In this document: positions 1-64,000 of the stretch, piece by piece
How positions within the stretch are numbered: position 1 is the stretch's first letter
How the letters are laid out: every line of letters starts with the position of its first letter
Source: Bacteroidota bacterium
GTDB taxonomy: Bacteria > Bacteroidota > Bacteroidia > Chitinophagales > LD1
DNA length: 64,000 nucleotides
Direction: 5' to 3'
Assembly: GCA_947475165.1 (NCBI GenBank)
Contig: CANJLD010000015.1
Span: 1-64,000, forward strand
Notes under the pieces: model-generated
Told to the model about the DNA's origin: nothing
Database searches by the model: none
Seen by the model: the letters and a program-made list of their open reading frames with translations, nothing else
Position numbers and translations under genes: made by a program

Positions 1-2372
1 AAACACTTTTCGCATTGCACTTCTACATCGGGCAGAAAGTTCATTTCAATAATCTTCATTCCACCGCCTCCGCATTCTTCGCAGCGACCGCCTTTTACGT
101 TGAACGAAAATCTTCCTGCTGCATAGCCGCGGATTTTTGCTTCGGGCAACATGGCATACAGTTTTCTGATTTCATCAAACACCTTAATGTAAGTAACCGG
201 ATTGCTTCGCGGTGTTCTGCCAATAGGTGACTGGTCAATTTCAATTACCTTATCAATTTGATTTAAGCCTTCAATACTATCGTGCTTCAGCGGTTTGTAT
301 TTGCCGTTGTAAACGTAGTTGTGCAGAACGGGGTAAAGCGTTTCGTTAATCAAAGATGATTTACCGCTTCCCGAAACCCCGCTTACACAAATAAAAGTTC
401 CGAGCGGAAAAACTACATCTACATTTTTCAAATTGTTGCCGGTGGCCCCTTTCAATGCGAGATATTGTCCGTTGCCTTGTCTGCGGTGCTTAGGAACTTC
501 AATCTTTAATTCGCCTGAAAGGAATTTTGCAGTAGTTGAACCTTGTTTCAAAAACTCTGCCGGTGTTCCCTGTGCTACAATTCTTCCTCCATGTTCACCC
601 GCTCTTGGACCTATATCAATAATGTAATCGCTCTCGAGCATTATTTCTTTATCGTGCTCAACCACTAAAACCGTATTCGGATTTGCCGCCAGTTGTTTGA
701 GCGCGGTAATCAGTTTGCGGTTATCTCTTTGATGCAGACCGATACTCGGCTCATCCAGAATATAAGTAATACCGGAAAGCTGCGAACCGATTTGAGTAGC
801 GAGACGAATGCGCTGGCTCTCTCCACCGCTCAAACTTTTTGATGGACGGTCGAGCGCGAGGTAATCTAAACCAACATCTAATATGAAAGCGATACGCGTG
901 CGGATTTCTTTCAGCAATTCTTTGGCGATGGTTTGCTGGCGCTTGTTCATGCGCTCATCCAATCCATCAAACCATTTATACAAATCGGTTAAGTCGAGTT
1001 TCGAAAGCTCGCCTATGTTTTTGTCATCAATCTTAAACCACAAACTTTCTTTCTTCAACCGTGTGCCGTTGCAACTCGGGCAAGTGTGTTGCTCCATAAA
1101 TCCTTCCGCCCAACTGCGAATAGATTCGGATGTGGTGAAACGAAAACATCTTTTCAGCAAACCCATCAGACCGCCCTTGTTCAAAGTATACCACCGGTCG
1201 TCATAATCTTCAATGATTAAATCTTCTTCTTCAAAAACTGCTTCTTCGGCATCGCCATATAAAATATAGTTCAGTGCTTCGTCAGGAATTTTTGAAATAG
1301 GGTCCGTAAGGTTGAACTTGAATTTCTTCGCAATCAAATTCAGCTCTTTGAAAATAAAATTGTCGCGTTGCTCGCCTATTGGTGTAATTCCTCCGCGCGC
1401 AATCGAAACTTTTTCATCGGGCAGAATCACCTTGCGGCTTACTTCATACGTCACGCCTAATCCATTACAAGTATTACACGCACCATAAGGCGAGTTGAAC
1501 GAAAACGTGTTGGGCGATGGCTCTTCATACGAAATGCCCGACTCGATACACATCAGGTGACGGCTAAACATAAACACCTCGTTCGTTTCGCTGTCGAGTA
1601 ACATCATCAGCCCTTTGCCTTGTTTCATGGCAAGAGCAACTGAATTGCGAACGCGGTCCTTATCTGAATCATCCACCTTCAACCGGTCGATGATGATTTC
1701 AATATCGTGCACCTCGTAGCGGTCAACCTGCATCTTCGGTTTCATGTCTACAATCTCACCGTCAATGCGAATTTTCAGATAGCCTTGCTTGCGCACCTGC
1801 TCAAACAGCTCGCGGTAATGACCTTTGCGTCCGCGCACCACCGGTGCCAGCAGAATCATCTTCTTGTCTTTGTGATTGGTAAGAAGCGTATCAATAATTT
1901 GTTCATCGGTAAACTTCACCATCTTCTTGCCGGTTACATACGAATACGCTTCGCCTGCGCGGGCAAAAAGCAAACGCATAAAATCGTAAATCTCGGTAAC
2001 GGTGCCCACCGTGCTGCGCGGGTTTTTGTTCACCGATTTCTGCTCGATGGAAATAACCGGTGACAGCCCCGTAATTTTATCTACGTCCGGCCGCTCGCCA
2101 TTGCCAATAAACTGGCGCGCATAAGCCGAAAACGAATCGAGGTAGCGCCTTTGCCCCTCACTATATATAGTATCGAAAGCCAGCGAAGATTTGCCGCTGC
2201 CCGAAATTCCGGTAATCACCACAAACTGGTTTCGCGGAATGGTTACATCAATGTTCTTGAGGTTGTGCACGCGCGCACCAAACACTTCGATGTTGTCGGG
2301 CTCCACGCCTATCTCTTCGTTTTCGTGAACTTCCGCTTCTAAAATATCTTCCTGTAATTTCTTTTTTGCCAT
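1..2372 (-). CDS. uvrA: UvrABC excision repair subunit A (3' end cut off by window edge)
   Basis: This is the damage-recognition ATPase of nucleotide excision repair, which loads UvrB onto lesions in the cytoplasm. About 790 N-terminal residues are present; the family is usually about 940, so the last ~150 lie outside the window. Visible signatures are the first Walker A (GISGSGKSS) close to the N-terminus, the CPSC zinc-binding segment near 1090, the ABC signature [12 protein letters not shown] near 800-840, the second Walker A (GVSGSGKSS) near 370, and the C-terminal zinc finger with CEEC and FLPDV at 1-100. The start is the ATG at 2372. A TAAATTCG promoter-like box lies 11 nt upstream. Identification is certain. 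Confidence 0.97.
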
Positions 2373-2383
2373 TTGCGAGGGCG

Positions 2384-2391
2384 CGAATTTA
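2384..2391 (-). promoter_or_regulatory. Probable -7 promoter box of uvrA
   Basis: TAAATTCG on the minus strand, 11 nt before the uvrA ATG. It fits the Bacteroidota sigma-A -7 box TAnnTTTG with one T-to-C change that recurs in this window. No convincing -33 TTG was seen, so the call is tentative. Confidence 0.35.
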
Positions 2392-2439
2392 TACAAATGC
2401 AACTTTAAAACGCAGGTGATTCAATAAATAGATGTTAAG

Positions 2440-2704
2440 GTGGGGTTCCCGCCTCAAAGCAGGCGGTCGGGCTTTCCGCTACAATCTTTTTTGCTGGCTG
2501 TATTAATTCCCCTCCTTTTTTCAAGGAGGGGTGCCCGTTTCGGGCGGGGTGGTCTGTCGCGCTAAAAGCAAAAAAGGATTTCCGCTCCAATCCCTAACCC
2601 TAACAGCCAACAGCCGGTTCTCTCTATCACATCATTACTACAAACAGAAAACTCCTAACGGAGTAAAAAACAAAAATGCTCCGTAGGAGCAATCTGTTTG
2701 TGGA
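2440..2704. repeat. REP-like dispersed repeats between uvrA and the next gene
   Basis: This gap holds no gene. At 2452-2482 and 2574-2600 are segments containing TTTCCGCT (gtcgggctttccgct and ggatttccgctcc). Related text occurs near 26740-26830 in the opposite sense. At 2511-2553 there is a palindromic ccctcctt/aaggaggg hairpin. At 2638-2704 an imperfect inverted repeat has arms ctacaaacag...ctcctaacggag and ctccgtaggagc...ctgtttgtgg. The same ctcctaacggag motif is found again at about 26574. These are typical dispersed palindromic repeats. Confidence 0.6.
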
Positions 2705-2714
2705 AACAATTCAA

Positions 2715-3149
2715 TTATAATTCGTAATTGCCGTGCTGCGCTTTTCGAAAATCTTCATTGGACAAAGCAAGAGTTGCTTTGTAAAATTCAAAATTTGGCT
2801 TTGGAATTTTATGATGTTGAAGATTCGTTCCTTCTCGTTTTTTGTAAAACAATTGCGCGTATAATGACGTGGTTACTTCCATTAGCTTGTATAAATAATC
2901 AAGGGGCGCACCTTCTCTATAGTCTTTAAATGAAAATCTCTGACTAACTCTTGCATGAAATACTTTCCCATTTTTTTCATTAGTGTGGCTGTGATTTATC
3001 ACTATATCAAAATATAGCAAATCTTGGCTTTGTGGGGCAGTAACGAACGTGTATTTAATTGCAACTTCATTTGCACCAGAAAACAATTCTACCCTCTTAT
3101 GTGTCCAGTCTAGTTCTTGTAACTTGCTCTGATTTGTTAGATTGATCAT
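2715..3149 (-). CDS. Hypothetical protein, 144 aa
   Basis: I do not recognise this protein. It is soluble in appearance, with no signal peptide or membrane segment, and has a mixed charged sequence with an aromatic-rich centre (SQRFSFKDY, LYAQLFYKKR). It stands alone between REP-like repeats and a T9SS gene that ends 79 bp upstream. The start is the only reasonable ATG, and the reading frame has no overlapping competitor. Its position beside repeats suggests accessory gene content, but nothing in the sequence shows its role. Confidence 0.6.
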   Translation of the reverse strand: MINLTNQSKLQELDWTHKRVELFSGANEVAIKYTFVTAPQSQDLLYFDIVINHSHTNEKNGKVFHARVSQRFSFKDYREGAPLDYLYKLMEVTTSLYAQLFYKKREGTNLQHHKIPKPNFEFYKATLALSNEDFRKAQHGNYEL

Positions 3150-3228
3150 GGTTGATATTTTGATTTAAATCATTTGCAAAAGGGCAACAAAAATCAATTT
3201 CGCTACACTCATGCTGTTTGTTTGCAGT

Positions 3229-4764
3229 TTACATTTTTATCCATCTTCTCTTCAGACTCTCTTTTTTAGTTTTTATCTCCGCCACATAAATTCCCTTGGG
3301 AAATAGACTAATATCTATACTCTTATTTTGTAATTGTTTTGGTTGGCTCACTAATGTGCCTGTGGTGTTATAAATATTAATCTCCTCCACCTCAATGCCT
3401 CGGCTTTCAATAATGAGTTGGTTAGTAGCAGGATTTGGATAGACGTTAAAGTCATTATTGTTTTCTGTTTCTTCAATGCCTGTTGATGCGCTTAATTTTA
3501 CAACCCAATAATCTTTGTCGCCATGATTTCCTGATACATCTCCATCATTAGATTCAGAATATCCTACTACCATATAACCTCCATCAATAGTCTGAATAAT
3601 AGAATTTGCTTGGTCATAAGAACTATCCCCTAATGACTTTTGCCATTCGAGATTACCTGTATTGTTTAATTTCACTATCCAATAATCGCCACTACCATGA
3701 TTTCCTGTTACATCTCCATCATCTGATTCGGAACGTCCAGCTATTGCATAGCCTCCATCTGAAGTTTGGATAATAGAAGAAGCATAATCACTTCCGTTTC
3801 CACCCAAACATTTCTGCCATTCAATAGTCCCAGTGATGGTCAATTTTATTACCCAGTATTCACCAACAACGTGATTACCTGTTACATTTCCATCGTTAGA
3901 ACCGGTTAGCCCAGCTACAGCATATCCTCCATCTGTAGTTTGAACAATAGAATAAGCCATATCAGTGCCACTACCACCAAAAGATTTTTGCCACTCAATA
4001 ATTCCTGCATTACTTAATTTTACTATCCAGTAATCGTCACTTCCATGATTTCCTGACACATCTCCGTCATTAGATTGGGAACTTCCAGCTACCACATAAC
4101 CACTATCAATAGTTTGAATAATCGAATATGCTAAGTCAAAAGAACTTCCACCTAATGATTTCTGCCATTCAATAGTTCCGATGGAGTTTAGCTTTACTAC
4201 CCAAAAGTCATCGACTCCATGATTGCCTGATACATCTACATCGTTAGAAACTGAACGACCAGCTATAGCGTATCCTCCATCAATAGTTTGAATAATAGAA
4301 GCAGCTATGTCATTACCGCTACCACCTAAAATTTTCTGCCACTGTATGGTTCCAGTGCTATTTAATTTTACGACCCAGTAATCTCTGGCATTTAGATGAC
4401 CGGTGACGTTTCCATCGCTAGAAGCTGAGCCCCCAGATATAGCATAGCCTCCATCAGTGGTTTGAATAATGGACCAAGCTTCTTCAGTATTACTACCGCC
4501 CAAAGATTTTTGCCATTGAATAGCTCCGGTGTTACTTAATTTAACTATCCAGTAATCATTGTTACCATGATGACCCGTAACATCTCCGTTGTTTGAAAAG
4601 GAATATCCAGCTACAACATATCCCCCATCCGTGGTTTGTATGACAGACCAGGCTAAGTCATAAGAGCTACCTCCGAATGACTTCTGCCACTCAATACTTG
4701 GCACCTGAGCATTTATAGTAAGGGTAAATACTATTGTAAGAGAAAGTGTAAAAATCTTTTTCAT
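3229..4764 (-). CDS. Secreted seven-repeat (probable beta-propeller) protein with T9SS sorting domain
   Basis: The 511-residue protein starts with a signal peptide (hydrophobic to about residue 19, ending NAQ). It then has seven consecutive repeats of exactly 58 residues (about 21-426), each with a W-Q-K start, a GGYxxAG centre, an NDGDVTGNHG-like stretch and a DYWxVKL end. Seven equal beta-rich repeats point to a seven-bladed propeller. A type A T9SS sorting domain follows (FNVYPNPATN, then GIYVAEI near the end), so the protein is exported and probably anchored at the cell surface. Its ligand is unknown. The 174-bp DNA repeats could recombine and change the blade number. Confidence 0.85.
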   Translation of the reverse strand: MKKIFTLSLTIVFTLTINAQVPSIEWQKSFGGSSYDLAWSVIQTTDGGYVVAGYSFSNNGDVTGHHGNNDYWIVKLSNTGAIQWQKSLGGSNTEEAWSIIQTTDGGYAISGGSASSDGNVTGHLNARDYWVVKLNSTGTIQWQKILGGSGNDIAASIIQTIDGGYAIAGRSVSNDVDVSGNHGVDDFWVVKLNSIGTIEWQKSLGGSSFDLAYSIIQTIDSGYVVAGSSQSNDGDVSGNHGSDDYWIVKLSNAGIIEWQKSFGGSGTDMAYSIVQTTDGGYAVAGLTGSNDGNVTGNHVVGEYWVIKLTITGTIEWQKCLGGNGSDYASSIIQTSDGGYAIAGRSESDDGDVTGNHGSGDYWIVKLNNTGNLEWQKSLGDSSYDQANSIIQTIDGGYMVVGYSESNDGDVSGNHGDKDYWVVKLSASTGIEETENNNDFNVYPNPATNQLIIESRGIEVEEINIYNTTGTLVSQPKQLQNKSIDISLFPKGIYVAEIKTKKESLKRRWIKM

Positions 4765-4789
4765 ATTACTTACTTTTTAGTCCTCGCAT

Positions 4790-5075
4790 GGTTTCTAATT
4801 CAATCATAAATATAACAGAGCAAAACCACCCTGCGAAAAAAATAAATGCTACCCCTCTTTTTCAGCCTACGAAACTTCGGTAGCTTATGCGTTGGTGCGT
4901 AGCACAGTCAGAAGTTTCGAGATGAAAAAGAGATTAGAAAGGCAACACTAAAAACCTATCAATTAAAACACACCTAAAAATCTAAAGACTGTATTGAGCC
5001 AAGCCTGTCTGTTCGCGCGGAGCGTTCGAACAGACGATTTTTTGGTTCCTTTTTTCTAAAAAAAGGAACAAGAGA
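4790..5075. repeat. Structured repeat element, copy A (three hairpins)
   Basis: A non-coding element with a second copy, in reverse orientation, at 24428-24915. Hairpin 1 has nested stems CTCTTTTTCA/TGAAAAAGAG and CGAAACTTC/GAAGTTTCG at 4855-4932. Hairpin 2 has stem GTCTGTTCG/CGAACAGAC at 5007-5035. Hairpin 3 has stem GTTCCTTTTTT/AAAAAAGGAAC at 5045-5069. Copy B keeps stems 2 and 3 with different, mostly compensating bases. The outer end lies about 30 bp from the start codon of the T9SS gene, and the inner end faces a 21-bp tandem array. It may be a structured RNA, a non-autonomous mobile element or a long 5' region. Confidence 0.75.
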
Positions 5076-5131
5076 AATCTCAAATGCCTCAAAAACCATC
5101 AAAACACCCCAATTTTCCCCAAAAACACCCT

Positions 5132-5448
5132 CTTCCATGCATTCTATAAAAATCTTCATGCACCCAAACGGCATCTTCATGTAGTCAAATCCTCTCTTCA
5201 TGTAGCCAAATGCAATCTTCATGCATCCAAACGCTCTCTTCATGTAACCAAATCCAATCTTCATGTAGCCAAACGTCCGCTTCATGTAGTCAAACGCAAA
5301 CTTCATGCATCCAAACGCTCTCTTCATGTAGTCAAATGCAGTCTTCATTTATCCAAAACCCCTCTTCATGTAGCCAAACGAAAATCTTCATGTATCCAAA
5401 TCACCTCTTCATGCAAAAAAATCAAAACTTCCACGTTGCATTTCCAAT
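5132..5448. repeat. 21-bp tandem array 1 (15 units)
   Basis: Fifteen unit starts with motif CTTCATG, then a degenerate YaNYcaaa core and about six variable bases, at 5132, 5154, 5175, 5196, 5217, 5238, 5259, 5280, 5301, 5322, 5343, 5364, 5386, 5407 and 5428. Spacing is 21 bp except at two 22-bp steps. Both strands carry open frames through part of the array (heptapeptide repeats), but the 22-bp steps break them and there is no supporting start, so I treat the array as non-coding. Units resemble those of array 2 read on its other strand. Confidence 0.85.
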
Positions 5449-5479
5449 CCGCAATCCAAAATTCGCAATCCGAAATCAT
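5445..5479. repeat. 7-bp tandem repeat, 5 units (CAATCCG type)
   Basis: Five heptamers: caatccg, caatcca, aaattcg, caatccg, aaatcat. They lie directly beyond the 21-bp array and belong to the class of 7-bp arrays seen at other gene boundaries here. The remaining stretch to the next gene at 5752 holds only a promoter-like box (TAAATTTG, 5673-5680) and a short hairpin-type repeat around 5710-5740. Confidence 0.6.
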
Positions 5480-5672
5480 CCAAATTGCGCTCAACCGGTG
5501 CAAAAAATCTGCAAAATTTAATTCGCTGTTTCACCAACAATTTTTACTACAAACTTATTTTCCCTTAATTATCAAAAACTTACAACTCCCTGCATCTCCT
5601 GTGCCAAAACCAGGTGCAAAACTTCATTCAAAATGTGCTTTTTCTCATTTCTCAAAAAGGCTTTTTCGCCTA

Positions 5673-5680
5673 TAAATTTG
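5673..5680 (+). promoter_or_regulatory. Probable -7 promoter box (TAAATTTG)
   Basis: TAAATTTG is an exact match to the Bacteroidota -7 consensus TAnnTTTG, 71 bp before the ATG of the 414-residue protein. No clear -33 TTTG at the usual spacing was seen. Confidence 0.35.
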
Positions 5681-5751
5681 CGCCCGTAATCATATTTTCT
5701 AACCGCTCTCTGTTCCCCCTTTAGGGGGCTAGGGGGTCAAAATCAAACAAA

Positions 5752-6996
5752 ATGACAGACGGACAAGAAAACAAGTACAGCATGTACCGGGTTGCAGAAA
5801 AACTTCTCGATGATAACAACATCATCTGGAATGGAACACCCGCTTTCGTTACCACAAAAGGAGCCTTCTCCGCAAAAATCACCGCTATCTTTAACGCTAC
5901 GCAACAACAACAGGCTATCATCACCGGTATCTCCACCGACAAAAAAGTTTTAAAAGTTTCAGTAATAGATACAGCCGCTCCTGTAGCAGCAGCAGTTATC
6001 GCTTACGCTTCACAAACAAACAACAACGAACTTTTAGATGCAGTAAATTTCACACACGCTCAGCTTATCGCCACTCGCGATGATATGTTGGCTGGTCGTT
6101 GCCAAACCATTCACGACAAAGCAAACGCTAATCTCGTTGCACTCGCGGCTTACGGAATTACAGCACCGGTACTCACCACACTTCAAAATGCAATCACTGC
6201 TTACAATACTAAAGTTCCGGCACCCGGCACCGCTAAGCAGAGCAAGAAAACAGCAACCATCAATCTGCGCAACCTCTTTAAAGAAACAGATACAATTCTC
6301 AAGTTGCAGTTAGATAAGTTGATGCTACCCTACAAAACCACCAACTCCGATTTCTACAACAACTACTTGGGCGCGCGCGAAATCATCGACCTCGGTGGCA
6401 CACATACCAAGCTCCGCATGTTCGTCAAAGGCGAAAACAATCTGGGCATACAAAACGTAACCGCTTCCCTCATTCAGAATAACCTCGTCATCTATTCAAT
6501 CGAAACAGATGCCGATGGTAAAGTTGTTCTCAAAAAAATCAAACCGGGCACATACAATTTAAAGGTTCAGAAACCCGGCTTCGAAGCTAAATACGAACAG
6601 GCTCTTAAATTCAAAGCAGGTAAAGAAGTGGTTCGCACCATTGTATTGGTTCCCGGCTCTTCAAACCCTGCAAACGGCATAGCGATAATCGAAGGCGATG
6701 TACCAATGTCTCCTTCAATTGCCAATGCAACGCCAACCAATATCAACGGCACACCGCTCACACACGTAATCATCGAAACCACCACCGAGACCATCCGCAT
6801 CTATGCATCCGCTACCGCGAACGGCTTACCCGGTCCTGTCTTCTTCGATGTATTACCAGGTGCACCGGTAAACAAACTCGGTACAACCTTCGCACAAGAG
6901 CTAGGTTTTAACGATACAAAACCATTCCTCTTAGTTCAAAACCTCGGACCAACACCAACACACTACAAATTCACTTTCGATAATCTGGAAGTGTAG
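5752..6996 (+). CDS. Hypothetical cytoplasmic protein with carboxypeptidase-regulatory-like beta domain
   Basis: The protein has 414 residues and no signal peptide, which is unusual for a Bacteroidota protein with this kind of beta-sandwich. Residues 1-190 look mainly helical (Ala-, Asn- and Gln-rich, including a TQQQQ stretch). Residues about 225-300 match a CarboxypepD_reg/PEGA-like fold, with the run GKVVLKKIKPGTYNLKVQK followed by GFEAKYEQ. The C-terminal ~100 residues look like a second beta domain. It is monocistronic between a promoter-like box and a strong terminator. I cannot name a function. Confidence 0.75.
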   Translation: MTDGQENKYSMYRVAEKLLDDNNIIWNGTPAFVTTKGAFSAKITAIFNATQQQQAIITGISTDKKVLKVSVIDTAAPVAAAVIAYASQTNNNELLDAVNFTHAQLIATRDDMLAGRCQTIHDKANANLVALAAYGITAPVLTTLQNAITAYNTKVPAPGTAKQSKKTATINLRNLFKETDTILKLQLDKLMLPYKTTNSDFYNNYLGAREIIDLGGTHTKLRMFVKGENNLGIQNVTASLIQNNLVIYSIETDADGKVVLKKIKPGTYNLKVQKPGFEAKYEQALKFKAGKEVVRTIVLVPGSSNPANGIAIIEGDVPMSPSIANATPTNINGTPLTHVIIETTTETIRIYASATANGLPGPVFFDVLPGAPVNKLGTTFAQELGFNDTKPFLLVQNLGPTPTHYKFTFDNLEV

Positions 6997-7010
6997 TAAT
7001 GCAATTATTA

Positions 7011-7050
7011 AAAAAGAGCCCCGCAAAAAATGCGGGGCTCTTTTGTTTTT
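7011..7050. terminator. Bidirectional rho-independent terminator
   Basis: The perfect stem gagccccgca/tgcggggctc around an AAAAA loop has an A-run on one side and a T-run on the other. It serves both the upstream plus-strand gene and the convergent P450 gene. Confidence 0.85.
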
Positions 7051-7076
7051 GACGGTAACCCAATAACAAATCTGTT

Positions 7077-8414
7077 TTATCTCTTCACTAGCTTCACCGG
7101 CACTCCCTCTTTTGGGCGGAGGGTAATAAGGGGCAGTAGTTCCAGCTCAAAATTTTCGGGCAACACAAAATCGAACTGTGCGCAAATTTTTGCGAGCACA
7201 ATTTGCATTTCCATCATGGCAAAGTTGTTTCCCACGCACATGCGCGCCCCACCGCCAAACGGAAAGTAAGCGTAGCGCGGCATGTCTTTCATATTTTCTG
7301 CCGTAAACCTTTCGGGCATAAAGGCATCGGGGTTGCTCCAGTAGCGCGGGCTGCGCTGCATGGCGTAAGGCGAGGCAAGCACCTTATCTCCCTTGCGTAT
7401 TTGATAGCCGCCAATCACATCGTCTTTAGCGGCTTCGCGCGGAATCATCCAGGCGGGCGGATAGAGGCGCATGGATTCTTTGATGACCATGGTGGTGTAT
7501 TCCAGCCGGTGCAGTTTTTCGAAAGTAATTTCACCGGTGCCTATTACGGCATCAATTTCCTGCTGCATTTTCTTTTTGGCTTCCGCATTTTTTGAAAGCA
7601 GGTAAAGTGTAAACGCCAGCGAGTTGGCCGTGGTTTCGTGGCCGGCAATAAAAATGGTGAGCACCTCATCGCGCAGCTGCTTGTCGGTCATGCGCTCGCG
7701 CGTGTCGGCATCTTCCACTTCCATCAGCATCGTCAGCAGGTCGTCAAACTTTCCGGTTTCGCCTTTGCGTTGGTTAATTATTTCACTGATGGTTTCATCA
7801 AGCACCTTGCGGTTGTGTTCAATACGCAAATGCGAAGGCAGCGGAACCCAAAGTGGAAAGCGCATAAACCGCGACCGGTTGCGGATGGCGGTCATGATTT
7901 TGGTGAGCGCGCTGTTCACTTTATCAAATTCGCTTTTCACGTTGACGCTGAAAAGTGTTTTGCCCACAATGTCGAGGGTAACGCGGTTCATTTCATTGTA
8001 AACGTCAACTGTTTCTCCGTTTTTCTTTTCCCAGTCGCCAAGCATCTCATCGGTTGATTCAGAAATTTTCTGAATAAATCTTTCGAGCCGCTGTTTATGA
8101 AACACCGGTTGAATCAGCCTGCGCTGCTTAAGCCAGAAATCGCCTTCGCTGGTAAGCAATCCGTTGCCGAGCAGAATGCGGAGCATACCGCCTTCCTGCA
8201 CTTTTGTATAAATGTCGCGGTTCAGCAAAACGTGTTCTATGTAATCGGGGTTTGCCAGATAAATAACCGTGAAGGGGCCGAATTTTATTTTGGAAATTTC
8301 GCCATATTCTTTTTCGAGGCGTAGCAGGTATTCATGTGTTTTCTTTCGGATGTTGCGCGTAGGCATCAGTAAAACATTTCCTCTTGGTCCGGGCGCGGTG
8401 GCGGCTTGCGTCAT
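7077..8414 (-). CDS. Cytochrome P450
   Basis: A heme-thiolate monooxygenase of 445 residues, the typical size of a soluble bacterial P450. Visible signatures are the I-helix oxygen-binding motif AGHETT (about residue 257), the ExxR motif ESMR in ESMRLYPPAW (about 314), the PERF segment, and the heme loop FPFGGGARMCVG with the Cys ligand near 392. There is no N-terminal membrane anchor. No ferredoxin or reductase gene lies next to it, so the redox partner must be elsewhere. The substrate cannot be inferred; the sequence has a CYP4/CYP102-like general character. TACCTTCG lies 22 nt before the ATG. Confidence 0.93.
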   Translation of the reverse strand: MTQAATAPGPRGNVLLMPTRNIRKKTHEYLLRLEKEYGEISKIKFGPFTVIYLANPDYIEHVLLNRDIYTKVQEGGMLRILLGNGLLTSEGDFWLKQRRLIQPVFHKQRLERFIQKISESTDEMLGDWEKKNGETVDVYNEMNRVTLDIVGKTLFSVNVKSEFDKVNSALTKIMTAIRNRSRFMRFPLWVPLPSHLRIEHNRKVLDETISEIINQRKGETGKFDDLLTMLMEVEDADTRERMTDKQLRDEVLTIFIAGHETTANSLAFTLYLLSKNAEAKKKMQQEIDAVIGTGEITFEKLHRLEYTTMVIKESMRLYPPAWMIPREAAKDDVIGGYQIRKGDKVLASPYAMQRSPRYWSNPDAFMPERFTAENMKDMPRYAYFPFGGGARMCVGNNFAMMEMQIVLAKICAQFDFVLPENFELELLPLITLRPKEGVPVKLVKR

Positions 8415-8436
8415 GTGTGTTAGTTTGAATGAATAA

Positions 8437-8444
8437 CGAAGGTA
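8437..8444 (-). promoter_or_regulatory. Probable -7 promoter box of the P450 gene
   Basis: TACCTTCG on the minus strand, 22 nt before the start codon, fits the TAnnTTCG pattern seen before several genes here. No good -33 element was seen. Confidence 0.3.
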
Positions 8445-8534
8445 GGGGAATGAAATTTTAGAGATGAAGGAAATAGAAGTTGAAATGCAGATTGTTGAGA
8501 TTGATACGTGAGGTAATAAAGATGAAGTGCAGTT

Positions 8535-9461
8535 TTATTTATCGGTGGAAGGAAATTTGTAAATGTCTTTCCTCAGTTTTTCGATGCTGTTGAACAGTTG
8601 GGAAAATTTTTGTTCGCTTCCGAAAGCTTTTTCTTCCATTGCTGAAACGAATTTCTTCAAATCGTTTTTGCTAAACCGCGAGTAGTCGCTGAAAACAGCC
8701 ATCAATCCGCAAAGCTCCATTGCCAAAGAATTGCTTTGTACGGTTTTCGGAACCTTCAATTTGTGCTGCCTGCATGCTTTTTGCAAAGCAGAAAAGCACA
8801 ACTGAAAATAATCAGAGAAGTTTCCCGAATATTTTTCGGCTACTATTTTTTGCATTTGGGTCAACACTTCCTGATGTGAGGAATGCATATGTGGAGATAG
8901 GCTCAAAATCATTTCGGTGTTTGAAAACTTGCGCAGCACGGCAGCAGGAGAACGATATTTTTTATCAGCAGTTCGCTTATTAGATTCTTCTTCTGCCAAG
9001 GCTTGTAACTTCTCATCATTCGGACGAAATCCTAAACGGTGATAAAACCAAAATGCACCAGAGGCAATTGCATCTTCATTCTTCTGACCAATCTGATAAG
9101 GCGCAACCTGAAAACAATTCGCTCCGAACCTAAGATGATAAAGACGATACAAGTGTGCAAACAAATAAGCCGATTCACCTCCGCGAAAAGGAGGAAACAC
9201 ATTCCCCGCGAGCTTGGTGCGATCAAAAAATATCCATCCACCCCCATAAGAAACGGGTACACCGTTCCGAAACGCCATGTAGGAAACATAACTCTCGCAG
9301 GAAAGCCGCCACGGAGGACGCATGAAGTAAAGAGCAATGGTGATGCCACGACCGATGTCGTATAACTCTGTATCAGTATTTTCTGCATAGGTGATAGGGT
9401 CAATTTCGCGGTAGTTGGAGCAGAGTACGCCTTTGGTGATGTCGCAGAGATTTTTTTTCAT
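8535..9461 (-). CDS. Unknown conserved protein, C-terminal part of a frameshifted gene
   Basis: An open frame of 308 residues whose apparent start (MKKNLCDITKG) is formed by the A8 run at 9451-9458. It overlaps the end of the upstream frame by 62 bp in the +1 frame. Removing one A joins the two into one protein of about 567 residues. The region about residues 65-150 has a conserved-looking core (SYGGGWIFFD, PPFRGGESAYLFAHLYRLY, ASGAFWFYHRLGFRP), which I recall from uncharacterised bacterial proteins without a known activity. It has no signal peptide. The frameshift may be a mutation, a slippage site or a sequencing error. Confidence 0.7.
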   Translation of the reverse strand: MKKNLCDITKGVLCSNYREIDPITYAENTDTELYDIGRGITIALYFMRPPWRLSCESYVSYMAFRNGVPVSYGGGWIFFDRTKLAGNVFPPFRGGESAYLFAHLYRLYHLRFGANCFQVAPYQIGQKNEDAIASGAFWFYHRLGFRPNDEKLQALAEEESNKRTADKKYRSPAAVLRKFSNTEMILSLSPHMHSSHQEVLTQMQKIVAEKYSGNFSDYFQLCFSALQKACRQHKLKVPKTVQSNSLAMELCGLMAVFSDYSRFSKNDLKKFVSAMEEKAFGSEQKFSQLFNSIEKLRKDIYKFPSTDK

Positions 9462-10236
9462 CGATATTTAAAGAAACGGGATGAAGTTTTTTATCGCTGA
9501 AAATTTTCTTAAGGTCGGCATGATGAATTAAATGTGATGAATTGAAGAAATATTTCTTTCCAAAGTTTGCACGGGCAAACGACCGTGTAGGAGAATAAGA
9601 ATTTGTTTGCCAGTCAATATAAATAGAAAGCTGTTCGAAAAGCTGCTCTTTTGATTTGTCAGGGATGGAAGAAGAAGCAAACTGGGTTAATGTCCAGGTA
9701 AGCACATCTAAGGATTTATTATTTACGGTTGCTTTTTTTGCGAGCGATTCAAGCGAGTGTTCATGGTTATCGAAAAGCGCTTCACCAACAGCAGGTGGAA
9801 GAATCTGCTTGAAAACATTGCCGACAACTTCTTTCGGTGCCCCACAACTTGAAAAAGAAATTTCATCCCGATAGTTTTCCGTCAGCCACTTTATCAATTC
9901 ATAGCTAAATGAAGAGCGGATTACCGAATGCGCCACAGCGGATTCTGTGAGTTTCCAAATATCAGCATCGTTTGCAGCATCGAGAAATGATTTTGTTTTC
10001 TCACTCAAATTTCTCAATGCTCCGTTAGCCGCATCAAATACTTTCTGATTATCGGCAAAAGCAAGCAGGCAAAGAAGGCGGTCGTGAAAAGCGATAATGT
10101 CTTCGCAGTTTTGTAAATCCTCTTTATCCAGCTTTTCTATGAGCGATACTTTTTCTTCTGAAGTTTTTTTATCGAACCGGAATTGAGTTTCAGTTAAGTG
10201 ACGGATGATTTTATATGCCTGCATTGGCGTATACAT
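9400..10236 (-). CDS. Unknown protein, N-terminal part of a frameshifted gene
   Basis: A 278-residue open frame, mainly helical by composition. Its last ~20 residues after DEKK (SLRHHQRRTLLQLPRN) look like out-of-frame translation, because the other frame continues into a well-structured protein. The true product probably runs from MYTPMQAYK here through to the stop at 8535. The start at 10236 lies 98 bp from the divergent uvrD start. No domain is recognised. The real coding content in this frame ends near 9451-9458. Confidence 0.65.
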   Translation of the reverse strand: MYTPMQAYKIIRHLTETQFRFDKKTSEEKVSLIEKLDKEDLQNCEDIIAFHDRLLCLLAFADNQKVFDAANGALRNLSEKTKSFLDAANDADIWKLTESAVAHSVIRSSFSYELIKWLTENYRDEISFSSCGAPKEVVGNVFKQILPPAVGEALFDNHEHSLESLAKKATVNNKSLDVLTWTLTQFASSSIPDKSKEQLFEQLSIYIDWQTNSYSPTRSFARANFGKKYFFNSSHLIHHADLKKIFSDKKLHPVSLNIDEKKSLRHHQRRTLLQLPRN

Positions 10237-10321
10237 TTTCAGTAAAAGTAAAAATGTAAATCAGTAGAAAAGTTTCCATGCGCTTGTTCAAAATTCTTTA
10301 CGTGCATCTTTCTGCTTGGGT

Positions 10322-10329
10322 TATTTTCG
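10322..10329 (+). promoter_or_regulatory. Probable -7 box immediately before uvrD
   Basis: TATTTTCG ends 5 nt before the ATG at 10335. The box lies inside the longer open frame that begins at 10278, which argues for the downstream start and for a leaderless or nearly leaderless mRNA. Confidence 0.4.
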
Positions 10330-10334
10330 CCCTC

Positions 10335-12629
10335 ATGTCGTATTTAGATGAATTAAATGATGTGCAGCGCGAAGCGGTTATCCATTCTGATGGCCCAACG
10401 CTGATTGTGGCGGGTCCTGGCTCGGGCAAAACACGCGTGCTTACTTACCGCATTGCTCACTTGCTGAATAAAGGTGCCGACCCTTTTGGAATTCTTGCGC
10501 TTACGTTTACCAATAAAGCATCGGAGGCCATGCGTGCACGCATCGAAAAAATTTCGGGCAACAATGCGCGCAGTTTATACATGGGCACTTTCCACTCGGT
10601 ATTTGCGCGGATTTTGAGAGTGGAAGCACCGAAGATTGGTTACCCTTCCAACTTTACTATTTACGATGCAGAAGATTCGAAGTCGCTGATAAAAACGATT
10701 ATCAAAGAGCAGGGGCTGGATGATAAAATCTATAAACCCAATCAGGTTTACAACCGGATTTCTTCCATGAAGAATTCCTTGATTACTCCGCAAGCATACG
10801 CACAAGATGGAGAGCTATTAACCGAAGACCAAAATCAAAGACGACCGGCAACAGGTACGCTTTACCAGATTTATTGCGACCGGTGTTTCAAAAGCGGAGC
10901 GATGGATTTTGATGATTTGTTGCTGAACACGCATGTTATCCTCGAGAAATTTCCCGATGTGCTTTACCGGTATCAGCACAAATTCCGCTATGTTTTGATT
11001 GATGAGTTTCAGGACACGAATTATCTGCAATACGAAATCGTGCGCAAGATTGCCGATGTGTTTCAAAATATTACGGTAGTAGGCGATGACGCACAAAGTA
11101 TCTACGCGTTTCGCGGAGCAACCATTGACAACATCCTGAATTTTGAAAAAGATTTTCCCGAGCTGAAAGTTTATAAGCTCGAACAGAACTATCGCTCCAC
11201 ACAAAAAATTGTCAAGGCAGCGAATGAGTTGATTCACCGGAACAAGAATCAAATCAAAAAAGAAATCTGGACGCAAAACGATAAAGGCGAAGACATAAAG
11301 ATTGTCCGTACACCAAGCGATAACGAAGAAGGAAGATGGGTGGCAGATTCTATTCAGGAATTAAAATTTCGAGAGCAGTATAAGAACAACGACTTTGCTA
11401 TTCTTTATCGCACCAATGCTCAATCGCGCGCGTTTGAAGAAGCTTTGCGCAGATTGAATATTCCGTATAAGATATACGGAGGCATGAGTTTCTATCAACG
11501 GAAGGAAGTAAAGGATTTGCTCAGCTACATGAAGCTGACCGTAAATCATAACGATGAAGAAGCGTTGAAGCGGGTTATCAATTACCCTGCACGCGGCATT
11601 GGTCAAACAACGCTTGATAAAATCGGCATCATTGCCACCAACGAAGGTAAGAGTATGTGGGAAGTGCTCGATACCATTTTCATGACTGATTTTTCTGCGC
11701 GCACTAAAAATGCGATTGAAGAATTTGTGATGATGATAAAAAGTTTTGCCGCGCAGCAATTGAAGATGACGGCTTATGATTTAGCCGCACACATCGGCAA
11801 GACCACCAAACTTATTGCAGAATTATACAACGATAAAACCGTTGAGGGAATTGCGCGTTACGAAAACATTCAGGAGTTGTTAAACTCCATCAAAGAATTT
11901 GTGGAAGATGATGAAGTGGCTGAAAATATTTCTGCCGAAGATGCAGCGGGTTTGGCTAACGATAAAACGCTTGGCTCATTTCTTCAAACCGTAACACTCC
12001 TAACCGGTGATGAAAAAAGCGCAGAGAATATCGACAGCGTAAAAATGATGACGATTCACTCGGCAAAAGGTTTGGAGTTTCCAACCGTATACGTGGTGGG
12101 TCTGGAAGAAAATCTTTTCCCCGGTGCGCAGTCGCTTTACAGTTTAGAAGATTTGGAAGAAGAGCGAAGATTATTTTATGTGGCAATTACACGCGCTGAA
12201 TCGCGCTTGTTTTTGACGTATGCCAACACGCGCTACAAATTCGGTCAGTTAAATTATTGCGAAGCGAGCCGGTTCATACAAGAGGTTCCCGAAAACGTAG
12301 TTTCCTATCATGGCGATTTGAAAAAACCGAAAGTGCATCAACCGCAACATCAGCCCATTTCTACTTTCTCAAGAATTGTTTCGCCTGCATCTCCTAAGCC
12401 AATATCGCAACCGGTTCAGTCACACCCGATAGAACCGTTTATTCCGGATGATGCCAATACTTTGCAAACCGGTATGGAAGTGCTGCACGAAAAATTTGGT
12501 GAAGGCAAAGTTGTTTCTATTGAAGGCAGCGGAGTAAATAAAATTGCCTCTATCTTTTTCAGTGCCTACGGAGTGAAGAAAATCATGCTCAAATTTGCTA
12601 AGGTGAAAATTTTGAGTGGAGGTAATTAA
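10335..12629 (+). CDS. pcrA: UvrD/PcrA-type superfamily 1 DNA helicase
   Basis: An ATP-dependent 3'-5' helicase of 765 residues for repair and replication restart. I chose the ATG at 10335 (MSYLDELNDVQREAV), because homologues begin this way and the extra 19 residues of the longer frame look non-native. Motifs in order are Walker A GPGSGKT (27-33), DEFQD (about 224), GDDAQSIYAFRGA (about 251), QNYRS (about 284), TIHSAKGLEF (about 574) and VAITRA. The C-terminal segment GMEVLHEKFGEGKVVSIEG is the Tudor-like RNA polymerase-contacting region of PcrA. It appears to be transcribed alone. Confidence 0.95.
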   Translation: MSYLDELNDVQREAVIHSDGPTLIVAGPGSGKTRVLTYRIAHLLNKGADPFGILALTFTNKASEAMRARIEKISGNNARSLYMGTFHSVFARILRVEAPKIGYPSNFTIYDAEDSKSLIKTIIKEQGLDDKIYKPNQVYNRISSMKNSLITPQAYAQDGELLTEDQNQRRPATGTLYQIYCDRCFKSGAMDFDDLLLNTHVILEKFPDVLYRYQHKFRYVLIDEFQDTNYLQYEIVRKIADVFQNITVVGDDAQSIYAFRGATIDNILNFEKDFPELKVYKLEQNYRSTQKIVKAANELIHRNKNQIKKEIWTQNDKGEDIKIVRTPSDNEEGRWVADSIQELKFREQYKNNDFAILYRTNAQSRAFEEALRRLNIPYKIYGGMSFYQRKEVKDLLSYMKLTVNHNDEEALKRVINYPARGIGQTTLDKIGIIATNEGKSMWEVLDTIFMTDFSARTKNAIEEFVMMIKSFAAQQLKMTAYDLAAHIGKTTKLIAELYNDKTVEGIARYENIQELLNSIKEFVEDDEVAENISAEDAAGLANDKTLGSFLQTVTLLTGDEKSAENIDSVKMMTIHSAKGLEFPTVYVVGLEENLFPGAQSLYSLEDLEEERRLFYVAITRAESRLFLTYANTRYKFGQLNYCEASRFIQEVPENVVSYHGDLKKPKVHQPQHQPISTFSRIVSPASPKPISQPVQSHPIEPFIPDDANTLQTGMEVLHEKFGEGKVVSIEGSGVNKIASIFFSAYGVKKIMLKFAKVKILSGGN

Positions 12630-12804
12630 GCCCGGTTTGGCATTTCAGAATTTTATCTCCATGTTTACATCGTCTTCACAAAGGCAGTTTGATTTTTGAG
12701 CGTTGATAATCCTTCCTTTCAATTCGCAAGAAAATCTTCAAAACAGCCGGTAGCAATTACAGAAAAAATTTTCTGATAAAGTCATTTATATAAATCAAAC
12801 AGCT

Positions 12805-13470
12805 ATGGATTATAATTCAAGCAGAAGTAAATTAGTATTGAAAGAATACGGCCGCCACGTTCAAAAAATCGTAGAGAATTGCGTAAAGGAAAAAGACCCT
12901 GTTAAGCGAAACATCTTCGCGAAAGAAATCATTGAGTTGATGGGTCAACTCAATCCGCACTTGCGCAACGTTGAAGATTTCCGTCACAAATTGTGGGACC
13001 ATCTTTTTATTATGAGCGATTATAAATTAGATGTTGATTCACCATATCCAATTAAAGGCCGCGCAGAAATTGAGAAAAAACCCAAGCCGCTGCCTTATCC
13101 GCAATCGAGAATTAAATACAAGCATTACGGAAAAAATGTGGAAGCTCTGGTTGCAAAAGCCGTTGAAACTAAAGACGCAGAAAAGCAAGCAGGCTTTACA
13201 CAATGCATCGGTAATTTCATGAAGCTGGTTTACCAAAACTGGAGCCAGGAGGAAGTGAACAACGAAACAATTAAGAATGATGTCCGGTTACTTTCAAAAG
13301 GCAAGTTGCAGATTTCTGACGACCAGGATATTGATTCGCTCGCACGCGCTAACCGGATAAAAAAACCGCAGGACAACAACAACCGCAAAGGCGGAGGCGG
13401 TGGAAAATTCCGTCATGGAAGTGGAGGCGGTGGAGGAAGAAATAAGAATTTTAAGAAGAAAAAGTATTAA
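12805..13470 (+). CDS. DUF4290 family protein
   Basis: A 221-residue cytoplasmic protein of a family found in Bacteroidota. The opening MDYNSSRSKLVLKEYGRH and the segment ELMGQLNPHLR with KLWDHLFIMSDY are characteristic. The C-terminal 45 residues are a low-complexity tail rich in Gly, Lys, Arg and Asn (GGGGGKFRHGSGGGGG), suggesting RNA or nucleic-acid contact, but the function is not established. It is followed by a terminator and precedes murA, a neighbourhood I recall as common in this phylum. Confidence 0.88.
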   Translation: MDYNSSRSKLVLKEYGRHVQKIVENCVKEKDPVKRNIFAKEIIELMGQLNPHLRNVEDFRHKLWDHLFIMSDYKLDVDSPYPIKGRAEIEKKPKPLPYPQSRIKYKHYGKNVEALVAKAVETKDAEKQAGFTQCIGNFMKLVYQNWSQEEVNNETIKNDVRLLSKGKLQISDDQDIDSLARANRIKKPQDNNNRKGGGGGKFRHGSGGGGGRNKNFKKKKY

Positions 13471-13489
13471 GACAAATTCCAAAAAATCC

Positions 13490-13520
13490 CTTGCAAATTT
13501 TGCGAGGGATTTTTGTTTTT
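13490..13520 (+). terminator. Rho-independent terminator after the DUF4290 gene
   Basis: Stem aaatccct/agggattt with a short loop, followed by a T-rich run. Confidence 0.75.
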
Positions 13521-13611
13521 AGCCACTCCACAACATACTGTTTATACCTTCCATTCGTTTTAGTTTCAACCAATAACTGAATTGCTGATTTTAGTTGCTG
13601 AGATTGTATTG

Positions 13612-13646
13612 TCTAACATCTAATGTCTAATATCTAATGTCTAATT
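13612..13646. repeat. 7-bp tandem repeat containing the murA start codon
   Basis: Five heptamers: tctaaca, tctaatg, tctaata, tctaatg, tctaatt. The murA ATG (13637) is formed by unit 4 and its junction. A second ATG in unit 2 is in another frame. Loss or gain of one unit would alter the upstream sequence of murA but not its reading frame from the retained ATG. Confidence 0.7.
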
Positions 13647-14947
13647 CATTCGAAGTAATCGGTGGCAAAAAATTAAAAGGAGAAATAACTCCGCAAGGTG
13701 CGAAGAATGAAGCGTTGCAAATTCTTTGTGCGGTTCTTTTAACTCCTGAGAAAATAACCATCTCAAATATTCCCGCTATCCGCGATGTGCTTGCGCTGAT
13801 TGATATTCTGCAAGACCTTGGAGTGGAAGTAGAAAAACTGAGCGAAGATACTTACACCTTCAAAGCTGATAAAATAAACCTTGAGTTTCTGAAATCGGAT
13901 ACTTACAAAAAGAAAGGTGCATCGCTTCGCGGAAGTATTATGATTATGGGTCCGCTGCTTACGCGTTTCAAACACGCTTATCTTCCAAAACCCGGTGGCG
14001 ATAAAATTGGCAGAAGAAGACTAGACACGCACTTTCTCGGTTTCGAAAAACTCGGAGCTAAATTCAATTACGACAGCAATGAAACTTTTTACAGTGTTGA
14101 AGCAAGTAACCTTAAAGGAACTTATGTTTTGCTGGATGAGCCATCGGTAACCGGTACCGCCAATATTGTAATGACCGCAGTAATGGCAAAAGGAAAGACC
14201 ACTATTTTCAATGCTGCTTGCGAGCCATATCTGCAGCAACTTTGCGAAATGCTGAATCGCATGGGCGCAAAGATTACCGGTGTGGGCTCTAATCGGCTTT
14301 ATGTTGAAGGCGTAGAATATCTTGGAGGAACTGAGCACCGTATGTTGCCCGATATGATTGAGATTGGAAGTTTCATTGGTCTCGCAGCAATGACACAAAG
14401 CGAAATCACGATTAAGAATTGTCGTTTAGATATGCTCGGAAATATTCTTCCGGTGTTTGAAAAACTTGGGATTGAAATGGAGTATCGCGGAGACGATATT
14501 CATATTCCCGCCCGCGACCATTTCGAAATTCAACGATTTATTGATGGTTCGTTACTTACTGTTGCCGATGGTCCATGGCCGATGTTTACACCGGATTTGC
14601 TTTCAATAGTATTGGTAACGGCTGTGCAGGCAAAGGGCAGCGTGCTTATTCATCAAAAAATGTTTGAGAGCCGTTTGTTCTTTGTAGATAAACTGATTGA
14701 CATGGGCGCACAAATAATTCTTTGCGACCCGCACCGAGCAACAGTTATCGGTATTGACCGCGCCTACAAACTTCGCGGCATTACCATGAGTTCACCGGAT
14801 ATACGTGCCGGTGTTGCTTTGCTGATTGCAGCATTAAGTGCTGAAGGGAAGTCCACCATTAACAACAGCGAACAAATTGACCGCGGTTACCAGAGAATTG
14901 ATGAACGGTTGAATGCACTTGGCGCGCAGATTAAGCGCGTCAGTTAA
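13637..14947 (+). CDS. murA: UDP-N-acetylglucosamine 1-carboxyvinyltransferase
   Basis: First committed step of peptidoglycan synthesis: transfer of enolpyruvate from PEP to UDP-GlcNAc, in the cytoplasm. It has 436 residues, the normal length. The N-terminal GAKNEALQILCA and the inverted alpha/beta domain pattern are typical. The active-site loop reads PGGDKIGRRRLDTH, with Asp122 where E. coli has the fosfomycin-reactive Cys115, so the enzyme is expected to be intrinsically fosfomycin-insensitive. The start lies in a 7-bp repeat without a clear ribosome binding site. The stop overlaps the convergent DUF1569 gene by 4 bp. Confidence 0.96.
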   Translation: MSNSFEVIGGKKLKGEITPQGAKNEALQILCAVLLTPEKITISNIPAIRDVLALIDILQDLGVEVEKLSEDTYTFKADKINLEFLKSDTYKKKGASLRGSIMIMGPLLTRFKHAYLPKPGGDKIGRRRLDTHFLGFEKLGAKFNYDSNETFYSVEASNLKGTYVLLDEPSVTGTANIVMTAVMAKGKTTIFNAACEPYLQQLCEMLNRMGAKITGVGSNRLYVEGVEYLGGTEHRMLPDMIEIGSFIGLAAMTQSEITIKNCRLDMLGNILPVFEKLGIEMEYRGDDIHIPARDHFEIQRFIDGSLLTVADGPWPMFTPDLLSIVLVTAVQAKGSVLIHQKMFESRLFFVDKLIDMGAQIILCDPHRATVIGIDRAYKLRGITMSSPDIRAGVALLIAALSAEGKSTINNSEQIDRGYQRIDERLNALGAQIKRVS

Positions 14948-15402
14948 ATTCCAAACTGTTTCAGGTGATGGTCGAGATGCGTATACATCATTCGCGCCCA
15001 GTTTTCATCCGTAAATTTTCCAAGAAAAGGGTGGACGGTTAAAGTTTTTTTCGAAGGGAAACGATTTACTTCTTCAATCAAATGTTGTTTCAGTTCAGAA
15101 AAATTAATCGGGTTGATTCCACGCTCCACCATGTTAAGTTCAGGATACGTGGGTGTTTTTTCTTTCGGTGCAGCAATATCTGTGTGCAGAATAAAATAGC
15201 GAACCATTTTGTTGTGAAACCAACCTGTCCTTTTCGGTGTCACCTTTACATCTCCGTAAGCTACTTTCAAACCATCGTTGCAATGTTGCAGCATTTGGTT
15301 CACGTTCATTTTACCCCAATGCTGTTGAATATTCGGGCGAAGAAGGTTAATCCTCTCCGCCATTTCTTTCTTGGTTTCGGGCTGAAGTAGATTTTTTCGC
15401 AT
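14944..15402 (-). CDS. DUF1569 (DinB-like) protein
   Basis: A 152-residue cytoplasmic protein. The pattern HWGKMNVNQMLQHCNDGL near the N-terminus and HPFLGKFTDENWARMMYTHLDHHLKQFG at the C-terminus (His-rich, four-helix) fit the DUF1569 branch of DinB/YfiT-like proteins, which are probably metal-binding. The enzymatic role is not known. It is convergent with murA, overlapping its stop codon by 4 bp, and divergent from grpE. Confidence 0.82.
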   Translation of the reverse strand: MRKNLLQPETKKEMAERINLLRPNIQQHWGKMNVNQMLQHCNDGLKVAYGDVKVTPKRTGWFHNKMVRYFILHTDIAAPKEKTPTYPELNMVERGINPINFSELKQHLIEEVNRFPSKKTLTVHPFLGKFTDENWARMMYTHLDHHLKQFGI

Positions 15403-15550
15403 AGCGGTGATATGTTCCGCAAAATAGAAAATCGTCTGCCATTATTTCAAAACCTGCACATGCCCTGTCCTAAAGTCATTGCAAATCAGGTATATCTCGC
15501 CAATTTGTCCTTTATAGTCTGTCAGGCAAAAAAATTGATATTCGCACCGC

Positions 15551-15558
15551 TAAAATTG
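15551..15558 (+). promoter_or_regulatory. Weak -7-like box before grpE
   Basis: TAAAATTG (one mismatch to TAnnTTTG) ends 5 nt before the grpE ATG. No -33 element at correct spacing was seen and no CIRCE-type heat-shock operator is visible. Confidence 0.25.
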
Positions 15559-15563
15559 GAGCT

Positions 15564-16244
15564 ATGCAAGACAATTCTGAAAAAGACAATCTTAAAGACA
15601 AAGTAGAAGACATTAAAAATCAGGTAACTGAAAAAGCATCCGAGTTTGCTGCAGATGCAAAAGACAAAGCCGAAAACTTTGCCGGAAAAACTTTAGACGC
15701 AGCTGAAAAACTGCTGAACGATGTTTTCAAAAAAAATAAACCCGAAGAAGCGGAGTTTGAAGAAGAGATAACCGACCCAAAGGATATTGAAATTACTGAA
15801 TTGAAAAAGGAATTGGAAGAACTGCGCGATAAATATGTTCGCCTGTATGCCGATTTCGACAACGCAAGAAAGCGCATGGCAAAAGAAAAATTAGAATTGA
15901 TTCTTACTGCCAGCAAAGACGTGGTGAAAGATTTGTTAACGGTGCTTGATGATTTTGAGCGCGCTAAAAAAGCACTCGAAAAATCGGAAGATGTAAATGC
16001 AGTGAAAGACGGCTTGAATCTGATTCATACAAAACTTATAAGTACGCTTTCTTCAAAAGGATTGAAAGCAATGGAAAGCATTGGAGCCGATTTCGATGTC
16101 AACCATCATGAAGCCATTACTGAAATTCCTGCATCAACGCCTGAACAGGAAGGCAAAGTAATTGACGAAGCAGAAAAGGGGTATTTTTTGAACGATAAAA
16201 TAATCCGCTTCGCGAAAGTGATTGTAGGAAAGAAAGCTGAATAA
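15564..16244 (+). CDS. grpE: Nucleotide exchange factor GrpE
   Basis: Releases ADP from DnaK in the cytoplasmic Hsp70 cycle. It has 226 residues with a long charged N-terminal region (acidic and Lys-rich, probably coiled-coil, residues 1-85). The dimerisation helix contains KYVRLYADFDNARKRMAKE, and the C-terminal beta domain contains HHEAITEIPA and EKGYFLNDKIIRFAKVIVGK. It is followed 7 bp later by dnaJ, so the two form an operon. DnaK itself is not in the window. Confidence 0.95.
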   Translation: MQDNSEKDNLKDKVEDIKNQVTEKASEFAADAKDKAENFAGKTLDAAEKLLNDVFKKNKPEEAEFEEEITDPKDIEITELKKELEELRDKYVRLYADFDNARKRMAKEKLELILTASKDVVKDLLTVLDDFERAKKALEKSEDVNAVKDGLNLIHTKLISTLSSKGLKAMESIGADFDVNHHEAITEIPASTPEQEGKVIDEAEKGYFLNDKIIRFAKVIVGKKAE

Positions 16245-16251
16245 GTGAGCA

Positions 16252-17439
16252 ATGGCTAAACGCGACTATTACGAAATATTAGGTGTCACCAAAACTGCTT
16301 CTGCCGAGGAGATTAAGAAAGGGTACCGCAAGGTGGCTTTGCAATTTCACCCCGACAGAAATCAGGGAGATAAGAAAGCAGAAGAGAAATTTAAAGAAGC
16401 TGCTGAAGCTTACGAAATACTCAGCGATAAGGATAAGAAAGGCAAATACGACCAGTTTGGTCATGCCGGTATGGACCCGAGTAATTTTGGCGGACATAGT
16501 TATCAGGGCGGAAACATGGAAGATATCTTCCGCAACTTCGGAGATATTTTTGGTGGCGGAGGCGGAGGTGGTGGTGGGTTCGACCCGTTCGAAACATTTT
16601 TTGGCGGAGGCGGTGGAAGAGGAGGCCGTCAGCAAACGCGCGGCAAGCGCGGAACCAATTTACGCGTGCGCGTAAAACTCACATTACTAGAAGTAGCCAA
16701 CGGTGCGCACAAAAATCTCAAAGTAAAAAAGCATATCGAGTGTCATACCTGTCACGGCAGTGGAGCCAAGGATGCTTCATCGGTGGGCAAGTGTTCGGTG
16801 TGTGGCGGCAGTGGCGTAATGCGCAAAGTGCAGAACACTATTCTCGGTCAAATGCAAACTACTTCCACCTGTTATCAGTGCAACGGAAGCGGTCAACAGA
16901 TTACGAAAAAATGTCTCACCTGTAACGGGCTGGGAGTTGAATATGGAGAAGAAACTATTCAGGTAGATATTCCTGCCGGTGTGCAGGACGGCATGCAGCT
17001 TAGCATGAGCGGAAAAGGAAATGCAGGCGAGCAGGGCGGACCGGCTGGCGATTTAATTATTCAGGTAGAAGTAGAGCAGAATCCCGAACTGGAAGTTGAC
17101 GGACAGAATATTATTTACAACCTGCACATCAGTTTTATCGATGCGGTGCTTGGCTCGCAGGTAGAAGTGCCGACTATAGAAGGCAAGGCAAAATTCAAAA
17201 TTCCTGCAGGCACACAGGCGGGTAAAATTTTCCGCCTCAGCGGAAAAGGTTTGCCATCGGTAAACAGTTACGGTCGTGGCGACCAACTCATTCTCATTCA
17301 CGTTTATACTCCAAGCGACCTTTCAGCCGAAGAAAAAAAGTTGCTCGAAAAACTCCGCGAAAGCCCCAATTTTAAACCCAAGCCCGGTGTAAAACAGGAA
17401 CGCGGTTTCTTCGACAGAGTGAAGGATATGTTTGAATAG
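16252..17439 (+). CDS. dnaJ: Chaperone DnaJ (Hsp40)
   Basis: Type I J-protein that presents clients to DnaK and stimulates its ATPase. The 395 residues comprise a J domain (1-70, with HPD in FHPDRNQ), a G/F-rich linker (about 80-130), and four zinc-binding CxxCxGxG repeats ([32 protein letters not shown]; about 163-225). The C-terminal substrate-binding domain follows. It is the second gene of the grpE-dnaJ operon. All expected features are intact. Confidence 0.97.
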
Positions 17440-17456
17440 TTCATCACAGTTTATTC

Positions 17457-17464
17457 TACTTTCG
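17457..17464 (+). promoter_or_regulatory. Probable -7 box immediately before the ABC ATPase gene
   Basis: TACTTTCG ends 4 nt before the ATG, and a TTTG (17431-17434) lies 22 bp upstream of it, giving a plausible -33/-7 pair that overlaps the end of dnaJ. It predicts a leaderless transcript. Confidence 0.45.
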
Positions 17465-17468
17465 CCTC

Positions 17469-18365
17469 ATGCCTCTCCTCTCCCTTCAACACATCATTAA
17501 GCAATACGGTACTTACCGCGCCAGCGATGATGTGAGTTTCGAAATTCCGAAAGGGAAAATTTTTGGTTTGCTCGGCCCTAACGGGGCGGGCAAAACCACC
17601 TTGATACGAATGATTACCCGCATCCTTTATCCCGATGCCGGCAACATTCTTTTTAATGGCGAACAGCTAACCGATAAGCACACCGAAAACATCGGCTACA
17701 TGCCCGAAGAGCGCGGCTTGTATAAAAAGATGAAAGTAGGCGAGCACCTGATTTATTTAGGAAGATTAAAAGGTCTCTCGCAAACACAGGCGAAAGAGAA
17801 TGTAAATTATTGGCTCAAGAGATTTGAGATAGAAAACTGGCTGAACAAAAACATCGAAGAACTTTCGAAAGGCATGAGCCAAAAGGTGCAATTTATTGCA
17901 ACAGTGCTGCACAATCCCGAGTTGTTGATTTTGGATGAACCTTTTTCCGGTCTCGACCCCATCAACTCAAAACTGATTGAAGAAGAAATTCGTGCGATGA
18001 GTAAACAAGGGAAAACGATTATTTTTTCTACCCATCGGATGGAACAGGTAGAAGAAATTTGCGATGAAATTGTTTTGGTAAACAAGGGGAAGAAGATTCT
18101 GGAAGGCGGAGTGAAAGAACTGAAACAGCGTTTCAAGGAAAATAAATTCCGCATTTCGTTCACCGGTGAAATTAGTAATGGGTTACTGAATAATTTGAAC
18201 GTAGTAGAACAAACTTCTGGAGAAGTAACCGTAAAATTTGACGAAGAACACAAAGGTAATTCGTTGCTCAAATTATTTGTAGAGCACGGCATGGAAGTTT
18301 CTTCGTTCAACGAACTGCTTCCAAGCATCAATGAAATATTTATCCGTCAAGTTCAATCTAACTAA
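17469..18365 (+). CDS. ABC transporter ATP-binding protein (NatA-like)
   Basis: A cytoplasmic ATPase of 298 residues driving an ABC-2 type exporter. It carries Walker A GPNGAGKTT (about 37-45), the signature LSKGMSQKVQF, Walker B LLILDEPFSGLD and the switch His in FSTHRMEQVEE. A C-terminal regulatory extension of about 80 residues follows. The partner permease begins directly after its stop codon. The pair resembles NatAB-type Na+ or drug exporters, but the substrate is not determined by the sequence. Confidence 0.93.
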   Translation: MPLLSLQHIIKQYGTYRASDDVSFEIPKGKIFGLLGPNGAGKTTLIRMITRILYPDAGNILFNGEQLTDKHTENIGYMPEERGLYKKMKVGEHLIYLGRLKGLSQTQAKENVNYWLKRFEIENWLNKNIEELSKGMSQKVQFIATVLHNPELLILDEPFSGLDPINSKLIEEEIRAMSKQGKTIIFSTHRMEQVEEICDEIVLVNKGKKILEGGVKELKQRFKENKFRISFTGEISNGLLNNLNVVEQTSGEVTVKFDEEHKGNSLLKLFVEHGMEVSSFNELLPSINEIFIRQVQSN

Positions 18366-19694
18366 GTGGGAAAAATCTGGATAATCATTCAACGGGAATA
18401 CATTACGCGGGTAAAGCGAAAGAGTTTTATCATAACCACACTGTTGGCTCCCTTGGGTTTCTTTGCGCTTATCACCGGTTCGGTTTTAATCAGTACTTAT
18501 TCGCAGGGCAGAACCGATGTGGCAATTGTTGACGAAAGCGGATTGTTTAAAGATGTTCCGATAGCCGATGCCGATGACCAAACGGTTTACTTTCATAAAG
18601 TAGAAAACAAATACGAACAACTTGCTGCTGAACTTCCGAAAGAAAAAAACGAGAAAGAGAAAAAGTATTCAGCCATCATTTTTATTCCTGCCAACTTCAA
18701 TATTAATACACCGAACAATCCGGTAATTGCTTGCCGGTATGTAGAAAGACCGGGCATGATTAAAAAGCAATTCATCAATCAGCGCATGAACGAAGCCATT
18801 GATAAGCTGCGCATGAAAACCCTGAACATTAACGATGAAGTGCAGGAACAAATGCAGAAGAAAACACAAATTGATTTTTCTTCTCTCGATAATCAATCAG
18901 AGAAAAAAGGTTACACTGAAGCGGCAGGCATTGCGGGCATGGTGATGGGCTTTGCCATTTACATTTCGCTCTTCTTTTACGGCACCATGATTATGAAAGG
19001 TGTGCAGGAAGAAAAAACAAGCCGCATTGTTGAGGTGCTTACTTCATCAGTTAAACCATTTCAATTATTGATGGGAAAAATTATGGGCGTAGGTGCAGTA
19101 GGTCTCACACAATTTATTCTCTGGATAGTTTTAATGTTCGGAGTGAACATTGTTGCGGGAATTATTTTTGGTGTGGCTCTCAATTCACATCAACCGGCTA
19201 TGGGAAATATGCAAAGCACCGGTATGGATGCGGAGGATATGCAATTAGTGATGAAAAATCTTTCATCACTTCCGTTTACCCAAATCATCATTTTCTTCCC
19301 GCTTTATTTCATCGGTGGCTTTCTATTATACGGTTCGCTCTTCGCAGCAGTAGGTGCTGCCATGGGCGAAGATGGCGACCAGCAATCGCTGATGGTTCCT
19401 ATTACTGTTCCTATTATCATTTCCATTTTTATTGCCATCAATGTCATCAATAATCCCGATAGTGCGCTTGGGTTTTGGGGTTCCATTATCCCGCTTACCT
19501 CACCGGTGGTCATGAGTGCCTTGCTACCGTTCCGGCCGGAGTGGTGGCAGATTGCGCTTTCGCTTTTTCTGCTGATGGGCGGATTTATTTTTACCACTTA
19601 CATTGCTGCTAAAATTTACCGCATGGGCATTTTGATGTATGGTAAAAAGATTACGCTGAAGGAAATGGCGCGCTGGATTTTTGCCCGCAATTAA
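18366..19694 (+). CDS. ABC-2 type permease (NatB-like)
   Basis: The membrane half of the exporter, 442 residues. An N-terminal transmembrane helix (about 22-45, ITTLLAPLGFFALITGSVLI) is followed by a large extracytoplasmic domain (to about 190). Five further membrane segments follow, with the ABC-2 motif QEEKTSRIVEVLTSSVKP in between. It starts with GTG directly abutting the TAA of the ATPase gene, implying translational coupling. A short Met-rich loop (about 275-300) lies between helices. Confidence 0.9.
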   Translation: MGKIWIIIQREYITRVKRKSFIITTLLAPLGFFALITGSVLISTYSQGRTDVAIVDESGLFKDVPIADADDQTVYFHKVENKYEQLAAELPKEKNEKEKKYSAIIFIPANFNINTPNNPVIACRYVERPGMIKKQFINQRMNEAIDKLRMKTLNINDEVQEQMQKKTQIDFSSLDNQSEKKGYTEAAGIAGMVMGFAIYISLFFYGTMIMKGVQEEKTSRIVEVLTSSVKPFQLLMGKIMGVGAVGLTQFILWIVLMFGVNIVAGIIFGVALNSHQPAMGNMQSTGMDAEDMQLVMKNLSSLPFTQIIIFFPLYFIGGFLLYGSLFAAVGAAMGEDGDQQSLMVPITVPIIISIFIAINVINNPDSALGFWGSIIPLTSPVVMSALLPFRPEWWQIALSLFLLMGGFIFTTYIAAKIYRMGILMYGKKITLKEMARWIFARN

Positions 19695-19738
19695 TTGCAT
19701 CTCACTTATTTTATTTACTTCGAAAAAATAAATCACTC

Positions 19739-20632
19739 ATGAAGAAAACTTTGTTTGTTGCGCTGTGTGTTGTTTCTGTTTCTGTTTCTGTCTTTGCACA
19801 AAAACAGATTACTGTATTAGAAGATACTTTTGCCATGAGCAAAGGAACTCAAACCGGATTTCAGGTGGTGGTTCCGCAAATAACTTTAATAGAAGCCGAA
19901 AAGCAATGGCTGAAATATGTAGCCACCGGCACTAAAGTAAAAGCAACTGCGGTAAACGGTGAAAATATACAGCCCGGTGCTGTAAATCCGAATGTATCAC
20001 CTAAGCCTTTTACGATTTACAGTAAACTTTTAGAAACCACAGAGGGTGTTCGCATAACCGCTTGGCTTACCGAAAACGATACGATCTTTTTTTCGAAACA
20101 AGTGAACAGCGACCAGGACTTAGCGGTGCAGAAATACATCCGCGATTTTGCTGTTGCTGTGTATCATAATGAAGTAAAAGACGAACTACAGGCAGAACAG
20201 GATAAGCAAAAAGCTCTTGAAAAGGAATTGAATAACCTGATTAAGGAAGAGGAAAAATCGGGCAAGAAGATAAGTGAAAGTAACCGCGCCATTCAAAAAA
20301 GCACCGATAATATTGCTACCAACAATGGCGATATTCAAAACATGGCCTATAAAATTAGCGACCAGAAAGGAATGGTAGAACGCACCGCCTCTGACCCTAA
20401 CGCACACAAAGGCGCGAAACAAACTCTGAAGGATTTAGAAAACCAGCGGAAGAAACTGCAAAGCCAGAACGTAGCAGAGAATAAGAACATAGATGCCATG
20501 AACAAAACCATTCGTGAAGAAGAAAGAAAGATTACTGACTTGAAAGAAAGAGAGGCTTCGAAAACTACCGAGATAGAACAGCAGAAACAAAAAGTAAAAG
20601 AAGTTCTGACTAAGTTAGAGGGCATCAGGTAG
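19739..20632 (+). CDS. Exported hypothetical protein with coiled coil
   Basis: The 297-residue protein has a signal peptide (MKKTLFVALCVVSVSVSVFAQ). Its globular N-terminal half (about 25-150) ends in a long charged coiled coil (about 150-295; many Lys, Glu, Gln and Asp). The N-terminal region contains a pattern (GVRITAWLTENDTIFFSKQ) suggesting a small beta fold. It has no T9SS sorting domain, so it is probably periplasmic. I do not recognise a named family. It lies alone between an ABC exporter and the sugar-nucleotide genes. Confidence 0.75.
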   Translation: MKKTLFVALCVVSVSVSVFAQKQITVLEDTFAMSKGTQTGFQVVVPQITLIEAEKQWLKYVATGTKVKATAVNGENIQPGAVNPNVSPKPFTIYSKLLETTEGVRITAWLTENDTIFFSKQVNSDQDLAVQKYIRDFAVAVYHNEVKDELQAEQDKQKALEKELNNLIKEEEKSGKKISESNRAIQKSTDNIATNNGDIQNMAYKISDQKGMVERTASDPNAHKGAKQTLKDLENQRKKLQSQNVAENKNIDAMNKTIREEERKITDLKEREASKTTEIEQQKQKVKEVLTKLEGIR

Positions 20633-20663
20633 AAATTATTTTCTTTACGCCACATTCTGAAAT

Positions 20664-21524
20664 ATGAAAGGAATTATACTCGCAGGAGGTTCCGGCACAC
20701 GCCTTTACCCGATTACATACGCTATAAGTAAGCAGATAATGCCTATTTATGATAAGCCGATGATTTATTATCCGCTTACCGTTTTAATGAAAGCGGGCAT
20801 CAACGAAATTCTTATCATCTCTACTCCAACCGATTTGCCAAACTTCGAACGCCTTTTGGGTGACGGAAAAAAATTCGGTTGTTCTTTTTCATACAAAGTA
20901 CAGGAAGTTCCTAACGGACTTGCACAGGCTTTTGTATTGGGTGCAGAATTTATAGGCAACGATAAAGTAGCATTAATACTTGGTGATAATATTTTTTACG
21001 GTTCCGGTCTCGACCAGTTGCTGAAAGCAAATTCAAATCCGGAAGGCGGAGTGGTGTATGCTTACCACGTAAGCGACCCTGAGCGATACGGAGTGGTAGA
21101 GTTTGATGCCAACGGCAAAGCCATTTCTATTGAAGAAAAACCGAAAGAGCCTAAAAGCAATTATGCAGTTCCCGGATTATATTTTTACGACAACAGCGTA
21201 GTGGAGATTGCAAAAAATCTGAAGCCCGGTGTGCGCGGTGAGTATGAAATTACCGATGTAAACAAAGAATATCTTAAACAGAATAAACTGCACGTAGGCA
21301 TTTTAGACAGAGGAACTGCCTGGCTCGACACCGGCACCTTTGATTCATTGATGCAGGCTTCGCAGTTTGTGCAGGTGATTGAACAGCGACAAGGATTGAA
21401 GGTGGGTTGTATTGAAGAAGAGGCATGGAGACAAGGCTTTATCTCGAGCGAACAATTGAAAGCATTAGCTGACCCGCTTTTAAAAAGCGGCTACGGAAAA
21501 TATTTACTGGAATTAATTTCATAG
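20664..21524 (+). CDS. rfbA: Glucose-1-phosphate thymidylyltransferase
   Basis: Makes dTDP-glucose from dTTP and glucose-1-phosphate, the entry into dTDP-rhamnose and related sugars. It has 286 residues, as expected. The nucleotide-binding loop [13 protein letters not shown] is at the N-terminus, and [19 protein letters not shown] and [11 protein letters not shown] are typical of RmlA. It is the first gene of a co-directed run with an epimerase/dehydratase (3 bp apart) and galE. The remaining rml genes are not adjacent, so the set is a partial sugar-nucleotide cluster. Confidence 0.95.
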
Positions 21525-21527
21525 CGT

Positions 21528-22481
21528 ATGATGACTCCGTTCAAGAACAGAATTTTAGTGACCGGTGGTGCGGGCTTTGTAGGCAGCACCATGGTAGATA
21601 AACTGATTGAGAACCCCGACAATTTTGTTCTCACCGTGGACAATCTTTCAACCGGTAATATCAAACGTTTGCCGGAGTCGAACCCGCATAATAACTGGAA
21701 GTTTGTAAAGTGTGATGTAAACTCTTACCGCGATATTGCCGGTATTATGACTTCGTATCAGTTCGATTATGTTTTTCATTATGCCGCAGTAGTAGGGGTA
21801 AAGCGCACATTAGAAAATCCGGTTTCGGTTTTGAATGATATTAACGGGTTTAAATACCTGCTTGACTTGAGCAAGAACACCGGTGTGAAACGGATTTTCT
21901 TTTCTTCTTCTTCCGAGGTTTACGGTGAGCCGTTTGAGCATCCGCAAAACGAAATGACTACTCCGCTTAACTCCCGCTTGCCTTATGCGGTGGTAAAAAA
22001 TGTGGGCGAAGCTTTCCTGCGCTCTTACAAGCAGGAATACAATCTCGACTATACCATCTTCCGTTTCTTTAATACTTACGGACCAAAGCAAAGCAGCGAT
22101 TTTGTGATGACACGTTTTATTAAAGCGGCTTTGGATGGGAAGAAAATTTCGGTGTATGGCGATGGTTTGCAAAGCCGCACTTTCTGTTACCGCAACGATA
22201 ATGTGGATGCCTGCGTTGCTACTCTTTACAACAACCTGCACCTGAACGATACGGTAAACATAGGCAGCGATTTTGAATTGACTGTTCTTGATTTAGCGAA
22301 ACTGATTATCAAAATCACCAATTCGAAATCGGAAATTATTCACCTGCCGCCATTGGCAGAAGGCGATATGACCAGACGCAGACCTGACATCACCAAGATG
22401 CAAGCCTTGCTCGGCAGACCGATGACAACTATCGAAGATGGTATTCGCAAAACCATTGAAAGCGGTCAATACAATTATTAA
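21528..22481 (+). CDS. NAD-dependent epimerase/dehydratase (extended SDR)
   Basis: A Rossmann-fold nucleotide-sugar enzyme of 317 residues. It has the dinucleotide motif TGGAGFVGS (about 12-20), the substrate Ser/Thr region FFSSSSEVYGEP (about 125) and the catalytic Tyr-x-x-x-Lys PYAVVK (about 152-157). The stretch EVYGEPFEHPQNE is closest to UDP-glucuronate decarboxylases and related dehydratases, but the exact substrate is not decidable. Start is ATG at 21528 or 21531. It is translationally close to rfbA (3 bp gap). Confidence 0.88.
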   Translation: MMTPFKNRILVTGGAGFVGSTMVDKLIENPDNFVLTVDNLSTGNIKRLPESNPHNNWKFVKCDVNSYRDIAGIMTSYQFDYVFHYAAVVGVKRTLENPVSVLNDINGFKYLLDLSKNTGVKRIFFSSSSEVYGEPFEHPQNEMTTPLNSRLPYAVVKNVGEAFLRSYKQEYNLDYTIFRFFNTYGPKQSSDFVMTRFIKAALDGKKISVYGDGLQSRTFCYRNDNVDACVATLYNNLHLNDTVNIGSDFELTVLDLAKLIIKITNSKSEIIHLPPLAEGDMTRRRPDITKMQALLGRPMTTIEDGIRKTIESGQYNY

Positions 22482-22515
22482 GTGAATAGTAAATAGCGAG
22501 TAGCAAGTGGTGAAT
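22481..22515. repeat. 7-bp tandem repeat containing the galE start
   Basis: Five heptamers: agtgaat, agtaaat, agcgagt, agcaagt, ggtgaat. The array starts at the stop of the preceding gene and contains both candidate GTG starts of galE. Confidence 0.7.
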
Positions 22516-23538
22516 CCAAAAGGCAAAATTCTTGTAACCGGTGGTTGTGGTTATATCGGCTCTCATACCATTGTTGATTTGCTTGACAATGGCTATGAAG
22601 TAGTAAGCATTGACAGCAACATCCGCTCAAAAGCAGAAACTACCGAACGCATTTTTATTATCACCGGTAAGCGGATTAGAAACTATGCGGTTGACTTATG
22701 CGATATAGAAGCCACGCGAAAAGTATTTCAGGAAAACGAGTTTGATGGTATTATTCATTTCGCGGCACTTAAATCTGTTCCCGAATCTGTAGGGAAGCCT
22801 GCGCTTTATTACCGCAACAACATTAACTCGCTCGTTAATCTTCTGGAACTTACAGAAGAGTTCGGCATTAAGGATTTTGTTTTTTCTTCTTCCTGTTCGG
22901 TTTATGGTAACACAACGGAACTACCGGTTACCGAGGAAACAGCTTTAGGCATTGCCGAGTCGCCTTATGCGCGTACCAAGCAAATGGGTGAAGATATTAT
23001 CCGCGATTTTTCTAAAAATTCTGATGCGCGTTTTATTCTGCTCCGCTATTTTAATCCGGTGGGGGCACACGAAAGCGGAAAGATGGGTGAAGATTCTACC
23101 GATACAACTACGGCTATTGTTCCGCGCATTACCGGTACCGCCCTTGGCAAGTTTCCTGCGTTTACCGTGTTCGGCACCGATTACGATACCCGTGATGGCT
23201 CGTGCATTCGCGATTACATTCATGTAATGGATATTGCCAGCGCGCACACCAATGCCATTCAGTATTTGAATTCGAAAACTGAAAAGCAATTTACCGAAGT
23301 GTTTAACCTGGGCACCGGTACCGGTGTTACGGTTTTAGAAGCCATTAAATCTTTCGAGAAAGTATCCGGTAAAATACTCGACTACAAATTAGGGCCGCGC
23401 AGAGCCGGTGATGTGGTGAGTATTTATGCCAACAACAACAAAGCGGTTTCTAAACTGAATTGGAAAATTAAGCGCGACCTTGATACCATGATGCAGACTG
23501 CCTGGGTTTGGGAGAAATTTCTTGCTGAGAAAAAATAG
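22507..23538 (+). CDS. galE: UDP-glucose 4-epimerase
   Basis: Interconverts UDP-glucose and UDP-galactose with tightly bound NAD+. It has 343 residues. The motif TGGCGYIGSHT (about 10-20), the segment FAALKSVPESV, the catalytic SSSCSVYG and the YARTK (Tyr-x-x-x-Lys) motif are all present, along with RYFNPVGAHESG and GDGSCIRDYIHVMD-like text, all diagnostic of GalE. The start is one of two GTGs (22507 or 22510) inside a 7-bp repeat. There is no ATG upstream in frame. It is the last gene of the nucleotide-sugar run. Confidence 0.94.
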   Translation: MVNPKGKILVTGGCGYIGSHTIVDLLDNGYEVVSIDSNIRSKAETTERIFIITGKRIRNYAVDLCDIEATRKVFQENEFDGIIHFAALKSVPESVGKPALYYRNNINSLVNLLELTEEFGIKDFVFSSSCSVYGNTTELPVTEETALGIAESPYARTKQMGEDIIRDFSKNSDARFILLRYFNPVGAHESGKMGEDSTDTTTAIVPRITGTALGKFPAFTVFGTDYDTRDGSCIRDYIHVMDIASAHTNAIQYLNSKTEKQFTEVFNLGTGTGVTVLEAIKSFEKVSGKILDYKLGPRRAGDVVSIYANNNKAVSKLNWKIKRDLDTMMQTAWVWEKFLAEKK

Positions 23539-23541
23539 CCA

Positions 23542-24009
23542 TTATTTCTTTCTCGGTGTATTCAGCACCTTTTCATATTTTTCTATCCATTGCTCCGGTG
23601 TCATCTTAGAGGCTAACTCGCCTATAAGTTTAAATGGAATCTCTTCAGGTTTCTTGAACCGGATACAGCTTTTGCCCATATCGAGTTTTGTTTTACTGTG
23701 CTTTGGAAACTCTTTGGTAAACCACTCCAGCAGTTTAGGGTCGCTGTAAATGCCCATGTGATACAGGGCAATAAAATTCTTTTGGGAGGCAATATTTAAA
23801 AAAGGCAAAGGCAGTTTAGGGTCGCAGTGGTAACCGTTAGGGTAAGTGCTGTGCGGCACCACATAGCCCACCATGCCGTAGCTCATTACTTCTTTAAAGC
23901 CTTTCGGCAGATTCTTCTTTATCACTTTCCGCAATTCCTGCATGGCCGTCTTGCGGTCATCGGGTAGGGTTTCAAGATATTCATCGGGGGTTTTGGCGGC
24001 TGATTGCAT
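23542..24009 (-). CDS. DUF1801-family (YdhG/iron-chaperone-like) protein
   Basis: A small soluble protein, 155 residues from the ATG at 24009 (MQSAAKTPDEYLETLPDDR). I prefer this start to the upstream one at 24060 because the family begins this way. The pattern KEVMSYGMVGYVVP, FIALYHMGIY and DMGKSCIRFKKPEEIP is typical of the DUF1801 group, which includes frataxin-like iron chaperones. The true function is uncertain. It is convergent with galE, with 3 bp between stops. Confidence 0.82.
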   Translation of the reverse strand: MQSAAKTPDEYLETLPDDRKTAMQELRKVIKKNLPKGFKEVMSYGMVGYVVPHSTYPNGYHCDPKLPLPFLNIASQKNFIALYHMGIYSDPKLLEWFTKEFPKHSKTKLDMGKSCIRFKKPEEIPFKLIGELASKMTPEQWIEKYEKVLNTPRKK

Positions 24010-24104
24010 AAGGTTGTTTTTGTAAACGTAAAAATAAAAAACCATTTTGCCATTAGGCAAAGGCAGTTAACATTAGCTTACTGCTTTTTGTGTTTTATGG
24101 CAAA

Positions 24105-24419
24105 GATTTTTGAGCAGCCGAGAGAAACGGAGGAAAAAACGGAACTCATTTGGAGGGTGAGAGGAGCGATCTGGAGGGTGAGAGATGTTATTCTGGCAGT
24201 GTAAAGTGTAATCTTGGCGGTGAAAGGTTGAATCTGATGGCGATGAAGAGCGATTTTGAGGGCGAGAGGAGTGATTTTGAGCCTGCGAAGTGCGATTTTG
24301 GAGGTGTGAAGTGTCGTCTGAAGGGGATCAGGTTTGATTTGGAGGGTGATAAGTGAGGGTTTTGGGAGAAAAGGCGAGGTTTTTTGATGAAAAAGTAGGA
24401 TTTTGTGGTTTAGAGGAAG
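24105..24419. repeat. 21-bp tandem array 2 (15 units)
   Basis: Exactly fifteen 21-bp registers, clearest at 24147-24356. Representative units are gattttgagggcgagaggagt and gattttggaggtgtgaagtgt. The outer units are degraded but stay in phase. Read on the minus strand a unit begins CTTCAC or CTTCAT and has CCAAAAT in the middle, like array 1. A 68-residue plus-strand frame through it gives a heptapeptide repeat (such as SDFEGER), an expected by-product of a 21-bp period. Confidence 0.8.
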
Positions 24420-24427
24420 AGTAAAAA

Positions 24428-24915
24428 TCCATTTTCTTGTTCCTTTTTTTAAAAGGAGGAAAGTCAAAATTTTCTTTGTCACTTTTCTTTACAAGAAAAG
24501 TAACCAAAAGAATCGGCCGCTCAAACGCTCCGCGTGAGCGGACAGGCTTTGCTCGAATACAGCCTTTAGATTTTTAGTTGGGTTTTAAGTGGAAGGTTTT
24601 TGGTGTTGTCTTTTTCTATCTCTTTTTCATCTCGAAACTTCTGACTGTGCTACGCACCAACGCATGGGCTACCGAAGTTTCGTAGGCTGAAAAAGAGGGG
24701 TGGTGTTTAAGTAAAAAGTAAGTTTAGATTTGGGGAACAAAGTTGTTGGTGTTTTAGTATCGGCTCTGCGATACGCCACCAACAACGGCATAGAACTTCT
24801 AGATTCGCTATGCGAGCAAGGCAGGAGGCTACCGAAGTTGAGGAGGCCAAAAAAGAGGGATGGTGTTTAATTTTTAGAGGCGTTGTTTTGCTGTGTTATG
24901 TTTATGCTTGAAAGA
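24428..24915. repeat. Structured repeat element, copy B (inverted, with extra hairpins)
   Basis: Reverse-oriented partner of the element at 4790-5075. Hairpin 3 is at 24478-24504 (gtcacttttctt/aagaaaagtaac), hairpin 2 at 24515-24543 (ggccgctca/tgagcggac) and hairpin 1 at 24620-24697 (ctctttttca/tgaaaaagag). An additional ~140 bp (24720-24860) is absent from copy A. It has perfect stems gttgttggtg/caccaacaac (24742-24786), gtatcg/cgatac, and gcatag/ctatgc, followed by a second gctaccgaagtt...aaaaagagg...tggtgtttaa segment, as if the outer half had been duplicated. The outer end is about 50 bp before the transposase start. No gene is seen in 24010-24967. Confidence 0.75.
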
Positions 24916-24967
24916 AGAAAGTCTGAGAGGACATGAACTGCGATAAAAACAGATCAATCATCTTTAT

Positions 24968-26524
24968 ATGCCAAACAGGATTCCAGTTAGTAAGCTAAGG
25001 TTATTATTTGCCCTTTACAAACAAAATAAGATCATCAGTAAGAGGAGGATTGCGCAGACACTGAAGATAACTCGCAATACGCTGAAAAATTATCTTACCA
25101 AATTTCAAAACATAAACGGCTCTTATTCTGAAGTAGCAGAAGATGAGAAAACTTTCATCGGTTTACTTTTTCCTCAAAGAGTGAAATCTGAAAGGGAGAA
25201 TCAGATGTATGCTTTCTTTCCTGCGATTCACGCCCGACTTGAAAATACTGATTTAACCCTGCATGATGAGTGGGAAGAATATATCAGAGAAGTTCCACAG
25301 GGATTTAAAACCACGCAATTTTATCACCACTATTCGAAGTGGCTTAAATCCATTGGAATCGCCACAAAGCCAAACAACCGGTGGCGCATAAAATCAATGT
25401 CGGAAGAGGAGGTATTGCAGTTGAAGAAGTTCAGGCAATCCGTCAATAGGCAGAAGTGGGAACGAGCGGTTGCGCTGCTGGATGCGCAAAATGGTGTCCA
25501 GCTCGAAATTATTGCGAAAAAGTTAGACAGATCGCGAGATGCTGTGAAGGATTGGATAAAAGCTTATGCGGTGGGCGGCTTCGATACCCTGTTCAATAAA
25601 AAGAGGATACCCAACGAGGACATAGCCTTGTCACTTAAAGTCAAGAGGGCAAACCTCATCAAACTAATTCACGAGACACCGAAACTGCACGGGATTAACC
25701 GCGCCTCGTGGAGTTTGAAAACCCTGTCGGCAGCCTACCGCGAAGCATTTGGAGAATCTATGTCAATGACCACCGTTTCAGAGTATATCAGGGCAGAAGG
25801 ATATTCCTTCAAAAAGGCACGTGAGACACTGACCAGTCCCGATCCGTTATACAGGGAAAAGTTACAGAAGATAACAACGATCCTCTCCAACCTCGGTGCT
25901 AAAGAGAAGTTCTTCTCGGTGGACGAGTTCGGACCGTTCGCGGTGAAGATGAAAGGTGGGCGGGTGCTGGTGAAAAAAGGAGAAAACAGGACATACCCAC
26001 AATTTCAAAAGAGTAAGGGGTGCCTTATCTGCACGGCTGCGCTTGAACTTTCCACCAACCAGGTCACACACTTCTACTCGACCAAAAAAGATACGGAGGA
26101 GATGATCAGACTGCTTGAAGTGTTGTTGAAGGAATACTCTGGACAGGAACGAATCTTCTTTTCCTGGGATGCAGCATCGTGGCACGCTTCAAAAAAACTT
26201 CATGAGAAAATAAAGCAGGTTAACGAACTGGAATACCGGATAGCCAATAACACACCACTTGTCGAACTTGCGCCTTTGCCCGCTTCGGCACAGTTCCTTA
26301 ACGTGATTGAGTCTGTTTTCAGCGGGATGGCTAAGGGGGTTATCCATAATAGCGATTACCAATCTGTAATTGAATGCAAGGAAGCGATTGATCGGTATTT
26401 TGCCGAACGGAACACCTATTTCAAAGAGCATCCCAAGCGTGCTGGCAATAAAATTTGGGGAAAGGAAAAAGTGAAGTCGGTGTTTAGCGAGATCAATAAT
26501 TGCAAGGACGAAAGGTGGAGATAA
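24968..26524 (+). CDS. Long IS630-like DDE transposase
   Basis: A 518-residue protein with two helix-turn-helix parts: an N-terminal one (about 15-45, ISKRRIAQTLKITRNTLKNY, as in IstA-like proteins) and a Tc1/IS630-like one (about 150-200, LEIIAKKLDRSRDAVKDWI). A DDE domain follows with SVDEFGPFAV (first Asp), FFSWDAASWHAS (second Asp) and AQFLNVIESVFSGM (Glu after a Pro/Ser-rich stretch). It is longer than usual IS630 transposases (~340 residues). I could not find convincing terminal inverted repeats or a TA duplication. It may be an IS or a domesticated gene; the frame is intact. Confidence 0.82.
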   Translation: MPNRIPVSKLRLLFALYKQNKIISKRRIAQTLKITRNTLKNYLTKFQNINGSYSEVAEDEKTFIGLLFPQRVKSERENQMYAFFPAIHARLENTDLTLHDEWEEYIREVPQGFKTTQFYHHYSKWLKSIGIATKPNNRWRIKSMSEEEVLQLKKFRQSVNRQKWERAVALLDAQNGVQLEIIAKKLDRSRDAVKDWIKAYAVGGFDTLFNKKRIPNEDIALSLKVKRANLIKLIHETPKLHGINRASWSLKTLSAAYREAFGESMSMTTVSEYIRAEGYSFKKARETLTSPDPLYREKLQKITTILSNLGAKEKFFSVDEFGPFAVKMKGGRVLVKKGENRTYPQFQKSKGCLICTAALELSTNQVTHFYSTKKDTEEMIRLLEVLLKEYSGQERIFFSWDAASWHASKKLHEKIKQVNELEYRIANNTPLVELAPLPASAQFLNVIESVFSGMAKGVIHNSDYQSVIECKEAIDRYFAERNTYFKEHPKRAGNKIWGKEKVKSVFSEINNCKDERWR

Positions 26525-26559
26525 GAATTTTTCCTGTCCATGCGAGTTTACACAGCTAC

Positions 26560-26830
26560 AAAAACAAAAGTCGGCTCCTAACGGAGCGTGATTAATTTTT
26601 GCTTTTTATTTTCTACAAACAGAGTGCTCTGATGGAGCAAATACATTCCACCCTCGTCCCGCTTCGCGTGACACTCCCGCCAGCGGGAGAGAAATACAAA
26701 TACAAAAGACAGAACCGGTGAGCGAAGGCGGCTGTTTGCGCGAGGGATTGAAGCGGAAATCTCCCGCACCGGTTGGCATCTGCGCGGGTGGGTGCGGGAA
26801 TTGCAGCGTAAAGCCCGACCCGAGGCTTTG
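26560..26830. repeat. REP-like repeat block
   Basis: This ~400-bp gap has no gene. It contains gctcctaacggagc (about 26574), ctacaaacagagtgctc (26619), and a GC-rich stretch with gattgaagcggaaatctcccgc (about 26747) and ttgcagcgtaaagcccgaccc (about 26802). The reverse complements of these occur in the gap at 2440-2704. Overlapping frames here are Pro/Arg-rich and not credible. Confidence 0.6.
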
Positions 26831-26939
26831 CGAGGGACGCGCCATCGTAATTTTTTCTGCCTACTAAACCCCCCAAGCCCACATTTATTTATTCATAAGT
26901 GAGGGCTAAGCACAAGGCGTTTCATTTTTCTTTGTGGCA

Positions 26940-28460
26940 ATGTCAAGTGCGGTTATACTTTTTATTGTGCTGCTTTATTTTCTGGTGCTGCTGGGCATAG
27001 CGTTTTATACCAGCCGGGGCGCCAACAACGAAACTTTTTTTATAGGGCAGAAAAAAAGCAACTGGCTGCTGGTGGCTTATGGCATGATAGGCACATCGCT
27101 GAGCGGGGTAACGTTTATGAGTGTGCCCGGTGAGGTAAACGCCAAGGGCTTTGCTTACATGCAGGTGGTTATAGGTTATTTTATTGGTTATATGGTGGTG
27201 GCGTTTGTGCTGCTGCCGCTTTACTACCGGCTTAACCTTACGTCTATTTACAGTTACCTGCAAAGCCGGTTCGGCAATACCAGTTACAAAACCGGTGCAG
27301 GGTTTTTTCTTTTGTCGCGCACGCTGGGTGCCAGCATCCGCATTTATTTGGTGCTGATAGTGCTGCAGCATTTTCTGTTAGATGCGCTCGGGGTGCCGTT
27401 TGTGGTTACGGTGTTTGTGATATTGCTCATGATTTTGCTTTACACCTTTAACGGTGGCGTAAAAACCATTGTGTGGACGGACACGCTGCAAACCACCGGT
27501 ATGATTCTGGCGCTGGTTCTCACGATTGCATTAATCTGCACTGGTCTTAATTTTTCGTTTGGCGATTTGTGGAGCACGATTAGCGCGAAGGGCTACACAC
27601 ATATTTTTCAAACAAGCGATTGGAAGGCGGGGAACTTTTTTATTAAGCAGATTCTCGGAGGTGCTTTTGTTACCATCACCATGACCGGACTGGATCAGGA
27701 GATGATGCAGAAAAACATTTCGGTGCACAATATCCGCGACTCGCAAAAGAACATGCTTTTGTTTTCGGTGATACTCGTTGCGGTGAACATGCTTTTCCTT
27801 ATTCTCGGTGGTGCGCTTTATATTTATATGGAAGCAAAGGGAATTGCCTTTCCGGTTAAGACGGATGAAACGTTTTCGCTCGTTGCGCTCAATTATCTGC
27901 CACCGGTGGCTGGGTTAATCTTTATTCTTGGTTTGGTCAGCGCCTTGTTTCCGAGTGCAGATGGTGCGTTGACGGCATTGACTTCTTCTATCTGTATTGA
28001 CATACTGGGTATGAAAAGCCGCAGCGACTGGAGTGAAGAACAAAAAACCAAAACGCGAAGGATAGTGCACATTAGTGTTACGGTTTTGTTTTTGGTTTTG
28101 ATTCTGGTTTATCAGCAGGTGATAACCAGCAGCGTTATCTCTACCATATTAAAAGTGGCGGGTTATACCTACGGTCCGCTGCTGGGCTTGTTTGCTTTCG
28201 GAATTTTAACCAGCCGGAAGGTTAGGGAAAATATAGTACCGGTGGTTTGCGTTGTATCTGTACTTGTTTGTGTTCTCATTACCATGCCTTTTCCTGATAC
28301 GCTTTACGAAAAAATTCCGTTGTGCTTTACCGGGTATAACAACTGGCGGTTAAGTATGCTAAGCGGTTATCAGTTCGGTTTCGAATTGTTAGTGATAAAC
28401 GGACTGATAACTTTTGCAGGGCTATTCGCCATTTCATATAAACAGAAATCAATTATTTAA
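26940..28460 (+). CDS. Sodium:solute symporter (SSS family)
   Basis: An inner-membrane Na+-coupled transporter of 506 residues with about 13 hydrophobic segments. The N-terminal pattern FYTSRGANNETFFIGQKKSNW, the following MIGTSLSGVTFMSVPG, and LVSALFPSADGALTALTSS in the middle (Na+-binding helix) are characteristic. I prefer the ATG at 26940 to the GTG at 26934. The substrate is unknown; Bacteroidota members of this branch are often near sugar or sialic-acid genes, but none are adjacent. The LOG-family gene follows 43 bp later after a short palindromic repeat. Confidence 0.9.
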   Translation: MSSAVILFIVLLYFLVLLGIAFYTSRGANNETFFIGQKKSNWLLVAYGMIGTSLSGVTFMSVPGEVNAKGFAYMQVVIGYFIGYMVVAFVLLPLYYRLNLTSIYSYLQSRFGNTSYKTGAGFFLLSRTLGASIRIYLVLIVLQHFLLDALGVPFVVTVFVILLMILLYTFNGGVKTIVWTDTLQTTGMILALVLTIALICTGLNFSFGDLWSTISAKGYTHIFQTSDWKAGNFFIKQILGGAFVTITMTGLDQEMMQKNISVHNIRDSQKNMLLFSVILVAVNMLFLILGGALYIYMEAKGIAFPVKTDETFSLVALNYLPPVAGLIFILGLVSALFPSADGALTALTSSICIDILGMKSRSDWSEEQKTKTRRIVHISVTVLFLVLILVYQQVITSSVISTILKVAGYTYGPLLGLFAFGILTSRKVRENIVPVVCVVSVLVCVLITMPFPDTLYEKIPLCFTGYNNWRLSMLSGYQFGFELLVINGLITFAGLFAISYKQKSII

Positions 28461-28503
28461 TCACTAAACAATTCCTCCCCTTCAGGGGAGGTCAGGAGGG
28501 GTT

Positions 28504-29187
28504 ATGAAGAAGAAAAACTGGGCAGAACTAAAAGCAGATTCGAGCTGGCGCATGTTTAAAATTATGAGCGAGTTTGTAGACGGCTTTGAAAAAATGGAAC
28601 GCTTCGGTCCCTGCATTTCCATTTTCGGCAGTGCACGCACCAAACCCGAACATAAATATTATGACCTGGCGGTAAAGACGGCAGAACTATTGGCAAAAGA
28701 AGGCTACGGAATTATCACCGGTGGCGGTCCGGGTATTATGGAAGCGGGTAACAAGGGTGCCAAGATGGGCAAGGGAAGTTCGGTGGGGCTGCATATTGAG
28801 TTGGGCTTTGAGCAGGACTGGAACGAGCATATTGATGCCGACAAGCTTTTAATCTTCAAATACTTTTTTGCGCGCAAGGTTATGTTCATCCGCTATGCGC
28901 AGGCTTTTGTGTTTATGCCCGGTGGCTTCGGCACGCTCGATGAGGTTTTTGAAACGCTCACTTTAATTCAAACCAAAAAGATTGACCGGGTGCCTCTTGT
29001 TTTTGTGGGCGTTGAATACTGGAGCAAGATGATGGACTGGATTAAGCAAACCATGCTGGAAGAGCACAGCTACATCAACAAAGAAGATTTAAAACTGTTT
29101 GAAATTACCGATGACCCCAAGCAGGTAGTGAAGGTGATAAACAGTTTCTACAAGAAAAAAGAACTACGGCCGAACATGCGCCTCTGA
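28504..29187 (+). CDS. LOG-family (TIGR00730) nucleotide 5'-monophosphate phosphoribohydrolase-like protein
   Basis: A cytoplasmic Rossmann-fold protein of 227 residues. The diagnostic motif PGGFGTLDEVFETLTLIQT is near residue 140, with GGGPGIMEAGNKGA near 77. The family cleaves ribose phosphate from nucleotide or cytokinin monophosphates. It is preceded by a palindromic ggggag-type repeat whose last part (ggaggggtt) can act as a ribosome binding site. It is co-directed with the M23 peptidase gene downstream, 42 bp later. Confidence 0.9.
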   Translation: MKKKNWAELKADSSWRMFKIMSEFVDGFEKMERFGPCISIFGSARTKPEHKYYDLAVKTAELLAKEGYGIITGGGPGIMEAGNKGAKMGKGSSVGLHIELGFEQDWNEHIDADKLLIFKYFFARKVMFIRYAQAFVFMPGGFGTLDEVFETLTLIQTKKIDRVPLVFVGVEYWSKMMDWIKQTMLEEHSYINKEDLKLFEITDDPKQVVKVINSFYKKKELRPNMRL

Positions 29188-29229
29188 CACCCCACCCAAC
29201 CCTCCCCGAAAGGGAGGGCTTAATACAAA

Positions 29230-31023
29230 ATGCAAAAACTAAAAATCGCTCTCTTACTTTTTTTACCGCTTATCCTGTTGCTGAACACTTCGTTCAACGC
29301 GGGCAGAAACACGCCACCGGTTGCTGCTGTAGCAAGCAAACCGCTGTCGGATAGTATGACCCTGCCCAAACAACTGGCAGACGAAAAGTATTTCGGACCG
29401 GTGCTCGATATTTATCCGCCAACTATTGTAGGTAATTTTGGCGAGCCGAGACGATTACACTTTCACACCGGTTTAGATTTCAGGACCAATCAGGAGGAAG
29501 GACATAAGGTCTTTGCCGCAGCCGGTGGTTACATTTCGCGCATTAATGTAAACGGGGCAGGTTACGGCAACGCGCTTTACATTACGCATCCCAACGGCTA
29601 TGTAACGGTGTATGGTCACCTGCTGCGTTTTAATCCGCAGATTATGCAGCGGTTGCGCAGAGAGCAATACGCTAAAGAAAACTTTGCCGTAGATTTTTAT
29701 TTAAAGCCCGATGAATTACCGGTAATGAAAGGCGACACCATTGCGCTAAGCGGCAACACCGGTGGAAGCGGAGGCCCTCATTTGCATTTCGAAATCCGCG
29801 ATTCGGCAGAAAGAATTTATAATCCGATGCTGTTCGGTTATAAGTTGAAAGATGATTTAAAGCCGGTAGTCAACTACCTTAAATTTTATCCGCTCGATGA
29901 TTTAAAGTATAAGTCAGACGGATACCGCACCAAGGTTTTAGGCAAAGCAGGGGTGTATGAAGTAACCGGTGGCATTGTAAAATTAAATGCAGAGCAGGTG
30001 GGTGTTTCAATAAACACATGGGATGTACTCAATCTTTCCGAAGCACACATAGGTATTTATAACATCACGGTTTTTGATGGCGATAAAATGATTTACGAAT
30101 ACCAGATGGACCGGATTGCCTTCAGCGATAAGCGCGATGTGCTGAGCCATACCGACTATTCCATTTTTGTAAATGAGGCGCACCGCACCTTTCATAAATG
30201 TTTTGTGGAGCCGGGTAACCGGTGCCCGGTTTATTGCAACCTGTCGAACAGCGGGGTAATTGATTTAAGCGATGGCAAGGCGCACGATATTCATATAGAG
30301 GTGAGCGATTTCTCGGGCAATGTATCGCAGGTAAAATTTAAACTGCAGCAGGATAAGGCAAGCATCCTGTTTAAAGCAGGCGATTTAAAATACACCACCC
30401 TCTTTGATTACGACCATGCGAATGAATTTGCAAACAGCGATATTAAAATCAAAATTCCGCAGGGTTGCTTGTTCGATAATGTGTTCTTCAATTATTCATC
30501 GGCACTCTCCACCGACCCAACGGTATTCTCCAAAGTGCATCAGGTAGACAACAGCAACACGCAGTTATTCGACTGGTTCGACTTATCGGTTAAAACAGAA
30601 AACCTGAATCCTGCGTTGGCAGATAAAGCCATTGTAATTTTTAAAGACGGGATAGGAGCCACCACATCGCGCGGGGGTAAATTTGAAAATGGATTTATCA
30701 ATTGCCGGGCAAGAGAGTTCGGCACTTATTATGCGCGGATGGATACTACCGCTCCGCAAATAAAATCGCTGAATGTACTGGCAGGCAAAAACATGCGCAC
30801 CTATAAAAAGCTGCTCTTCAAAATCACCGATAACCTTTCGGGCATAGTTGAATTTGATACTTACATGGATGATAAATGGACGGTAACCGAGTATGATGCA
30901 AAGTCAGCCACGCTATTTCATATCCTCGACCAAAGCCTTTCGCTGGGCGAGCATACCTTTAAAGTAGTAGTAACGGATGAACGAAAAAACCGCGCGGAGT
31001 ATTCTATCAAGTTTATGATGTAG
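29230..31023 (+). CDS. M23 (LytM) family peptidase, exported
   Basis: A 597-residue zinc peptidase likely to cut peptidoglycan cross-bridges in the envelope. It has a signal peptide or N-terminal anchor (about residues 5-23). The M23 domain spans about 65-210 with HTGLD (HxxxD zinc ligands) and GGPHLHFEIRD (HxH). An insertion of about 35 residues sits between the two motifs (after VYGHLLRF). The C-terminal ~380 residues look like several beta-sandwich domains (including FKITDNLSGI). All metal ligands are present, so it should be active. No T9SS domain is visible. Confidence 0.9.
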   Translation: MQKLKIALLLFLPLILLLNTSFNAGRNTPPVAAVASKPLSDSMTLPKQLADEKYFGPVLDIYPPTIVGNFGEPRRLHFHTGLDFRTNQEEGHKVFAAAGGYISRINVNGAGYGNALYITHPNGYVTVYGHLLRFNPQIMQRLRREQYAKENFAVDFYLKPDELPVMKGDTIALSGNTGGSGGPHLHFEIRDSAERIYNPMLFGYKLKDDLKPVVNYLKFYPLDDLKYKSDGYRTKVLGKAGVYEVTGGIVKLNAEQVGVSINTWDVLNLSEAHIGIYNITVFDGDKMIYEYQMDRIAFSDKRDVLSHTDYSIFVNEAHRTFHKCFVEPGNRCPVYCNLSNSGVIDLSDGKAHDIHIEVSDFSGNVSQVKFKLQQDKASILFKAGDLKYTTLFDYDHANEFANSDIKIKIPQGCLFDNVFFNYSSALSTDPTVFSKVHQVDNSNTQLFDWFDLSVKTENLNPALADKAIVIFKDGIGATTSRGGKFENGFINCRAREFGTYYARMDTTAPQIKSLNVLAGKNMRTYKKLLFKITDNLSGIVEFDTYMDDKWTVTEYDAKSATLFHILDQSLSLGEHTFKVVVTDERKNRAEYSIKFMM

Positions 31024-31053
31024 AAGAAGTTTCTTCAATCCCCCGATTAAACT

Positions 31054-31061
31054 TATATTCG
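31054..31061 (+). promoter_or_regulatory. Possible -7 box upstream of the copper monooxygenase-like gene
   Basis: TATATTCG, 41 nt before the ATG at 31103. No clear -33 element. Confidence 0.25.
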
Positions 31062-31102
31062 AAAGTCAAGTCAATCAGTTTTCTATAAAAGAAATATAAA
31101 CC

Positions 31103-32713
31103 ATGAATAAATTTTTACCCGCTCTTTTAATTCTTGTTGCCTTAGGAAACTTAAAGGCACAAACACCTAACTGGAGTAACGATATTGCTCCGATAATTTA
31201 TAACAACTGCACCAAATGCCACCACGAAGGCGGACTTGCTCCATTCTCTTTGTTAGATTATTCAATGGCATATACTTACCGGTTTAGCATTTCCAATGCG
31301 GTTTCTGATAAAACCATGCCTCCATGGCCACCCGATGCTCATTACCGCAGGTTTGCCAACGAACGCATTCTTGCTTATAGCGACATTATTAAAATAAACG
31401 CGTGGGCAAGTGCCGGGGCTCCAATGGGCGATACCACACAGGCGCCAACAAAACCTATTTACACCAACGCTTCGGCATTAGGTACTCCAGACCTTTCGGT
31501 GCGCATTCCAGATTATACGGTTCCTTCCACACAATCCAACGATATCTATCAGGTGTTTGTTATTCCTTCTTCGCAACTGTCAACCAAATTTATTACCGGT
31601 ATAGAAGTATTGCCGGGCAATGCTTCAGCTGTTCACCACGTATTGGTTTATCAGGATACTACCGGACAGGCCAAAGCATTGGATGATGCCACACCGGAAC
31701 CGGGTTACACGCAGTTTGGCGGAATAGGCATCAGCGGTCAGCCGATTTTAATTGCCGGTTGGGTTCCGGGTTCGCAGCCATCGTACCTTCCACCTAACAT
31801 GGGTATTAAGTTGTATGCTAATTCCGATTTGGTATTACAGATACACTATCCTAATGGCAGTGCCAATAAACTTGACAGCACGCGGATTAATTTTAAACTG
31901 TCTAATGCAAGTCTGCGCACCGTTGCACTGGCGCCTATTCTCAACCACATGACTTCGCTGCAGGACGGACCGCTGTATATACCTGCTAACAGCACCAAAA
32001 CTTTTACCGAGTATTTTCAGTTGCCTAACATTATTGATATTACTTTATTAAGTGTGGCCCCGCACGCTCACCTGATAGCCAAAAGTTGGCTGAGTTATGC
32101 CATTACCCCTACGGATGATACCATTCCGCTGATAAAAATAAACGATTGGGATTTTCACTGGCAAGGCTCTTATGCGTTCCGCAACCTAATGAAGATTCCA
32201 AAGCAATCGAAATTGTATGGCCATGCGGTTTACGATAATACTGCGAGCAATGCGCACAATCCGAACAACCCGCCACAGAACGTGAGTGTGGGTGAATCAA
32301 CCACCGATGAAATGATGTTGATTTATTTTGCTTACACTTATTATCAGGCAGGCGATGAAAATATTGTGGTAGATAATTCGCCACTGGTAGATATTACTGA
32401 TTCATCTTCTACTACGGCAATTGAGGAATTGCCGGATAATGCCATTGTTTCTACTCCTCAGTTGTATGACCCTGTTCCTAATCCGTCAAATACCGAAACG
32501 CAGTTCAATTACTTTTTACCGGAAGCAAGTTCAAACAGCATCATCCGTATTTTTGATTTGAACGGAAGATTGGTGGAGGAAATTAAAGCCACAGGTAACA
32601 GCGGATTTAATTCAGTGAAATACAACACCGGTAACTTAGCCAAGGGCGACTATATCTGTAACTTAATAGTGAACAACATAAGCCGCACAAAAAACCTGGT
32701 GGTTATTCATTAA
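31103..32713 (+). CDS. Secreted c-type heme and copper type II monooxygenase-like protein with T9SS domain
   Basis: The 536-residue protein has a signal peptide (to about 19) and one c-type heme site (C36-TK-C39-H40, then HEGG). It then has a region like peptidylglycine and dopamine monooxygenases: VHHVLVYQD (about 176, the HH copper pair), LQIHYPNG (about 246), PHAHLIAKSW (about 320, HxHL) and DEMMLIYF (about 403, candidate Met ligand). A type A T9SS sorting domain ends the protein (PVPNPSNTE, GDYICNLIV). All the classical copper ligands appear to be there. It begins a run of redox-like exported genes. The substrate is unknown. Confidence 0.82.
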   Translation: MNKFLPALLILVALGNLKAQTPNWSNDIAPIIYNNCTKCHHEGGLAPFSLLDYSMAYTYRFSISNAVSDKTMPPWPPDAHYRRFANERILAYSDIIKINAWASAGAPMGDTTQAPTKPIYTNASALGTPDLSVRIPDYTVPSTQSNDIYQVFVIPSSQLSTKFITGIEVLPGNASAVHHVLVYQDTTGQAKALDDATPEPGYTQFGGIGISGQPILIAGWVPGSQPSYLPPNMGIKLYANSDLVLQIHYPNGSANKLDSTRINFKLSNASLRTVALAPILNHMTSLQDGPLYIPANSTKTFTEYFQLPNIIDITLLSVAPHAHLIAKSWLSYAITPTDDTIPLIKINDWDFHWQGSYAFRNLMKIPKQSKLYGHAVYDNTASNAHNPNNPPQNVSVGESTTDEMMLIYFAYTYYQAGDENIVVDNSPLVDITDSSSTTAIEELPDNAIVSTPQLYDPVPNPSNTETQFNYFLPEASSNSIIRIFDLNGRLVEEIKATGNSGFNSVKYNTGNLAKGDYICNLIVNNISRTKNLVVIH

Positions 32714-32732
32714 GAATTCAAAAATTAAAATC

Positions 32733-32761
32733 AAAGCCGTTCCTTTCGGAGCGGCTTTTTT
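32733..32761 (+). terminator. Rho-independent terminator
   Basis: Stem aaagccgttcc/ggagcggcttt around a short tttc loop, followed by a T-run. It ends transcription of the preceding T9SS gene. Confidence 0.8.
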
Positions 32762-32787
32762 ATGTTTACTGCTTAACAAAACAAAGT

Positions 32788-33243
32788 ATGACTCATTTAA
32801 ACGAAGGCGACAAAGCCCCCGATTTTAAAGCCAAAGACCAAAACGGAAAAACAGTTTCGCTGAAAGATTTTAAAGGAAAGAAGTTTGTTCTCTACTTTTA
32901 CCCCGAAGATGACACGCAGGTTTGTACGGTACAGGCATGCAACTACCGCGATAATATTTCGCTTCTTAAAAAAGAAGGATATGAAATAATCGGGGTAAGT
33001 CCGCAGGGAATAGAGAGCCACAAAAAGTTTGAAGCGAAATACAAACTGCCTTTTACCCTGCTGGCAGATGAAGAAATGAAAGTGATTAACGCCTATGGTG
33101 TTTGGGGACCAAAAACTCTTTACGGCAGAACCTATGACGGCTTACACCGCGAGACGTTTGTGATAAATGAGAAGGGAGTGATTACGAGAATTATCCGCAG
33201 GTCGCTTTCAAAAATAGCTACGCAGCAGGTGCTTAAGCCTTAA
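32788..33243 (+). CDS. bcp: Thioredoxin-dependent peroxiredoxin (Bcp/PrxQ-like)
   Basis: Reduces H2O2 and organic peroxides. The 151 residues are within the family range. The peroxidatic Cys motif is YPEDDTQVCTVQAC, with the resolving Cys five residues after the peroxidatic Cys as in PrxQ. The common TPGCT is replaced by TQVCT, but the Pro, Thr and Cys of the catalytic triad remain, with the Arg expected downstream. It has no signal peptide and is probably cytoplasmic. It stands alone with its own upstream terminator, although it sits between redox-like exported genes. Confidence 0.92.
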   Translation: MTHLNEGDKAPDFKAKDQNGKTVSLKDFKGKKFVLYFYPEDDTQVCTVQACNYRDNISLLKKEGYEIIGVSPQGIESHKKFEAKYKLPFTLLADEEMKVINAYGVWGPKTLYGRTYDGLHRETFVINEKGVITRIIRRSLSKIATQQVLKP

Positions 33244-33329
33244 TCTTTTGTAAATCTGCTCCCGTTTATTGAAAAACATTGTTACGACAATTGAATTTTA
33301 TTTTCTTTGACTCAACACAAAACATAACT

Positions 33330-34190
33330 ATGAACAAAAAATATTTACTCCTTACTACTTTCTTAGTTGCTATTTTTGCAACACTTAATATAACTACTGT
33401 AAAATCGAAAATTACTTCGCCACCGGCAGGTAGTTCTGGCGACCCGGTTAATACCGGTACTTGCGCGCAAAGCGGTTGCCACAATGGTTCAGCACAAACA
33501 CCGGCATCTGGTGATTTAACTTTAACTATCGGCACCGGTAATCCAACTACACCACTCGATGCCAGTTTTGTTTATACACCAGGCACAGCTTATAATATTG
33601 GCTTTTTGATAAACTCTTTTACCGGTCGTTATGGTTTTCAGATGGCGGCTCTTAATGGTAGCAATACACAGGCAGGTACTTTTGCGGTAACTAATGCGGC
33701 TACTACAAAAATTAATACAGCCACTGGTCGCAATTACATCGGCCACTTAAATGCAAGCTCTACCAAAAGCTGGGTTTATAAATGGACTGCCCCTGCATCT
33801 GGCACAGGTACAGTTACCTTCTACTATTCTTATAACACAGCTAACGATGATAACAACCCAACCGGTGATGTTATTTACAAAGGCTCTGTTTCTATCGAGG
33901 CGTTGCTTTCAGGAGTTGAAGATATTTCTACCAAAGTTGCTGACTTAAACATTTTCCCAAATCCAATCAGCAGCCAATTCAGTATATCATTTGACCTGAA
34001 AGAAGCAGACAATGTTTCTGCACAGCTTTATTCTTTAGATGGAAAGCTGATGAAAGAGTTAATAAATGAGAAAATGAATTCAGGTAACGTTAATCAGCAA
34101 TTTGATGTGAACGATTTAGCTGCCGGTATTTATTTGGTGAAATTGAACGTAGGTGGTGCCACTATCACCAAGAAAATTGTGAAGCAATAA
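33330..34190 (+). CDS. Secreted CX4CH protein with T9SS sorting domain
   Basis: 286 residues from the ATG at 33330 (MNKKYLLLTTFLVAIFATLN, a signal peptide); the longer frame from 33279 adds non-signal residues and is rejected. A CAQSGCH motif follows at about 44-50, an atypical heme c site with four residues between the cysteines. The next ~150 residues are Thr/Asn/Gly-rich beta structure, similar to Reelin-like or choice-of-anchor domains. The type A T9SS domain starts at LNIFPNPIS and ends GIYLVKLNVGG. It abuts the next gene directly, implying coupling. Confidence 0.82.
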   Translation: MNKKYLLLTTFLVAIFATLNITTVKSKITSPPAGSSGDPVNTGTCAQSGCHNGSAQTPASGDLTLTIGTGNPTTPLDASFVYTPGTAYNIGFLINSFTGRYGFQMAALNGSNTQAGTFAVTNAATTKINTATGRNYIGHLNASSTKSWVYKWTAPASGTGTVTFYYSYNTANDDNNPTGDVIYKGSVSIEALLSGVEDISTKVADLNIFPNPISSQFSISFDLKEADNVSAQLYSLDGKLMKELINEKMNSGNVNQQFDVNDLAAGIYLVKLNVGGATITKKIVKQ

Positions 34191-34568
34191 ATGAAGAAAC
34201 TCCTGTTGCCTTTTGCGTTTTTGGTTTGTGTTACATTTTACTATTCGTGCACAAAAGATAAGGCGCAACAGCCGCTAAGCGTTGTCTGCACAGGGGTTGA
34301 CTCGGCTACCAATACTTACAACCTTCAGGTAAAAACAATTTTGGATGGCAATTGCGGCTACAGCGGATGCCATAGCACAGCTACAAATTCGGGCAATGTG
34401 ATACTTGATAATTACGCGGATTCTAAATCGGCTTTTCAAAATAAAAATGCACTCTGCACTATTACTCAAGCAGGTGGTTGCCTGCCTATGCCGCAGGGCT
34501 ACGATAAACTGGCAGACAGTTTGATTACGTATATACAATGCTGGAGCGAACGCGGATATCCGCAATAA
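34191..34568 (+). CDS. Small CX4CH lipoprotein
   Basis: A 125-residue lipoprotein: hydrophobic signal and lipobox FYYSC (Cys20 as lipidation site). A CGYSGCH motif near residue 54 shares the unusual four-residue spacing of the preceding gene. A MPQGYDKL segment towards the C-terminus supplies a possible Met ligand, as in cytochrome c domains. The sequence fits a small extracytoplasmic electron carrier, but heme attachment by a CX4CH site is inferred. The start is directly after the upstream stop codon. Confidence 0.78.
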   Translation: MKKLLLPFAFLVCVTFYYSCTKDKAQQPLSVVCTGVDSATNTYNLQVKTILDGNCGYSGCHSTATNSGNVILDNYADSKSAFQNKNALCTITQAGGCLPMPQGYDKLADSLITYIQCWSERGYPQ

Positions 34569-34591
34569 CCGGTGTTGTAAAATGAAATTAT

Positions 34592-35155
34592 ATGAAAACC
34601 ACTTTTGCTATTCTTCTTATCGCTTTTACGCTTCAACTTCAGGCACAGGATAAATACGCTAACACGTATGCTTGCACCAAAGGCAAAATCCATTTTTTCT
34701 CTTCCAGCCCTTTAGAAGATATTGAGGCTACTTCAAATACTGCCGGTTGCGCGTTTAACACGCAAACCAAAAAAGTGTTTGTCAAAATTCAGCAGACCAG
34801 TTTTGTGTTTAAAGACAAACTGATGCAAGAGCACTTTAACGAAAACTACATGGAGAGCGAGCAGTATCCTTCTTCAATGCTGGATATGGTGATTGTAGAA
34901 ACCATTGATTATACCAAGGATGGAGTGTATGATGTAACGCTGAAAGGAACACTTGAAATGCATGGTGTAAAGCAAGAGCGCGAAATAAAAGGGAAATTGA
35001 CTGTAAAGAATGGGGCACCGGTGCTGGCAACAGCTGTATTTGATGTGAAATTAGTTGACCATAAAATAAAAATTCCAAAAGCGGTGATGATGAATATTGC
35101 CGAGATGATTAAAGTAGATGTGGAGTTTGTTTTAGAAAAATACGAAAAGAAGTAA
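34592..35155 (+). CDS. YceI-family protein, exported
   Basis: 187 residues with a signal peptide (to about 18, ending QAQ). The body is a YceI-type lipid- or isoprenoid-binding beta barrel: KGKIHFFSSSPLEDIEA, FVFKDKLMQEHFN, YDVTLKGTLEMHGVKQ and VDVEFVLEKY. YceI proteins bind polyisoprenoids such as ubiquinone tails. Together with the upstream CX4CH lipoprotein this suggests an envelope electron or quinone function, which is an inference. It is third in the operon starting at 33330 and ends before a terminator. Confidence 0.85.
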   Translation: MKTTFAILLIAFTLQLQAQDKYANTYACTKGKIHFFSSSPLEDIEATSNTAGCAFNTQTKKVFVKIQQTSFVFKDKLMQEHFNENYMESEQYPSSMLDMVIVETIDYTKDGVYDVTLKGTLEMHGVKQEREIKGKLTVKNGAPVLATAVFDVKLVDHKIKIPKAVMMNIAEMIKVDVEFVLEKYEKK

Positions 35156-35180
35156 AAATGTATTCAGCATACTTCAAATA

Positions 35181-35213
35181 AAAAAGAGCGGTTTATAACA
35201 GTCGCTCTTTTTT
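35181..35213 (+). terminator. Rho-independent terminator after the YceI gene
   Basis: Stem aaaagagcg/cgctctttt and a T-run; separates the YceI operon from the DUF5777 gene. Confidence 0.8.
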
Positions 35214-35263
35214 ATTTCAGTTATATGCAAACCCGAATATTTTCGAATCCTAAATTCTGACCA

Positions 35264-36283
35264 ATGAGATTCATTTTTACTTCGTTGCTTTTAATGCTTG
35301 CCGTTTTTTCTTTTGCGCAGGTTGATGTACTGGAAGATTTAACCAAAGACCAAAAGCCCAAACGCGAATACGTTGCGTATACTTTTAAAACTACCCGTGT
35401 CATCAACGGCCATTCGGTAGAGACAGTAAAAAAGAATCAGCTTGATTTTAGAGTGAGCCACCGGTTTGGCGATATGGCTGCTTCGAACAACGACCATATT
35501 CATTCCATGTTCGGTTTTGACCAGGCGGCTGATATTGCTTTTATTTTTGAATACGGAATTACCGATGATTTAACGGTGGGTCTTGGGCGAATGAAAGGAG
35601 CCGGACCGCTTCGCGAATTATGGAATGCCAATCTTAAGTATCGCGTATTGAAGCAGACAAAAGATTTCAAATTCCCTATGACCATTACTTTGTTTGGCAA
35701 TACATCTATCAGCAGTATGCGCTCGGCTGCCGATGCTACGGCTATCAATTATTTTCCGAAAGGCTATACCGGTTTCTCGCACCGGTTGAGCTATACCTTG
35801 CAAGCAATGTTTGCGGTAAAAGCTACCGACTGGCTTTCTATTCAGCTGTCGCCAACTTTTGTTTGGCGAAACAATGTGGCTTACAACGACAACAACGGAC
35901 TCTTCTTTCTCGGCCTTTCGGCACGCACAAAATTTGCCAAGCGTTACGGAATTATCTTCGAATACTTTTTGCCCATTGTTAAGCCGGGTGTTGGTGGCAG
36001 AGAATATTTTCCGATGGTGCGGGGTATAAAAAACGCGGCTTACTATCCGAACCTGCACATAGGGTTTGAAGCCGAAACTGGTGGCCACATCTTTCACGTA
36101 AACTTCACCAACTCGCGCGGAATGCTGGAGAACGATTTCCTTCCGTACAACACCGCCAACTGGGCGCAGGGCGCTTTCCGTTTGGGCTTTACCATTTCAC
36201 GCACCTTCCCGCTCAGCTATAAAAACAAACCTAAAGAAGCCCGCAAGTACTGGAAGAAGGGAAGCGTGGAGGACGAAACGTAA
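35264..36283 (+). CDS. DUF5777-type outer-membrane beta-barrel protein
   Basis: A 339-residue exported protein with a signal peptide (MRFIFTSLLLMLAVFSFAQ). The rest is made of alternating beta strands ending in an aromatic (GFTISRTFPL near the C-terminus). The DHIHSMFGFDQAADIAFIFEYGITDDLTVGLGR region matches the DUF5777 family as I recall it. Homologues are often near CX4CH and YceI genes, as here. It has its own transcription start presumably after 35213. Its function is unknown; a role in the outer membrane of the same redox set is possible. Confidence 0.8.
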   Translation: MRFIFTSLLLMLAVFSFAQVDVLEDLTKDQKPKREYVAYTFKTTRVINGHSVETVKKNQLDFRVSHRFGDMAASNNDHIHSMFGFDQAADIAFIFEYGITDDLTVGLGRMKGAGPLRELWNANLKYRVLKQTKDFKFPMTITLFGNTSISSMRSAADATAINYFPKGYTGFSHRLSYTLQAMFAVKATDWLSIQLSPTFVWRNNVAYNDNNGLFFLGLSARTKFAKRYGIIFEYFLPIVKPGVGGREYFPMVRGIKNAAYYPNLHIGFEAETGGHIFHVNFTNSRGMLENDFLPYNTANWAQGAFRLGFTISRTFPLSYKNKPKEARKYWKKGSVEDET

Positions 36284-36301
36284 ATACGCCACGCTGATTC
36301 G

Positions 36302-36625
36302 TTCCGCTTAACGGTTGTCCTTTTCCGCTCAATTTTCTGGCGATTACTTTCTTTCGATAAAAATCTCCTACTGCATCCGCGGGCTTTCCGTTATGCCGCA
36401 AGGTCTTTCCTGTGGCGGAAAGGCCTTGCGGGCGTCCGGAATACTTCTTCCCTTGTGCGGAAAGCACCTGCTTGAGAGCGGAAAGACTTAGAAAGCAAGC
36501 GGAATGCCTCTGCGGTTAAGCGGAAAGACATAGAAATTGAGCGGAAAAGCCTTGCGGGAGTGCGGAAAGACCTAAAAGGTGAGCGGAAACTCTCTGCGGA
36601 TGGGCGGAATACCATAAAAGCCCAT
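36302..36625. repeat. 21-bp tandem array 3 (about 15 units, orientation inverts in the middle)
   Basis: TTCCG cores at 36302, 36323, 36386 and 36407 (units at 36344 and 36365 degraded), then CGGAA cores at 36416, 36437, 36458, 36479, 36500, 36521, 36542, 36563, 36584 and 36605. All are 21 bp apart within each part. The inversion point is a palindrome at about 36404-36421 (tctttcctgtggcggaaa). The remaining ~10 bp of each unit vary. The minus-strand frame here has an Arg-Phe/Phe-Arg heptapeptide repeat, a by-product of the period. No structured element flanks this one. Confidence 0.85.
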
Positions 36626-36666
36626 CTTCAACAATTGAACAGGAAAAAATGACAGTTGTGTTTGAT

Positions 36667-36691
36667 AAAATCGGAATTTATTTCCGATTTT
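36667..36691. promoter_or_regulatory. Perfect inverted repeat upstream of hsp20
   Basis: Perfect 10-bp arms aaaatcggaa/ttccgatttt around a 5-bp spacer, 67 bp before the hsp20 start codon. No gene ends just upstream, so a repressor-binding site is more likely than a terminator. It is not a CIRCE sequence. Confidence 0.45.
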
Positions 36692-36758
36692 AAGCATTGG
36701 TATTTGATTTGAATAAACCATTCCGTCAAACAAATTATTCAAACTAAAACAAATAGAT

Positions 36759-37211
36759 ATGACAATGCTTACAGTAAGACCTGAAACAGGCAGAATTCAC
36801 GCACCAAGATTTGCAAACCTGATTGAAAACATTTTTGAAAACGATTTTCCTGCTTTTTTAAGCAACGAATTTCTGAAACACGCCAGCCCTTCGGTAAATA
36901 TTAAGGAAACGAAAGATGCTTACAACATCGAAGTATCGGCACCGGGTTTCAGCAAAGAAAGCTTTAACGTAAAAGTGGAAGACAGCATCCTTACCATCTG
37001 CGGAGAAGCGAAAGAAGAGAAGCTGGAAGAAGGAACAAAAGTTACGCGCAAAGAGTTTACGCATACTTCGTTCAAACGCAGCTTTACTTTGCCTAAAACA
37101 ATAGTTGCCGATAAAATCGGAGCAGCTTACGAAAACGGAATTTTGAAAGTGTCGCTTCCTAAAATGGAAGAAGCAAAAGCGAAAGGGACAATAGAAGTGA
37201 AGATTTCATAA
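36759..37211 (+). CDS. hsp20: Hsp20 (alpha-crystallin) small heat-shock protein
   Basis: An ATP-independent holdase chaperone of 150 residues. The alpha-crystallin domain (about 45-140) contains PSVNIKETKDAYNIEVSAPGFSKE and FKRSFTLPKTI, and the conserved Gly-Ile/Leu near AYENGILKVSLPK. A short C-terminal tail has the KISx-type end. It is monocistronic between an inverted repeat and a terminator. The start is the first ATG, with an AT-rich leader. Confidence 0.93.
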   Translation: MTMLTVRPETGRIHAPRFANLIENIFENDFPAFLSNEFLKHASPSVNIKETKDAYNIEVSAPGFSKESFNVKVEDSILTICGEAKEEKLEEGTKVTRKEFTHTSFKRSFTLPKTIVADKIGAAYENGILKVSLPKMEEAKAKGTIEVKIS

Positions 37212-37232
37212 TGTGGGTTTAAGTGGTGTGAA

Positions 37233-37265
37233 GGGAGTCGTGCGAAAGTGCGGCTCCTTTTTTTG
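37233..37265 (+). terminator. Rho-independent terminator after hsp20
   Basis: Stem ggagtcg/cggctcc and a run of T. It ends right at the convergent pdxA stop. Confidence 0.75.
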
Positions 37266-37266
37266 T

Positions 37267-38322
37267 TTAATACTCTTTATCCACCAAAACCTTCTCCACC
37301 GGGTTTGCAATCATCTCTTTGTATGCCTCGCGGTTGCGCACAATATCAATGCCCGTAAAAATTGCATTGCGCAACGAATCGGAATTAGCTAAATCCTTTC
37401 CGGCAATATCGTAACCGGTGCCGTGGTCGGGCGATGTGCGCACTATATTTAAACCCGCAGTATAATTTACACCGCTGCCAAACGAAAGTGTTTTAAAAGG
37501 AACCAGCCCTTGGTCGTGATACATAGCCAGCACCGCATCAAATTTTCTGAAATGCTGCGAACCGAAAAATCCATCAGCAGAAAAAGGACCGACTACTAAC
37601 ATACCTTTTTCCTTAGCGCGGTTTACAGCTGGCGCTATAATGTCTTTCTCTTCTTTGCCTAATAAGGAATTATCACCGGCATGAGGATTTAACCCAAGCA
37701 CTGCAATGCGCGGCTTGTTGATTAAGAAATCCTGTTTTAAAGTTTGGTTCAGCACTTCAAGTTTTGCAAGAATTAAATTGATATCAATCTTACCGGTAAC
37801 ATCTTTCAGCGAAACGTGATTGGTAACAAGACCAACACGCAAGCCATCATCCACCAACAGCATCATACTGTTTTCATTTCCTGCTGCTTTCGAAACATGT
37901 TCAGTCTGCCCCGTAAAATCAGGATGATGCTGGCTCATAGAACTTTTGTTCACCGGACCGGTAACCAGCACATCAATTTTCTTATCTACTAAATCCTGAA
38001 TACCTGCATTCAAACAAAGCATGGCCCTTGCACCGGCTTCGGTGGTCAATTCACCGGGTTGAACCGGTGCTTGCTCTGTCCATACATTTATAATATTCGG
38101 AAGCTTAGGGCTAAGTGTTTCCGTATCCTTCACTTCCTGAATGTTGAAGTTTTGAATTTTGAAATGCTTGGCATAAAACGAAATGACGTTCTTCTGCCCA
38201 TACACCACCACTGAACAGTAACGGTAAATTCTTTCATCTTCCAGCACTTTAATAAGCACCTCCGGTCCAATTCCGTTATAATCTCCGAGGGTGATTCCTA
38301 CTTTGTATTTTTCGCGTTCCAT
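37267..38322 (-). CDS. pdxA: 4-hydroxythreonine-4-phosphate dehydrogenase
   Basis: An NAD-dependent step of pyridoxal 5'-phosphate biosynthesis (DXP-dependent route), cytoplasmic. It has 351 residues. Signatures are GITLGDYNGIGPEV at the N-terminus, GPVNKSSM, the metal-ligand segment AMYHDQGLVPFKTLSF near residue 260-280 and SPDHGTGYDIAGK near 310. The start codon sits inside a 7-bp repeat array that extends upstream to about 38353. The aminopeptidase gene lies 91 bp upstream on the same strand. Confidence 0.95.
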   Translation of the reverse strand: MEREKYKVGITLGDYNGIGPEVLIKVLEDERIYRYCSVVVYGQKNVISFYAKHFKIQNFNIQEVKDTETLSPKLPNIINVWTEQAPVQPGELTTEAGARAMLCLNAGIQDLVDKKIDVLVTGPVNKSSMSQHHPDFTGQTEHVSKAAGNENSMMLLVDDGLRVGLVTNHVSLKDVTGKIDINLILAKLEVLNQTLKQDFLINKPRIAVLGLNPHAGDNSLLGKEEKDIIAPAVNRAKEKGMLVVGPFSADGFFGSQHFRKFDAVLAMYHDQGLVPFKTLSFGSGVNYTAGLNIVRTSPDHGTGYDIAGKDLANSDSLRNAIFTGIDIVRNREAYKEMIANPVEKVLVDKEY

Positions 38323-38353
38323 GTTTCTTGTTTGTCGTTTCTTGTTTCTTATT
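38319..38353. repeat. 7-bp tandem repeat containing the pdxA start
   Basis: Five heptamers on the plus strand: ccatgtt, tcttgtt, tgtcgtt, tcttgtt, tcttatt. The minus-strand pdxA ATG (38322-38320) is in the first unit. A partner array (caaacga, taaacaa, caaacca, gaaactg) lies at 38383-38410 in the inverted sense. Confidence 0.7.
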
Positions 38354-38382
38354 TACGAATAGCGGCTCTTGTATTTCAACCA

Positions 38383-38410
38383 CAAACGATAAACAACAAA
38401 CCAGAAACTG
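38383..38410. repeat. 7-bp tandem repeat, inverted relative to the previous one
   Basis: Four heptamers (caaacga, taaacaa, caaacca, gaaactg) in the gap just before the aminopeptidase stop; their reverse complement has the gtttcNN form of the array at 38319-38353. Confidence 0.6.
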
Positions 38411-38413
38411 CTT

Positions 38414-39847
38414 TTAGTAATTCTTTAAAAAATCTGTAATCAATCTCACACCAACTGCAGTTCCATATTTTCCACGGTAGCTGTCTTCGTGCATCAGGTA
38501 AGCGGTGCCGGCAATATCAAAGTGCATCCACGGATAATCAGTAAAATGCTCCAAAAATTTTCCGGCAGTAATTGAACCTGAATCTGAACCGCCTACATTT
38601 TTAATATCGGCTACATCGCTCTTTATCATTTCACCGTATTCGTCCCAAAGCGGAAATTCAATCAACCGCTCGTAAGTATTGTTCGCGCTTGTCAGTAATT
38701 TTTTCTTTACGCTTTCGCTGGCGGTTCCCATGAATGGAGAAGCCACAGAACCAGTTGCCGCTTTTGCCGCACCGGTAAGCGTTGCAAAATCAAAAACCAA
38801 CTCCGGTGAATATTGCTTAGCGTAATGCAGCGCATCGGCAAGAATCATTCTTCCTTCCGCATCAGCATTCAGCATTTCTACATTCATACCGCTCATCATC
38901 TGCACAACATCTCCCGGCACGTATGCATTGCCACCCGGGCGGTTATCCGTTGCAGGAATTAAACCAATAATATGAACCGGCAATTTCAACTGCGCAGCAG
39001 CTACAAAAATACCGGCTACAGCAGCGGCACCGCTCATGTCGCACTTCATCATGTCCATGCTGTTGGGTGTTGGCTTCAAACTCAAGCCACCTGTGTCATA
39101 CACCACACCCTTACCAACCAATACAATTGGCTTTTTATTTTTCGGACGATATGCTTTGTATTCCAACACGGTAAAAGTTGGCGGGTCAACACTTCCTTTA
39201 TTTACCGAAAGCAAGCCGCCCATCTTCAATGCTTCAATTTTCTTTTTATCAAAAACAGTTACTGTAAATCCATTGTCTTTTCCTGCCTGTTGAATTTCTT
39301 TCGAAAGTTGCGTGGCAGTTAAATAGGAGAGAGGCTCATTAATAAGTGTGCGCGAAAAGAAATTAGCGGCCACAATTTTCGAAAGTTCTTCCAGCGTTTT
39401 TTTATCGGCAGATATTGAATCAATATGAAGTGTAGTAAGCGACTTCTCCTTCTTGTCCTTGGTTTTGTATTTCAGAAACTCGTAGTTGCTCAAAGCCATA
39501 CCTTCGGCAAAAGCTGTTGTCAGTTTTATTTTGCGTGAAGCATTCAAAACAGATGCTTCTTTAATTCTTTTCGAGTTCAGAAATTTGTTGAGCGCATTTC
39601 CCGCTTTGCGCGCAGCTTCGATGGTTTTATATTCTTCTTTCGAAGCGTCAATTTTTACCACACTTAAACTACGCACTTCATATTGTTGCTGAAAAATGTG
39701 ATTCACTTTTTCTTTGAAAAACTTCTCGGCTTCTTCAGCAACTGCCTTTGAAAGACCGAGCGAACCGAGCTTTGTTTTTTCGTCAATCAGAATAATAGTG
39801 TGGTTAAACGCGGTGTAATCTTTACACAAAAGCAACTGAAGTGTCAT
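38414..39847 (-). CDS. pepA: Leucyl aminopeptidase (peptidase family M17)
   Basis: A metal-dependent cytosolic aminopeptidase of 477 residues, normal for the family (~480-500). The catalytic domain (about 175-477) contains GKGVVYDTGGLSLKP with MDMMKCDMSGAAAVAG (metal and general-base residues) and NADAEGRMILADAL (signature, with Asp-Ala-Glu metal ligands). The N-terminal domain is divergent. It begins at 39847, 62 bp from the divergent rsmA start, so the two share a short promoter region. Confidence 0.93.
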   Translation of the reverse strand: MTLQLLLCKDYTAFNHTIILIDEKTKLGSLGLSKAVAEEAEKFFKEKVNHIFQQQYEVRSLSVVKIDASKEEYKTIEAARKAGNALNKFLNSKRIKEASVLNASRKIKLTTAFAEGMALSNYEFLKYKTKDKKEKSLTTLHIDSISADKKTLEELSKIVAANFFSRTLINEPLSYLTATQLSKEIQQAGKDNGFTVTVFDKKKIEALKMGGLLSVNKGSVDPPTFTVLEYKAYRPKNKKPIVLVGKGVVYDTGGLSLKPTPNSMDMMKCDMSGAAAVAGIFVAAAQLKLPVHIIGLIPATDNRPGGNAYVPGDVVQMMSGMNVEMLNADAEGRMILADALHYAKQYSPELVFDFATLTGAAKAATGSVASPFMGTASESVKKKLLTSANNTYERLIEFPLWDEYGEMIKSDVADIKNVGGSDSGSITAGKFLEHFTDYPWMHFDIAGTAYLMHEDSYRGKYGTAVGVRLITDFLKNY

Positions 39848-39897
39848 AGATGTTAATTTAAGATTGCTAAAATATAAAAAGCCGTGAGGCAGACGTG

Positions 39898-39905
39898 TAT
39901 ATTCG
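39898..39905 (+). promoter_or_regulatory. Probable -7 box immediately before rsmA
   Basis: TATATTCG followed by CCCC and the GTG at 39910. The box overlaps the alternative upstream start at 39895, supporting the downstream start and a leaderless transcript. Confidence 0.45.
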
Positions 39906-39909
39906 CCCC

Positions 39910-40686
39910 GTGTCGAACCTCCATCTCAAAAAATCGCTCGGGCAACATTTTCTGAATGAAGAAAGCGTGTTGCTCAAAATTGCTGACGCCATTGGCGATA
40001 TGAGTGCGTATAAAACTGTGGTGGAAATTGGCCCAGGCATGGGCGCGCTTACCAAATATCTCATTCCACAAAAGCATACCAATTTTTATGTAGTGGAACT
40101 GGATGACCGCTGGGCGGAGCATCTTTCCAACGCCTATCCAGCCTTGCGCGGTAAAATTGTTCATGAAGATTTTCTGCAAACCGATTTGAGTTTTCTGCAA
40201 AACCCAACGCACATAGTCGGCAATTTCCCTTACAACATTTCCTCACAAATTGTTTTCAGAATAATTGACGAGAGAGATAAAGTGGAACGAATGACCGGTA
40301 TGTTTCAGAAAGAGGTAGCACTTCGCATTGCCGCCAAACACGGCTCAAAAGATTATGGCGTGACGAGTGTGCTTACACAAGCGTATTACGATTGCAATTA
40401 CCTGTTTGATGTAGCTCCCGAATGTTTTAACCCGCCACCGAAAGTAATGAGCGGTATTATTCAATTAACAAGAAAGAAAGAGAAGGAACTAAATTGCGAT
40501 GAAGTTCTATTTAAGCGAATAGTGAAAGCCGCTTTCAATCAGCGCAGAAAAACCATGCGCAACAGTTTGAAAGAATTTACCGGTGGAAAAGAAATTGCAG
40601 GAAACGATGTTTTCAATCTTCGTCCCGAGCAAATTTCGGTAGCGCAGTTTTTTGAATTAACCAACCTGATTCAAGCAGCAAAGTGA
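39910..40686 (+). CDS. rsmA: 16S rRNA dimethyladenosine transferase (KsgA/RsmA)
   Basis: Dimethylates the two adjacent adenines of the 3' terminal 16S hairpin during 30S maturation. It has 258 residues from the GTG at 39910 (VSNLHLKKSLGQHFLNEE); the in-frame GTG at 39895 is less likely. Motifs are the SAM site VEIGPGMGALTKYL, the FxGNFPYNIS motif (VGNFPYNISS) and FNPPPKVMSGI. It overlaps the next gene by one base (TGATG), so translation is coupled. Confidence 0.95.
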   Translation: MSNLHLKKSLGQHFLNEESVLLKIADAIGDMSAYKTVVEIGPGMGALTKYLIPQKHTNFYVVELDDRWAEHLSNAYPALRGKIVHEDFLQTDLSFLQNPTHIVGNFPYNISSQIVFRIIDERDKVERMTGMFQKEVALRIAAKHGSKDYGVTSVLTQAYYDCNYLFDVAPECFNPPPKVMSGIIQLTRKKEKELNCDEVLFKRIVKAAFNQRRKTMRNSLKEFTGGKEIAGNDVFNLRPEQISVAQFFELTNLIQAAK

Positions 40687-41609
40687 TGAAAGAGAAAATT
40701 CTCATCACCGATGAACTTCATTCTTTACTAAAAGAAGGATTGGAGCAAGATGGTTTTGCAGTGGATTATCGGCCTGCTATTTCTGCTGAAGAAGTTTTAG
40801 AAATTATTCCTGATTACGAAGGCTTGGTAATAAACAGTAAAATTTATGCCGGTAAAGACTTACTTGACCGCGCAGTTAAACTCAAATTTGTTTGCCGTGC
40901 CGGTTCGGGTTTGGAGGTTATCGATTTGGATTACGCCAAACAGAAAAGTGTAATTGTATTTAACTCACCCGAAGGAAACAGAAACTCTGTTGCAGAACAC
41001 GCACTTGGAATGTTGTTGAACTTGCTGAACAATATTTCTAAAGCAGATAAAGAACTTAGAAATAAGGAATGGAAGCGTGAAGAGAATCGCGGGTATGAAC
41101 TTGCGGGTAAAACAATCGGGCTAATTGCTTATGGAAATACCGCACAAGCGTTTGCAAAAATTTTGAAAGGGTTTGATGTAAAGATTCTTGCGTATGATAA
41201 ATACCTGCATGGTTTTGAAAACGAATCTTCGTTAGAAACCATCTTTGAGCAAGCCGATATTTTGAGTGTGCATCTGCCGCTTGCAGAGAAAACGAAATAC
41301 ATGATTGACTATACGTTTCTTTCTTCTTTTAAAAAGCCAATCTGGCTCATCAATACCAGTCGCGGCAAAGTTTTGCGAACAGCAGATTTACTTCGTGCAT
41401 TGAATGAAGGAAAAGTAATTGGCGCGGCACTTGATGTTTTTGAAAATGAAAAGTTGAATTCGCTTAACGAAAGCGAGAAGAAAGATTTTGAAGAATTAAT
41501 CTCAGAGAACAGAATACTTCTCACTCCGCATATCGCGGGTTGGACACACGAAAGCAAAAAAAGAATTGCCGAAGTGTTGCTCGAAAAAATCAGAACAATT
41601 CAGAAATAA
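40686..41609 (+). CDS. D-2-hydroxyacid dehydrogenase (phosphoglycerate dehydrogenase-like)
   Basis: 307 residues from the ATG at 40686. It has a catalytic/substrate domain (1-98, 280-end) and an NAD-binding Rossmann domain (about 100-280). It carries ALGMLLNLLNN, the NAD motif GKTIGLIAYGNTA (Gly-x-Gly pattern degenerate: IAYGNT instead of GxGxxG), NTSRGKVLRT (Arg) and LTPHIAGWTHE (catalytic His). It lacks the regulatory C-terminal domains of SerA. The loop departure could affect cofactor binding. It may be a 3-phosphoglycerate or other D-2-hydroxyacid dehydrogenase. It is coupled with rsmA. Confidence 0.85.
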   Translation: MKEKILITDELHSLLKEGLEQDGFAVDYRPAISAEEVLEIIPDYEGLVINSKIYAGKDLLDRAVKLKFVCRAGSGLEVIDLDYAKQKSVIVFNSPEGNRNSVAEHALGMLLNLLNNISKADKELRNKEWKREENRGYELAGKTIGLIAYGNTAQAFAKILKGFDVKILAYDKYLHGFENESSLETIFEQADILSVHLPLAEKTKYMIDYTFLSSFKKPIWLINTSRGKVLRTADLLRALNEGKVIGAALDVFENEKLNSLNESEKKDFEELISENRILLTPHIAGWTHESKKRIAEVLLEKIRTIQK

Positions 41610-42549
41610 TAGTGTCGATACTCAAGCCCTGTGCTTCTGCTTTATAGTTCTTGAAAACACGGTGACGAAGAACCGGTAATGCCACTTGTTGCACGTCTTC
41701 AATATCAGGTGAATATTTTCCTTTTATGGCCGCATTGCATTTTGCACCAAGCACCAAATATTGCGAAGCGCGCGGACCGGCTCCCCAACTGATATAATTA
41801 TTTACAGACTTAGGAGAGTTTGGTTGATTAGGTCGCGTGCTGTTCACCAACTTAACCGCATACTCCAATACATTATCTGCAATAGGAATTTTGCGAATCA
41901 GTTGCTGGAAATAAAGAATCTCAGCAGCACTCATTTTTTTACTTACCGATGATTTGATTCCTGAAGTAGTATTTTTTACCACCTGAATTTCCTCTTCATA
42001 ACTTGGGTAATCTAAATTGATAGAAAACATAAACCGGTCAAGCTGTGCTTCCGGCAAAGGATATGTTCCTTCTTGCTCAATAGGGTTTTGTGTAGCGAGA
42101 ACGAAGAATGGCAAATCAAGTTTGTGTCTCGTGCCTGCAATAGTTACACTGCGCTCCTGCATGGCTTCTAACAATGCTGATTGCGTTTTTGGAGGCGTAC
42201 GGTTTATTTCATCAGCCAGAATAATGTTGGCAAATACCGGTCCACGATTGAAGCGAAAAGTTCTGTTCTCGTCCAAAATTTCTGAGCCAACAATATCGCT
42301 TGGCATCAAATCGGGCGTAAACTGAATTCGGTTGAAGCTCAAATCCAGCACTTCGGCAATGGTGTGAACTGTTAATGTTTTTGCAAGACCGGGAACACCA
42401 ATCAGCAAACTATGTCCATCGCTGAAAACTGAAATGAGAATATTTTTCACCACATCATCCTGTCCCACAATTATCTTGGCAACTTCGGTTCTTAATTCAG
42501 TAAATTTTTTGGCGAATGCGTCTAAGGCTTCTACATCAGAATTGTACAT
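41590..42549 (-). CDS. MoxR-type AAA+ ATPase
   Basis: A 319-residue cytoplasmic ATPase, probably acting as a metal-insertion or assembly chaperone. Walker A GVPGLAKT is about residue 52, the Walker B-like IILADEINR near 117, sensor 1 QNPIEQEGTYPLPEAQLDRFMF near 155, and the arginine fingers in the helical lid domain. Its partner (DUF58/VWA) genes are not in the window. Its 3' end overlaps the convergent dehydrogenase gene by 20 bp. Confidence 0.9.
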   Translation of the reverse strand: MYNSDVEALDAFAKKFTELRTEVAKIIVGQDDVVKNILISVFSDGHSLLIGVPGLAKTLTVHTIAEVLDLSFNRIQFTPDLMPSDIVGSEILDENRTFRFNRGPVFANIILADEINRTPPKTQSALLEAMQERSVTIAGTRHKLDLPFFVLATQNPIEQEGTYPLPEAQLDRFMFSINLDYPSYEEEIQVVKNTTSGIKSSVSKKMSAAEILYFQQLIRKIPIADNVLEYAVKLVNSTRPNQPNSPKSVNNYISWGAGPRASQYLVLGAKCNAAIKGKYSPDIEDVQQVALPVLRHRVFKNYKAEAQGLSIDTIISELF

Positions 42550-42597
42550 CGATTATTGTTTATTTCAATTTCAACAAAGAAAGAAATTTCATTATCA

Positions 42598-42640
42598 AAT
42601 TCACTAATCTACCAATCACTAATTCACTATCCATTTACTC
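42598..42640. repeat. 7-bp tandem repeat at the stop of the parvulin gene
   Basis: On the minus strand, units gatgagt, aaatgga, tagtgaa, ttagtga, ttggtag and attagtg run through the final codons and stop codon (42621-42619) of the 453-residue parvulin gene, resembling the agtgaat family before galE. Confidence 0.55.
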
Positions 42641-43980
42641 ATCTGCGGACAACCCTTCATCGATTCATCAATCCGCACAAAATTTTTACCTCGGTGCAGC
42701 TTCATCCATTCTTCTAACGCTTTTTGTTGTTTTTCTGCTTTTGCTGCTGCCTGAATTTTAGAATAATCCTGATCCAAACTGGCCGGGTGAGGTTTGCTTT
42801 CACTCTTCAACCAAATAATTCTGTAGCCCTGTTTTTGCTCACCCGTTCTGTCCTGAACGGTATGAGGAAGAACATCAGAGTATTCTCCAACCTTCATCCG
42901 GTCAATAGAAAAAATCAAAGTGCCGTCAATATCTGCTTTTTCAAAAAAATTAGTCCCGTTTTTCGGATTGGTCATCATGCCGCCAATGCTTTTTGATTGT
43001 TCATCATCCGAATACTGATTCACCGCTTCACGCCAGCTAATTGAATCCACTTTTAACTGATGCAGGATGCTATCCATCCGGTCGCGTACTACAGCTAAAT
43101 CAACGCGCGTAACTTTTGGTTTAATCAGAATGTGGCGCACTTTCAATTTGTCTCCACGCTTTTCATCTACAATAATCAGGTGATAGCCGAAGGGAGTTTC
43201 CACGATATCACTCATTTCGCCTTCTTTCAATTTGTAAGCCACAGCTTCAAATTCCGGAACAAGTTCACCCCGCTCTATTATGCCAAGGTTTCCTCCATCA
43301 AGATAAGAACCAGGGTCTTCTGAATACTGAATTGCCTTTACAGAAAAATCTGCTCCCTGAATAATATCGTTGCGAATGCCTTCCAATTTTTTACGAGCCA
43401 ATTCCTTTTCCTGTTCGCTTACCTTCGGCAGCATAATTATTTCGCCCAACTCTAATTCTGAATTAAAATACGGAACACTATCCTTCGGAATTTTTTCAAA
43501 AAATTCTTTTACTTCTGCCGGTGAAACTTTCAAACCGGCAAAGGCTTTGCCTTTCATTTTATCGCTGAGCAATTGCTTCTCTATATCGTTCTTGAAATCA
43601 TCTTTCAATTCAATAATAGACTTACCGTAATACTCTTCCAGTTTTTCCTTAGAGCTGAAAACTGAAATGAAATATTTTATTCTCCGGTCGAGTTCTGCGT
43701 CTACTTCTTCAGGTGTAGTTGTAACGCTATCCAACATGGCTTGCGCTAAAAAAAGTCGTTCAAGCAAAAGGTTATCAAAAATCACACAACGCATATCAGG
43801 GTCAACTGTTCCCTGATTTTGCGCTATCATTTGCTGAAACTGCGCTTCAACTTCCGAATGGAGAATAATGTTGTCGCCTACTACCGCAATTACTTTATCT
43901 ATCTGTGTAGGTTGTGCAATTACGCTTCCGATTACGAGAGAGAAAAATGCCGCTAAAAATATCTTCTGTAAATTCTTCAT
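42619..43980 (-). CDS. SurA-like periplasmic peptidyl-prolyl isomerase
   Basis: A periplasmic chaperone or foldase of 453 residues. The signal peptide (KIFLAAFFSLVIGSVIA) is followed by a SurA-like N-terminal helical domain, a first rotamase/parvulin domain (about 175-270; LELGEIIMLPKV, DPGSYLDGGNLGIIERGELVPEFE, PFGYHLI) and a second one (about 280-390; VRHILIKP, QSKSIGGMMTNPK). Such enzymes fold outer-membrane proteins. It is the last gene of a cluster with three related genes. The final ~8 codons lie in a 7-bp repeat. Confidence 0.9.
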   Translation of the reverse strand: MKNLQKIFLAAFFSLVIGSVIAQPTQIDKVIAVVGDNIILHSEVEAQFQQMIAQNQGTVDPDMRCVIFDNLLLERLFLAQAMLDSVTTTPEEVDAELDRRIKYFISVFSSKEKLEEYYGKSIIELKDDFKNDIEKQLLSDKMKGKAFAGLKVSPAEVKEFFEKIPKDSVPYFNSELELGEIIMLPKVSEQEKELARKKLEGIRNDIIQGADFSVKAIQYSEDPGSYLDGGNLGIIERGELVPEFEAVAYKLKEGEMSDIVETPFGYHLIIVDEKRGDKLKVRHILIKPKVTRVDLAVVRDRMDSILHQLKVDSISWREAVNQYSDDEQSKSIGGMMTNPKNGTNFFEKADIDGTLIFSIDRMKVGEYSDVLPHTVQDRTGEQKQGYRIIWLKSESKPHPASLDQDYSKIQAAAKAEKQQKALEEWMKLHRGKNFVRIDESMKGCPQMSKWIVN

Positions 43981-44588
43981 TCTAATTTTTTAAATTCTTT
44001 TGAATCGTTCATTAACGCGCTTTCTTTCTTCTTGTTGTCTAAGAAAACAAAAAATCCTACAGAAAATCCGCCACGTGTGGTAGGCAACTGGTTTTGATAG
44101 CCGGTATTGGTTACATACAATCCGAATTCAAGTGAAAGAAGCGGATTGAAGAAATAAGCAGCACCAGCAAAACCGGTAACGTTATAGCCACTAGTACCTG
44201 ACACATTGTTTTTGCGAAGCGTGGTAGAAGTAAGATAATTAGCACCGGCTGCAAAAACTCCTTTCAATTGCTTCTTGCCCACATAACCGCGAATTAGCGG
44301 ACCAATTCCGGAAGTAAAAGTAGTAGCGGAAACATATTCCTGCGTACTGTTATTAAAAGTTTTTGATGCGCTGATGCCGAATGAATAGCGCGCGCCAATC
44401 GCAAGTCCTTTTGTTACAAACGCACTGAACTGCGGAGAGAGCGACATGTTAAAACTGTTGTTCTTCCCTTGAAACGCCATACTCATATCGGCACTGCCAC
44501 CTACTAAATATTTCCCCTTTTCAGTTTGTGCAACACAACTGATAGAGACAAAAGCAAAAAGAAGAAGGAACAGCTTTTTCATTTTCAC
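43977..44588 (-). CDS. Outer-membrane beta-barrel protein (hypothetical)
   Basis: The 203-residue protein has a signal peptide (to about 19, ending SCVAQ) and a regular beta-strand pattern with GxY/aromatic pairs (ISASKTFNNSTQEYV, GFAGAAYFFNPLLSLEFGLY), like small OmpW/PorT-like barrels. It ends with a Lys-rich tail. It overlaps its neighbours by 4 bp each side (ATGA type), so it is co-translated with the parvulin genes, plausibly as a client or partner. Confidence 0.75.
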   Translation of the reverse strand: MKMKKLFLLLFAFVSISCVAQTEKGKYLVGGSADMSMAFQGKNNSFNMSLSPQFSAFVTKGLAIGARYSFGISASKTFNNSTQEYVSATTFTSGIGPLIRGYVGKKQLKGVFAAGANYLTSTTLRKNNVSGTSGYNVTGFAGAAYFFNPLLSLEFGLYVTNTGYQNQLPTTRGGFSVGFFVFLDNKKKESALMNDSKEFKKLE

Positions 44589-45439
44589 TTCACTAAAATT
44601 TCAAACGATTTTGATTTAATACCATCCTGGTAAATTTTATCGTAAACTCTTTCTACCAGCTGTAATCTCCGCTTTTCAATAATTGCTTTAACCATTTGTT
44701 CCTGAATAAATTCAAGCGGTGCCGGTTCATCCTTTTTTATTACATCCACAATTTTAACAAACCACGAACCTTCATCTGTTTTGAATTCTCTGAAAGTTTT
44801 TGAGCTGCTCAAAGAATTTATATCGCCTTCACCCACCGGGAAATTCTTTAAAACATTTTCCTTTTCATACCACATGCCTTTGTCTATGGTATAGCTGGTT
44901 GCATATTCTTTACAATAGCCTTCCATTTTGCGAAGGTCTTCATCATCTTTTGGCTTTGTAATCCACTTGCGGGCATCGGCTAAATTAGGAGCATCAGGTT
45001 TTAACTTTATGAAGAACAGCAAATACACATCATTATCAAGCAAAAAATCACCTTTTAATTTTTCATACCAATCGGTTAATTCCTTTTGCCTAATAGCAGT
45101 GTCTAATTTTTGGTTGATGAGTGCTTTCTCATATTCGTACAGCAAAAGCGTTTCGCGATAGTCTTCTACTTTTTTTGTAATGCCTACATCTTCTTCCGGA
45201 ATATTTTCGATTGCCTTTTGTAGCAACAATTTTTTCCTCGCCCAGTTTTCTGCATAATTTTTCAGCACGTCCAAACTGTCTTTTCCTTTCAATCCTTTGG
45301 TGAGCGACTGAATATCGGATGCATACAAATACTCATCGTTTACACGCGCAATTACGTCAGCATCTGTATTTGTTTCCTTTTTGAAAAAAGAACAAGAAGC
45401 AAGTAAGCCGATAAGAAAAAAAAGGAAAACCTTTTTCAA
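44585..45439 (-). CDS. Lipoprotein with SurA/PpiD-like helical domain
   Basis: 284 residues with a signal and lipobox LLASC (Cys16). The following helical region (DADVIARVNDEYLYASDIQSLTKGL) is like the N-terminal chaperone domain of PpiD/SurA proteins. The central part has weak parvulin-like similarity but lacks the GGxLG block. It may be a non-catalytic chaperone subunit. It is the second gene of the foldase cluster and overlaps the beta-barrel gene by 4 bp. Confidence 0.72.
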   Translation of the reverse strand: MKKVFLFFLIGLLASCSFFKKETNTDADVIARVNDEYLYASDIQSLTKGLKGKDSLDVLKNYAENWARKKLLLQKAIENIPEEDVGITKKVEDYRETLLLYEYEKALINQKLDTAIRQKELTDWYEKLKGDFLLDNDVYLLFFIKLKPDAPNLADARKWITKPKDDEDLRKMEGYCKEYATSYTIDKGMWYEKENVLKNFPVGEGDINSLSSSKTFREFKTDEGSWFVKIVDVIKKDEPAPLEFIQEQMVKAIIEKRRLQLVERVYDKIYQDGIKSKSFEILVK

Positions 45440-45475
45440 GCAGAAAGTTTGGGTTGTGAACTTATTTAAAAAATT

Positions 45476-45498
45476 GTCCCCCTGTATAAGAGGGGGAC
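45476..45498 (-). terminator. Terminator-like hairpin between the first and second foldase genes
   Basis: Perfect stem gtccccct/agggggac, followed on the minus strand by a T-rich run, directly after the 658-residue parvulin stop. It may attenuate or end transcription into the lipoprotein gene, or be a dispersed repeat of the ccccct type. Confidence 0.6.
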
Positions 45499-45504
45499 TT
45501 TCGT

Positions 45505-47481
45505 TTATCTTTTGATGAGTGAGGTAAAAACGAGTTCATTTACCTCAATCGGATATTTTTTTCTCAAATCAGCCAACCATGTTTTTTCCAGATATTCCTG
45601 ATAGTCTGAAACGATATAGCCTTTCGCTTCTTTCAAAGTTTTTGGTTCTGGTTTCGCAATTTGTTTAATCAGAATAAACTGATAGCTGCTGTCGTTAAGT
45701 TTTGCAATTGGATTCAAACCAACTTTCCAGTTTGTTTTATCCACTACATCATAAGCACCTTTCTCATACTTTCCTTCAATAGTTGAAATGTGTGCTTTCT
45801 CTCCGTCTTTATTCAATTTCGCTTTTATTTCGGCAGGCGATTTTTTAGCTGCAAGTTTATAAGCGGCATCACAAATCTTTTTGTCGTTGCAGTTGAAAAT
45901 TACAGCTTCTGCACGGTCGTTCCACAAATATTTCTGTTCGTTATTTTTTCTGAATGCTTCCAGACCGGTAGTATCTTTTACTGCTTTGGTCCAAACCATT
46001 CTGTCCATCAGTTCAAACAAAAGAATTCCGTCTTTGTATTCTTTCATCAGGTTTTTAAAATCGGGCTTCTTGGTTTCCAACATGCTTTCTTCATACTCTA
46101 AACATTTGGCATTTACAAAACCATCGTAGTATTCATTCAGTAAAGCGTCTTTGTTTTTATCGCTTCTCTTCTTTGAGTTTTTCTCGATGTAATCAGCAAA
46201 ATCATTAGTAGTATAATCTTTACCTGCCAACACAAATAATGATTTGCTGCTGGTGCGAAGTGCGCTGTCTGCTCTCCAGTTGCCTTTGAAAATGGCACTG
46301 TCAAGTTTGGAAACAAAACTACTTTTGATATCAGGAAACTGACTGAATCCGTTTTCCTTTTTAATGCGCTCGACCAAAACTGATTTAGCCACTTGCGAGC
46401 GCGAATCTCTTTCTACTTTCTTTTTAACATCAGCTTTTGCATCAGCAAACGAAGGCATTTCGCGTTTTTCCAAACGCTTAATAATATGCCAGCCGAATTG
46501 GGTCATCACCGGTTTGGTGATATCACCATCTTTTTGCAAGCCAAAGGCAGCATCTTCAAATTCCGGAACCATCCTGATAGAAGTTCCCGAACCGAACCAC
46601 TGCAATTCTCCGCCTTTTACACGGGTTGCTTTATCATCCGAGAAAGTCTTGACCGCCTCTTCAAAAGGGAGTTTTCCGGAAGAGATAAGTCCATATACAT
46701 TCTCAATTTGTTTTTTCACAGAATCTTTTTGTGCCAGTGTTGCATTTTCAGGGAAACGAATCAGCAAATGCGCCACATGAACTTGCCCGCGTGCAGAACG
46801 AACCTGATTTACTTTTACCAAGTGATATCCAAACTCGGTGCGGACCGGTGTAATACCAGTTTCGCCAGGCTTCAAATTGTAAACAGCAGTTTCAAATGGA
46901 TAAATAGTTCCGAATACGGTAAACCAACCAATATTTCCTTCGTTAGTTTTTGCCGAAGGGTCTTCTGAATTTTCTTTTGCAACTTTCTCAAAAACTTCAC
47001 CTTTATCCAGGCGTTTCTTTAGCGCAAGAATTTTTTTGAAAGCGGCAAGAGTATCTGCGGGGTTTGCGTTTTCATCGCACTTTACCAAAATGTGGCTGGC
47101 GTTTATTTCTGTCTTTGAACGCTCGTAACCTTCAGTAATCAACTTGTCTGAAATTTCGCGATCGGTTAAATACGATTTAGCGAGTTGTTTTCTGTAGCCT
47201 TCCAATTCAGTTTTTAAACTGCTGATAGTATCTAAGTGAAGTGCTTCGGCCTCTTTTACTTTAAGGCGGAAGTTTTCATAAAGATTTAAATAATCGCGTA
47301 ACGATTTTTCGCTGTAATCAGCCTGATTGTTGACGTTGTTTTTGTTGTAAACGTATTGGAAATCGCTCACCGTAACCTTATCGCCACCGGCTGTAAAAAG
47401 GGTGCGGGTATCGGTACTGGTTTGTGCAAAAGCGGAAACTAAAAACAGGGAGAGAGAAACTACTGCAAAATGCTTCTTCAT
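45505..47481 (-). CDS. Periplasmic peptidyl-prolyl cis-trans isomerase (PpiD/SurA-type)
   Basis: A 658-residue exported foldase. After the signal peptide (ending AFAQ) comes a helical chaperone domain and two rotamase domains: about 125-220 (ASHILVKCDE, NEGNIGWFTVFG, TEFGYHLVKV) and about 230-330 (VAHLLIRFP, VKGGELQWFG, TQFGWHIIKRLEKRE). A long C-terminal region to 658 is mainly helical and charged. It is the first gene of the cluster, with a hairpin after its stop. Its likely role is folding of outer-membrane and secreted proteins, matching the many T9SS cargos. Confidence 0.9.
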   Translation of the reverse strand: MKKHFAVVSLSLFLVSAFAQTSTDTRTLFTAGGDKVTVSDFQYVYNKNNVNNQADYSEKSLRDYLNLYENFRLKVKEAEALHLDTISSLKTELEGYRKQLAKSYLTDREISDKLITEGYERSKTEINASHILVKCDENANPADTLAAFKKILALKKRLDKGEVFEKVAKENSEDPSAKTNEGNIGWFTVFGTIYPFETAVYNLKPGETGITPVRTEFGYHLVKVNQVRSARGQVHVAHLLIRFPENATLAQKDSVKKQIENVYGLISSGKLPFEEAVKTFSDDKATRVKGGELQWFGSGTSIRMVPEFEDAAFGLQKDGDITKPVMTQFGWHIIKRLEKREMPSFADAKADVKKKVERDSRSQVAKSVLVERIKKENGFSQFPDIKSSFVSKLDSAIFKGNWRADSALRTSSKSLFVLAGKDYTTNDFADYIEKNSKKRSDKNKDALLNEYYDGFVNAKCLEYEESMLETKKPDFKNLMKEYKDGILLFELMDRMVWTKAVKDTTGLEAFRKNNEQKYLWNDRAEAVIFNCNDKKICDAAYKLAAKKSPAEIKAKLNKDGEKAHISTIEGKYEKGAYDVVDKTNWKVGLNPIAKLNDSSYQFILIKQIAKPEPKTLKEAKGYIVSDYQEYLEKTWLADLRKKYPIEVNELVFTSLIKR

Positions 47482-47600
47482 ATTGGGTCTTATTTTTTGA
47501 TTGTGGCAAATATTATCTGCCTTTTTTAATGAGGGGCGAAGTTAGTTTTTTTTAACAGCGGAGGAAATGCAGAATTGGGAGGACAAAATGAAAAATTAAC

Positions 47601-47659
47601 GCCACGAATTACACGAATTTTTAAATACATAAGGTTGTTCAATTCGTGTAATTCGTGGC
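47601..47659. repeat. Inverted repeat with 19-bp arms (gccacgaatt type), copy 1
   Basis: Arms gccacgaattacacgaatt and aattcgtgtaattcgtggc are exact reverse complements. It ends 34 bp before the rlmD start. A second, partly degraded copy lies at 63845-63902. Confidence 0.8.
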
Positions 47660-47692
47660 TTACTTCTTATCTCAAAAACTATTTTTACCCGC

Positions 47693-49099
47693 ATGAAGAA
47701 TAAGCCGAGGAAAATTTTGAGCGATGTGGTAATTACGGATATGAGCAGCGAAGGCATGGGGATTGCGCGCATTGAAGGCAAAGTGATTTTTGCAGAGAAG
47801 GCGGTGCCTGGTGATGTGGTAGATGTGGAAGTTCGCAAAAGCAAAAAGAGTTTTACCGAAGGGGTAATTGCAGAATTGAAAACAGTATCGCCACTTCGGA
47901 TAAAAGCAGAGTGTCAGCATTTTGGCGTTTGTGGTGGCTGTAAATGGCAGCACATTAGTTATGCCGAGCAAATGAAATTCAAAAAGAAAATTGTAGCCGA
48001 TGCTTTTGAGCGAATTGGCAAAATTGATTTCCCGCAAATGCCGGATGTGTTGGGTTGCGAAAGAAATTTCTTCTACCGCAACAAATTAGAATTTGCTTTT
48101 ACCGATAGACGTTGGTTGACTGAAACAGAAATTAAAAGTGGAACAACGTATGAGCATCGCAATGCTTTGGGCTTTCATGTGCCGGGAAGTTTTTCGGGAG
48201 TAATTGATATTGAAAAATGCTGGCTGCAAGCAGACCCATCCAATCAAATAAGACTTGCGGTAAAGGAATTTGCATTGAAGAACGGCCACACATTTTTTAA
48301 TCTGAAAGACCAAAGCGGTTTGTTGCGAAACCTGATGATTCGCACAACATCTACCGGAGAAATATTGGTGCTTATTGCATTTTATGAAAGCGATGAAGAA
48401 AAGATTGACGCATTGCTGAAATATGTAAACGAAACGTTTCCGCAAATTACTTCGCTGCAATATGTCATCAACGGCAAGCGCAACGATACTATCTACGACT
48501 TGGAGCCGAAAGTTTATAAAGGCAATGCTTATATCATTGAGCAACTCGGTAACTATCAGTTTAAGATTGGAACAAAAAGTTTTTTCCAAACCAATTCGGT
48601 GCAGGCAAAAGTGTTGTATGATATAACAAAAGACTTTGCCGCGCTGAAATCCGATGATGTGGTTTATGATTTATATACCGGTGTAGGAAGTATTGCGCTT
48701 TATGTTTCCGATTCATGTAAACGTGTGGTGGGTGTTGAATTAATAGAAGCTGCTATTGCAGATGCAAAAGAAAATGCCAAACTGAACTTAGTTGACAATT
48801 GCACTTTTTATGCAGGCGATATGCGCATGGTGTTGAAGCCTGAATTTATTGCAACAAACGGTAAGCCTGATGTGGTGATAACCGACCCGCCACGCGCAGG
48901 CATGCATGAAGATGTAGTGAAAATGCTTTTACAATTAGAAGCACCGAAGATTGTTTATGTGAGTTGTAACCCTGCTACGCAGGCGCGCGACCTGCAATTG
49001 CTTTCTGAAAAATATGAAGTAGTTCGAGTGCAACCGGTCGACATGTTTCCGCATACCACACATATTGAGAATGTGGCTGAACTGCGATTGAAGAGTTGA
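47693..49099 (+). CDS. rlmD: 23S rRNA (uracil-C5)-methyltransferase RlmD
   Basis: Methylates U1939 in 23S rRNA (RumA type). It has 468 residues. The N-terminal TRAM domain (about 8-60) is followed by an Fe-S cluster region with CQHFGVCGGCKWQH near 75-88 (three Cys), and the fourth Cys (IEKCWLQ) near 178. The C-terminal SAM domain has VVYDLYTGVGSIALYV, TDPPRAGMHEDVV and YVSCNPATQARDL (catalytic Cys). All cluster and catalytic residues are present. It is the only gene on the plus strand between the foldase cluster and the small hypothetical gene. Confidence 0.94.
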   Translation: MKNKPRKILSDVVITDMSSEGMGIARIEGKVIFAEKAVPGDVVDVEVRKSKKSFTEGVIAELKTVSPLRIKAECQHFGVCGGCKWQHISYAEQMKFKKKIVADAFERIGKIDFPQMPDVLGCERNFFYRNKLEFAFTDRRWLTETEIKSGTTYEHRNALGFHVPGSFSGVIDIEKCWLQADPSNQIRLAVKEFALKNGHTFFNLKDQSGLLRNLMIRTTSTGEILVLIAFYESDEEKIDALLKYVNETFPQITSLQYVINGKRNDTIYDLEPKVYKGNAYIIEQLGNYQFKIGTKSFFQTNSVQAKVLYDITKDFAALKSDDVVYDLYTGVGSIALYVSDSCKRVVGVELIEAAIADAKENAKLNLVDNCTFYAGDMRMVLKPEFIATNGKPDVVITDPPRAGMHEDVVKMLLQLEAPKIVYVSCNPATQARDLQLLSEKYEVVRVQPVDMFPHTTHIENVAELRLKS

Positions 49100-49160
49100 T
49101 CGAAGACAGATTTTGTATTTATCATTTTACTTCTAAACTTGTATTTGAATCAATGCTTTT

Positions 49161-49538
49161 ATGAATCTTGACGAAGAAATATACAAGTCGCTACATGATG
49201 ATTTAGAAATTTGTCGCGACTACATCCGGCAGATTTCAACCGGTATGGTGCGTGGCGATGTAACCAAGTATCCGATTTTTGTTGCTATACGCGGAGAGAA
49301 TGATGTGGACTTAGGTTTGCCAATTGTAAACCGTGCTGACTTTGATATTAGCTGGAATTTCAACGCATCGCACCTCGAAGAATTTGTAAGTAAGGGAGTA
49401 GTGATTCGTGAGAAAGCAAACGACTTTATTAAAGCGTATAAAAATCCTGCGGAGTTTATGTGTGTGTTTGTGGCTGAGGATGATAATGCCAGCTTTGTGT
49501 TTATGCCTTATGAAAAGGACGTGGCAAATCTTAATTGA
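49161..49538 (+). CDS. Hypothetical protein, 125 aa
   Basis: A cytoplasmic 125-residue protein with no signal peptide. The sequence has a pattern VRGDVTKYPIFVAIRGENDVDLGLPIVNR that suggests a single compact alpha/beta domain. I do not recall a named family. It is convergent with apaG, overlapping its 3' end by 8 bp. Confidence 0.72.
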   Translation: MNLDEEIYKSLHDDLEICRDYIRQISTGMVRGDVTKYPIFVAIRGENDVDLGLPIVNRADFDISWNFNASHLEEFVSKGVVIREKANDFIKAYKNPAEFMCVFVAEDDNASFVFMPYEKDVANLN

Positions 49539-49917
49539 GAATTACCGGAGCAATCAATTTAAACGCGGGAATTTTTACATCAAACTCTTTTCGTTCCTGT
49601 TTGTTTTCGAAAATGTAAACACCTTCCATTTTACCGATTGCTGTAAGCAAATTACAGCCGGATACATATTGAAAAGAATCACCGGGATATAACACGGGCA
49701 GGCGACCAACTACACCATCGCCTTCTACTAATCGTTTGTCAAAATTAGAATCGGTGATTTTCCATTTCCTTCTCAATAGCTGAATAGTAAAATTGTTGTG
49801 GTTGAAAAGAGTGATGTGGTAAGCAAAGAAAAACTCACTCTTCAAAATATTAGAATGCTCGGGCTGGAAAATAGTTTCCACCTGAACTTCTACCCCTGAT
49901 GTGACGAGTGTTTCCAT
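49531..49917 (-). CDS. apaG: ApaG domain protein
   Basis: 128 residues from the ATG at 49917; a TTG at 49923 would add two residues. The FAYHITLFNHNNFTIQLLRRKWKITDSN segment and GDGVVGRLPVLYPGDSFQYVSGC are the characteristic ApaG fibronectin-like fold. The family is linked to Co2+/Mg2+ resistance in enterobacteria, but its molecular function is not settled. It sits just upstream of the gmk-yicC pair in the same direction. Confidence 0.9.
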   Translation of the reverse strand: METLVTSGVEVQVETIFQPEHSNILKSEFFFAYHITLFNHNNFTIQLLRRKWKITDSNFDKRLVEGDGVVGRLPVLYPGDSFQYVSGCNLLTAIGKMEGVYIFENKQERKEFDVKIPAFKLIAPVILN

Positions 49918-49956
49918 TTGCAAATTGAATGTAGCTTCTCTTTTTTAAAAACCAAA

Positions 49957-50574
49957 TTAATGAACGTGTTGTGTTTGCGGTTTCAAAAAACTGGTGATGT
50001 TATTTTTAACGCGCATATAGGCGGTATCGAAATCGTGGTTCACAACAATCTTATCAAACTTGTCTGCATAGGTTAATTCTTCTTCGCTGCGTTTGATTCT
50101 TGCTTTCAAACTTTTCGCATCTTCTGTTCCGCGGTTTTTCAAACGGTTAATGAGCGATTCTTTAGAAGGCGGGGCAATAAAAATTGTAAGACAATCATTG
50201 CCGAATTGCTTTTTCAGATTCAATGCGCCCTTTACATCAATATCAAACACTACTACTTTCCGCTGGTTCCAAATCTTTTCCATCTCTACCTTTAATGTGC
50301 CGTAGAACTTGCCTGGATACACCTCTTCGTATTCAACAAATGCGTTGGATGCAATTTTCTGTTTGAAATCATCAACGGAAATAAAATGATAATGACTTGC
50401 GTGGTCTTCTCCGGTTCTTTTCTCGCGCGTAGTGCACGAAACCGAAAACGCTAGGGCGGGATTATGCTGCAATAATTTTTTTACGATAGAAGATTTTCCT
50501 GCCCCGCTCGGAGCGGTTATAATCACTAATTTTCTTGGTGGAATTAAAACCCGTGTAAATGAATGTCCCGACAT
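49957..50574 (-). CDS. gmk: Guanylate kinase
   Basis: Phosphorylates GMP to GDP, cytoplasmic. It has 205 residues. The P-loop is ITAPSGAGKSSIVKKLL, the GMP-binding region is SVSCTTREKRTGEDHASHYHF, and the LID segment is LKARIKRSEEELTYADKFDKIVVN. It follows yicC with a 3-bp gap, giving an operon. Confidence 0.95.
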   Translation of the reverse strand: MSGHSFTRVLIPPRKLVIITAPSGAGKSSIVKKLLQHNPALAFSVSCTTREKRTGEDHASHYHFISVDDFKQKIASNAFVEYEEVYPGKFYGTLKVEMEKIWNQRKVVVFDIDVKGALNLKKQFGNDCLTIFIAPPSKESLINRLKNRGTEDAKSLKARIKRSEEELTYADKFDKIVVNHDFDTAYMRVKNNITSFLKPQTQHVH

Positions 50575-50577
50575 GGC

Positions 50578-51456
50578 TTAAAGTATGTTGTTTGTTTGTT
50601 CTTTTATTTTCTCCAGTTCATCTTTCATATTCACTACAATCTTTTGCATCACCGCATCATTCGCTTTAGAGCCAACAGTATTTATTTCTCTTCCCAATTC
50701 CTGCGCAATAAAATTGAGTTTACGACCTTTCAATTCTTCTTTATCGGCAATGCAGATTTTGAAATAATCGCAATGCGATTTCAAGCGCGTTAGTTCCTCG
50801 GTGATGTCAAGTTTTTCGATGTAGTAAATTACTTCCTGCTCAAAACGGTTTTGGTCAATCTTATCTTTCTGCACAAACGTGTCGAGGTTGTTTTTTAAAC
50901 GCTCACGAATCTCTTTCACTCTGCGTTTATCTTCCGAACTCAAGTCAGCGGAAAGGTTTACAATGTTGGTGATTCGCAAAGTCAACTCCGTGTCTAAAGA
51001 TTTGCCCTCGATAACTCTGAAAGATTCCACTTCACCTATTGCCTTTCCTAAAATTTCTTCGATGCGCTTTAATTCATCCTCGCTCGCTTCTTCATGGCTT
51101 TCACCAATTACATCGGGCATTTTTAAAATGGTAGGAAGAAGATTTTCCGTGCTCGCACCTATTTCATCGGCAATAGCCTTAAATTCTTCGAAGTAAGATT
51201 TAATCAATTCTCTGTTTAACGATAGTTCGCTTGAAGCAGTGTTGTGTTCAAGCGTGATGTAAACATCAATTTTGCCGCGTTGCAAAACACCGGTTACTTT
51301 ATTGCGGAGCGCATATTCATATTCGCGGTATTTGCTTGGTAGCTTAATGCTCAGGTCAAGACCTTTCTGGCTGTTGAGCGATTTTATCTCAACATTAACG
51401 GTTCGTTCGTCAATTTGTCCGCTGGCTTTTCCAAAGCCGGTCATCGATTTTAGCAT
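50578..51456 (-). CDS. yicC: YicC family protein (predicted endoribonuclease)
   Basis: The 292-residue member has the typical MLKSMTGFGKASGQ N-terminal and QELGREINTVGSKAND at the C-terminal end, both family signatures. YicC proteins act in stress and RNA turnover. The start is strongly placed: TACATTCG then CCCC and ATG, so the mRNA probably begins close to the codon. It is the first gene of the yicC-gmk operon. Confidence 0.93.
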   Translation of the reverse strand: MLKSMTGFGKASGQIDERTVNVEIKSLNSQKGLDLSIKLPSKYREYEYALRNKVTGVLQRGKIDVYITLEHNTASSELSLNRELIKSYFEEFKAIADEIGASTENLLPTILKMPDVIGESHEEASEDELKRIEEILGKAIGEVESFRVIEGKSLDTELTLRITNIVNLSADLSSEDKRRVKEIRERLKNNLDTFVQKDKIDQNRFEQEVIYYIEKLDITEELTRLKSHCDYFKICIADKEELKGRKLNFIAQELGREINTVGSKANDAVMQKIVVNMKDELEKIKEQTNNIL

Positions 51457-51460
51457 GGGG

Positions 51461-51468
51461 CGAATGTA
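51461..51468 (-). promoter_or_regulatory. Probable -7 box immediately before yicC
   Basis: TACATTCG, then CCCC and the ATG at 51456. Same layout as the boxes of rsmA and nadK. Confidence 0.45.
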
Positions 51469-51500
51469 GAAAATACATTGAAACGCTGATGCCGGTGCTT

Positions 51501-52436
51501 TTACTCCAGAATCATATCATCGCTATCCGGCTCTTCTTTCGGCTTGTTGAACATTTTAATGTTACCGGCAAACGAAACCAGATAAACTCCGCTGAAGATT
51601 AAAACCGCAGAAAGAATTTTTTCGAAAGTGATTTCATCCTTGCCTAACGAAATAGAAATGATGGTAGCGAGAATTGGTTGCAGATAAATGTATGCGCCTA
51701 CTACACTCGAATGTACTTCGCGCAGCGCAAGCATGTTTAGCAGGTAGGCGAGAAAAGTAGTGCAGATAATAATGAAGGCTACTGCAATCCAGGTTTGTGT
51801 AGAGAAGGTATACCATTCAATTTGGTTGAACTGTTGAACGCCCATTACAGTAACCGGTATTTGCCCGAAGAAGAAAACCCATTTCACCACCGTAAGCGGA
51901 TGATATTTTTTCATCAGCGGGCGAACGATTACCAGATAGATAGCGTACGAAGTGGCGTTGATGAGGATGAATAAATCGCCCAATAAAGTATCGCTGGAAA
52001 AATTGAATCCTCTTCCTGCAAGAATGACCAACGCACCGCTTAAACCCAGAACAAGTCCGAGTATTTTTTGCCAGGTTGCTTTTTCGTGGTTCAAGAAAAA
52101 TGAAATGACAAAAACAAGAATCGGAGTCATTATCATAATCAATGCGGCATTGATGGGTGTGGTAATGCTCAGTCCTGCAAAAAACATTTCCTGATTAATG
52201 ACTACGCCAAACATGCCGCACACCATCAGCAACAGAAAATCTTTCTTCTCTATTTTTTCATCTAACCAAAACCGGTGGAGAATGAAAAACAAAGTAGTAG
52301 TAATAGAAACGCGAATGAAAATGAAGCCAAAGGGCTTAATGAACTCCGGCATTACCAGTTTAGAAACTGTAAAGCCTGCTCCGTAAAACAGGTTGACAAT
52401 AAAAAGAAAAAGATGCGCGCGGAGAGACTTATTCAT
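51501..52436 (-). CDS. EamA (DMT superfamily) transporter
   Basis: An inner-membrane permease of 311 residues with two EamA repeats (about 5-140 and 150-290), ten hydrophobic segments in total. Typical texts are GVVINQEMFFAGLSITTPINAALIMIM and LREVHSSVVGAYIYLQPILATIIS. The substrate is unknown. The C-terminus is short and acidic (PKEEPDSDDMILE). It is a stand-alone gene in the same direction as its neighbours. Confidence 0.88.
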   Translation of the reverse strand: MNKSLRAHLFLFIVNLFYGAGFTVSKLVMPEFIKPFGFIFIRVSITTTLFFILHRFWLDEKIEKKDFLLLMVCGMFGVVINQEMFFAGLSITTPINAALIMIMTPILVFVISFFLNHEKATWQKILGLVLGLSGALVILAGRGFNFSSDTLLGDLFILINATSYAIYLVIVRPLMKKYHPLTVVKWVFFFGQIPVTVMGVQQFNQIEWYTFSTQTWIAVAFIIICTTFLAYLLNMLALREVHSSVVGAYIYLQPILATIISISLGKDEITFEKILSAVLIFSGVYLVSFAGNIKMFNKPKEEPDSDDMILE

Positions 52437-52494
52437 TCAGGCGCGAAGATGAAAAACTAAGCGTTCATTTATAGAGCAGGTTTTTGCAAAATAA

Positions 52495-52524
52495 AAACGG
52501 CTCCGATTAAAATCGAAGCCGTTT
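52495..52524 (-). terminator. Rho-independent terminator of acpP
   Basis: Stem aaacggct.cgatt/aatcg.agccgttt with T-run on the minus strand, 20 bp after the acpP stop. Confidence 0.8.
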
Positions 52525-52544
52525 ACTGTTCTATAAAAGAACTA

Positions 52545-52784
52545 TTACTTACTTACCGTTTTTTCAAGGTATTCGATGGCTTGCCCAACGGTGCCAATCG
52601 TTTCTGCCTGCTCGTCAGGAATAGAGAGATTGAATTCTTTTTCGAACTCCATAATCAACTCCACCGTATCTAACGAATCGGCACCTAAGTCGTTGGTAAA
52701 GCTTGCCTCAGGGGTAACCTGGCTTTCTTCCACACCCAACTTATCTACGATAATTTTTTTTACTCTTTCTGCGATGTTTGACAT
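52545..52784 (-). CDS. acpP: Acyl carrier protein
   Basis: Carries growing acyl chains in fatty-acid synthesis on a phosphopantetheine attached at the Ser of GADSLDTVE (about residue 38). It has 79 residues, strongly acidic, and the whole family length. It has a complete Bacteroidota promoter just upstream and a terminator after it, so it is a single-gene unit, although FabF/FabD are normally close; none are visible here. Confidence 0.96.
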
Positions 52785-52808
52785 GTCTTTTTGGTTTTAA
52801 ATGTGGTG

Positions 52809-52839
52809 CGAAAGTAAAAACATCCCGCCCTTTGCCAAA
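52809..52839 (-). promoter_or_regulatory. acpP promoter (TTTG, 19 bp, TACTTTCG)
   Basis: On the minus strand TTTG (52839-52836) is followed after exactly 19 bp by TACTTTCG (52816-52809), a good Bacteroidota -33/-7 pair. The acpP ATG lies 24 nt beyond. Confidence 0.6.
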
Positions 52840-52873
52840 AAAATGTTTGGAACGTAAAAACCAGTGAATTCTA

Positions 52874-53458
52874 TCAGTTTCTCTCGCGATAAACAATATC
52901 AATTGCCAGCCCTGCAATTATTAAAAGAGCCATAATGTTGCTGTTTCCTTTTACCGATTCGTCAATACTTATCATGTAATTATCGGAGCTGGTAAAAAAT
53001 TCTTTGCCAATGCCCGACCATTTTTTTGTAACCACACCAAGTTGCTTGCCGGTTACATCTTTAAAGGTATAGTTCCAACTCAGAAACTCTCCGGTTACGT
53101 CAGCCAGTTTAGTATTGTCACTCGTGAATACATCAAACATACCTTTAAGGGAAAATACTTTGCTTTTGAAATAACCAATGCTGTTTCCGGAAGCATCTCG
53201 CACTTCAACTTTAGGTGCAAAGAACCCGGACTTCTTAATAGTGTAGATAATTTGCTGCGATGCGGCATCTTTAATTTCTACAGTAGTTCCAAAGAACTGC
53301 TTTTTAATAAGCAGACGTGAATATTTTTGTAAGGCACTAATATTTTCTTCTGCAATGGCAATGATGTTGTTGCTCTCCGGGTCATTAATAAAGTATTTGC
53401 TGGTAAGTTTAAATAGCGCAAATTCCTGTTTAATTAAATAGTTGGATTGGGTAAACAT
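52874..53458 (-). CDS. LURP-one/phospholipid-scramblase-like protein
   Basis: 194 residues from the ATG at 53458 (MFTQSNYLIKQEFALFKLT); the upstream extension to 53524 is hydrophobic and atypical. The body is a tubby-like beta barrel (ISALQKYSRLLIKKQFFG, GFFAPKVEVRDASGNSIGYFK, VTGEFLSWNYTFKDVTGKQL). The C-terminus has a hydrophobic helix (NIMALLIIAGLAIDIV). Such proteins are of the LOR/scramblase type with unknown substrates in bacteria. It stands alone, between acpP and the MFS gene. Confidence 0.75.
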   Translation of the reverse strand: MFTQSNYLIKQEFALFKLTSKYFINDPESNNIIAIAEENISALQKYSRLLIKKQFFGTTVEIKDAASQQIIYTIKKSGFFAPKVEVRDASGNSIGYFKSKVFSLKGMFDVFTSDNTKLADVTGEFLSWNYTFKDVTGKQLGVVTKKWSGIGKEFFTSSDNYMISIDESVKGNSNIMALLIIAGLAIDIVYRERN

Positions 53459-53673
53459 GGGTTTAAGTAGTTTGGTGAAGTTGCAATATATAAGAAACAT
53501 GAACTTGTGATGGAGAAAATGCAATACAATTCCAAGTCCTCCGTCTGCATGTTATTCCGTACCAGGTAACCGGCATGCATTAAAATATTTCAAAAAAGAG
53601 TTACCGGTGGCGCCATACATTTAACTTTAAAGGAAAAAATATTTCTTCTGAAAATAATTAGTCATTTTTTTAG

Positions 53674-54966
53674 TTAAGGATACTGCTCTGTATAGTCTAA
53701 ATCTTTTGCAAAAGTTTCTTTAGCTCTTGATATAGCCCAAAGCGAAAGCCCGAGGCAAAGCAAGCCAAGAATAAAAGCACTAAGAATGTTGCTGTGTAAA
53801 TGTGCCGTAAGAAACTGGAACAACAGAGTAATCAGCGGCACAGAGCCGCGAACAAAATTAGGTGTAGTGTTAGTTACGGTTGAGCGGATGTTTGTGCCGA
53901 ACTGCTCGGCAGCAATGGTTACAAAAATTGCCCAGTAGCCGGTGGCGCAACCCACAAAAAAACTAAGTATGTAAAAACCCTGCAGCGAAATTCCGGTGGC
54001 AAAAAACAGATAGTAAGTCATCAGCACTATGCTCAAGGCAAGGTAAATGAAAACCACTTTTCGTCTGCTGCGCAAAATCTGACTTATTAAGCCGCTGAAC
54101 ACATCGCCCACGCTTAAGCCGATATACGCATACATCAGTGCCGTGCCGTTTACTACTTTGCCTTGCACCTGTAAATCTTTCGCCCAAATTAATTCGCTGT
54201 TGGCCACAATTAAACCAATGAAATACCAGATAGGCAAACCAATTAGGATACAGTTGAGATATTTAAAGAACCGCTCTTTGTTGTTGAACAACATACGAAT
54301 GTCGCCCTTGCTTACTTCGCTCTGCTGAATGTTGCGGAACATTCCAGATTCTATAGTGCCCACGCGGAGAAGAAGAAGACAAAGCCCCATCACCCCACCA
54401 AGTATATAAGCCACCTGCCAGTTGGCAAAAGTGGCGTTGAAAATTCCACCGAGAAAATTTCCGAGTGCTTGCCCGTTTGCACCCACCAACGCAGCCGCTA
54501 CTGCACCAAGCGCACCGAACGAAACTATAATCATAGTTCCATAACCGCGTTTTTCTTTGCTCATGGTTTCGCTTACGAGTGTAATTCCTGCGCCCAACTC
54601 ACCGGCAAGACCAATGCCCGCAATTACACGCACAATAGCATACATGGGAACGGTAGTTACAAAGGCATTAATAATGTTAGCGGCAGAATAAAGAAGAATG
54701 GAACCGAATAAAACAGAGAGCCGTCCTTTCTTATCGCCCCAAACTCCCCAAAGCAAACCGCCCAGCACCATGCCCAGCATTTGCATATTGAAAAGAAAAA
54801 TGCCGGTGCTTTTTAAAACCTCGGGCGAGGCACCGGTCATTATCATTTCTAAGCTTTCTTTCTTTACTACATTAAAAAGAATGAGGTCGTAGATATCTAC
54901 AAAGTAACCGAGCGCGGCAATAACAATTATAAAGTAAGTAATGAAGGGGCTTTTCTTTTCGCTCAT
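53674..54966 (-). CDS. Major facilitator superfamily transporter
   Basis: An inner-membrane transporter of 430 residues with 12 hydrophobic segments. It has the sugar-porter-like loop motif WGVWGDKKGRLSVL (about 70-84) and GLAGELGAGITLVSE in TM4. The sequence resembles sialate- or sugar-type MFS permeases. The start overlaps the ctaA stop by 4 bp (ATGA), which implies co-translation with heme A synthase; why is not obvious. The substrate is unknown. Confidence 0.87.
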   Translation of the reverse strand: MSEKKSPFITYFIIVIAALGYFVDIYDLILFNVVKKESLEMIMTGASPEVLKSTGIFLFNMQMLGMVLGGLLWGVWGDKKGRLSVLFGSILLYSAANIINAFVTTVPMYAIVRVIAGIGLAGELGAGITLVSETMSKEKRGYGTMIIVSFGALGAVAAALVGANGQALGNFLGGIFNATFANWQVAYILGGVMGLCLLLLRVGTIESGMFRNIQQSEVSKGDIRMLFNNKERFFKYLNCILIGLPIWYFIGLIVANSELIWAKDLQVQGKVVNGTALMYAYIGLSVGDVFSGLISQILRSRRKVVFIYLALSIVLMTYYLFFATGISLQGFYILSFFVGCATGYWAIFVTIAAEQFGTNIRSTVTNTTPNFVRGSVPLITLLFQFLTAHLHSNILSAFILGLLCLGLSLWAISRAKETFAKDLDYTEQYP

Positions 54967-56030
54967 GAATTTGTTTTCTCAACTTTCGATTGAAGATGAA
55001 AAATAACAAAAACAGTTACTGCAATTAAAAGCATGGCACCTGCCTGATGAAGCACTCCATAAAACACCGGAATTTTTCCTAGACAGTTCAGCACGGTAAG
55101 TATTCCAATAACCGCTTGCAGCAAAACAATAACCGGAAACAGATTTAAACCGAGTTTGAAATATTTATCGGATGTAATGTCTCTGCTCTTGAAAAAGAAA
55201 ACTGCCACAAGAATCACAAGAGTGTAAGCCGTGAACCGGTGCGCAAACTGAATGAATGTTCTGCCCCAAAAATCTTGCGCATTGTAATTCACAAAACCAA
55301 CGGTGGTTGCTTTTTCAGTAAACAAGGCAGATGGAATTATTTCTCCGTTCATATCAGGCCAGGTGGGATAGGCTAAGCCTGCTTTCATTCCTGATACAAT
55401 TCCTCCGAGAAAGATTTGGAGGAAGAGAAGGATGAGAATTGCGTAAGCGAGATTGACGATTGACGATTGACAATTGACGATAGAGTAGTTGGGCTTATAA
55501 ACAGAAAGTGTCATGTATATCAAATACGCAAACAAACTTAGCGCGAGAATTAAATGTATGGACAGATGAACCGGTGGAACAAACATACCGGTGAGTCCGA
55601 TCTTTACCATTATCCAACCATACACACCAATCAATCCGCCCCACAAGAGCAGCACACCAATTTTGCGGAAGAAGTTTTTGTCGATCCATCCCTTCAAAAC
55701 AAAAAACGCGAATGGAATAATGAATACAAAACCCATAAAGCGCGCCCAGAACCGATGAAAATATTCCCAAAAGAAAATCCATTTAAACTCACTCAACTCC
55801 ATTCCTTCATTAATGGTTTTGTATTGCACTTTCTGTTTGTAGAGTTCAAACTCGGCATTCCATTCTGTTTCGTTGAGCGGGGGAACAATTCCCTTAAGCG
55901 GCTTCCATTGCGTGATGGATAAACCCGATTCGGTTAAGCGCGTAACACCTCCAACAATCACTTGAAAAAAAACCATGACACAGCCAATCAATAACCAGGA
56001 GCCGACAACTTTACGCGCGAGAGGAGACAT
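54963..56030 (-). CDS. ctaA: Heme A synthase (COX15/CtaA)
   Basis: Oxidises heme O to heme A for cytochrome aa3 oxidases, in the inner membrane. It has 355 residues from the ATG at 56030 (MSPLARKVVGSW). The longer frame to 56117 runs through the terminator of the upstream gene and is rejected. Typical texts are GGVTRLTESGLSITQWKPLKG, FEYxHR-type EYFHRFWAR, FAHRFTAYTL and HQAGAML (heme His). Eight hydrophobic segments are visible. The loop near residue 200 (SIVNCQSSIVN) is encoded by a 7-bp repeat. A 7-bp array also precedes the start. Confidence 0.92.
   Translation of the reverse strand: MSPLARKVVGSWLLIGCVMVFFQVIVGGVTRLTESGLSITQWKPLKGIVPPLNETEWNAEFELYKQKVQYKTINEGMELSEFKWIFFWEYFHRFWARFMGFVFIIPFAFFVLKGWIDKNFFRKIGVLLLWGGLIGVYGWIMVKIGLTGMFVPPVHLSIHLILALSLFAYLIYMTLSVYKPNYSIVNCQSSIVNLAYAILILLFLQIFLGGIVSGMKAGLAYPTWPDMNGEIIPSALFTEKATTVGFVNYNAQDFWGRTFIQFAHRFTAYTLVILVAVFFFKSRDITSDKYFKLGLNLFPVIVLLQAVIGILTVLNCLGKIPVFYGVLHQAGAMLLIAVTVFVIFHLQSKVEKTNS
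55451..55478. repeat. 7-bp tandem repeat inside ctaA
   Basis: Four units gattgac, gattgac, gattgac, aattgac in the reading frame of ctaA, encoding SIVNCQSSIVN in an inter-helix loop. A change by one unit (7 bp) shifts the frame. Confidence 0.75.
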
Positions 56031-56033
56031 AAT

Positions 56034-56077
56034 ACCAATTTGAGAATGTGCGAATGTGATAATTAGCGAATGAAATA
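56034..56077. repeat. 7-bp tandem repeat directly before ctaA
   Basis: On the minus strand the units tcattcg, ctaatta, tcacatt, cgcacat, tctcaaa and ttggtat lead into the ctaA ATG. Confidence 0.5.
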
Positions 56078-56085
56078 CAAAAAGA

Positions 56086-56115
56086 AAAGCCGTTCCAAAA
56101 TATGGAACGGCTTTC
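56086..56115 (-). terminator. Rho-independent terminator of the GDSL hydrolase gene
   Basis: Stem aaagccgttcca/tggaacggcttt with T-run on the minus strand, 21 bp after the gene's stop. Confidence 0.85.
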
Positions 56116-56135
56116 AAAATCTCGTTTATATGTAA

Positions 56136-57773
56136 TTAGTCTTTAAATACTCTTTGTGAAACCTTTCCGTTTTTGGTAGTAATGTTCAATAAATACATAC
56201 CGGTAGAAAGCGAAGAAATATCAATAGTGTTTTGTTGCATTTGCGGTTGCAGAACAACTGCGCCCAGCAGGTTGATTACCTCTAAATGCGTAATCGTTTC
56301 GCCTTCTGTTTCAATCATCAATTTGCCTGTTGTTGGATTAGGGTAGATGTTAAATGGCTTAGCCTCACTGCTTTCATTAATGCCAGATGGTGTTTGTCCG
56401 TAAACAAGATTCAACACCGGTGCAAACTCAGGGTTAGTGGCATCGTAGAATTCTGTTTTGCCCGAAGTACCGCCTGGCGAAGAAACAATGAACTGTGTAG
56501 GCGTAGCATTGTTTATTTGCGCAAGAATAGAAACCGGTAAGTCTAAACGAATCCAATCGCCATTGGCAGAGTTGGAACCAAATAAACATGGAGTGCCGTT
56601 CGCGTCACCTGCTGCGCTAAAATCTGCGGCTTCAACATTTACTGTAGTTCCGAAGTTTCCGTTTTTCACTTTCACTTCTAAAGTTCCGTTGATAGGGTTA
56701 GTTCCGGTTAATGCTTTTCTTCTTAAAAACAAACTCGCCTTCTTTAAAGTAGTATCTGCCATAGCCGTGGTGTTAAACGAAAGCACGGTAGCAAAACTTT
56801 CACCGCTTGTGGTTCCAATATAAGGAGTAGCCGAAACAGTTCCGGTAGAAGAAACCGAACCTGTTTGAGTTGAGTCAGACAATAAATACAAATCGTCCAT
56901 CAAAAACTTGTGGTAAAATTTTTGGGTTTGGTACGACACTAAATCTTTGTAACCCTGTGTAGAAAGGTGGAAGCAATCTTTAAAGAAAATATAATCGCGC
57001 ATGGTTGTTTGCGGAGATGGATAGTTAGGGTCGCCCAAAGGCATAGGAACAGAAAGCGGTGCATAGGTGCCTCCCGGTGCTACTTCCAAAGGAGTAAGCT
57101 GCCCACGAAGATATTGCATCAAACCATTTGCCTCTATATACTCCACTTGCGGGTCGTTGGCAGCATAAGTTGACATCTGTGCCGACTGGTTGTTTTGAAG
57201 CGTATTCAACTGCAAAGCGGTAGGAAATTCCATTCCTTCCCAAGTATTATAAAACTGATTAGCAGAGCCTACTCCACTGGCTCCGTCAATTACTTCCTGA
57301 AAATTAGTATACACATAACCGCTCCATAAAACATGGATGCCCGGCTTACACGATTTGATAAACCGTATAATAGAATCAAGCCGTTCGAAAACAGCATCTC
57401 TTAAAGTATCTGTTTGCCCTTGTGTCATGCTCACCTTCCAATCGCCCAAAAAATCGTTTCCGCCTATACTTAAGTGAACCACTTCAATAGAAGGATTCGC
57501 ATTAAGTTGATTTTGAATTTCATTTTGAACCGAAGCTTTCATGACGTCATCGGTCTGGGCTCCGTTTACGGCAAGCGTAGCGTTAGATATAAACTTGTAA
57601 TTAGAAAAACCCCAGGTTTTAAAAACACTGTTAATGGTAGATTCGGTGTTCATGAAAAACGCCCAGCTATCACCCACCAAAAGAACCTTGGGTTGATTAG
57701 TTTCGGAACACTGCGAAAAAGATTGTGTAATGAAAAAACAGAGAGCGATTGTAAGAGGTAAAATTCTGTTCAT
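56136..57773 (-). CDS. Secreted SGNH/GDSL hydrolase with T9SS domain
   Basis: The 545-residue protein has a signal peptide (to about 20) and an SGNH esterase domain (about 28-295). That domain has block I VLLVGDSWAF (Ser nucleophile), block III SIGGNDFLGDW (Asn) and block V DCFHLSTQGY (Asp, His). About 300-460 is a beta domain of DNRLRE type (LKKASLFLRRKALTG). The type A T9SS domain closes it (FNIYPNPTTGK, TGMYLLNITTKNGK). All catalytic residues are present. It probably acts on surface or secreted esters such as polysaccharide acetates. It is monocistronic. Confidence 0.9.
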   Translation of the reverse strand: MNRILPLTIALCFFITQSFSQCSETNQPKVLLVGDSWAFFMNTESTINSVFKTWGFSNYKFISNATLAVNGAQTDDVMKASVQNEIQNQLNANPSIEVVHLSIGGNDFLGDWKVSMTQGQTDTLRDAVFERLDSIIRFIKSCKPGIHVLWSGYVYTNFQEVIDGASGVGSANQFYNTWEGMEFPTALQLNTLQNNQSAQMSTYAANDPQVEYIEANGLMQYLRGQLTPLEVAPGGTYAPLSVPMPLGDPNYPSPQTTMRDYIFFKDCFHLSTQGYKDLVSYQTQKFYHKFLMDDLYLLSDSTQTGSVSSTGTVSATPYIGTTSGESFATVLSFNTTAMADTTLKKASLFLRRKALTGTNPINGTLEVKVKNGNFGTTVNVEAADFSAAGDANGTPCLFGSNSANGDWIRLDLPVSILAQINNATPTQFIVSSPGGTSGKTEFYDATNPEFAPVLNLVYGQTPSGINESSEAKPFNIYPNPTTGKLMIETEGETITHLEVINLLGAVVLQPQMQQNTIDISSLSTGMYLLNITTKNGKVSQRVFKD

Positions 57774-57864
57774 AATGATTGTTTAATTGTTTCATAACAA
57801 ACTTAACTATTTCGGTGGATGGTGAAAATATTTTATTGCCATCAACCGTGTTCCGTTAAACCGC

Positions 57865-57903
57865 ACAAAAAAAACAGCGCAGAAGAATCTTCTGCGCTGT
57901 TTC
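57865..57903 (-). terminator. Rho-independent terminator of the alpha/beta hydrolase gene
   Basis: Stem acagcgcagaaga/tcttctgcgctgt with T-run on the minus strand, 23 bp after the gene's stop. Confidence 0.85.
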
Positions 57904-57925
57904 ATAAATCGGGTTAATTCAGTTC

Positions 57926-59407
57926 TTACTTCTCAATAGCTACTTTGCGGGTAGCCGTTGCTCCATCAGTAAGTTTAATGGTAATAAGATAAATGCCGGT
58001 AGTCATACCTGTTACATCTATCGATTTTGTATTTGCATTTACTCCGGTAATTTCTTTCGTCATTCTACCTGTAACATCATACATACGAATGTTTGAAATA
58101 GGATATTGGTTTGAACTTACAGAAACGTTCAGTTCAGAAGATGCCGGATTTGGATATACCTGCAATGCTGCGTTAGCACCAATTTCATTAATGCCGGTTG
58201 GCCCAACATAAGCTGAGTTAATTAACAATTTATATAAGCGCGGTGACACATAGCCCATGATAGTATCTACGTATTTATTTCCGCTGGTGATAGATGAACC
58301 CGGATTGAGGTTCAACATAGCTGCTGAATTATTGTAGCAGGTAGTATCATACCAGTTCCACGGTTCAAATTTACGACCGTAGAAAGGATAAAGACCTTCG
58401 ATAGAAGTGGTTTGTTGAAGAAGGCTGTTTTGATTTGGAGGACCTTGGTCGAAGTTGTTCGGTTTGAATACATCGTTGTTTCCTTTTGCATCTACATATG
58501 GCATAAAATCACCGGGACCGCTTACTTCAATTACCGGCTGACCAGTAGAAGTATTTACAATACCCGTGTTATATTTTGTGCTCGATTCGTTTACACCGTG
58601 AAAAGCAAGAATCGGAGTTTCGCCCGGCTGAATCCATGAAGTGTCGCCCACTGCACCGCCTAACGAAAGCACACACTGGAAGCGCGAAGAAATACCAGGA
58701 TAATTATCGTGGTTTTGGAAACCACCAAAGCCATCAAAATCGCCCAAAGTATCTTGCTTAATAAACGGACCGTTTACATCTACAAATTTGATAGAGTTAA
58801 CTTCAGAAGGGTCGTTCAAAGAACTTGCCGCTAAGGCTACATATGCACCTGAGTTGGTTCCGCCAATTACAATCTTACCGGTATCAATACCGTACGAGTT
58901 GCTGTTGTTAGCGTAATCGTTTTTGAAATAGCGCACCAACGTTTTAGCATCCTGCATGGCGCGGTAAACGGCTTGGATAATTGTTTTGGTACGGGTTATC
59001 TGGTCGCTCGAAGTTGCACTCCAGCCTAGGCGGTAATCGAACGAAACGGCTACATAACCTCTGCGCGCAAAACGCTTGCACATTTCTACTGTTGATGAAT
59101 CGGTTCTTCCGCTAAAGCACAGACCGATTAAGGCATGTGTAAGTGCTTCGGGTAAGAAAGAGCCGTTGTGCGAAAGAAAAATAACAGGGCGGTTAGTTGC
59201 CGTGTCGCCTACCGGACGGTAAACATCCATTACAAGCGGTTTAAGAGTGGCAAAGCCGGAAAAGAATTCGTAGTTCTGGCCGTAAGTAATTCCGGTGTCT
59301 ACTTGCACATCGGTAAATACTTCATTTAAGTATCTTACCTGTGCTTGTGTGGTAACAGCACCCATCAGGAGAGCTACCAAGAACATAGTTTGTAAAAATT
59401 TTTTCAT
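57926..59407 (-). CDS. Secreted alpha/beta hydrolase fold protein with T9SS domain (nucleophile altered)
   Basis: The 493-residue protein has a signal peptide (ending TQAQ). Its carboxylesterase-like fold (about 45-400) contains LVMDVYRP, FLSHNGSFLP, RGYVAVSFDYRLGW, and RAMQDAKTLVRYFKNDY before the nucleophile elbow. The elbow reads IVIGGTNSGAYVAL, in which the expected GxSxG is GTNSG: Asn185 is at the Ser position. It ends with a type A T9SS domain (LQVYPNPASSELN, TGIYLITIKLTDG). The fold is evident, but catalysis by the usual serine is doubtful. Confidence 0.87.
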   Translation of the reverse strand: MKKFLQTMFLVALLMGAVTTQAQVRYLNEVFTDVQVDTGITYGQNYEFFSGFATLKPLVMDVYRPVGDTATNRPVIFLSHNGSFLPEALTHALIGLCFSGRTDSSTVEMCKRFARRGYVAVSFDYRLGWSATSSDQITRTKTIIQAVYRAMQDAKTLVRYFKNDYANNSNSYGIDTGKIVIGGTNSGAYVALAASSLNDPSEVNSIKFVDVNGPFIKQDTLGDFDGFGGFQNHDNYPGISSRFQCVLSLGGAVGDTSWIQPGETPILAFHGVNESSTKYNTGIVNTSTGQPVIEVSGPGDFMPYVDAKGNNDVFKPNNFDQGPPNQNSLLQQTTSIEGLYPFYGRKFEPWNWYDTTCYNNSAAMLNLNPGSSITSGNKYVDTIMGYVSPRLYKLLINSAYVGPTGINEIGANAALQVYPNPASSELNVSVSSNQYPISNIRMYDVTGRMTKEITGVNANTKSIDVTGMTTGIYLITIKLTDGATATRKVAIEK

Positions 59408-59510
59408 GTGTAATTTGTTTTGGTTTAGGAGTGTGAAGTAAACATTATTTGCGCTAAGTGCAAAGCGTAAGTGCAGGGACTAAATAGATATGCCGTTTCT
59501 ATACTGCTTT

Positions 59511-60383
59511 TTAATTCCGCGTATCACTTCCCCAATTCAGTTTAGTCTTAAGGGCTGTGAGAAAACTCTGGTCGGTCAAGCGCACAATATTGGCGTGGAA
59601 AGGAGCTTTCTTAACCGCTAATTGAAAAGTAGAATCAATGGCTTTGTGCCGTGCATCAAGGGTGCAGAGGAAACTATCTCCCCGTCCGGTTACTTCAAAT
59701 GAAAGTATCGCATCATCATTCACCAACATAGGGCGCACGTTTAAGTTGTGCGGTGCCACCGGTGTAATTACAAAGTTGTTCGATGTTGGATAAATAATTG
59801 GTCCGCCACAACTGAGCGAATAGCCGGTGCTGCCGGTGGGTGTGGCAATAATTAAACCATCTGCCCAATAAGTGTTCAGTAGTTCGCCATTCAGGTAAGC
59901 GTTTACGGTAATCATACTGCTCTGGTCTCTTCGCTGAATGGTCATATCGTTCAGTGCAATGCTGTCTTCAAACAATGGCTTATTGGTTTGCAGTTGAATG
60001 AGCGTGCGCTTGTCAATCATGTAGCTGCCTTTTTCAATAGCATCTACAGCAGCGTGAATTTGGTCTTTCCCTAAACTTGCCAAAAAGCCCAACCGACCAA
60101 AGTTGATACCGAGAATAGGAATCTCGCTTTCCTGAATCATTACTACCGCATCCAGAATAGTTCCGTCACCGCCCATGCTGAACACTACATCAGTATCTTT
60201 CTTAATGTCATTAAAATTAGAAAACGTATCGGCATCGGCTTTCAAATCCATTTCGTCTCTCATCATCTGGAGAAAATTTTTCTCCACCACATACTTCATT
60301 TTTTTCTTTTCCAGATAATCGAATAATGCTTGTGCATGAGCTGCATTATTTTTGTTGAAGGTCTTTCCGAAAATGGCAATCAT
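59511..60383 (-). CDS. nadK: NAD kinase
   Basis: Phosphorylates NAD to NADP in the cytoplasm. It has 290 residues, normal length. The family GGDGTIL motif (FSMGGDGTILDAV, about 73-80), NFGRLGFLA and the C-terminal TPTGSTGYSLSCGGPII are all present. The start is well defined by TATCTTAG, CCCC, ATG. A 7-bp array overlaps the start region on the upstream side. Confidence 0.95.
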   Translation of the reverse strand: MIAIFGKTFNKNNAAHAQALFDYLEKKKMKYVVEKNFLQMMRDEMDLKADADTFSNFNDIKKDTDVVFSMGGDGTILDAVVMIQESEIPILGINFGRLGFLASLGKDQIHAAVDAIEKGSYMIDKRTLIQLQTNKPLFEDSIALNDMTIQRRDQSSMITVNAYLNGELLNTYWADGLIIATPTGSTGYSLSCGGPIIYPTSNNFVITPVAPHNLNVRPMLVNDDAILSFEVTGRGDSFLCTLDARHKAIDSTFQLAVKKAPFHANIVRLTDQSFLTALKTKLNWGSDTRN

Positions 60384-60387
60384 GGGG

Positions 60388-60395
60388 CTAAGATA
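60388..60395 (-). promoter_or_regulatory. Possible -7 box immediately before nadK
   Basis: TATCTTAG followed by CCCC and the ATG, with the same spacing as at rsmA and yicC; the last two bases differ from TAnnTTCG. Confidence 0.35.
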
Positions 60396-60427
60396 ATAGT
60401 GAATGGTTAATAGTGAATAGTAATACC
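60393..60427. repeat. 7-bp tandem repeat upstream of nadK
   Basis: Units ataatag, tgaatgg, ttaatag, tgaatag, taatacc. Confidence 0.65.
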
Positions 60428-60455
60428 AAATGCTGCTCTTCTCGTTTTGTATTTT

Positions 60456-60490
60456 AATCTAAAATCAGCAATCTAAAATCTAAAATTTTA
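60456..60490. repeat. 7-bp tandem repeat at the stop of the DUF5686 gene
   Basis: Units aatctaa, aatcagc, aatctaa, aatctaa, aatttta; the last contains the reverse complement of the stop codon (60488-60490). Confidence 0.65.
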
Positions 60491-63013
60491 GAAACTTGGC
60501 TTCAAAATAAACTTTACTCCCCAATTCTGTCCTCCGGTATTGCGGTAAGTGGCGCGCCACAGAAAATCTACGCGGAAGAGGTAAGCAATGTTTTCAATTC
60601 CAAAACCTACTTCCACATAAGGCACCGGTGCCGGTGAAGTAAGCCCAGCGGGAACGGTAAGCACTCCCGAATTCTTCTTACTGAAATTTCCAATCAAACT
60701 TTTAAAGATGATGACTTCGCGTAGCTTCAGTTTGTTGAAGCCCGGAATTTTGTTGAAGAAAAATCCGTTGAAGTGATGCTCTATCCAAAGCTGTGCGTAT
60801 TGGTCGGTTACAAACTCAAAATCGCGCAAGAGGTTATAGTTGAATTTATCTAACAGTATTCCCAGATTTCCTTGAGTAAGATAAGCAGCGGTGTAAGGCA
60901 CTCTGCCAAAAATCTTACCGGCTTTAAAAGAGTAATTAGTAAACCCGATAGCAGAAAACAACCGTTGCTTGAGTGTAAACTGAAGGTTGTGATAATTGAA
61001 ATGGTCGCCTTGAATATTTGCAATACCCGCCACATAGCGCAACATCACCACCGGATGTTTAGTGGTGGCGAAGTACCGGTAAAACACACCGGTAGTAAAT
61101 AAAGTTTTAGGCGAGTAGCGCGCATCTACCATAAACTCGGTTACATTAAAATTAGGTACCGGTGTAAGAATTCCGTTTTCGTAATGCGAAAAATCTGACA
61201 CCCCCGGCACATCATAGAATGTTTTTTCGTTCATGCCTATGATAGTAGAAAAATCTTTCATCCAGTCCTTTTCATAATTCACATTGAACTCGCGCACCTT
61301 CATGGCCTTGCTAAGTACCTTGCCGCTGATAAGTGTAACAATGTTATCGAAGGTCAAAAGCGTTTGGCTTTCATCCTGACCGGCTACTTTTATATCGTAC
61401 CGGTAGTAAGCTTCGAGCGATTGCCACCTTTCGTTTTTACGCGGAAGATTAATACGCATTAAGGCGAGGTACTTCCAGTCTCTGTCTTTAAAGCCGTAAG
61501 CAGCGTAAGTGGTAAAGTAAAACGTTCTGAAAAAATTGTTGACCGGTGTGCCGCGTTTAAAAAACCGTGGATTGGTTTCAAAACCAAATCGCGCACGCCA
61601 GCCTTCTATATTATTCTTGCTGGCAAAGTTCAATACGCGTCCTATACTCAGCGGGCCTGCATCGGCAAAAGCAGTAGTAAAGAAAACACCGAACCACTGA
61701 TACGCTTTCCATGCAGGAACTTTTTTAATAGTATCGGATATGACAAAAACCTGTTCCTGTGTTTTACTGAGAGGAGAGAAGCGGACGGTGTCCCAATATG
61801 TTTTGCTGCGTGTTCTCGCACTGTCTAACAAAATCCGTTCTTCCGGTCCGGCAAAAATGGTGTCAGCGAAAAGAATATTCGTGTCGAAATTTTTCTTCTC
61901 TACCAATTTCTGTATAAATAAACCCAGCCTGTTTTTCTTCTTAAATAGCGAACCTACCGAGTTCATTTCTTCGCGGCTCTTCATCCAGTATTTACCGTTC
62001 ACTAAAGTGAAATCAATTTTTGCATCGTATTCATTAACGAAATTCAGATTCGCTTTTTCATTCGGGCGAAACTGAATATAACGGATAGCCCAGGTAGCGG
62101 AATCAATCCAAGCGTAACCTTTCAGCGCCAAATCTTCTTTTGTTTTTCCAACGAAATGCAGTTTGTAAGAAATCCTTCCGTCAAGCTTGGCCGTATCAGT
62201 CAAATAGAAATAGTAGGAGCCTAAACCAATAGGCGCGAAGGGCGCGCTGAAATACGTTCGGGCAAAATAATACAGATTGTTATACGGGTCGGTTTCCTGA
62301 AACTCCACATCTACTAAACGGTAAATGGAAGGGTTATCAATACCGGTCATCTTTTCTCCCTTCACAAAAACCCGTTCCTGCTTTCGCGGGTGCGAACGGA
62401 AATACACATCGCTCACCGTTTCTTTAATTACACCGGGGATATACATGCTGCCGGTTTCGGTGGTGTCTTTGTTTTCAAAAGCAAACCGGAAAGGTTTGAA
62501 CAAAAAGAAATTTTGAAACTTCTGTCCGGGATTCAACAGCGAAATCTGGAACCGGTCGTAGCTTTCGTATTTGTAACTCACGAAATTATTCTCGCGGTTC
62601 TGGTCTTTATGTTTAAGCACCTGATAAAAAACATAATTAGCGGTAGTATCAATTACGCGCTTTTTTTTCTTTCCGGCTTTTACGGTAATCTCTGTCAGCT
62701 TTAATTCGTCAGAACCCATCGCTATATTCAATTCCAACATGCCACCTCGTTTAATCGCAACGTTTCTGGTGCGGTAACCGATGGAAGAGAAAACAATGGA
62801 ATCTATTTTTTCAGTAGTGCGCAACCGGTATTCTCCTTTCGGGTCGGTCATTGCTGCACGCGGAACCCCGCCATACAAACGAACGTTTGCGTAAGGTATA
62901 GGTTCTTTGGTGGCAGCGTCCGTTACTTTTCCAAAAATTTCTGTTACTACTTGTGCATCAGAAATTCCTGTAAGAAGAATGAAAAAGAAGAAGAGAAATT
63001 TTTGGACCCTCAT
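60488..63013 (-). CDS. DUF5686 / carboxypeptidase-regulatory-like outer-membrane protein
   Basis: An 841-residue exported protein: signal peptide (to about 21), an N-terminal CarboxypepD_reg-like domain (about 25-100, GKVTDAATKEPIPYANVRLYG), a linker and a large beta-rich DUF5686 region (about 130-841) typical of Bacteroidota outer-membrane proteins. It ends in Phe (KPSF), as many barrels do. No TonB plug domain is seen. The function is unknown; these proteins are often coded singly. A canonical TATTTTTG box is 17 nt before the ATG. Confidence 0.87.
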   Translation of the reverse strand: MRVQKFLFFFFILLTGISDAQVVTEIFGKVTDAATKEPIPYANVRLYGGVPRAAMTDPKGEYRLRTTEKIDSIVFSSIGYRTRNVAIKRGGMLELNIAMGSDELKLTEITVKAGKKKKRVIDTTANYVFYQVLKHKDQNRENNFVSYKYESYDRFQISLLNPGQKFQNFFLFKPFRFAFENKDTTETGSMYIPGVIKETVSDVYFRSHPRKQERVFVKGEKMTGIDNPSIYRLVDVEFQETDPYNNLYYFARTYFSAPFAPIGLGSYYFYLTDTAKLDGRISYKLHFVGKTKEDLALKGYAWIDSATWAIRYIQFRPNEKANLNFVNEYDAKIDFTLVNGKYWMKSREEMNSVGSLFKKKNRLGLFIQKLVEKKNFDTNILFADTIFAGPEERILLDSARTRSKTYWDTVRFSPLSKTQEQVFVISDTIKKVPAWKAYQWFGVFFTTAFADAGPLSIGRVLNFASKNNIEGWRARFGFETNPRFFKRGTPVNNFFRTFYFTTYAAYGFKDRDWKYLALMRINLPRKNERWQSLEAYYRYDIKVAGQDESQTLLTFDNIVTLISGKVLSKAMKVREFNVNYEKDWMKDFSTIIGMNEKTFYDVPGVSDFSHYENGILTPVPNFNVTEFMVDARYSPKTLFTTGVFYRYFATTKHPVVMLRYVAGIANIQGDHFNYHNLQFTLKQRLFSAIGFTNYSFKAGKIFGRVPYTAAYLTQGNLGILLDKFNYNLLRDFEFVTDQYAQLWIEHHFNGFFFNKIPGFNKLKLREVIIFKSLIGNFSKKNSGVLTVPAGLTSPAPVPYVEVGFGIENIAYLFRVDFLWRATYRNTGGQNWGVKFILKPSF

Positions 63014-63030
63014 TAAATTTTAGCGAGCGG

Positions 63031-63038
63031 CAAAAATA
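63031..63038 (-). promoter_or_regulatory. Probable -7 box of the DUF5686 gene
   Basis: TATTTTTG on the minus strand, 17 nt before the ATG, matches the TAnnTTTG consensus exactly. No clear -33 element. Confidence 0.4.
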
Positions 63039-63070
63039 GAAGAATAAGTGAGGGAGAATTCGTGAGCCGG

Positions 63071-63733
63071 CTATACATTCAGGTAGCGCATCAGCGAATC
63101 GTAGCGCACTTTCAAATCTTCGGTGTACTCGGTATCGTTATGAATGGCTTTTACTTCGTATTCGTAACGTTCGAATGCAGCTACAATTGCAGAAACTTCC
63201 GTAGTGTTTAGCTTGATGGTGATTTCTGCCTTTTGTTCCTGCTGATTAATGTTGGTATACAAACAAAGAATTTCTGCTTCGTTATCTTCTACAATGCGCG
63301 CTACTTCGCTCATCAAATAATCTTTCACCGGTATTTCCAGTTCCAGAATTCCACCGGCATCTTTTACTGAATTGAGAATGGCAAAGGCACGCAAACAACT
63401 TTCGGCAGAGATTAAACCGAGGTAGCGATGGTCTTCATCTATAACCGGCACCACGCGCACATTGAATTCCAACGCGGCTTTCATTACATCAAAAATGTGA
63501 GCGGTATCTTTTACAAAAGGCTTACGAAATGTTTGTGTAAAATTCTTCAGCGGGTTGCTCAAGTGCTTGATGTTGATGATATCTTCCATCGTCACCAGTC
63601 CGATATAGCTGTTGCCATCAACTACGGGCAGCTGGCTCACGTTGTATTCGTGCATGGCCAGCATGACCTGTTCACCACTGTCATCTAAGTGCAGTGGTGG
63701 AATTGAATCTGATATGAGTTCGGGTGCTATCAT
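63071..63733 (-). CDS. CBS domain pair protein
   Basis: The 220-residue cytoplasmic protein has two CBS motifs (about 1-60 and 65-130; SQLPVVDGNSYIGLVTMEDI, VRVVPVIDEDHRYLGLISAE) and a C-terminal region of about 80 residues with ACT-like character (EVARIVEDNEAEILCLYTNINQQE). It probably senses an adenine nucleotide. No enzyme domain is attached. Confidence 0.88.
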   Translation of the reverse strand: MIAPELISDSIPPLHLDDSGEQVMLAMHEYNVSQLPVVDGNSYIGLVTMEDIINIKHLSNPLKNFTQTFRKPFVKDTAHIFDVMKAALEFNVRVVPVIDEDHRYLGLISAESCLRAFAILNSVKDAGGILELEIPVKDYLMSEVARIVEDNEAEILCLYTNINQQEQKAEITIKLNTTEVSAIVAAFERYEYEVKAIHNDTEYTEDLKVRYDSLMRYLNV

Positions 63734-63844
63734 AAGCTTATATAAGGTTAGACGAATTAATTTCCCAATTGGTTGAGCCCGGCTACTGTTATTCTTTGTT
63801 TTTTACAATTCTATGACAATTCTCGTTCCCTAAAAGAAATTTTA

Positions 63845-63902
63845 GCCACGAATTGCACGAATTAACAGGATTTGCATGTATTCAATTCGTGAAATTAGTG
63901 GC
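63845..63902. repeat. Inverted repeat (gccacgaatt type), copy 2
   Basis: Arms gccacgaattgcacgaatt and aattcgtgaaattagtggc, imperfect reverse complements, the same family as 47601-47659. Confidence 0.7.
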
Positions 63903-63911
63903 ATGTATGGA

Positions 63912-64000
63912 TTAGTTTTTTGATAAAAAGGTTTCTAAAATTTTATTGAATTCTTCCGGTTGTTCCATCATAGCGGCATGTCCGCATTTTTCAATAATGC
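63912..64000 (-). CDS. C-terminus of an alpha/beta hydrolase (gene continues beyond the window)
   Basis: The last 28 codons are visible: IIEKCGHAAMMEQPEEFNKI, then LETFLSKN and a stop at 63914-63912. The pattern GHAAMMEQPEEFN is the end of an alpha/beta hydrolase, with the catalytic His in CGH. The start lies outside the window, and no function can be given. Confidence 0.7.
   Translation of the reverse strand, partial: IIEKCGHAAMMEQPEEFNKILETFLSKN

Follow-up and report, generated by a model that had tools for sequence, protein, structure and literature searches.

Tandem arrays with an exact 21-bp period are paired with gene families for helical proteins, and each family keeps the array on one fixed side of the gene; this pairing is as good as certain. 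Its most economical explanation would be that the protein reads its array. We put it at slightly better than an even chance that proteins and arrays form cognate sets, in which the repeats would keep to one face of the helix, with array 1 of the DNA analysed here as the DNA half of a two-part locus. This DNA, called the window throughout, is a stretch of 64,000 nucleotides from a Bacteroidota bacterium (contig CANJLD010000015.1) and carries the following features:

5123-5431, plus strand: array 1, a 21-bp array of 14.6 units with 2 indels, consensus CCAAANGCNNTCTTCATGTAN (circular 21-state profile fit)
5752-6996, plus strand: partner gene of array 1, family A1, 414 aa, with a Pfam carboxypeptidase-regulatory-like Ig domain
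4843-5077, minus strand: copy 1 of a structured (hairpin) element, 3' of array 1 on the G-rich strand of the array
24131-24424 (periodic segment), plus strand: array 2, a 21-bp array with unit AGAAGTGTGATTTGGAGGGTG, 10.0 units fitted at 24146-24355
24471-24709, plus strand: copy 2 of the structured element, followed by a DDE_3-type transposase gene (24968-26524)
36384-36620, plus strand: array 3, a 21-bp array of 11.3 units, GAGCGGAAAGNCCTTGCNGGT, absent from the preliminary description of these arrays

The 21-bp period that the preliminary description had noticed at the place of array 1 was confirmed: lag-21 identity over 210 bp reached 0.71 for array 1, 0.55 for array 2 and 0.51 for array 3, with a maximum of 0.41 in the remainder of the window (mean 0.28, sd 0.034). 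When lags 12 to 63 were scanned across the window, lags 21, 42 and 63 at the three arrays ranked top. The description had also counted 15 unit starts CTTCATG at steps of 21 bp, two of them 22. The period stands, but the exact core was found 12 times between 5100 and 5450, at eight steps of 21 followed by steps of 42, 22 and 21, the 42 step corresponding to one mutated unit. Array 2 had been credited with 15 units and with a core related to that of array 1; neither was recovered, since the fit gave 10.0 units and the best similarity between the two unit profiles was 0.40 (p = 0.16 against column-permuted profiles). Array 1 is the "home" array of gene 5752-6996. Arrays 2 and 3 are orphans: array 2 has no recognised partner gene, and array 3 lies upstream of a gene that we take, from its sequence, to be Hsp20-like. 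Synteny usable for an empty-site comparison was sought at the gldN, Hsp20 and array-2 loci and none was found.

Clustering of the array-adjacent genes separated two families: A1, which includes the window gene, stood beside an array in 5 of 11 cases, and the A2/A3 family ("METGHAKN") in 3 of 3. An iterated profile applied to all 61 sampled stretches of the window's own genome found 16 ORFs of the A1 superfamily at 15 loci, the sixteenth being the second gene of a tandem pair. An array was located directly upstream, at 1-425 bp, at 14 of these 15 loci; this is the figure used here, the count restricted to array-holding stretches being 14/14. The exception, L353, has only a sub-threshold candidate array (lag 21, 0.50), 320 bp upstream. 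Counted from the arrays, 15 of 45 in this genome have an A1-superfamily gene (both L348 arrays included) and 30, among them arrays 2 and 3, do not. In the genus, the protein search returned 30 loci; with eight partial or domain-only matches omitted (L307, L312, L317, L318, L319, L323, L325 and L329), the array was upstream at 19 of the 22 loci examined, the exceptions being L309 (second gene of a tandem pair), L330 (no array) and L328 (array downstream).

The window protein has a conserved C-terminal part and an N-terminal part that appears helical from comparison and from a low-confidence model. Searches at E 0.01 of NCBIfam, PADLOC and PHROGs gave no match, and the whole protein is without a named family; its single-sequence structure model was worthless (pLDDT 31), and viral contigs scanned with it yielded no relative. 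The pI of nine A1 members ranged from 4.8 to 9.5 and several are acidic; direct DNA binding by A1 is therefore a poor fit. Neither a nuclease nor a transposase domain was detected by Pfam in those A1 members that were scanned.

A3 is an unannotated helical family of about 240 aa, basic and internally duplicated. The A2 alignment was scanned against 84,980 species genomes, giving 298 relatives, of which the best 80 were kept; these are titled Flavobacterium, Chryseobacterium, Aequorivita, Chitinophaga, Cyclobacteriaceae, Paludibacter and others, with one Ignavibacterium bin. A 21/42-bp array was present 3' of the gene in 74 of these best 80 of 298 loci, at a median gap of 52 bp, and in 73 of the 80 under a stricter setting. 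Three of the six misses have 229, 205 and 5 bp of sequence left; the other three (L244, L279 and L287) have room and show no array within 700 bp, L279 having one about 1.7 kb further on. Under the stricter setting, 3 additional arrays lie over 1 kb away from the gene in the 656 kb that the 74 loci span, and the 600 bp on the 3' side of the gene contain no array with a different best lag. Each of the 12 full-length members in the genus, among them one interrupted by a stop, has the array downstream; a 43-residue fragment has none. The family also occurs on two viral contigs, and the array accompanies it on both.

The A3 arrays share a common unit, TngCAaCcGCAAaaAGAAATa, derived from 63 distinct arrays of the 74, with a mean similarity of 0.571 versus 0.393-0.408 in 8 column-permuted controls. 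The strand count of 59/63 is biased high, since the consensus had been fitted to the strand being counted, and the A1 strand correlation given below is the fairer test. The pI of A3 was over 8 in 47 of 51 members; columns conserved at >=85% include 9 basic and 5 acidic ones, and the two halves of the protein gave a local score of 61.5 versus 30.8 when shuffled. Six members matched no Pfam family at E 0.01, and searches of NCBIfam, PADLOC and PHROGs gave isolated weak hits (E 0.0005-0.005, far below the NCBIfam cut-off) and no name. The structure model is all-helical (pLDDT 92, pTM 0.82). Fold searches with it found no match at E<=0.001, VIA Z values of up to 9.0 being within the noise quoted for helical proteins, and no DNA-binding fold could be recognised in the model; nor did Pfam detect a nuclease or transposase domain in the members scanned.

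In both families the array follows the protein. Array similarity correlated with protein identity among A3 loci (r 0.44, n=51; reached by 0/2000 permutations) and among A1 loci when arrays were read on the gene strand (r 0.48, n=28; 0/3000 permutations), the value on the opposite strand being -0.03. The A1 figure uses 28 of 30 loci, L310 and L320 having been dropped because their arrays overlap the reading frame. A counter-example is provided by the window gene itself: its closest relative, in G004, is 66-67% identical and has a dissimilar array (0.16, gene strand); a G009 relative, 61% identical, has a similar one (0.68). The tracking could in part be due to shared descent of the linked sequences.

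Few arrays of the window's genome resemble one another. Only 6 of 990 pairs among the 45 arrays exceeded a similarity of 0.9; five of these join an A1-gene array to a gene-less array, and the sixth joins two gene-less arrays with a common home. Genome-wide DNA searches with three home arrays identified one other copy of array 1, whose neighbours on contig C39 are hisS and a phosphatase-like gene, and three other copies each for the L352 and L345 homes. None of the 7 satellite loci has an A1 gene within about 1.5 kb. The homology between home and satellite ends within 25 bp beyond the array in three comparisons and within 26-51 bp in two. The pair L347-L008 (0.63) gave no BLAST hit and was excluded as home and satellite.

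If these are cognate sets, each two-part locus would consist of a 21-bp-phased array and the neighbouring helical-protein gene, 5752-6996 in the case of array 1. Each protein type has its own array sequence, with the home array on a fixed side of the gene and, for the three sets whose copies were sought over the whole genome, a small number of satellites elsewhere. The protein, alone or in a complex, would recognise its own unit and assemble along a single face of the helix, because 21 bp is two turns. Home and satellites would thus make up a private set of sites, and many such sets would run in parallel in one genome. The period, the pairing with its fixed side, the strand-specific tracking and the satellites are observations, whereas binding, assembly and any effect on the linked loci are proposed. 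It is possible, although we advance this only tentatively, that these sets act as parallel, independent address systems, each helical protein uniting its home and its distant satellites under common control or in contact, with sets that do not interfere with one another. The absence of A3 counts against the cognate interpretation: this family provides the strongest evidence for the pairing, and no member was found in the window's own genome. The A3 loci that have room but no array, the failure to recognise a DNA-binding fold and the 30 arrays with no A1-superfamily gene weigh against it too; the basic A3 proteins and the dyad-symmetric units are in its favour.

Arrays were also counted in sampled stretches of the genome, a genome-wide count having been proposed in the preliminary description. 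The window's genome has an array roughly every 30 kb; the usual period is 21/42, and units mostly differ between arrays. The first 864 kb sampled, which includes the window and two stretches chosen for a known element match or array (L023 and L212), yielded 33 periodic segments judged non-coding, and 29 of them had a period of 21 or 42. The proportion was 15 of 19 in 20 further stretches, 10 of which had been chosen for an A1 relative from the protein search, arrays being disregarded. The 45 arrays fitted comprise 30 from the first sample (one with a best lag of 43) and 15 from the second. Coding repeats were removed by an approximate long-ORF filter of 150 codons in one scan and 250 in the others, which took out collagen-like 9/18-mers and a coiled-coil gene in L012. 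Coding heptads were rejected as the origin of the arrays: many arrays lie clear of any stop-to-stop frame of 150 codons, although the filter is approximate and array 1 itself lies within a 225-codon frame.

Under the same settings, non-coding arrays of period 21/42 numbered 1 in 20 kb of G004, 3 in 60 kb of G005, 1 in 100 kb of G009 and 2 in 36 kb of G010. None was found in stretches of G007, G018 and G020 (100 kb each), G016 (80 kb), G013 and G015 (60 kb each), G014 (40 kb) or G002, G006 and G011 (20 kb each). A blank stretch does not indicate an array-free genome, because gene-directed searches found arrays in G007 and G015 too. Some of the relatives' stretches were picked on contigs already known from other matches, and the hisS array of G010:C43 was known beforehand.

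The genus set consists of 51 fitted arrays with 612 contiguous, degenerate units, in which 22 indel events stand against 3283 non-consensus bases; 36 of the 51 arrays are free of indels. Pooled lag identity was 0.593 at 21 and 0.29 at both 20 and 22. Conservation was uneven over the 21 columns in 36 of the 51 (p<0.01), in agreement with the conserved core and variable remainder described for array 1, as a result for the pooled set and not for each array. Only 12 of 1275 unit pairs were above the 99.9% null level, versus 2 of 1275 in column-permuted controls, and 2 of the 51 arrays resembled the A3 consensus (>95% null); a single binding motif common to all arrays was rejected on these grounds. 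The suggestion that the arrays bind protein or organise the nucleoid survives in its first half: protein binding is still the likeliest function, and one general nucleoid array is unlikely because units differ among arrays and follow the neighbouring protein.

Phased A-tract curvature was another candidate that was set aside, predicted curvature lying above the 5% tail of column-permuted controls in 6 of 47 arrays and below it in 4. Against plain shuffles 18 of 47 were above and 4 below, an excess for which periodicity by itself can account. The arrays showed no sub-period of 10-11 bp. CRISPR was discarded as well: the units are contiguous and degenerate, there are no unrelated spacers, and no cas domain was found in the neighbours scanned, which are part of all neighbours. 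For a Rho or C-rich RNA function, the orientation of the G-rich strand relative to co-directional flanking genes was uninformative (8 opposite, 5 same).

The preliminary description had placed the structured element at the centre, in a repeated order of array, element and gene. In element orientation, the two copies, 86% identical, do flank their arrays on the same side. The gene paired with array 1, however, sits on the opposite side of the array, at 5752-6996. The association of arrays with the element is real in relatives: a 21-bp array was found within about 3 kb at 12 of 17 element loci and, the array-bearing locus of the window's own genome apart, at none of 29 gldN control loci. The array was 5' of the element in all 18 stretches or window loci that hold both, judged by the longest element match, and four element stretches had no array (L104, L105, L116 and L120). 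Once oriented by the element, with orientations set by hand, 19 of 21 arrays had more G than C. The association is nevertheless a genus-level one and leaves arrays elsewhere unexplained. Matches to the element were found in 9 of 30 genomes searched, the window's own included, and this genome has two full copies, both inside the window, against 45 sampled arrays. The element was therefore rejected as the defining partner, a place taken by the helical-protein genes, which arrays adjoin at 74 of 80 loci phylum-wide (A3) and, in the window's genome, at 14 of 15 with the array upstream (A1).

Several minor features of the element were noted. In hairpins with a GCTCCGC loop (both window copies, L102 and L110) the stems, compared by eye, stay complementary though the stem sequence varies. 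A second hairpin, GTTGTTGGTG...CACCAACAAC, was seen in both orientations and was excluded from the orientation of array and element. In two species the element is followed by a gene for a 518-aa DDE_3 transposase (window 24968-26524 and L102:17315-18871); the two genes are very similar, and the arrays upstream are dissimilar. Two Rfam Flavo-1 RNAs, at 2461-2612 (minus strand) and 26733-26824 (plus strand) of the window, each lie about 2 kb past an element copy on the gene side.

The alternative that survives best, although we consider it unlikely, is a selfish set resembling REPIN/RAYT, in which the protein aids the copying of its array, satellites are non-autonomous copies and the array plays no part in the cell. 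REPIN/RAYT is architecturally the closest known system, even though its defining transposase was not found here. As described in the parts of the source consulted (PMC3116915), REPIN/RAYT of Pseudomonas and others has a single-copy gene, an adjacent cluster of its own repeat type and dispersed copies, with several distinct sets per genome, and gene and repeat are proposed to co-evolve; the RAYT protein is a tyrosine transposase, and a REPIN consists of two REP sequences in inverted orientation. In each of the three sets searched genome-wide, a home with the gene and 1-3 copies without it resemble this arrangement, as does homology largely confined to the array. Links to the hairpin element in the genus and to transposase genes at two loci are also in its favour. 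So is the variation among genomes of the gap upstream of hisS: it holds dissimilar 21-bp arrays in G010 (L151/L187, core TGACGTCA) and G000 (L133), whereas in G001 it has a weak 22/44-bp repeat and in G009 no array. However, Pfam found no Y1/HUH transposase and no recognised catalytic domain in the A1 and A3 members scanned. The repeats are tandem, fixed 21-bp arrays with few satellites, unlike pairs of inverted palindromes, and 10 of 51 units are dyad-symmetric. Copies per set are few, the A3 gene and array keep to one side phylum-wide, and one A3 protein searched against plasmid and phage records found no match there.

Rather less probable is that the array is a cis-regulatory operator array for the neighbouring gene only, its satellites forming a small regulon. 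Dyad symmetry is common in sites bound by symmetric dimers; it was detected in the units of 10 of 51 arrays (p<0.01), others being strand-skewed, and the upstream position of A1 arrays would suit an operator. A3 arrays, on the other hand, are downstream of their gene, and at 14 of 68 loci they lie beyond an intrinsic terminator.

The same terminators bear on a third possibility, which we regard as improbable, that the array acts as RNA, serving as a leader or 3' UTR scaffold to which the encoded protein binds. This would agree with the strand of the array being fixed relative to the gene and with the positive GC skew on the element strand (19/21). It would also agree with the mostly short gaps at A3 loci, 54 of 68 of which showed no terminator between gene and array in our own terminator scan (the gap is over 50 bp at 35 of the 68). 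Where a terminator does intervene (14/68), the array is therefore outside the mRNA. Terminators were also found within 200 bp after the array (13/68), so that this argument is a modest one; terminators inside the array were counted at 13/68 as well. Gene-less satellites, and self-complementarity confined to a subset of arrays, likewise argue against an RNA.

Neutral minisatellites arising by slippage, with a mutational bias to 21 bp, are very improbable: a period of 42 (two-unit blocks) is often stronger than 21 (19/29 arrays), as block duplication predicts, and arrays at one locus differ between species, but such repeats would not be expected to be paired with two gene families on fixed sides, share a unit consensus phylum-wide in A3, conserve their columns unevenly (36/51) or show 22 indel events against 3283 non-consensus bases.

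A minisatellite comparable in form is BrickBuilt, a MITE of Porphyromonas gingivalis. The parts of that source consulted (PMC4596501) describe an intergenic repeat with a 23 nt unit, about two helical turns, with conserved and non-conserved positions; there are 19 elements of one imperfect repeat type with leader and tail, and no partner gene is described in those parts. The arrays reported here are likewise intergenic minisatellites of about two turns in Bacteroidota, with constant and variable positions, but unlike BrickBuilt, as far as those parts describe it, they have many unit sequences (12/1275 pairs above the 99.9% null), a constant 21 bp and a partner gene. Their flanks are of two kinds: some arrays share an element on one side, and others share almost nothing outside the array. 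TAACTGA heptamer repeats are also intergenic direct repeats, and 7 bp is a third of 21; the sections of the source consulted (PMC4679880) report them in some Bacteroidota too, mostly near start codons, as one fixed heptamer and with no partner gene described there, which sets them apart from the 21-bp arrays.

The protein/array pairs favoured here also have a counterpart in replicons. Iteron arrays with their replication initiator, and parC with ParR, consist of tandem sites, each about two turns long, next to the gene whose product recognises them, with a replicon-specific unit. The arrays described here are similar in being tandem units of about two turns beside a gene, whose product would read them. 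They differ in being chromosomal, many per genome and accompanied by satellites, and no initiator or ParR family was found among the proteins scanned.

No description of the arrays or of their pairing with genes was found among open-licence PMC papers, a scope that makes this weak evidence of absence; a protein with a matching DNA address system looks undescribed. The pairing ties unannotated proteins, one family of which ranges from Flavobacterium through Chitinophaga-like bins and includes a single Ignavibacterium bin, to intergenic DNA usually dismissed as minisatellite, and gives each a testable partner. If the proteins do read their arrays, bacteria would hold parallel, orthogonal protein/array pairs in a fixed helical register, which would be relevant to chromosome organisation and could supply new DNA-recognition proteins. 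Should the proteins not read them, an explanation would still be required for why pairing and side are fixed and the period stays at 21 bp throughout the phylum.

Further partner families may exist. Arrays L012:11630-11828 and L086:13720-13968 adjoin homologous proteins with a carboxypeptidase-regulatory-like domain, and L005:10409-11056 and L207:12348-13070 may be additional cases. In different species, L013:5540-5985 (two opposed arrays) and L192:17392-17615 (AT-rich) were located directly upstream of homologous genes for 126-128 aa HTH/coiled-coil-like proteins, possibly a third gene-array family. Another non-coding array, at L253:10056-10368, has a period of 32 with a lag identity of 0.91; it lies near an A3 locus in a Chitinophaga bin.
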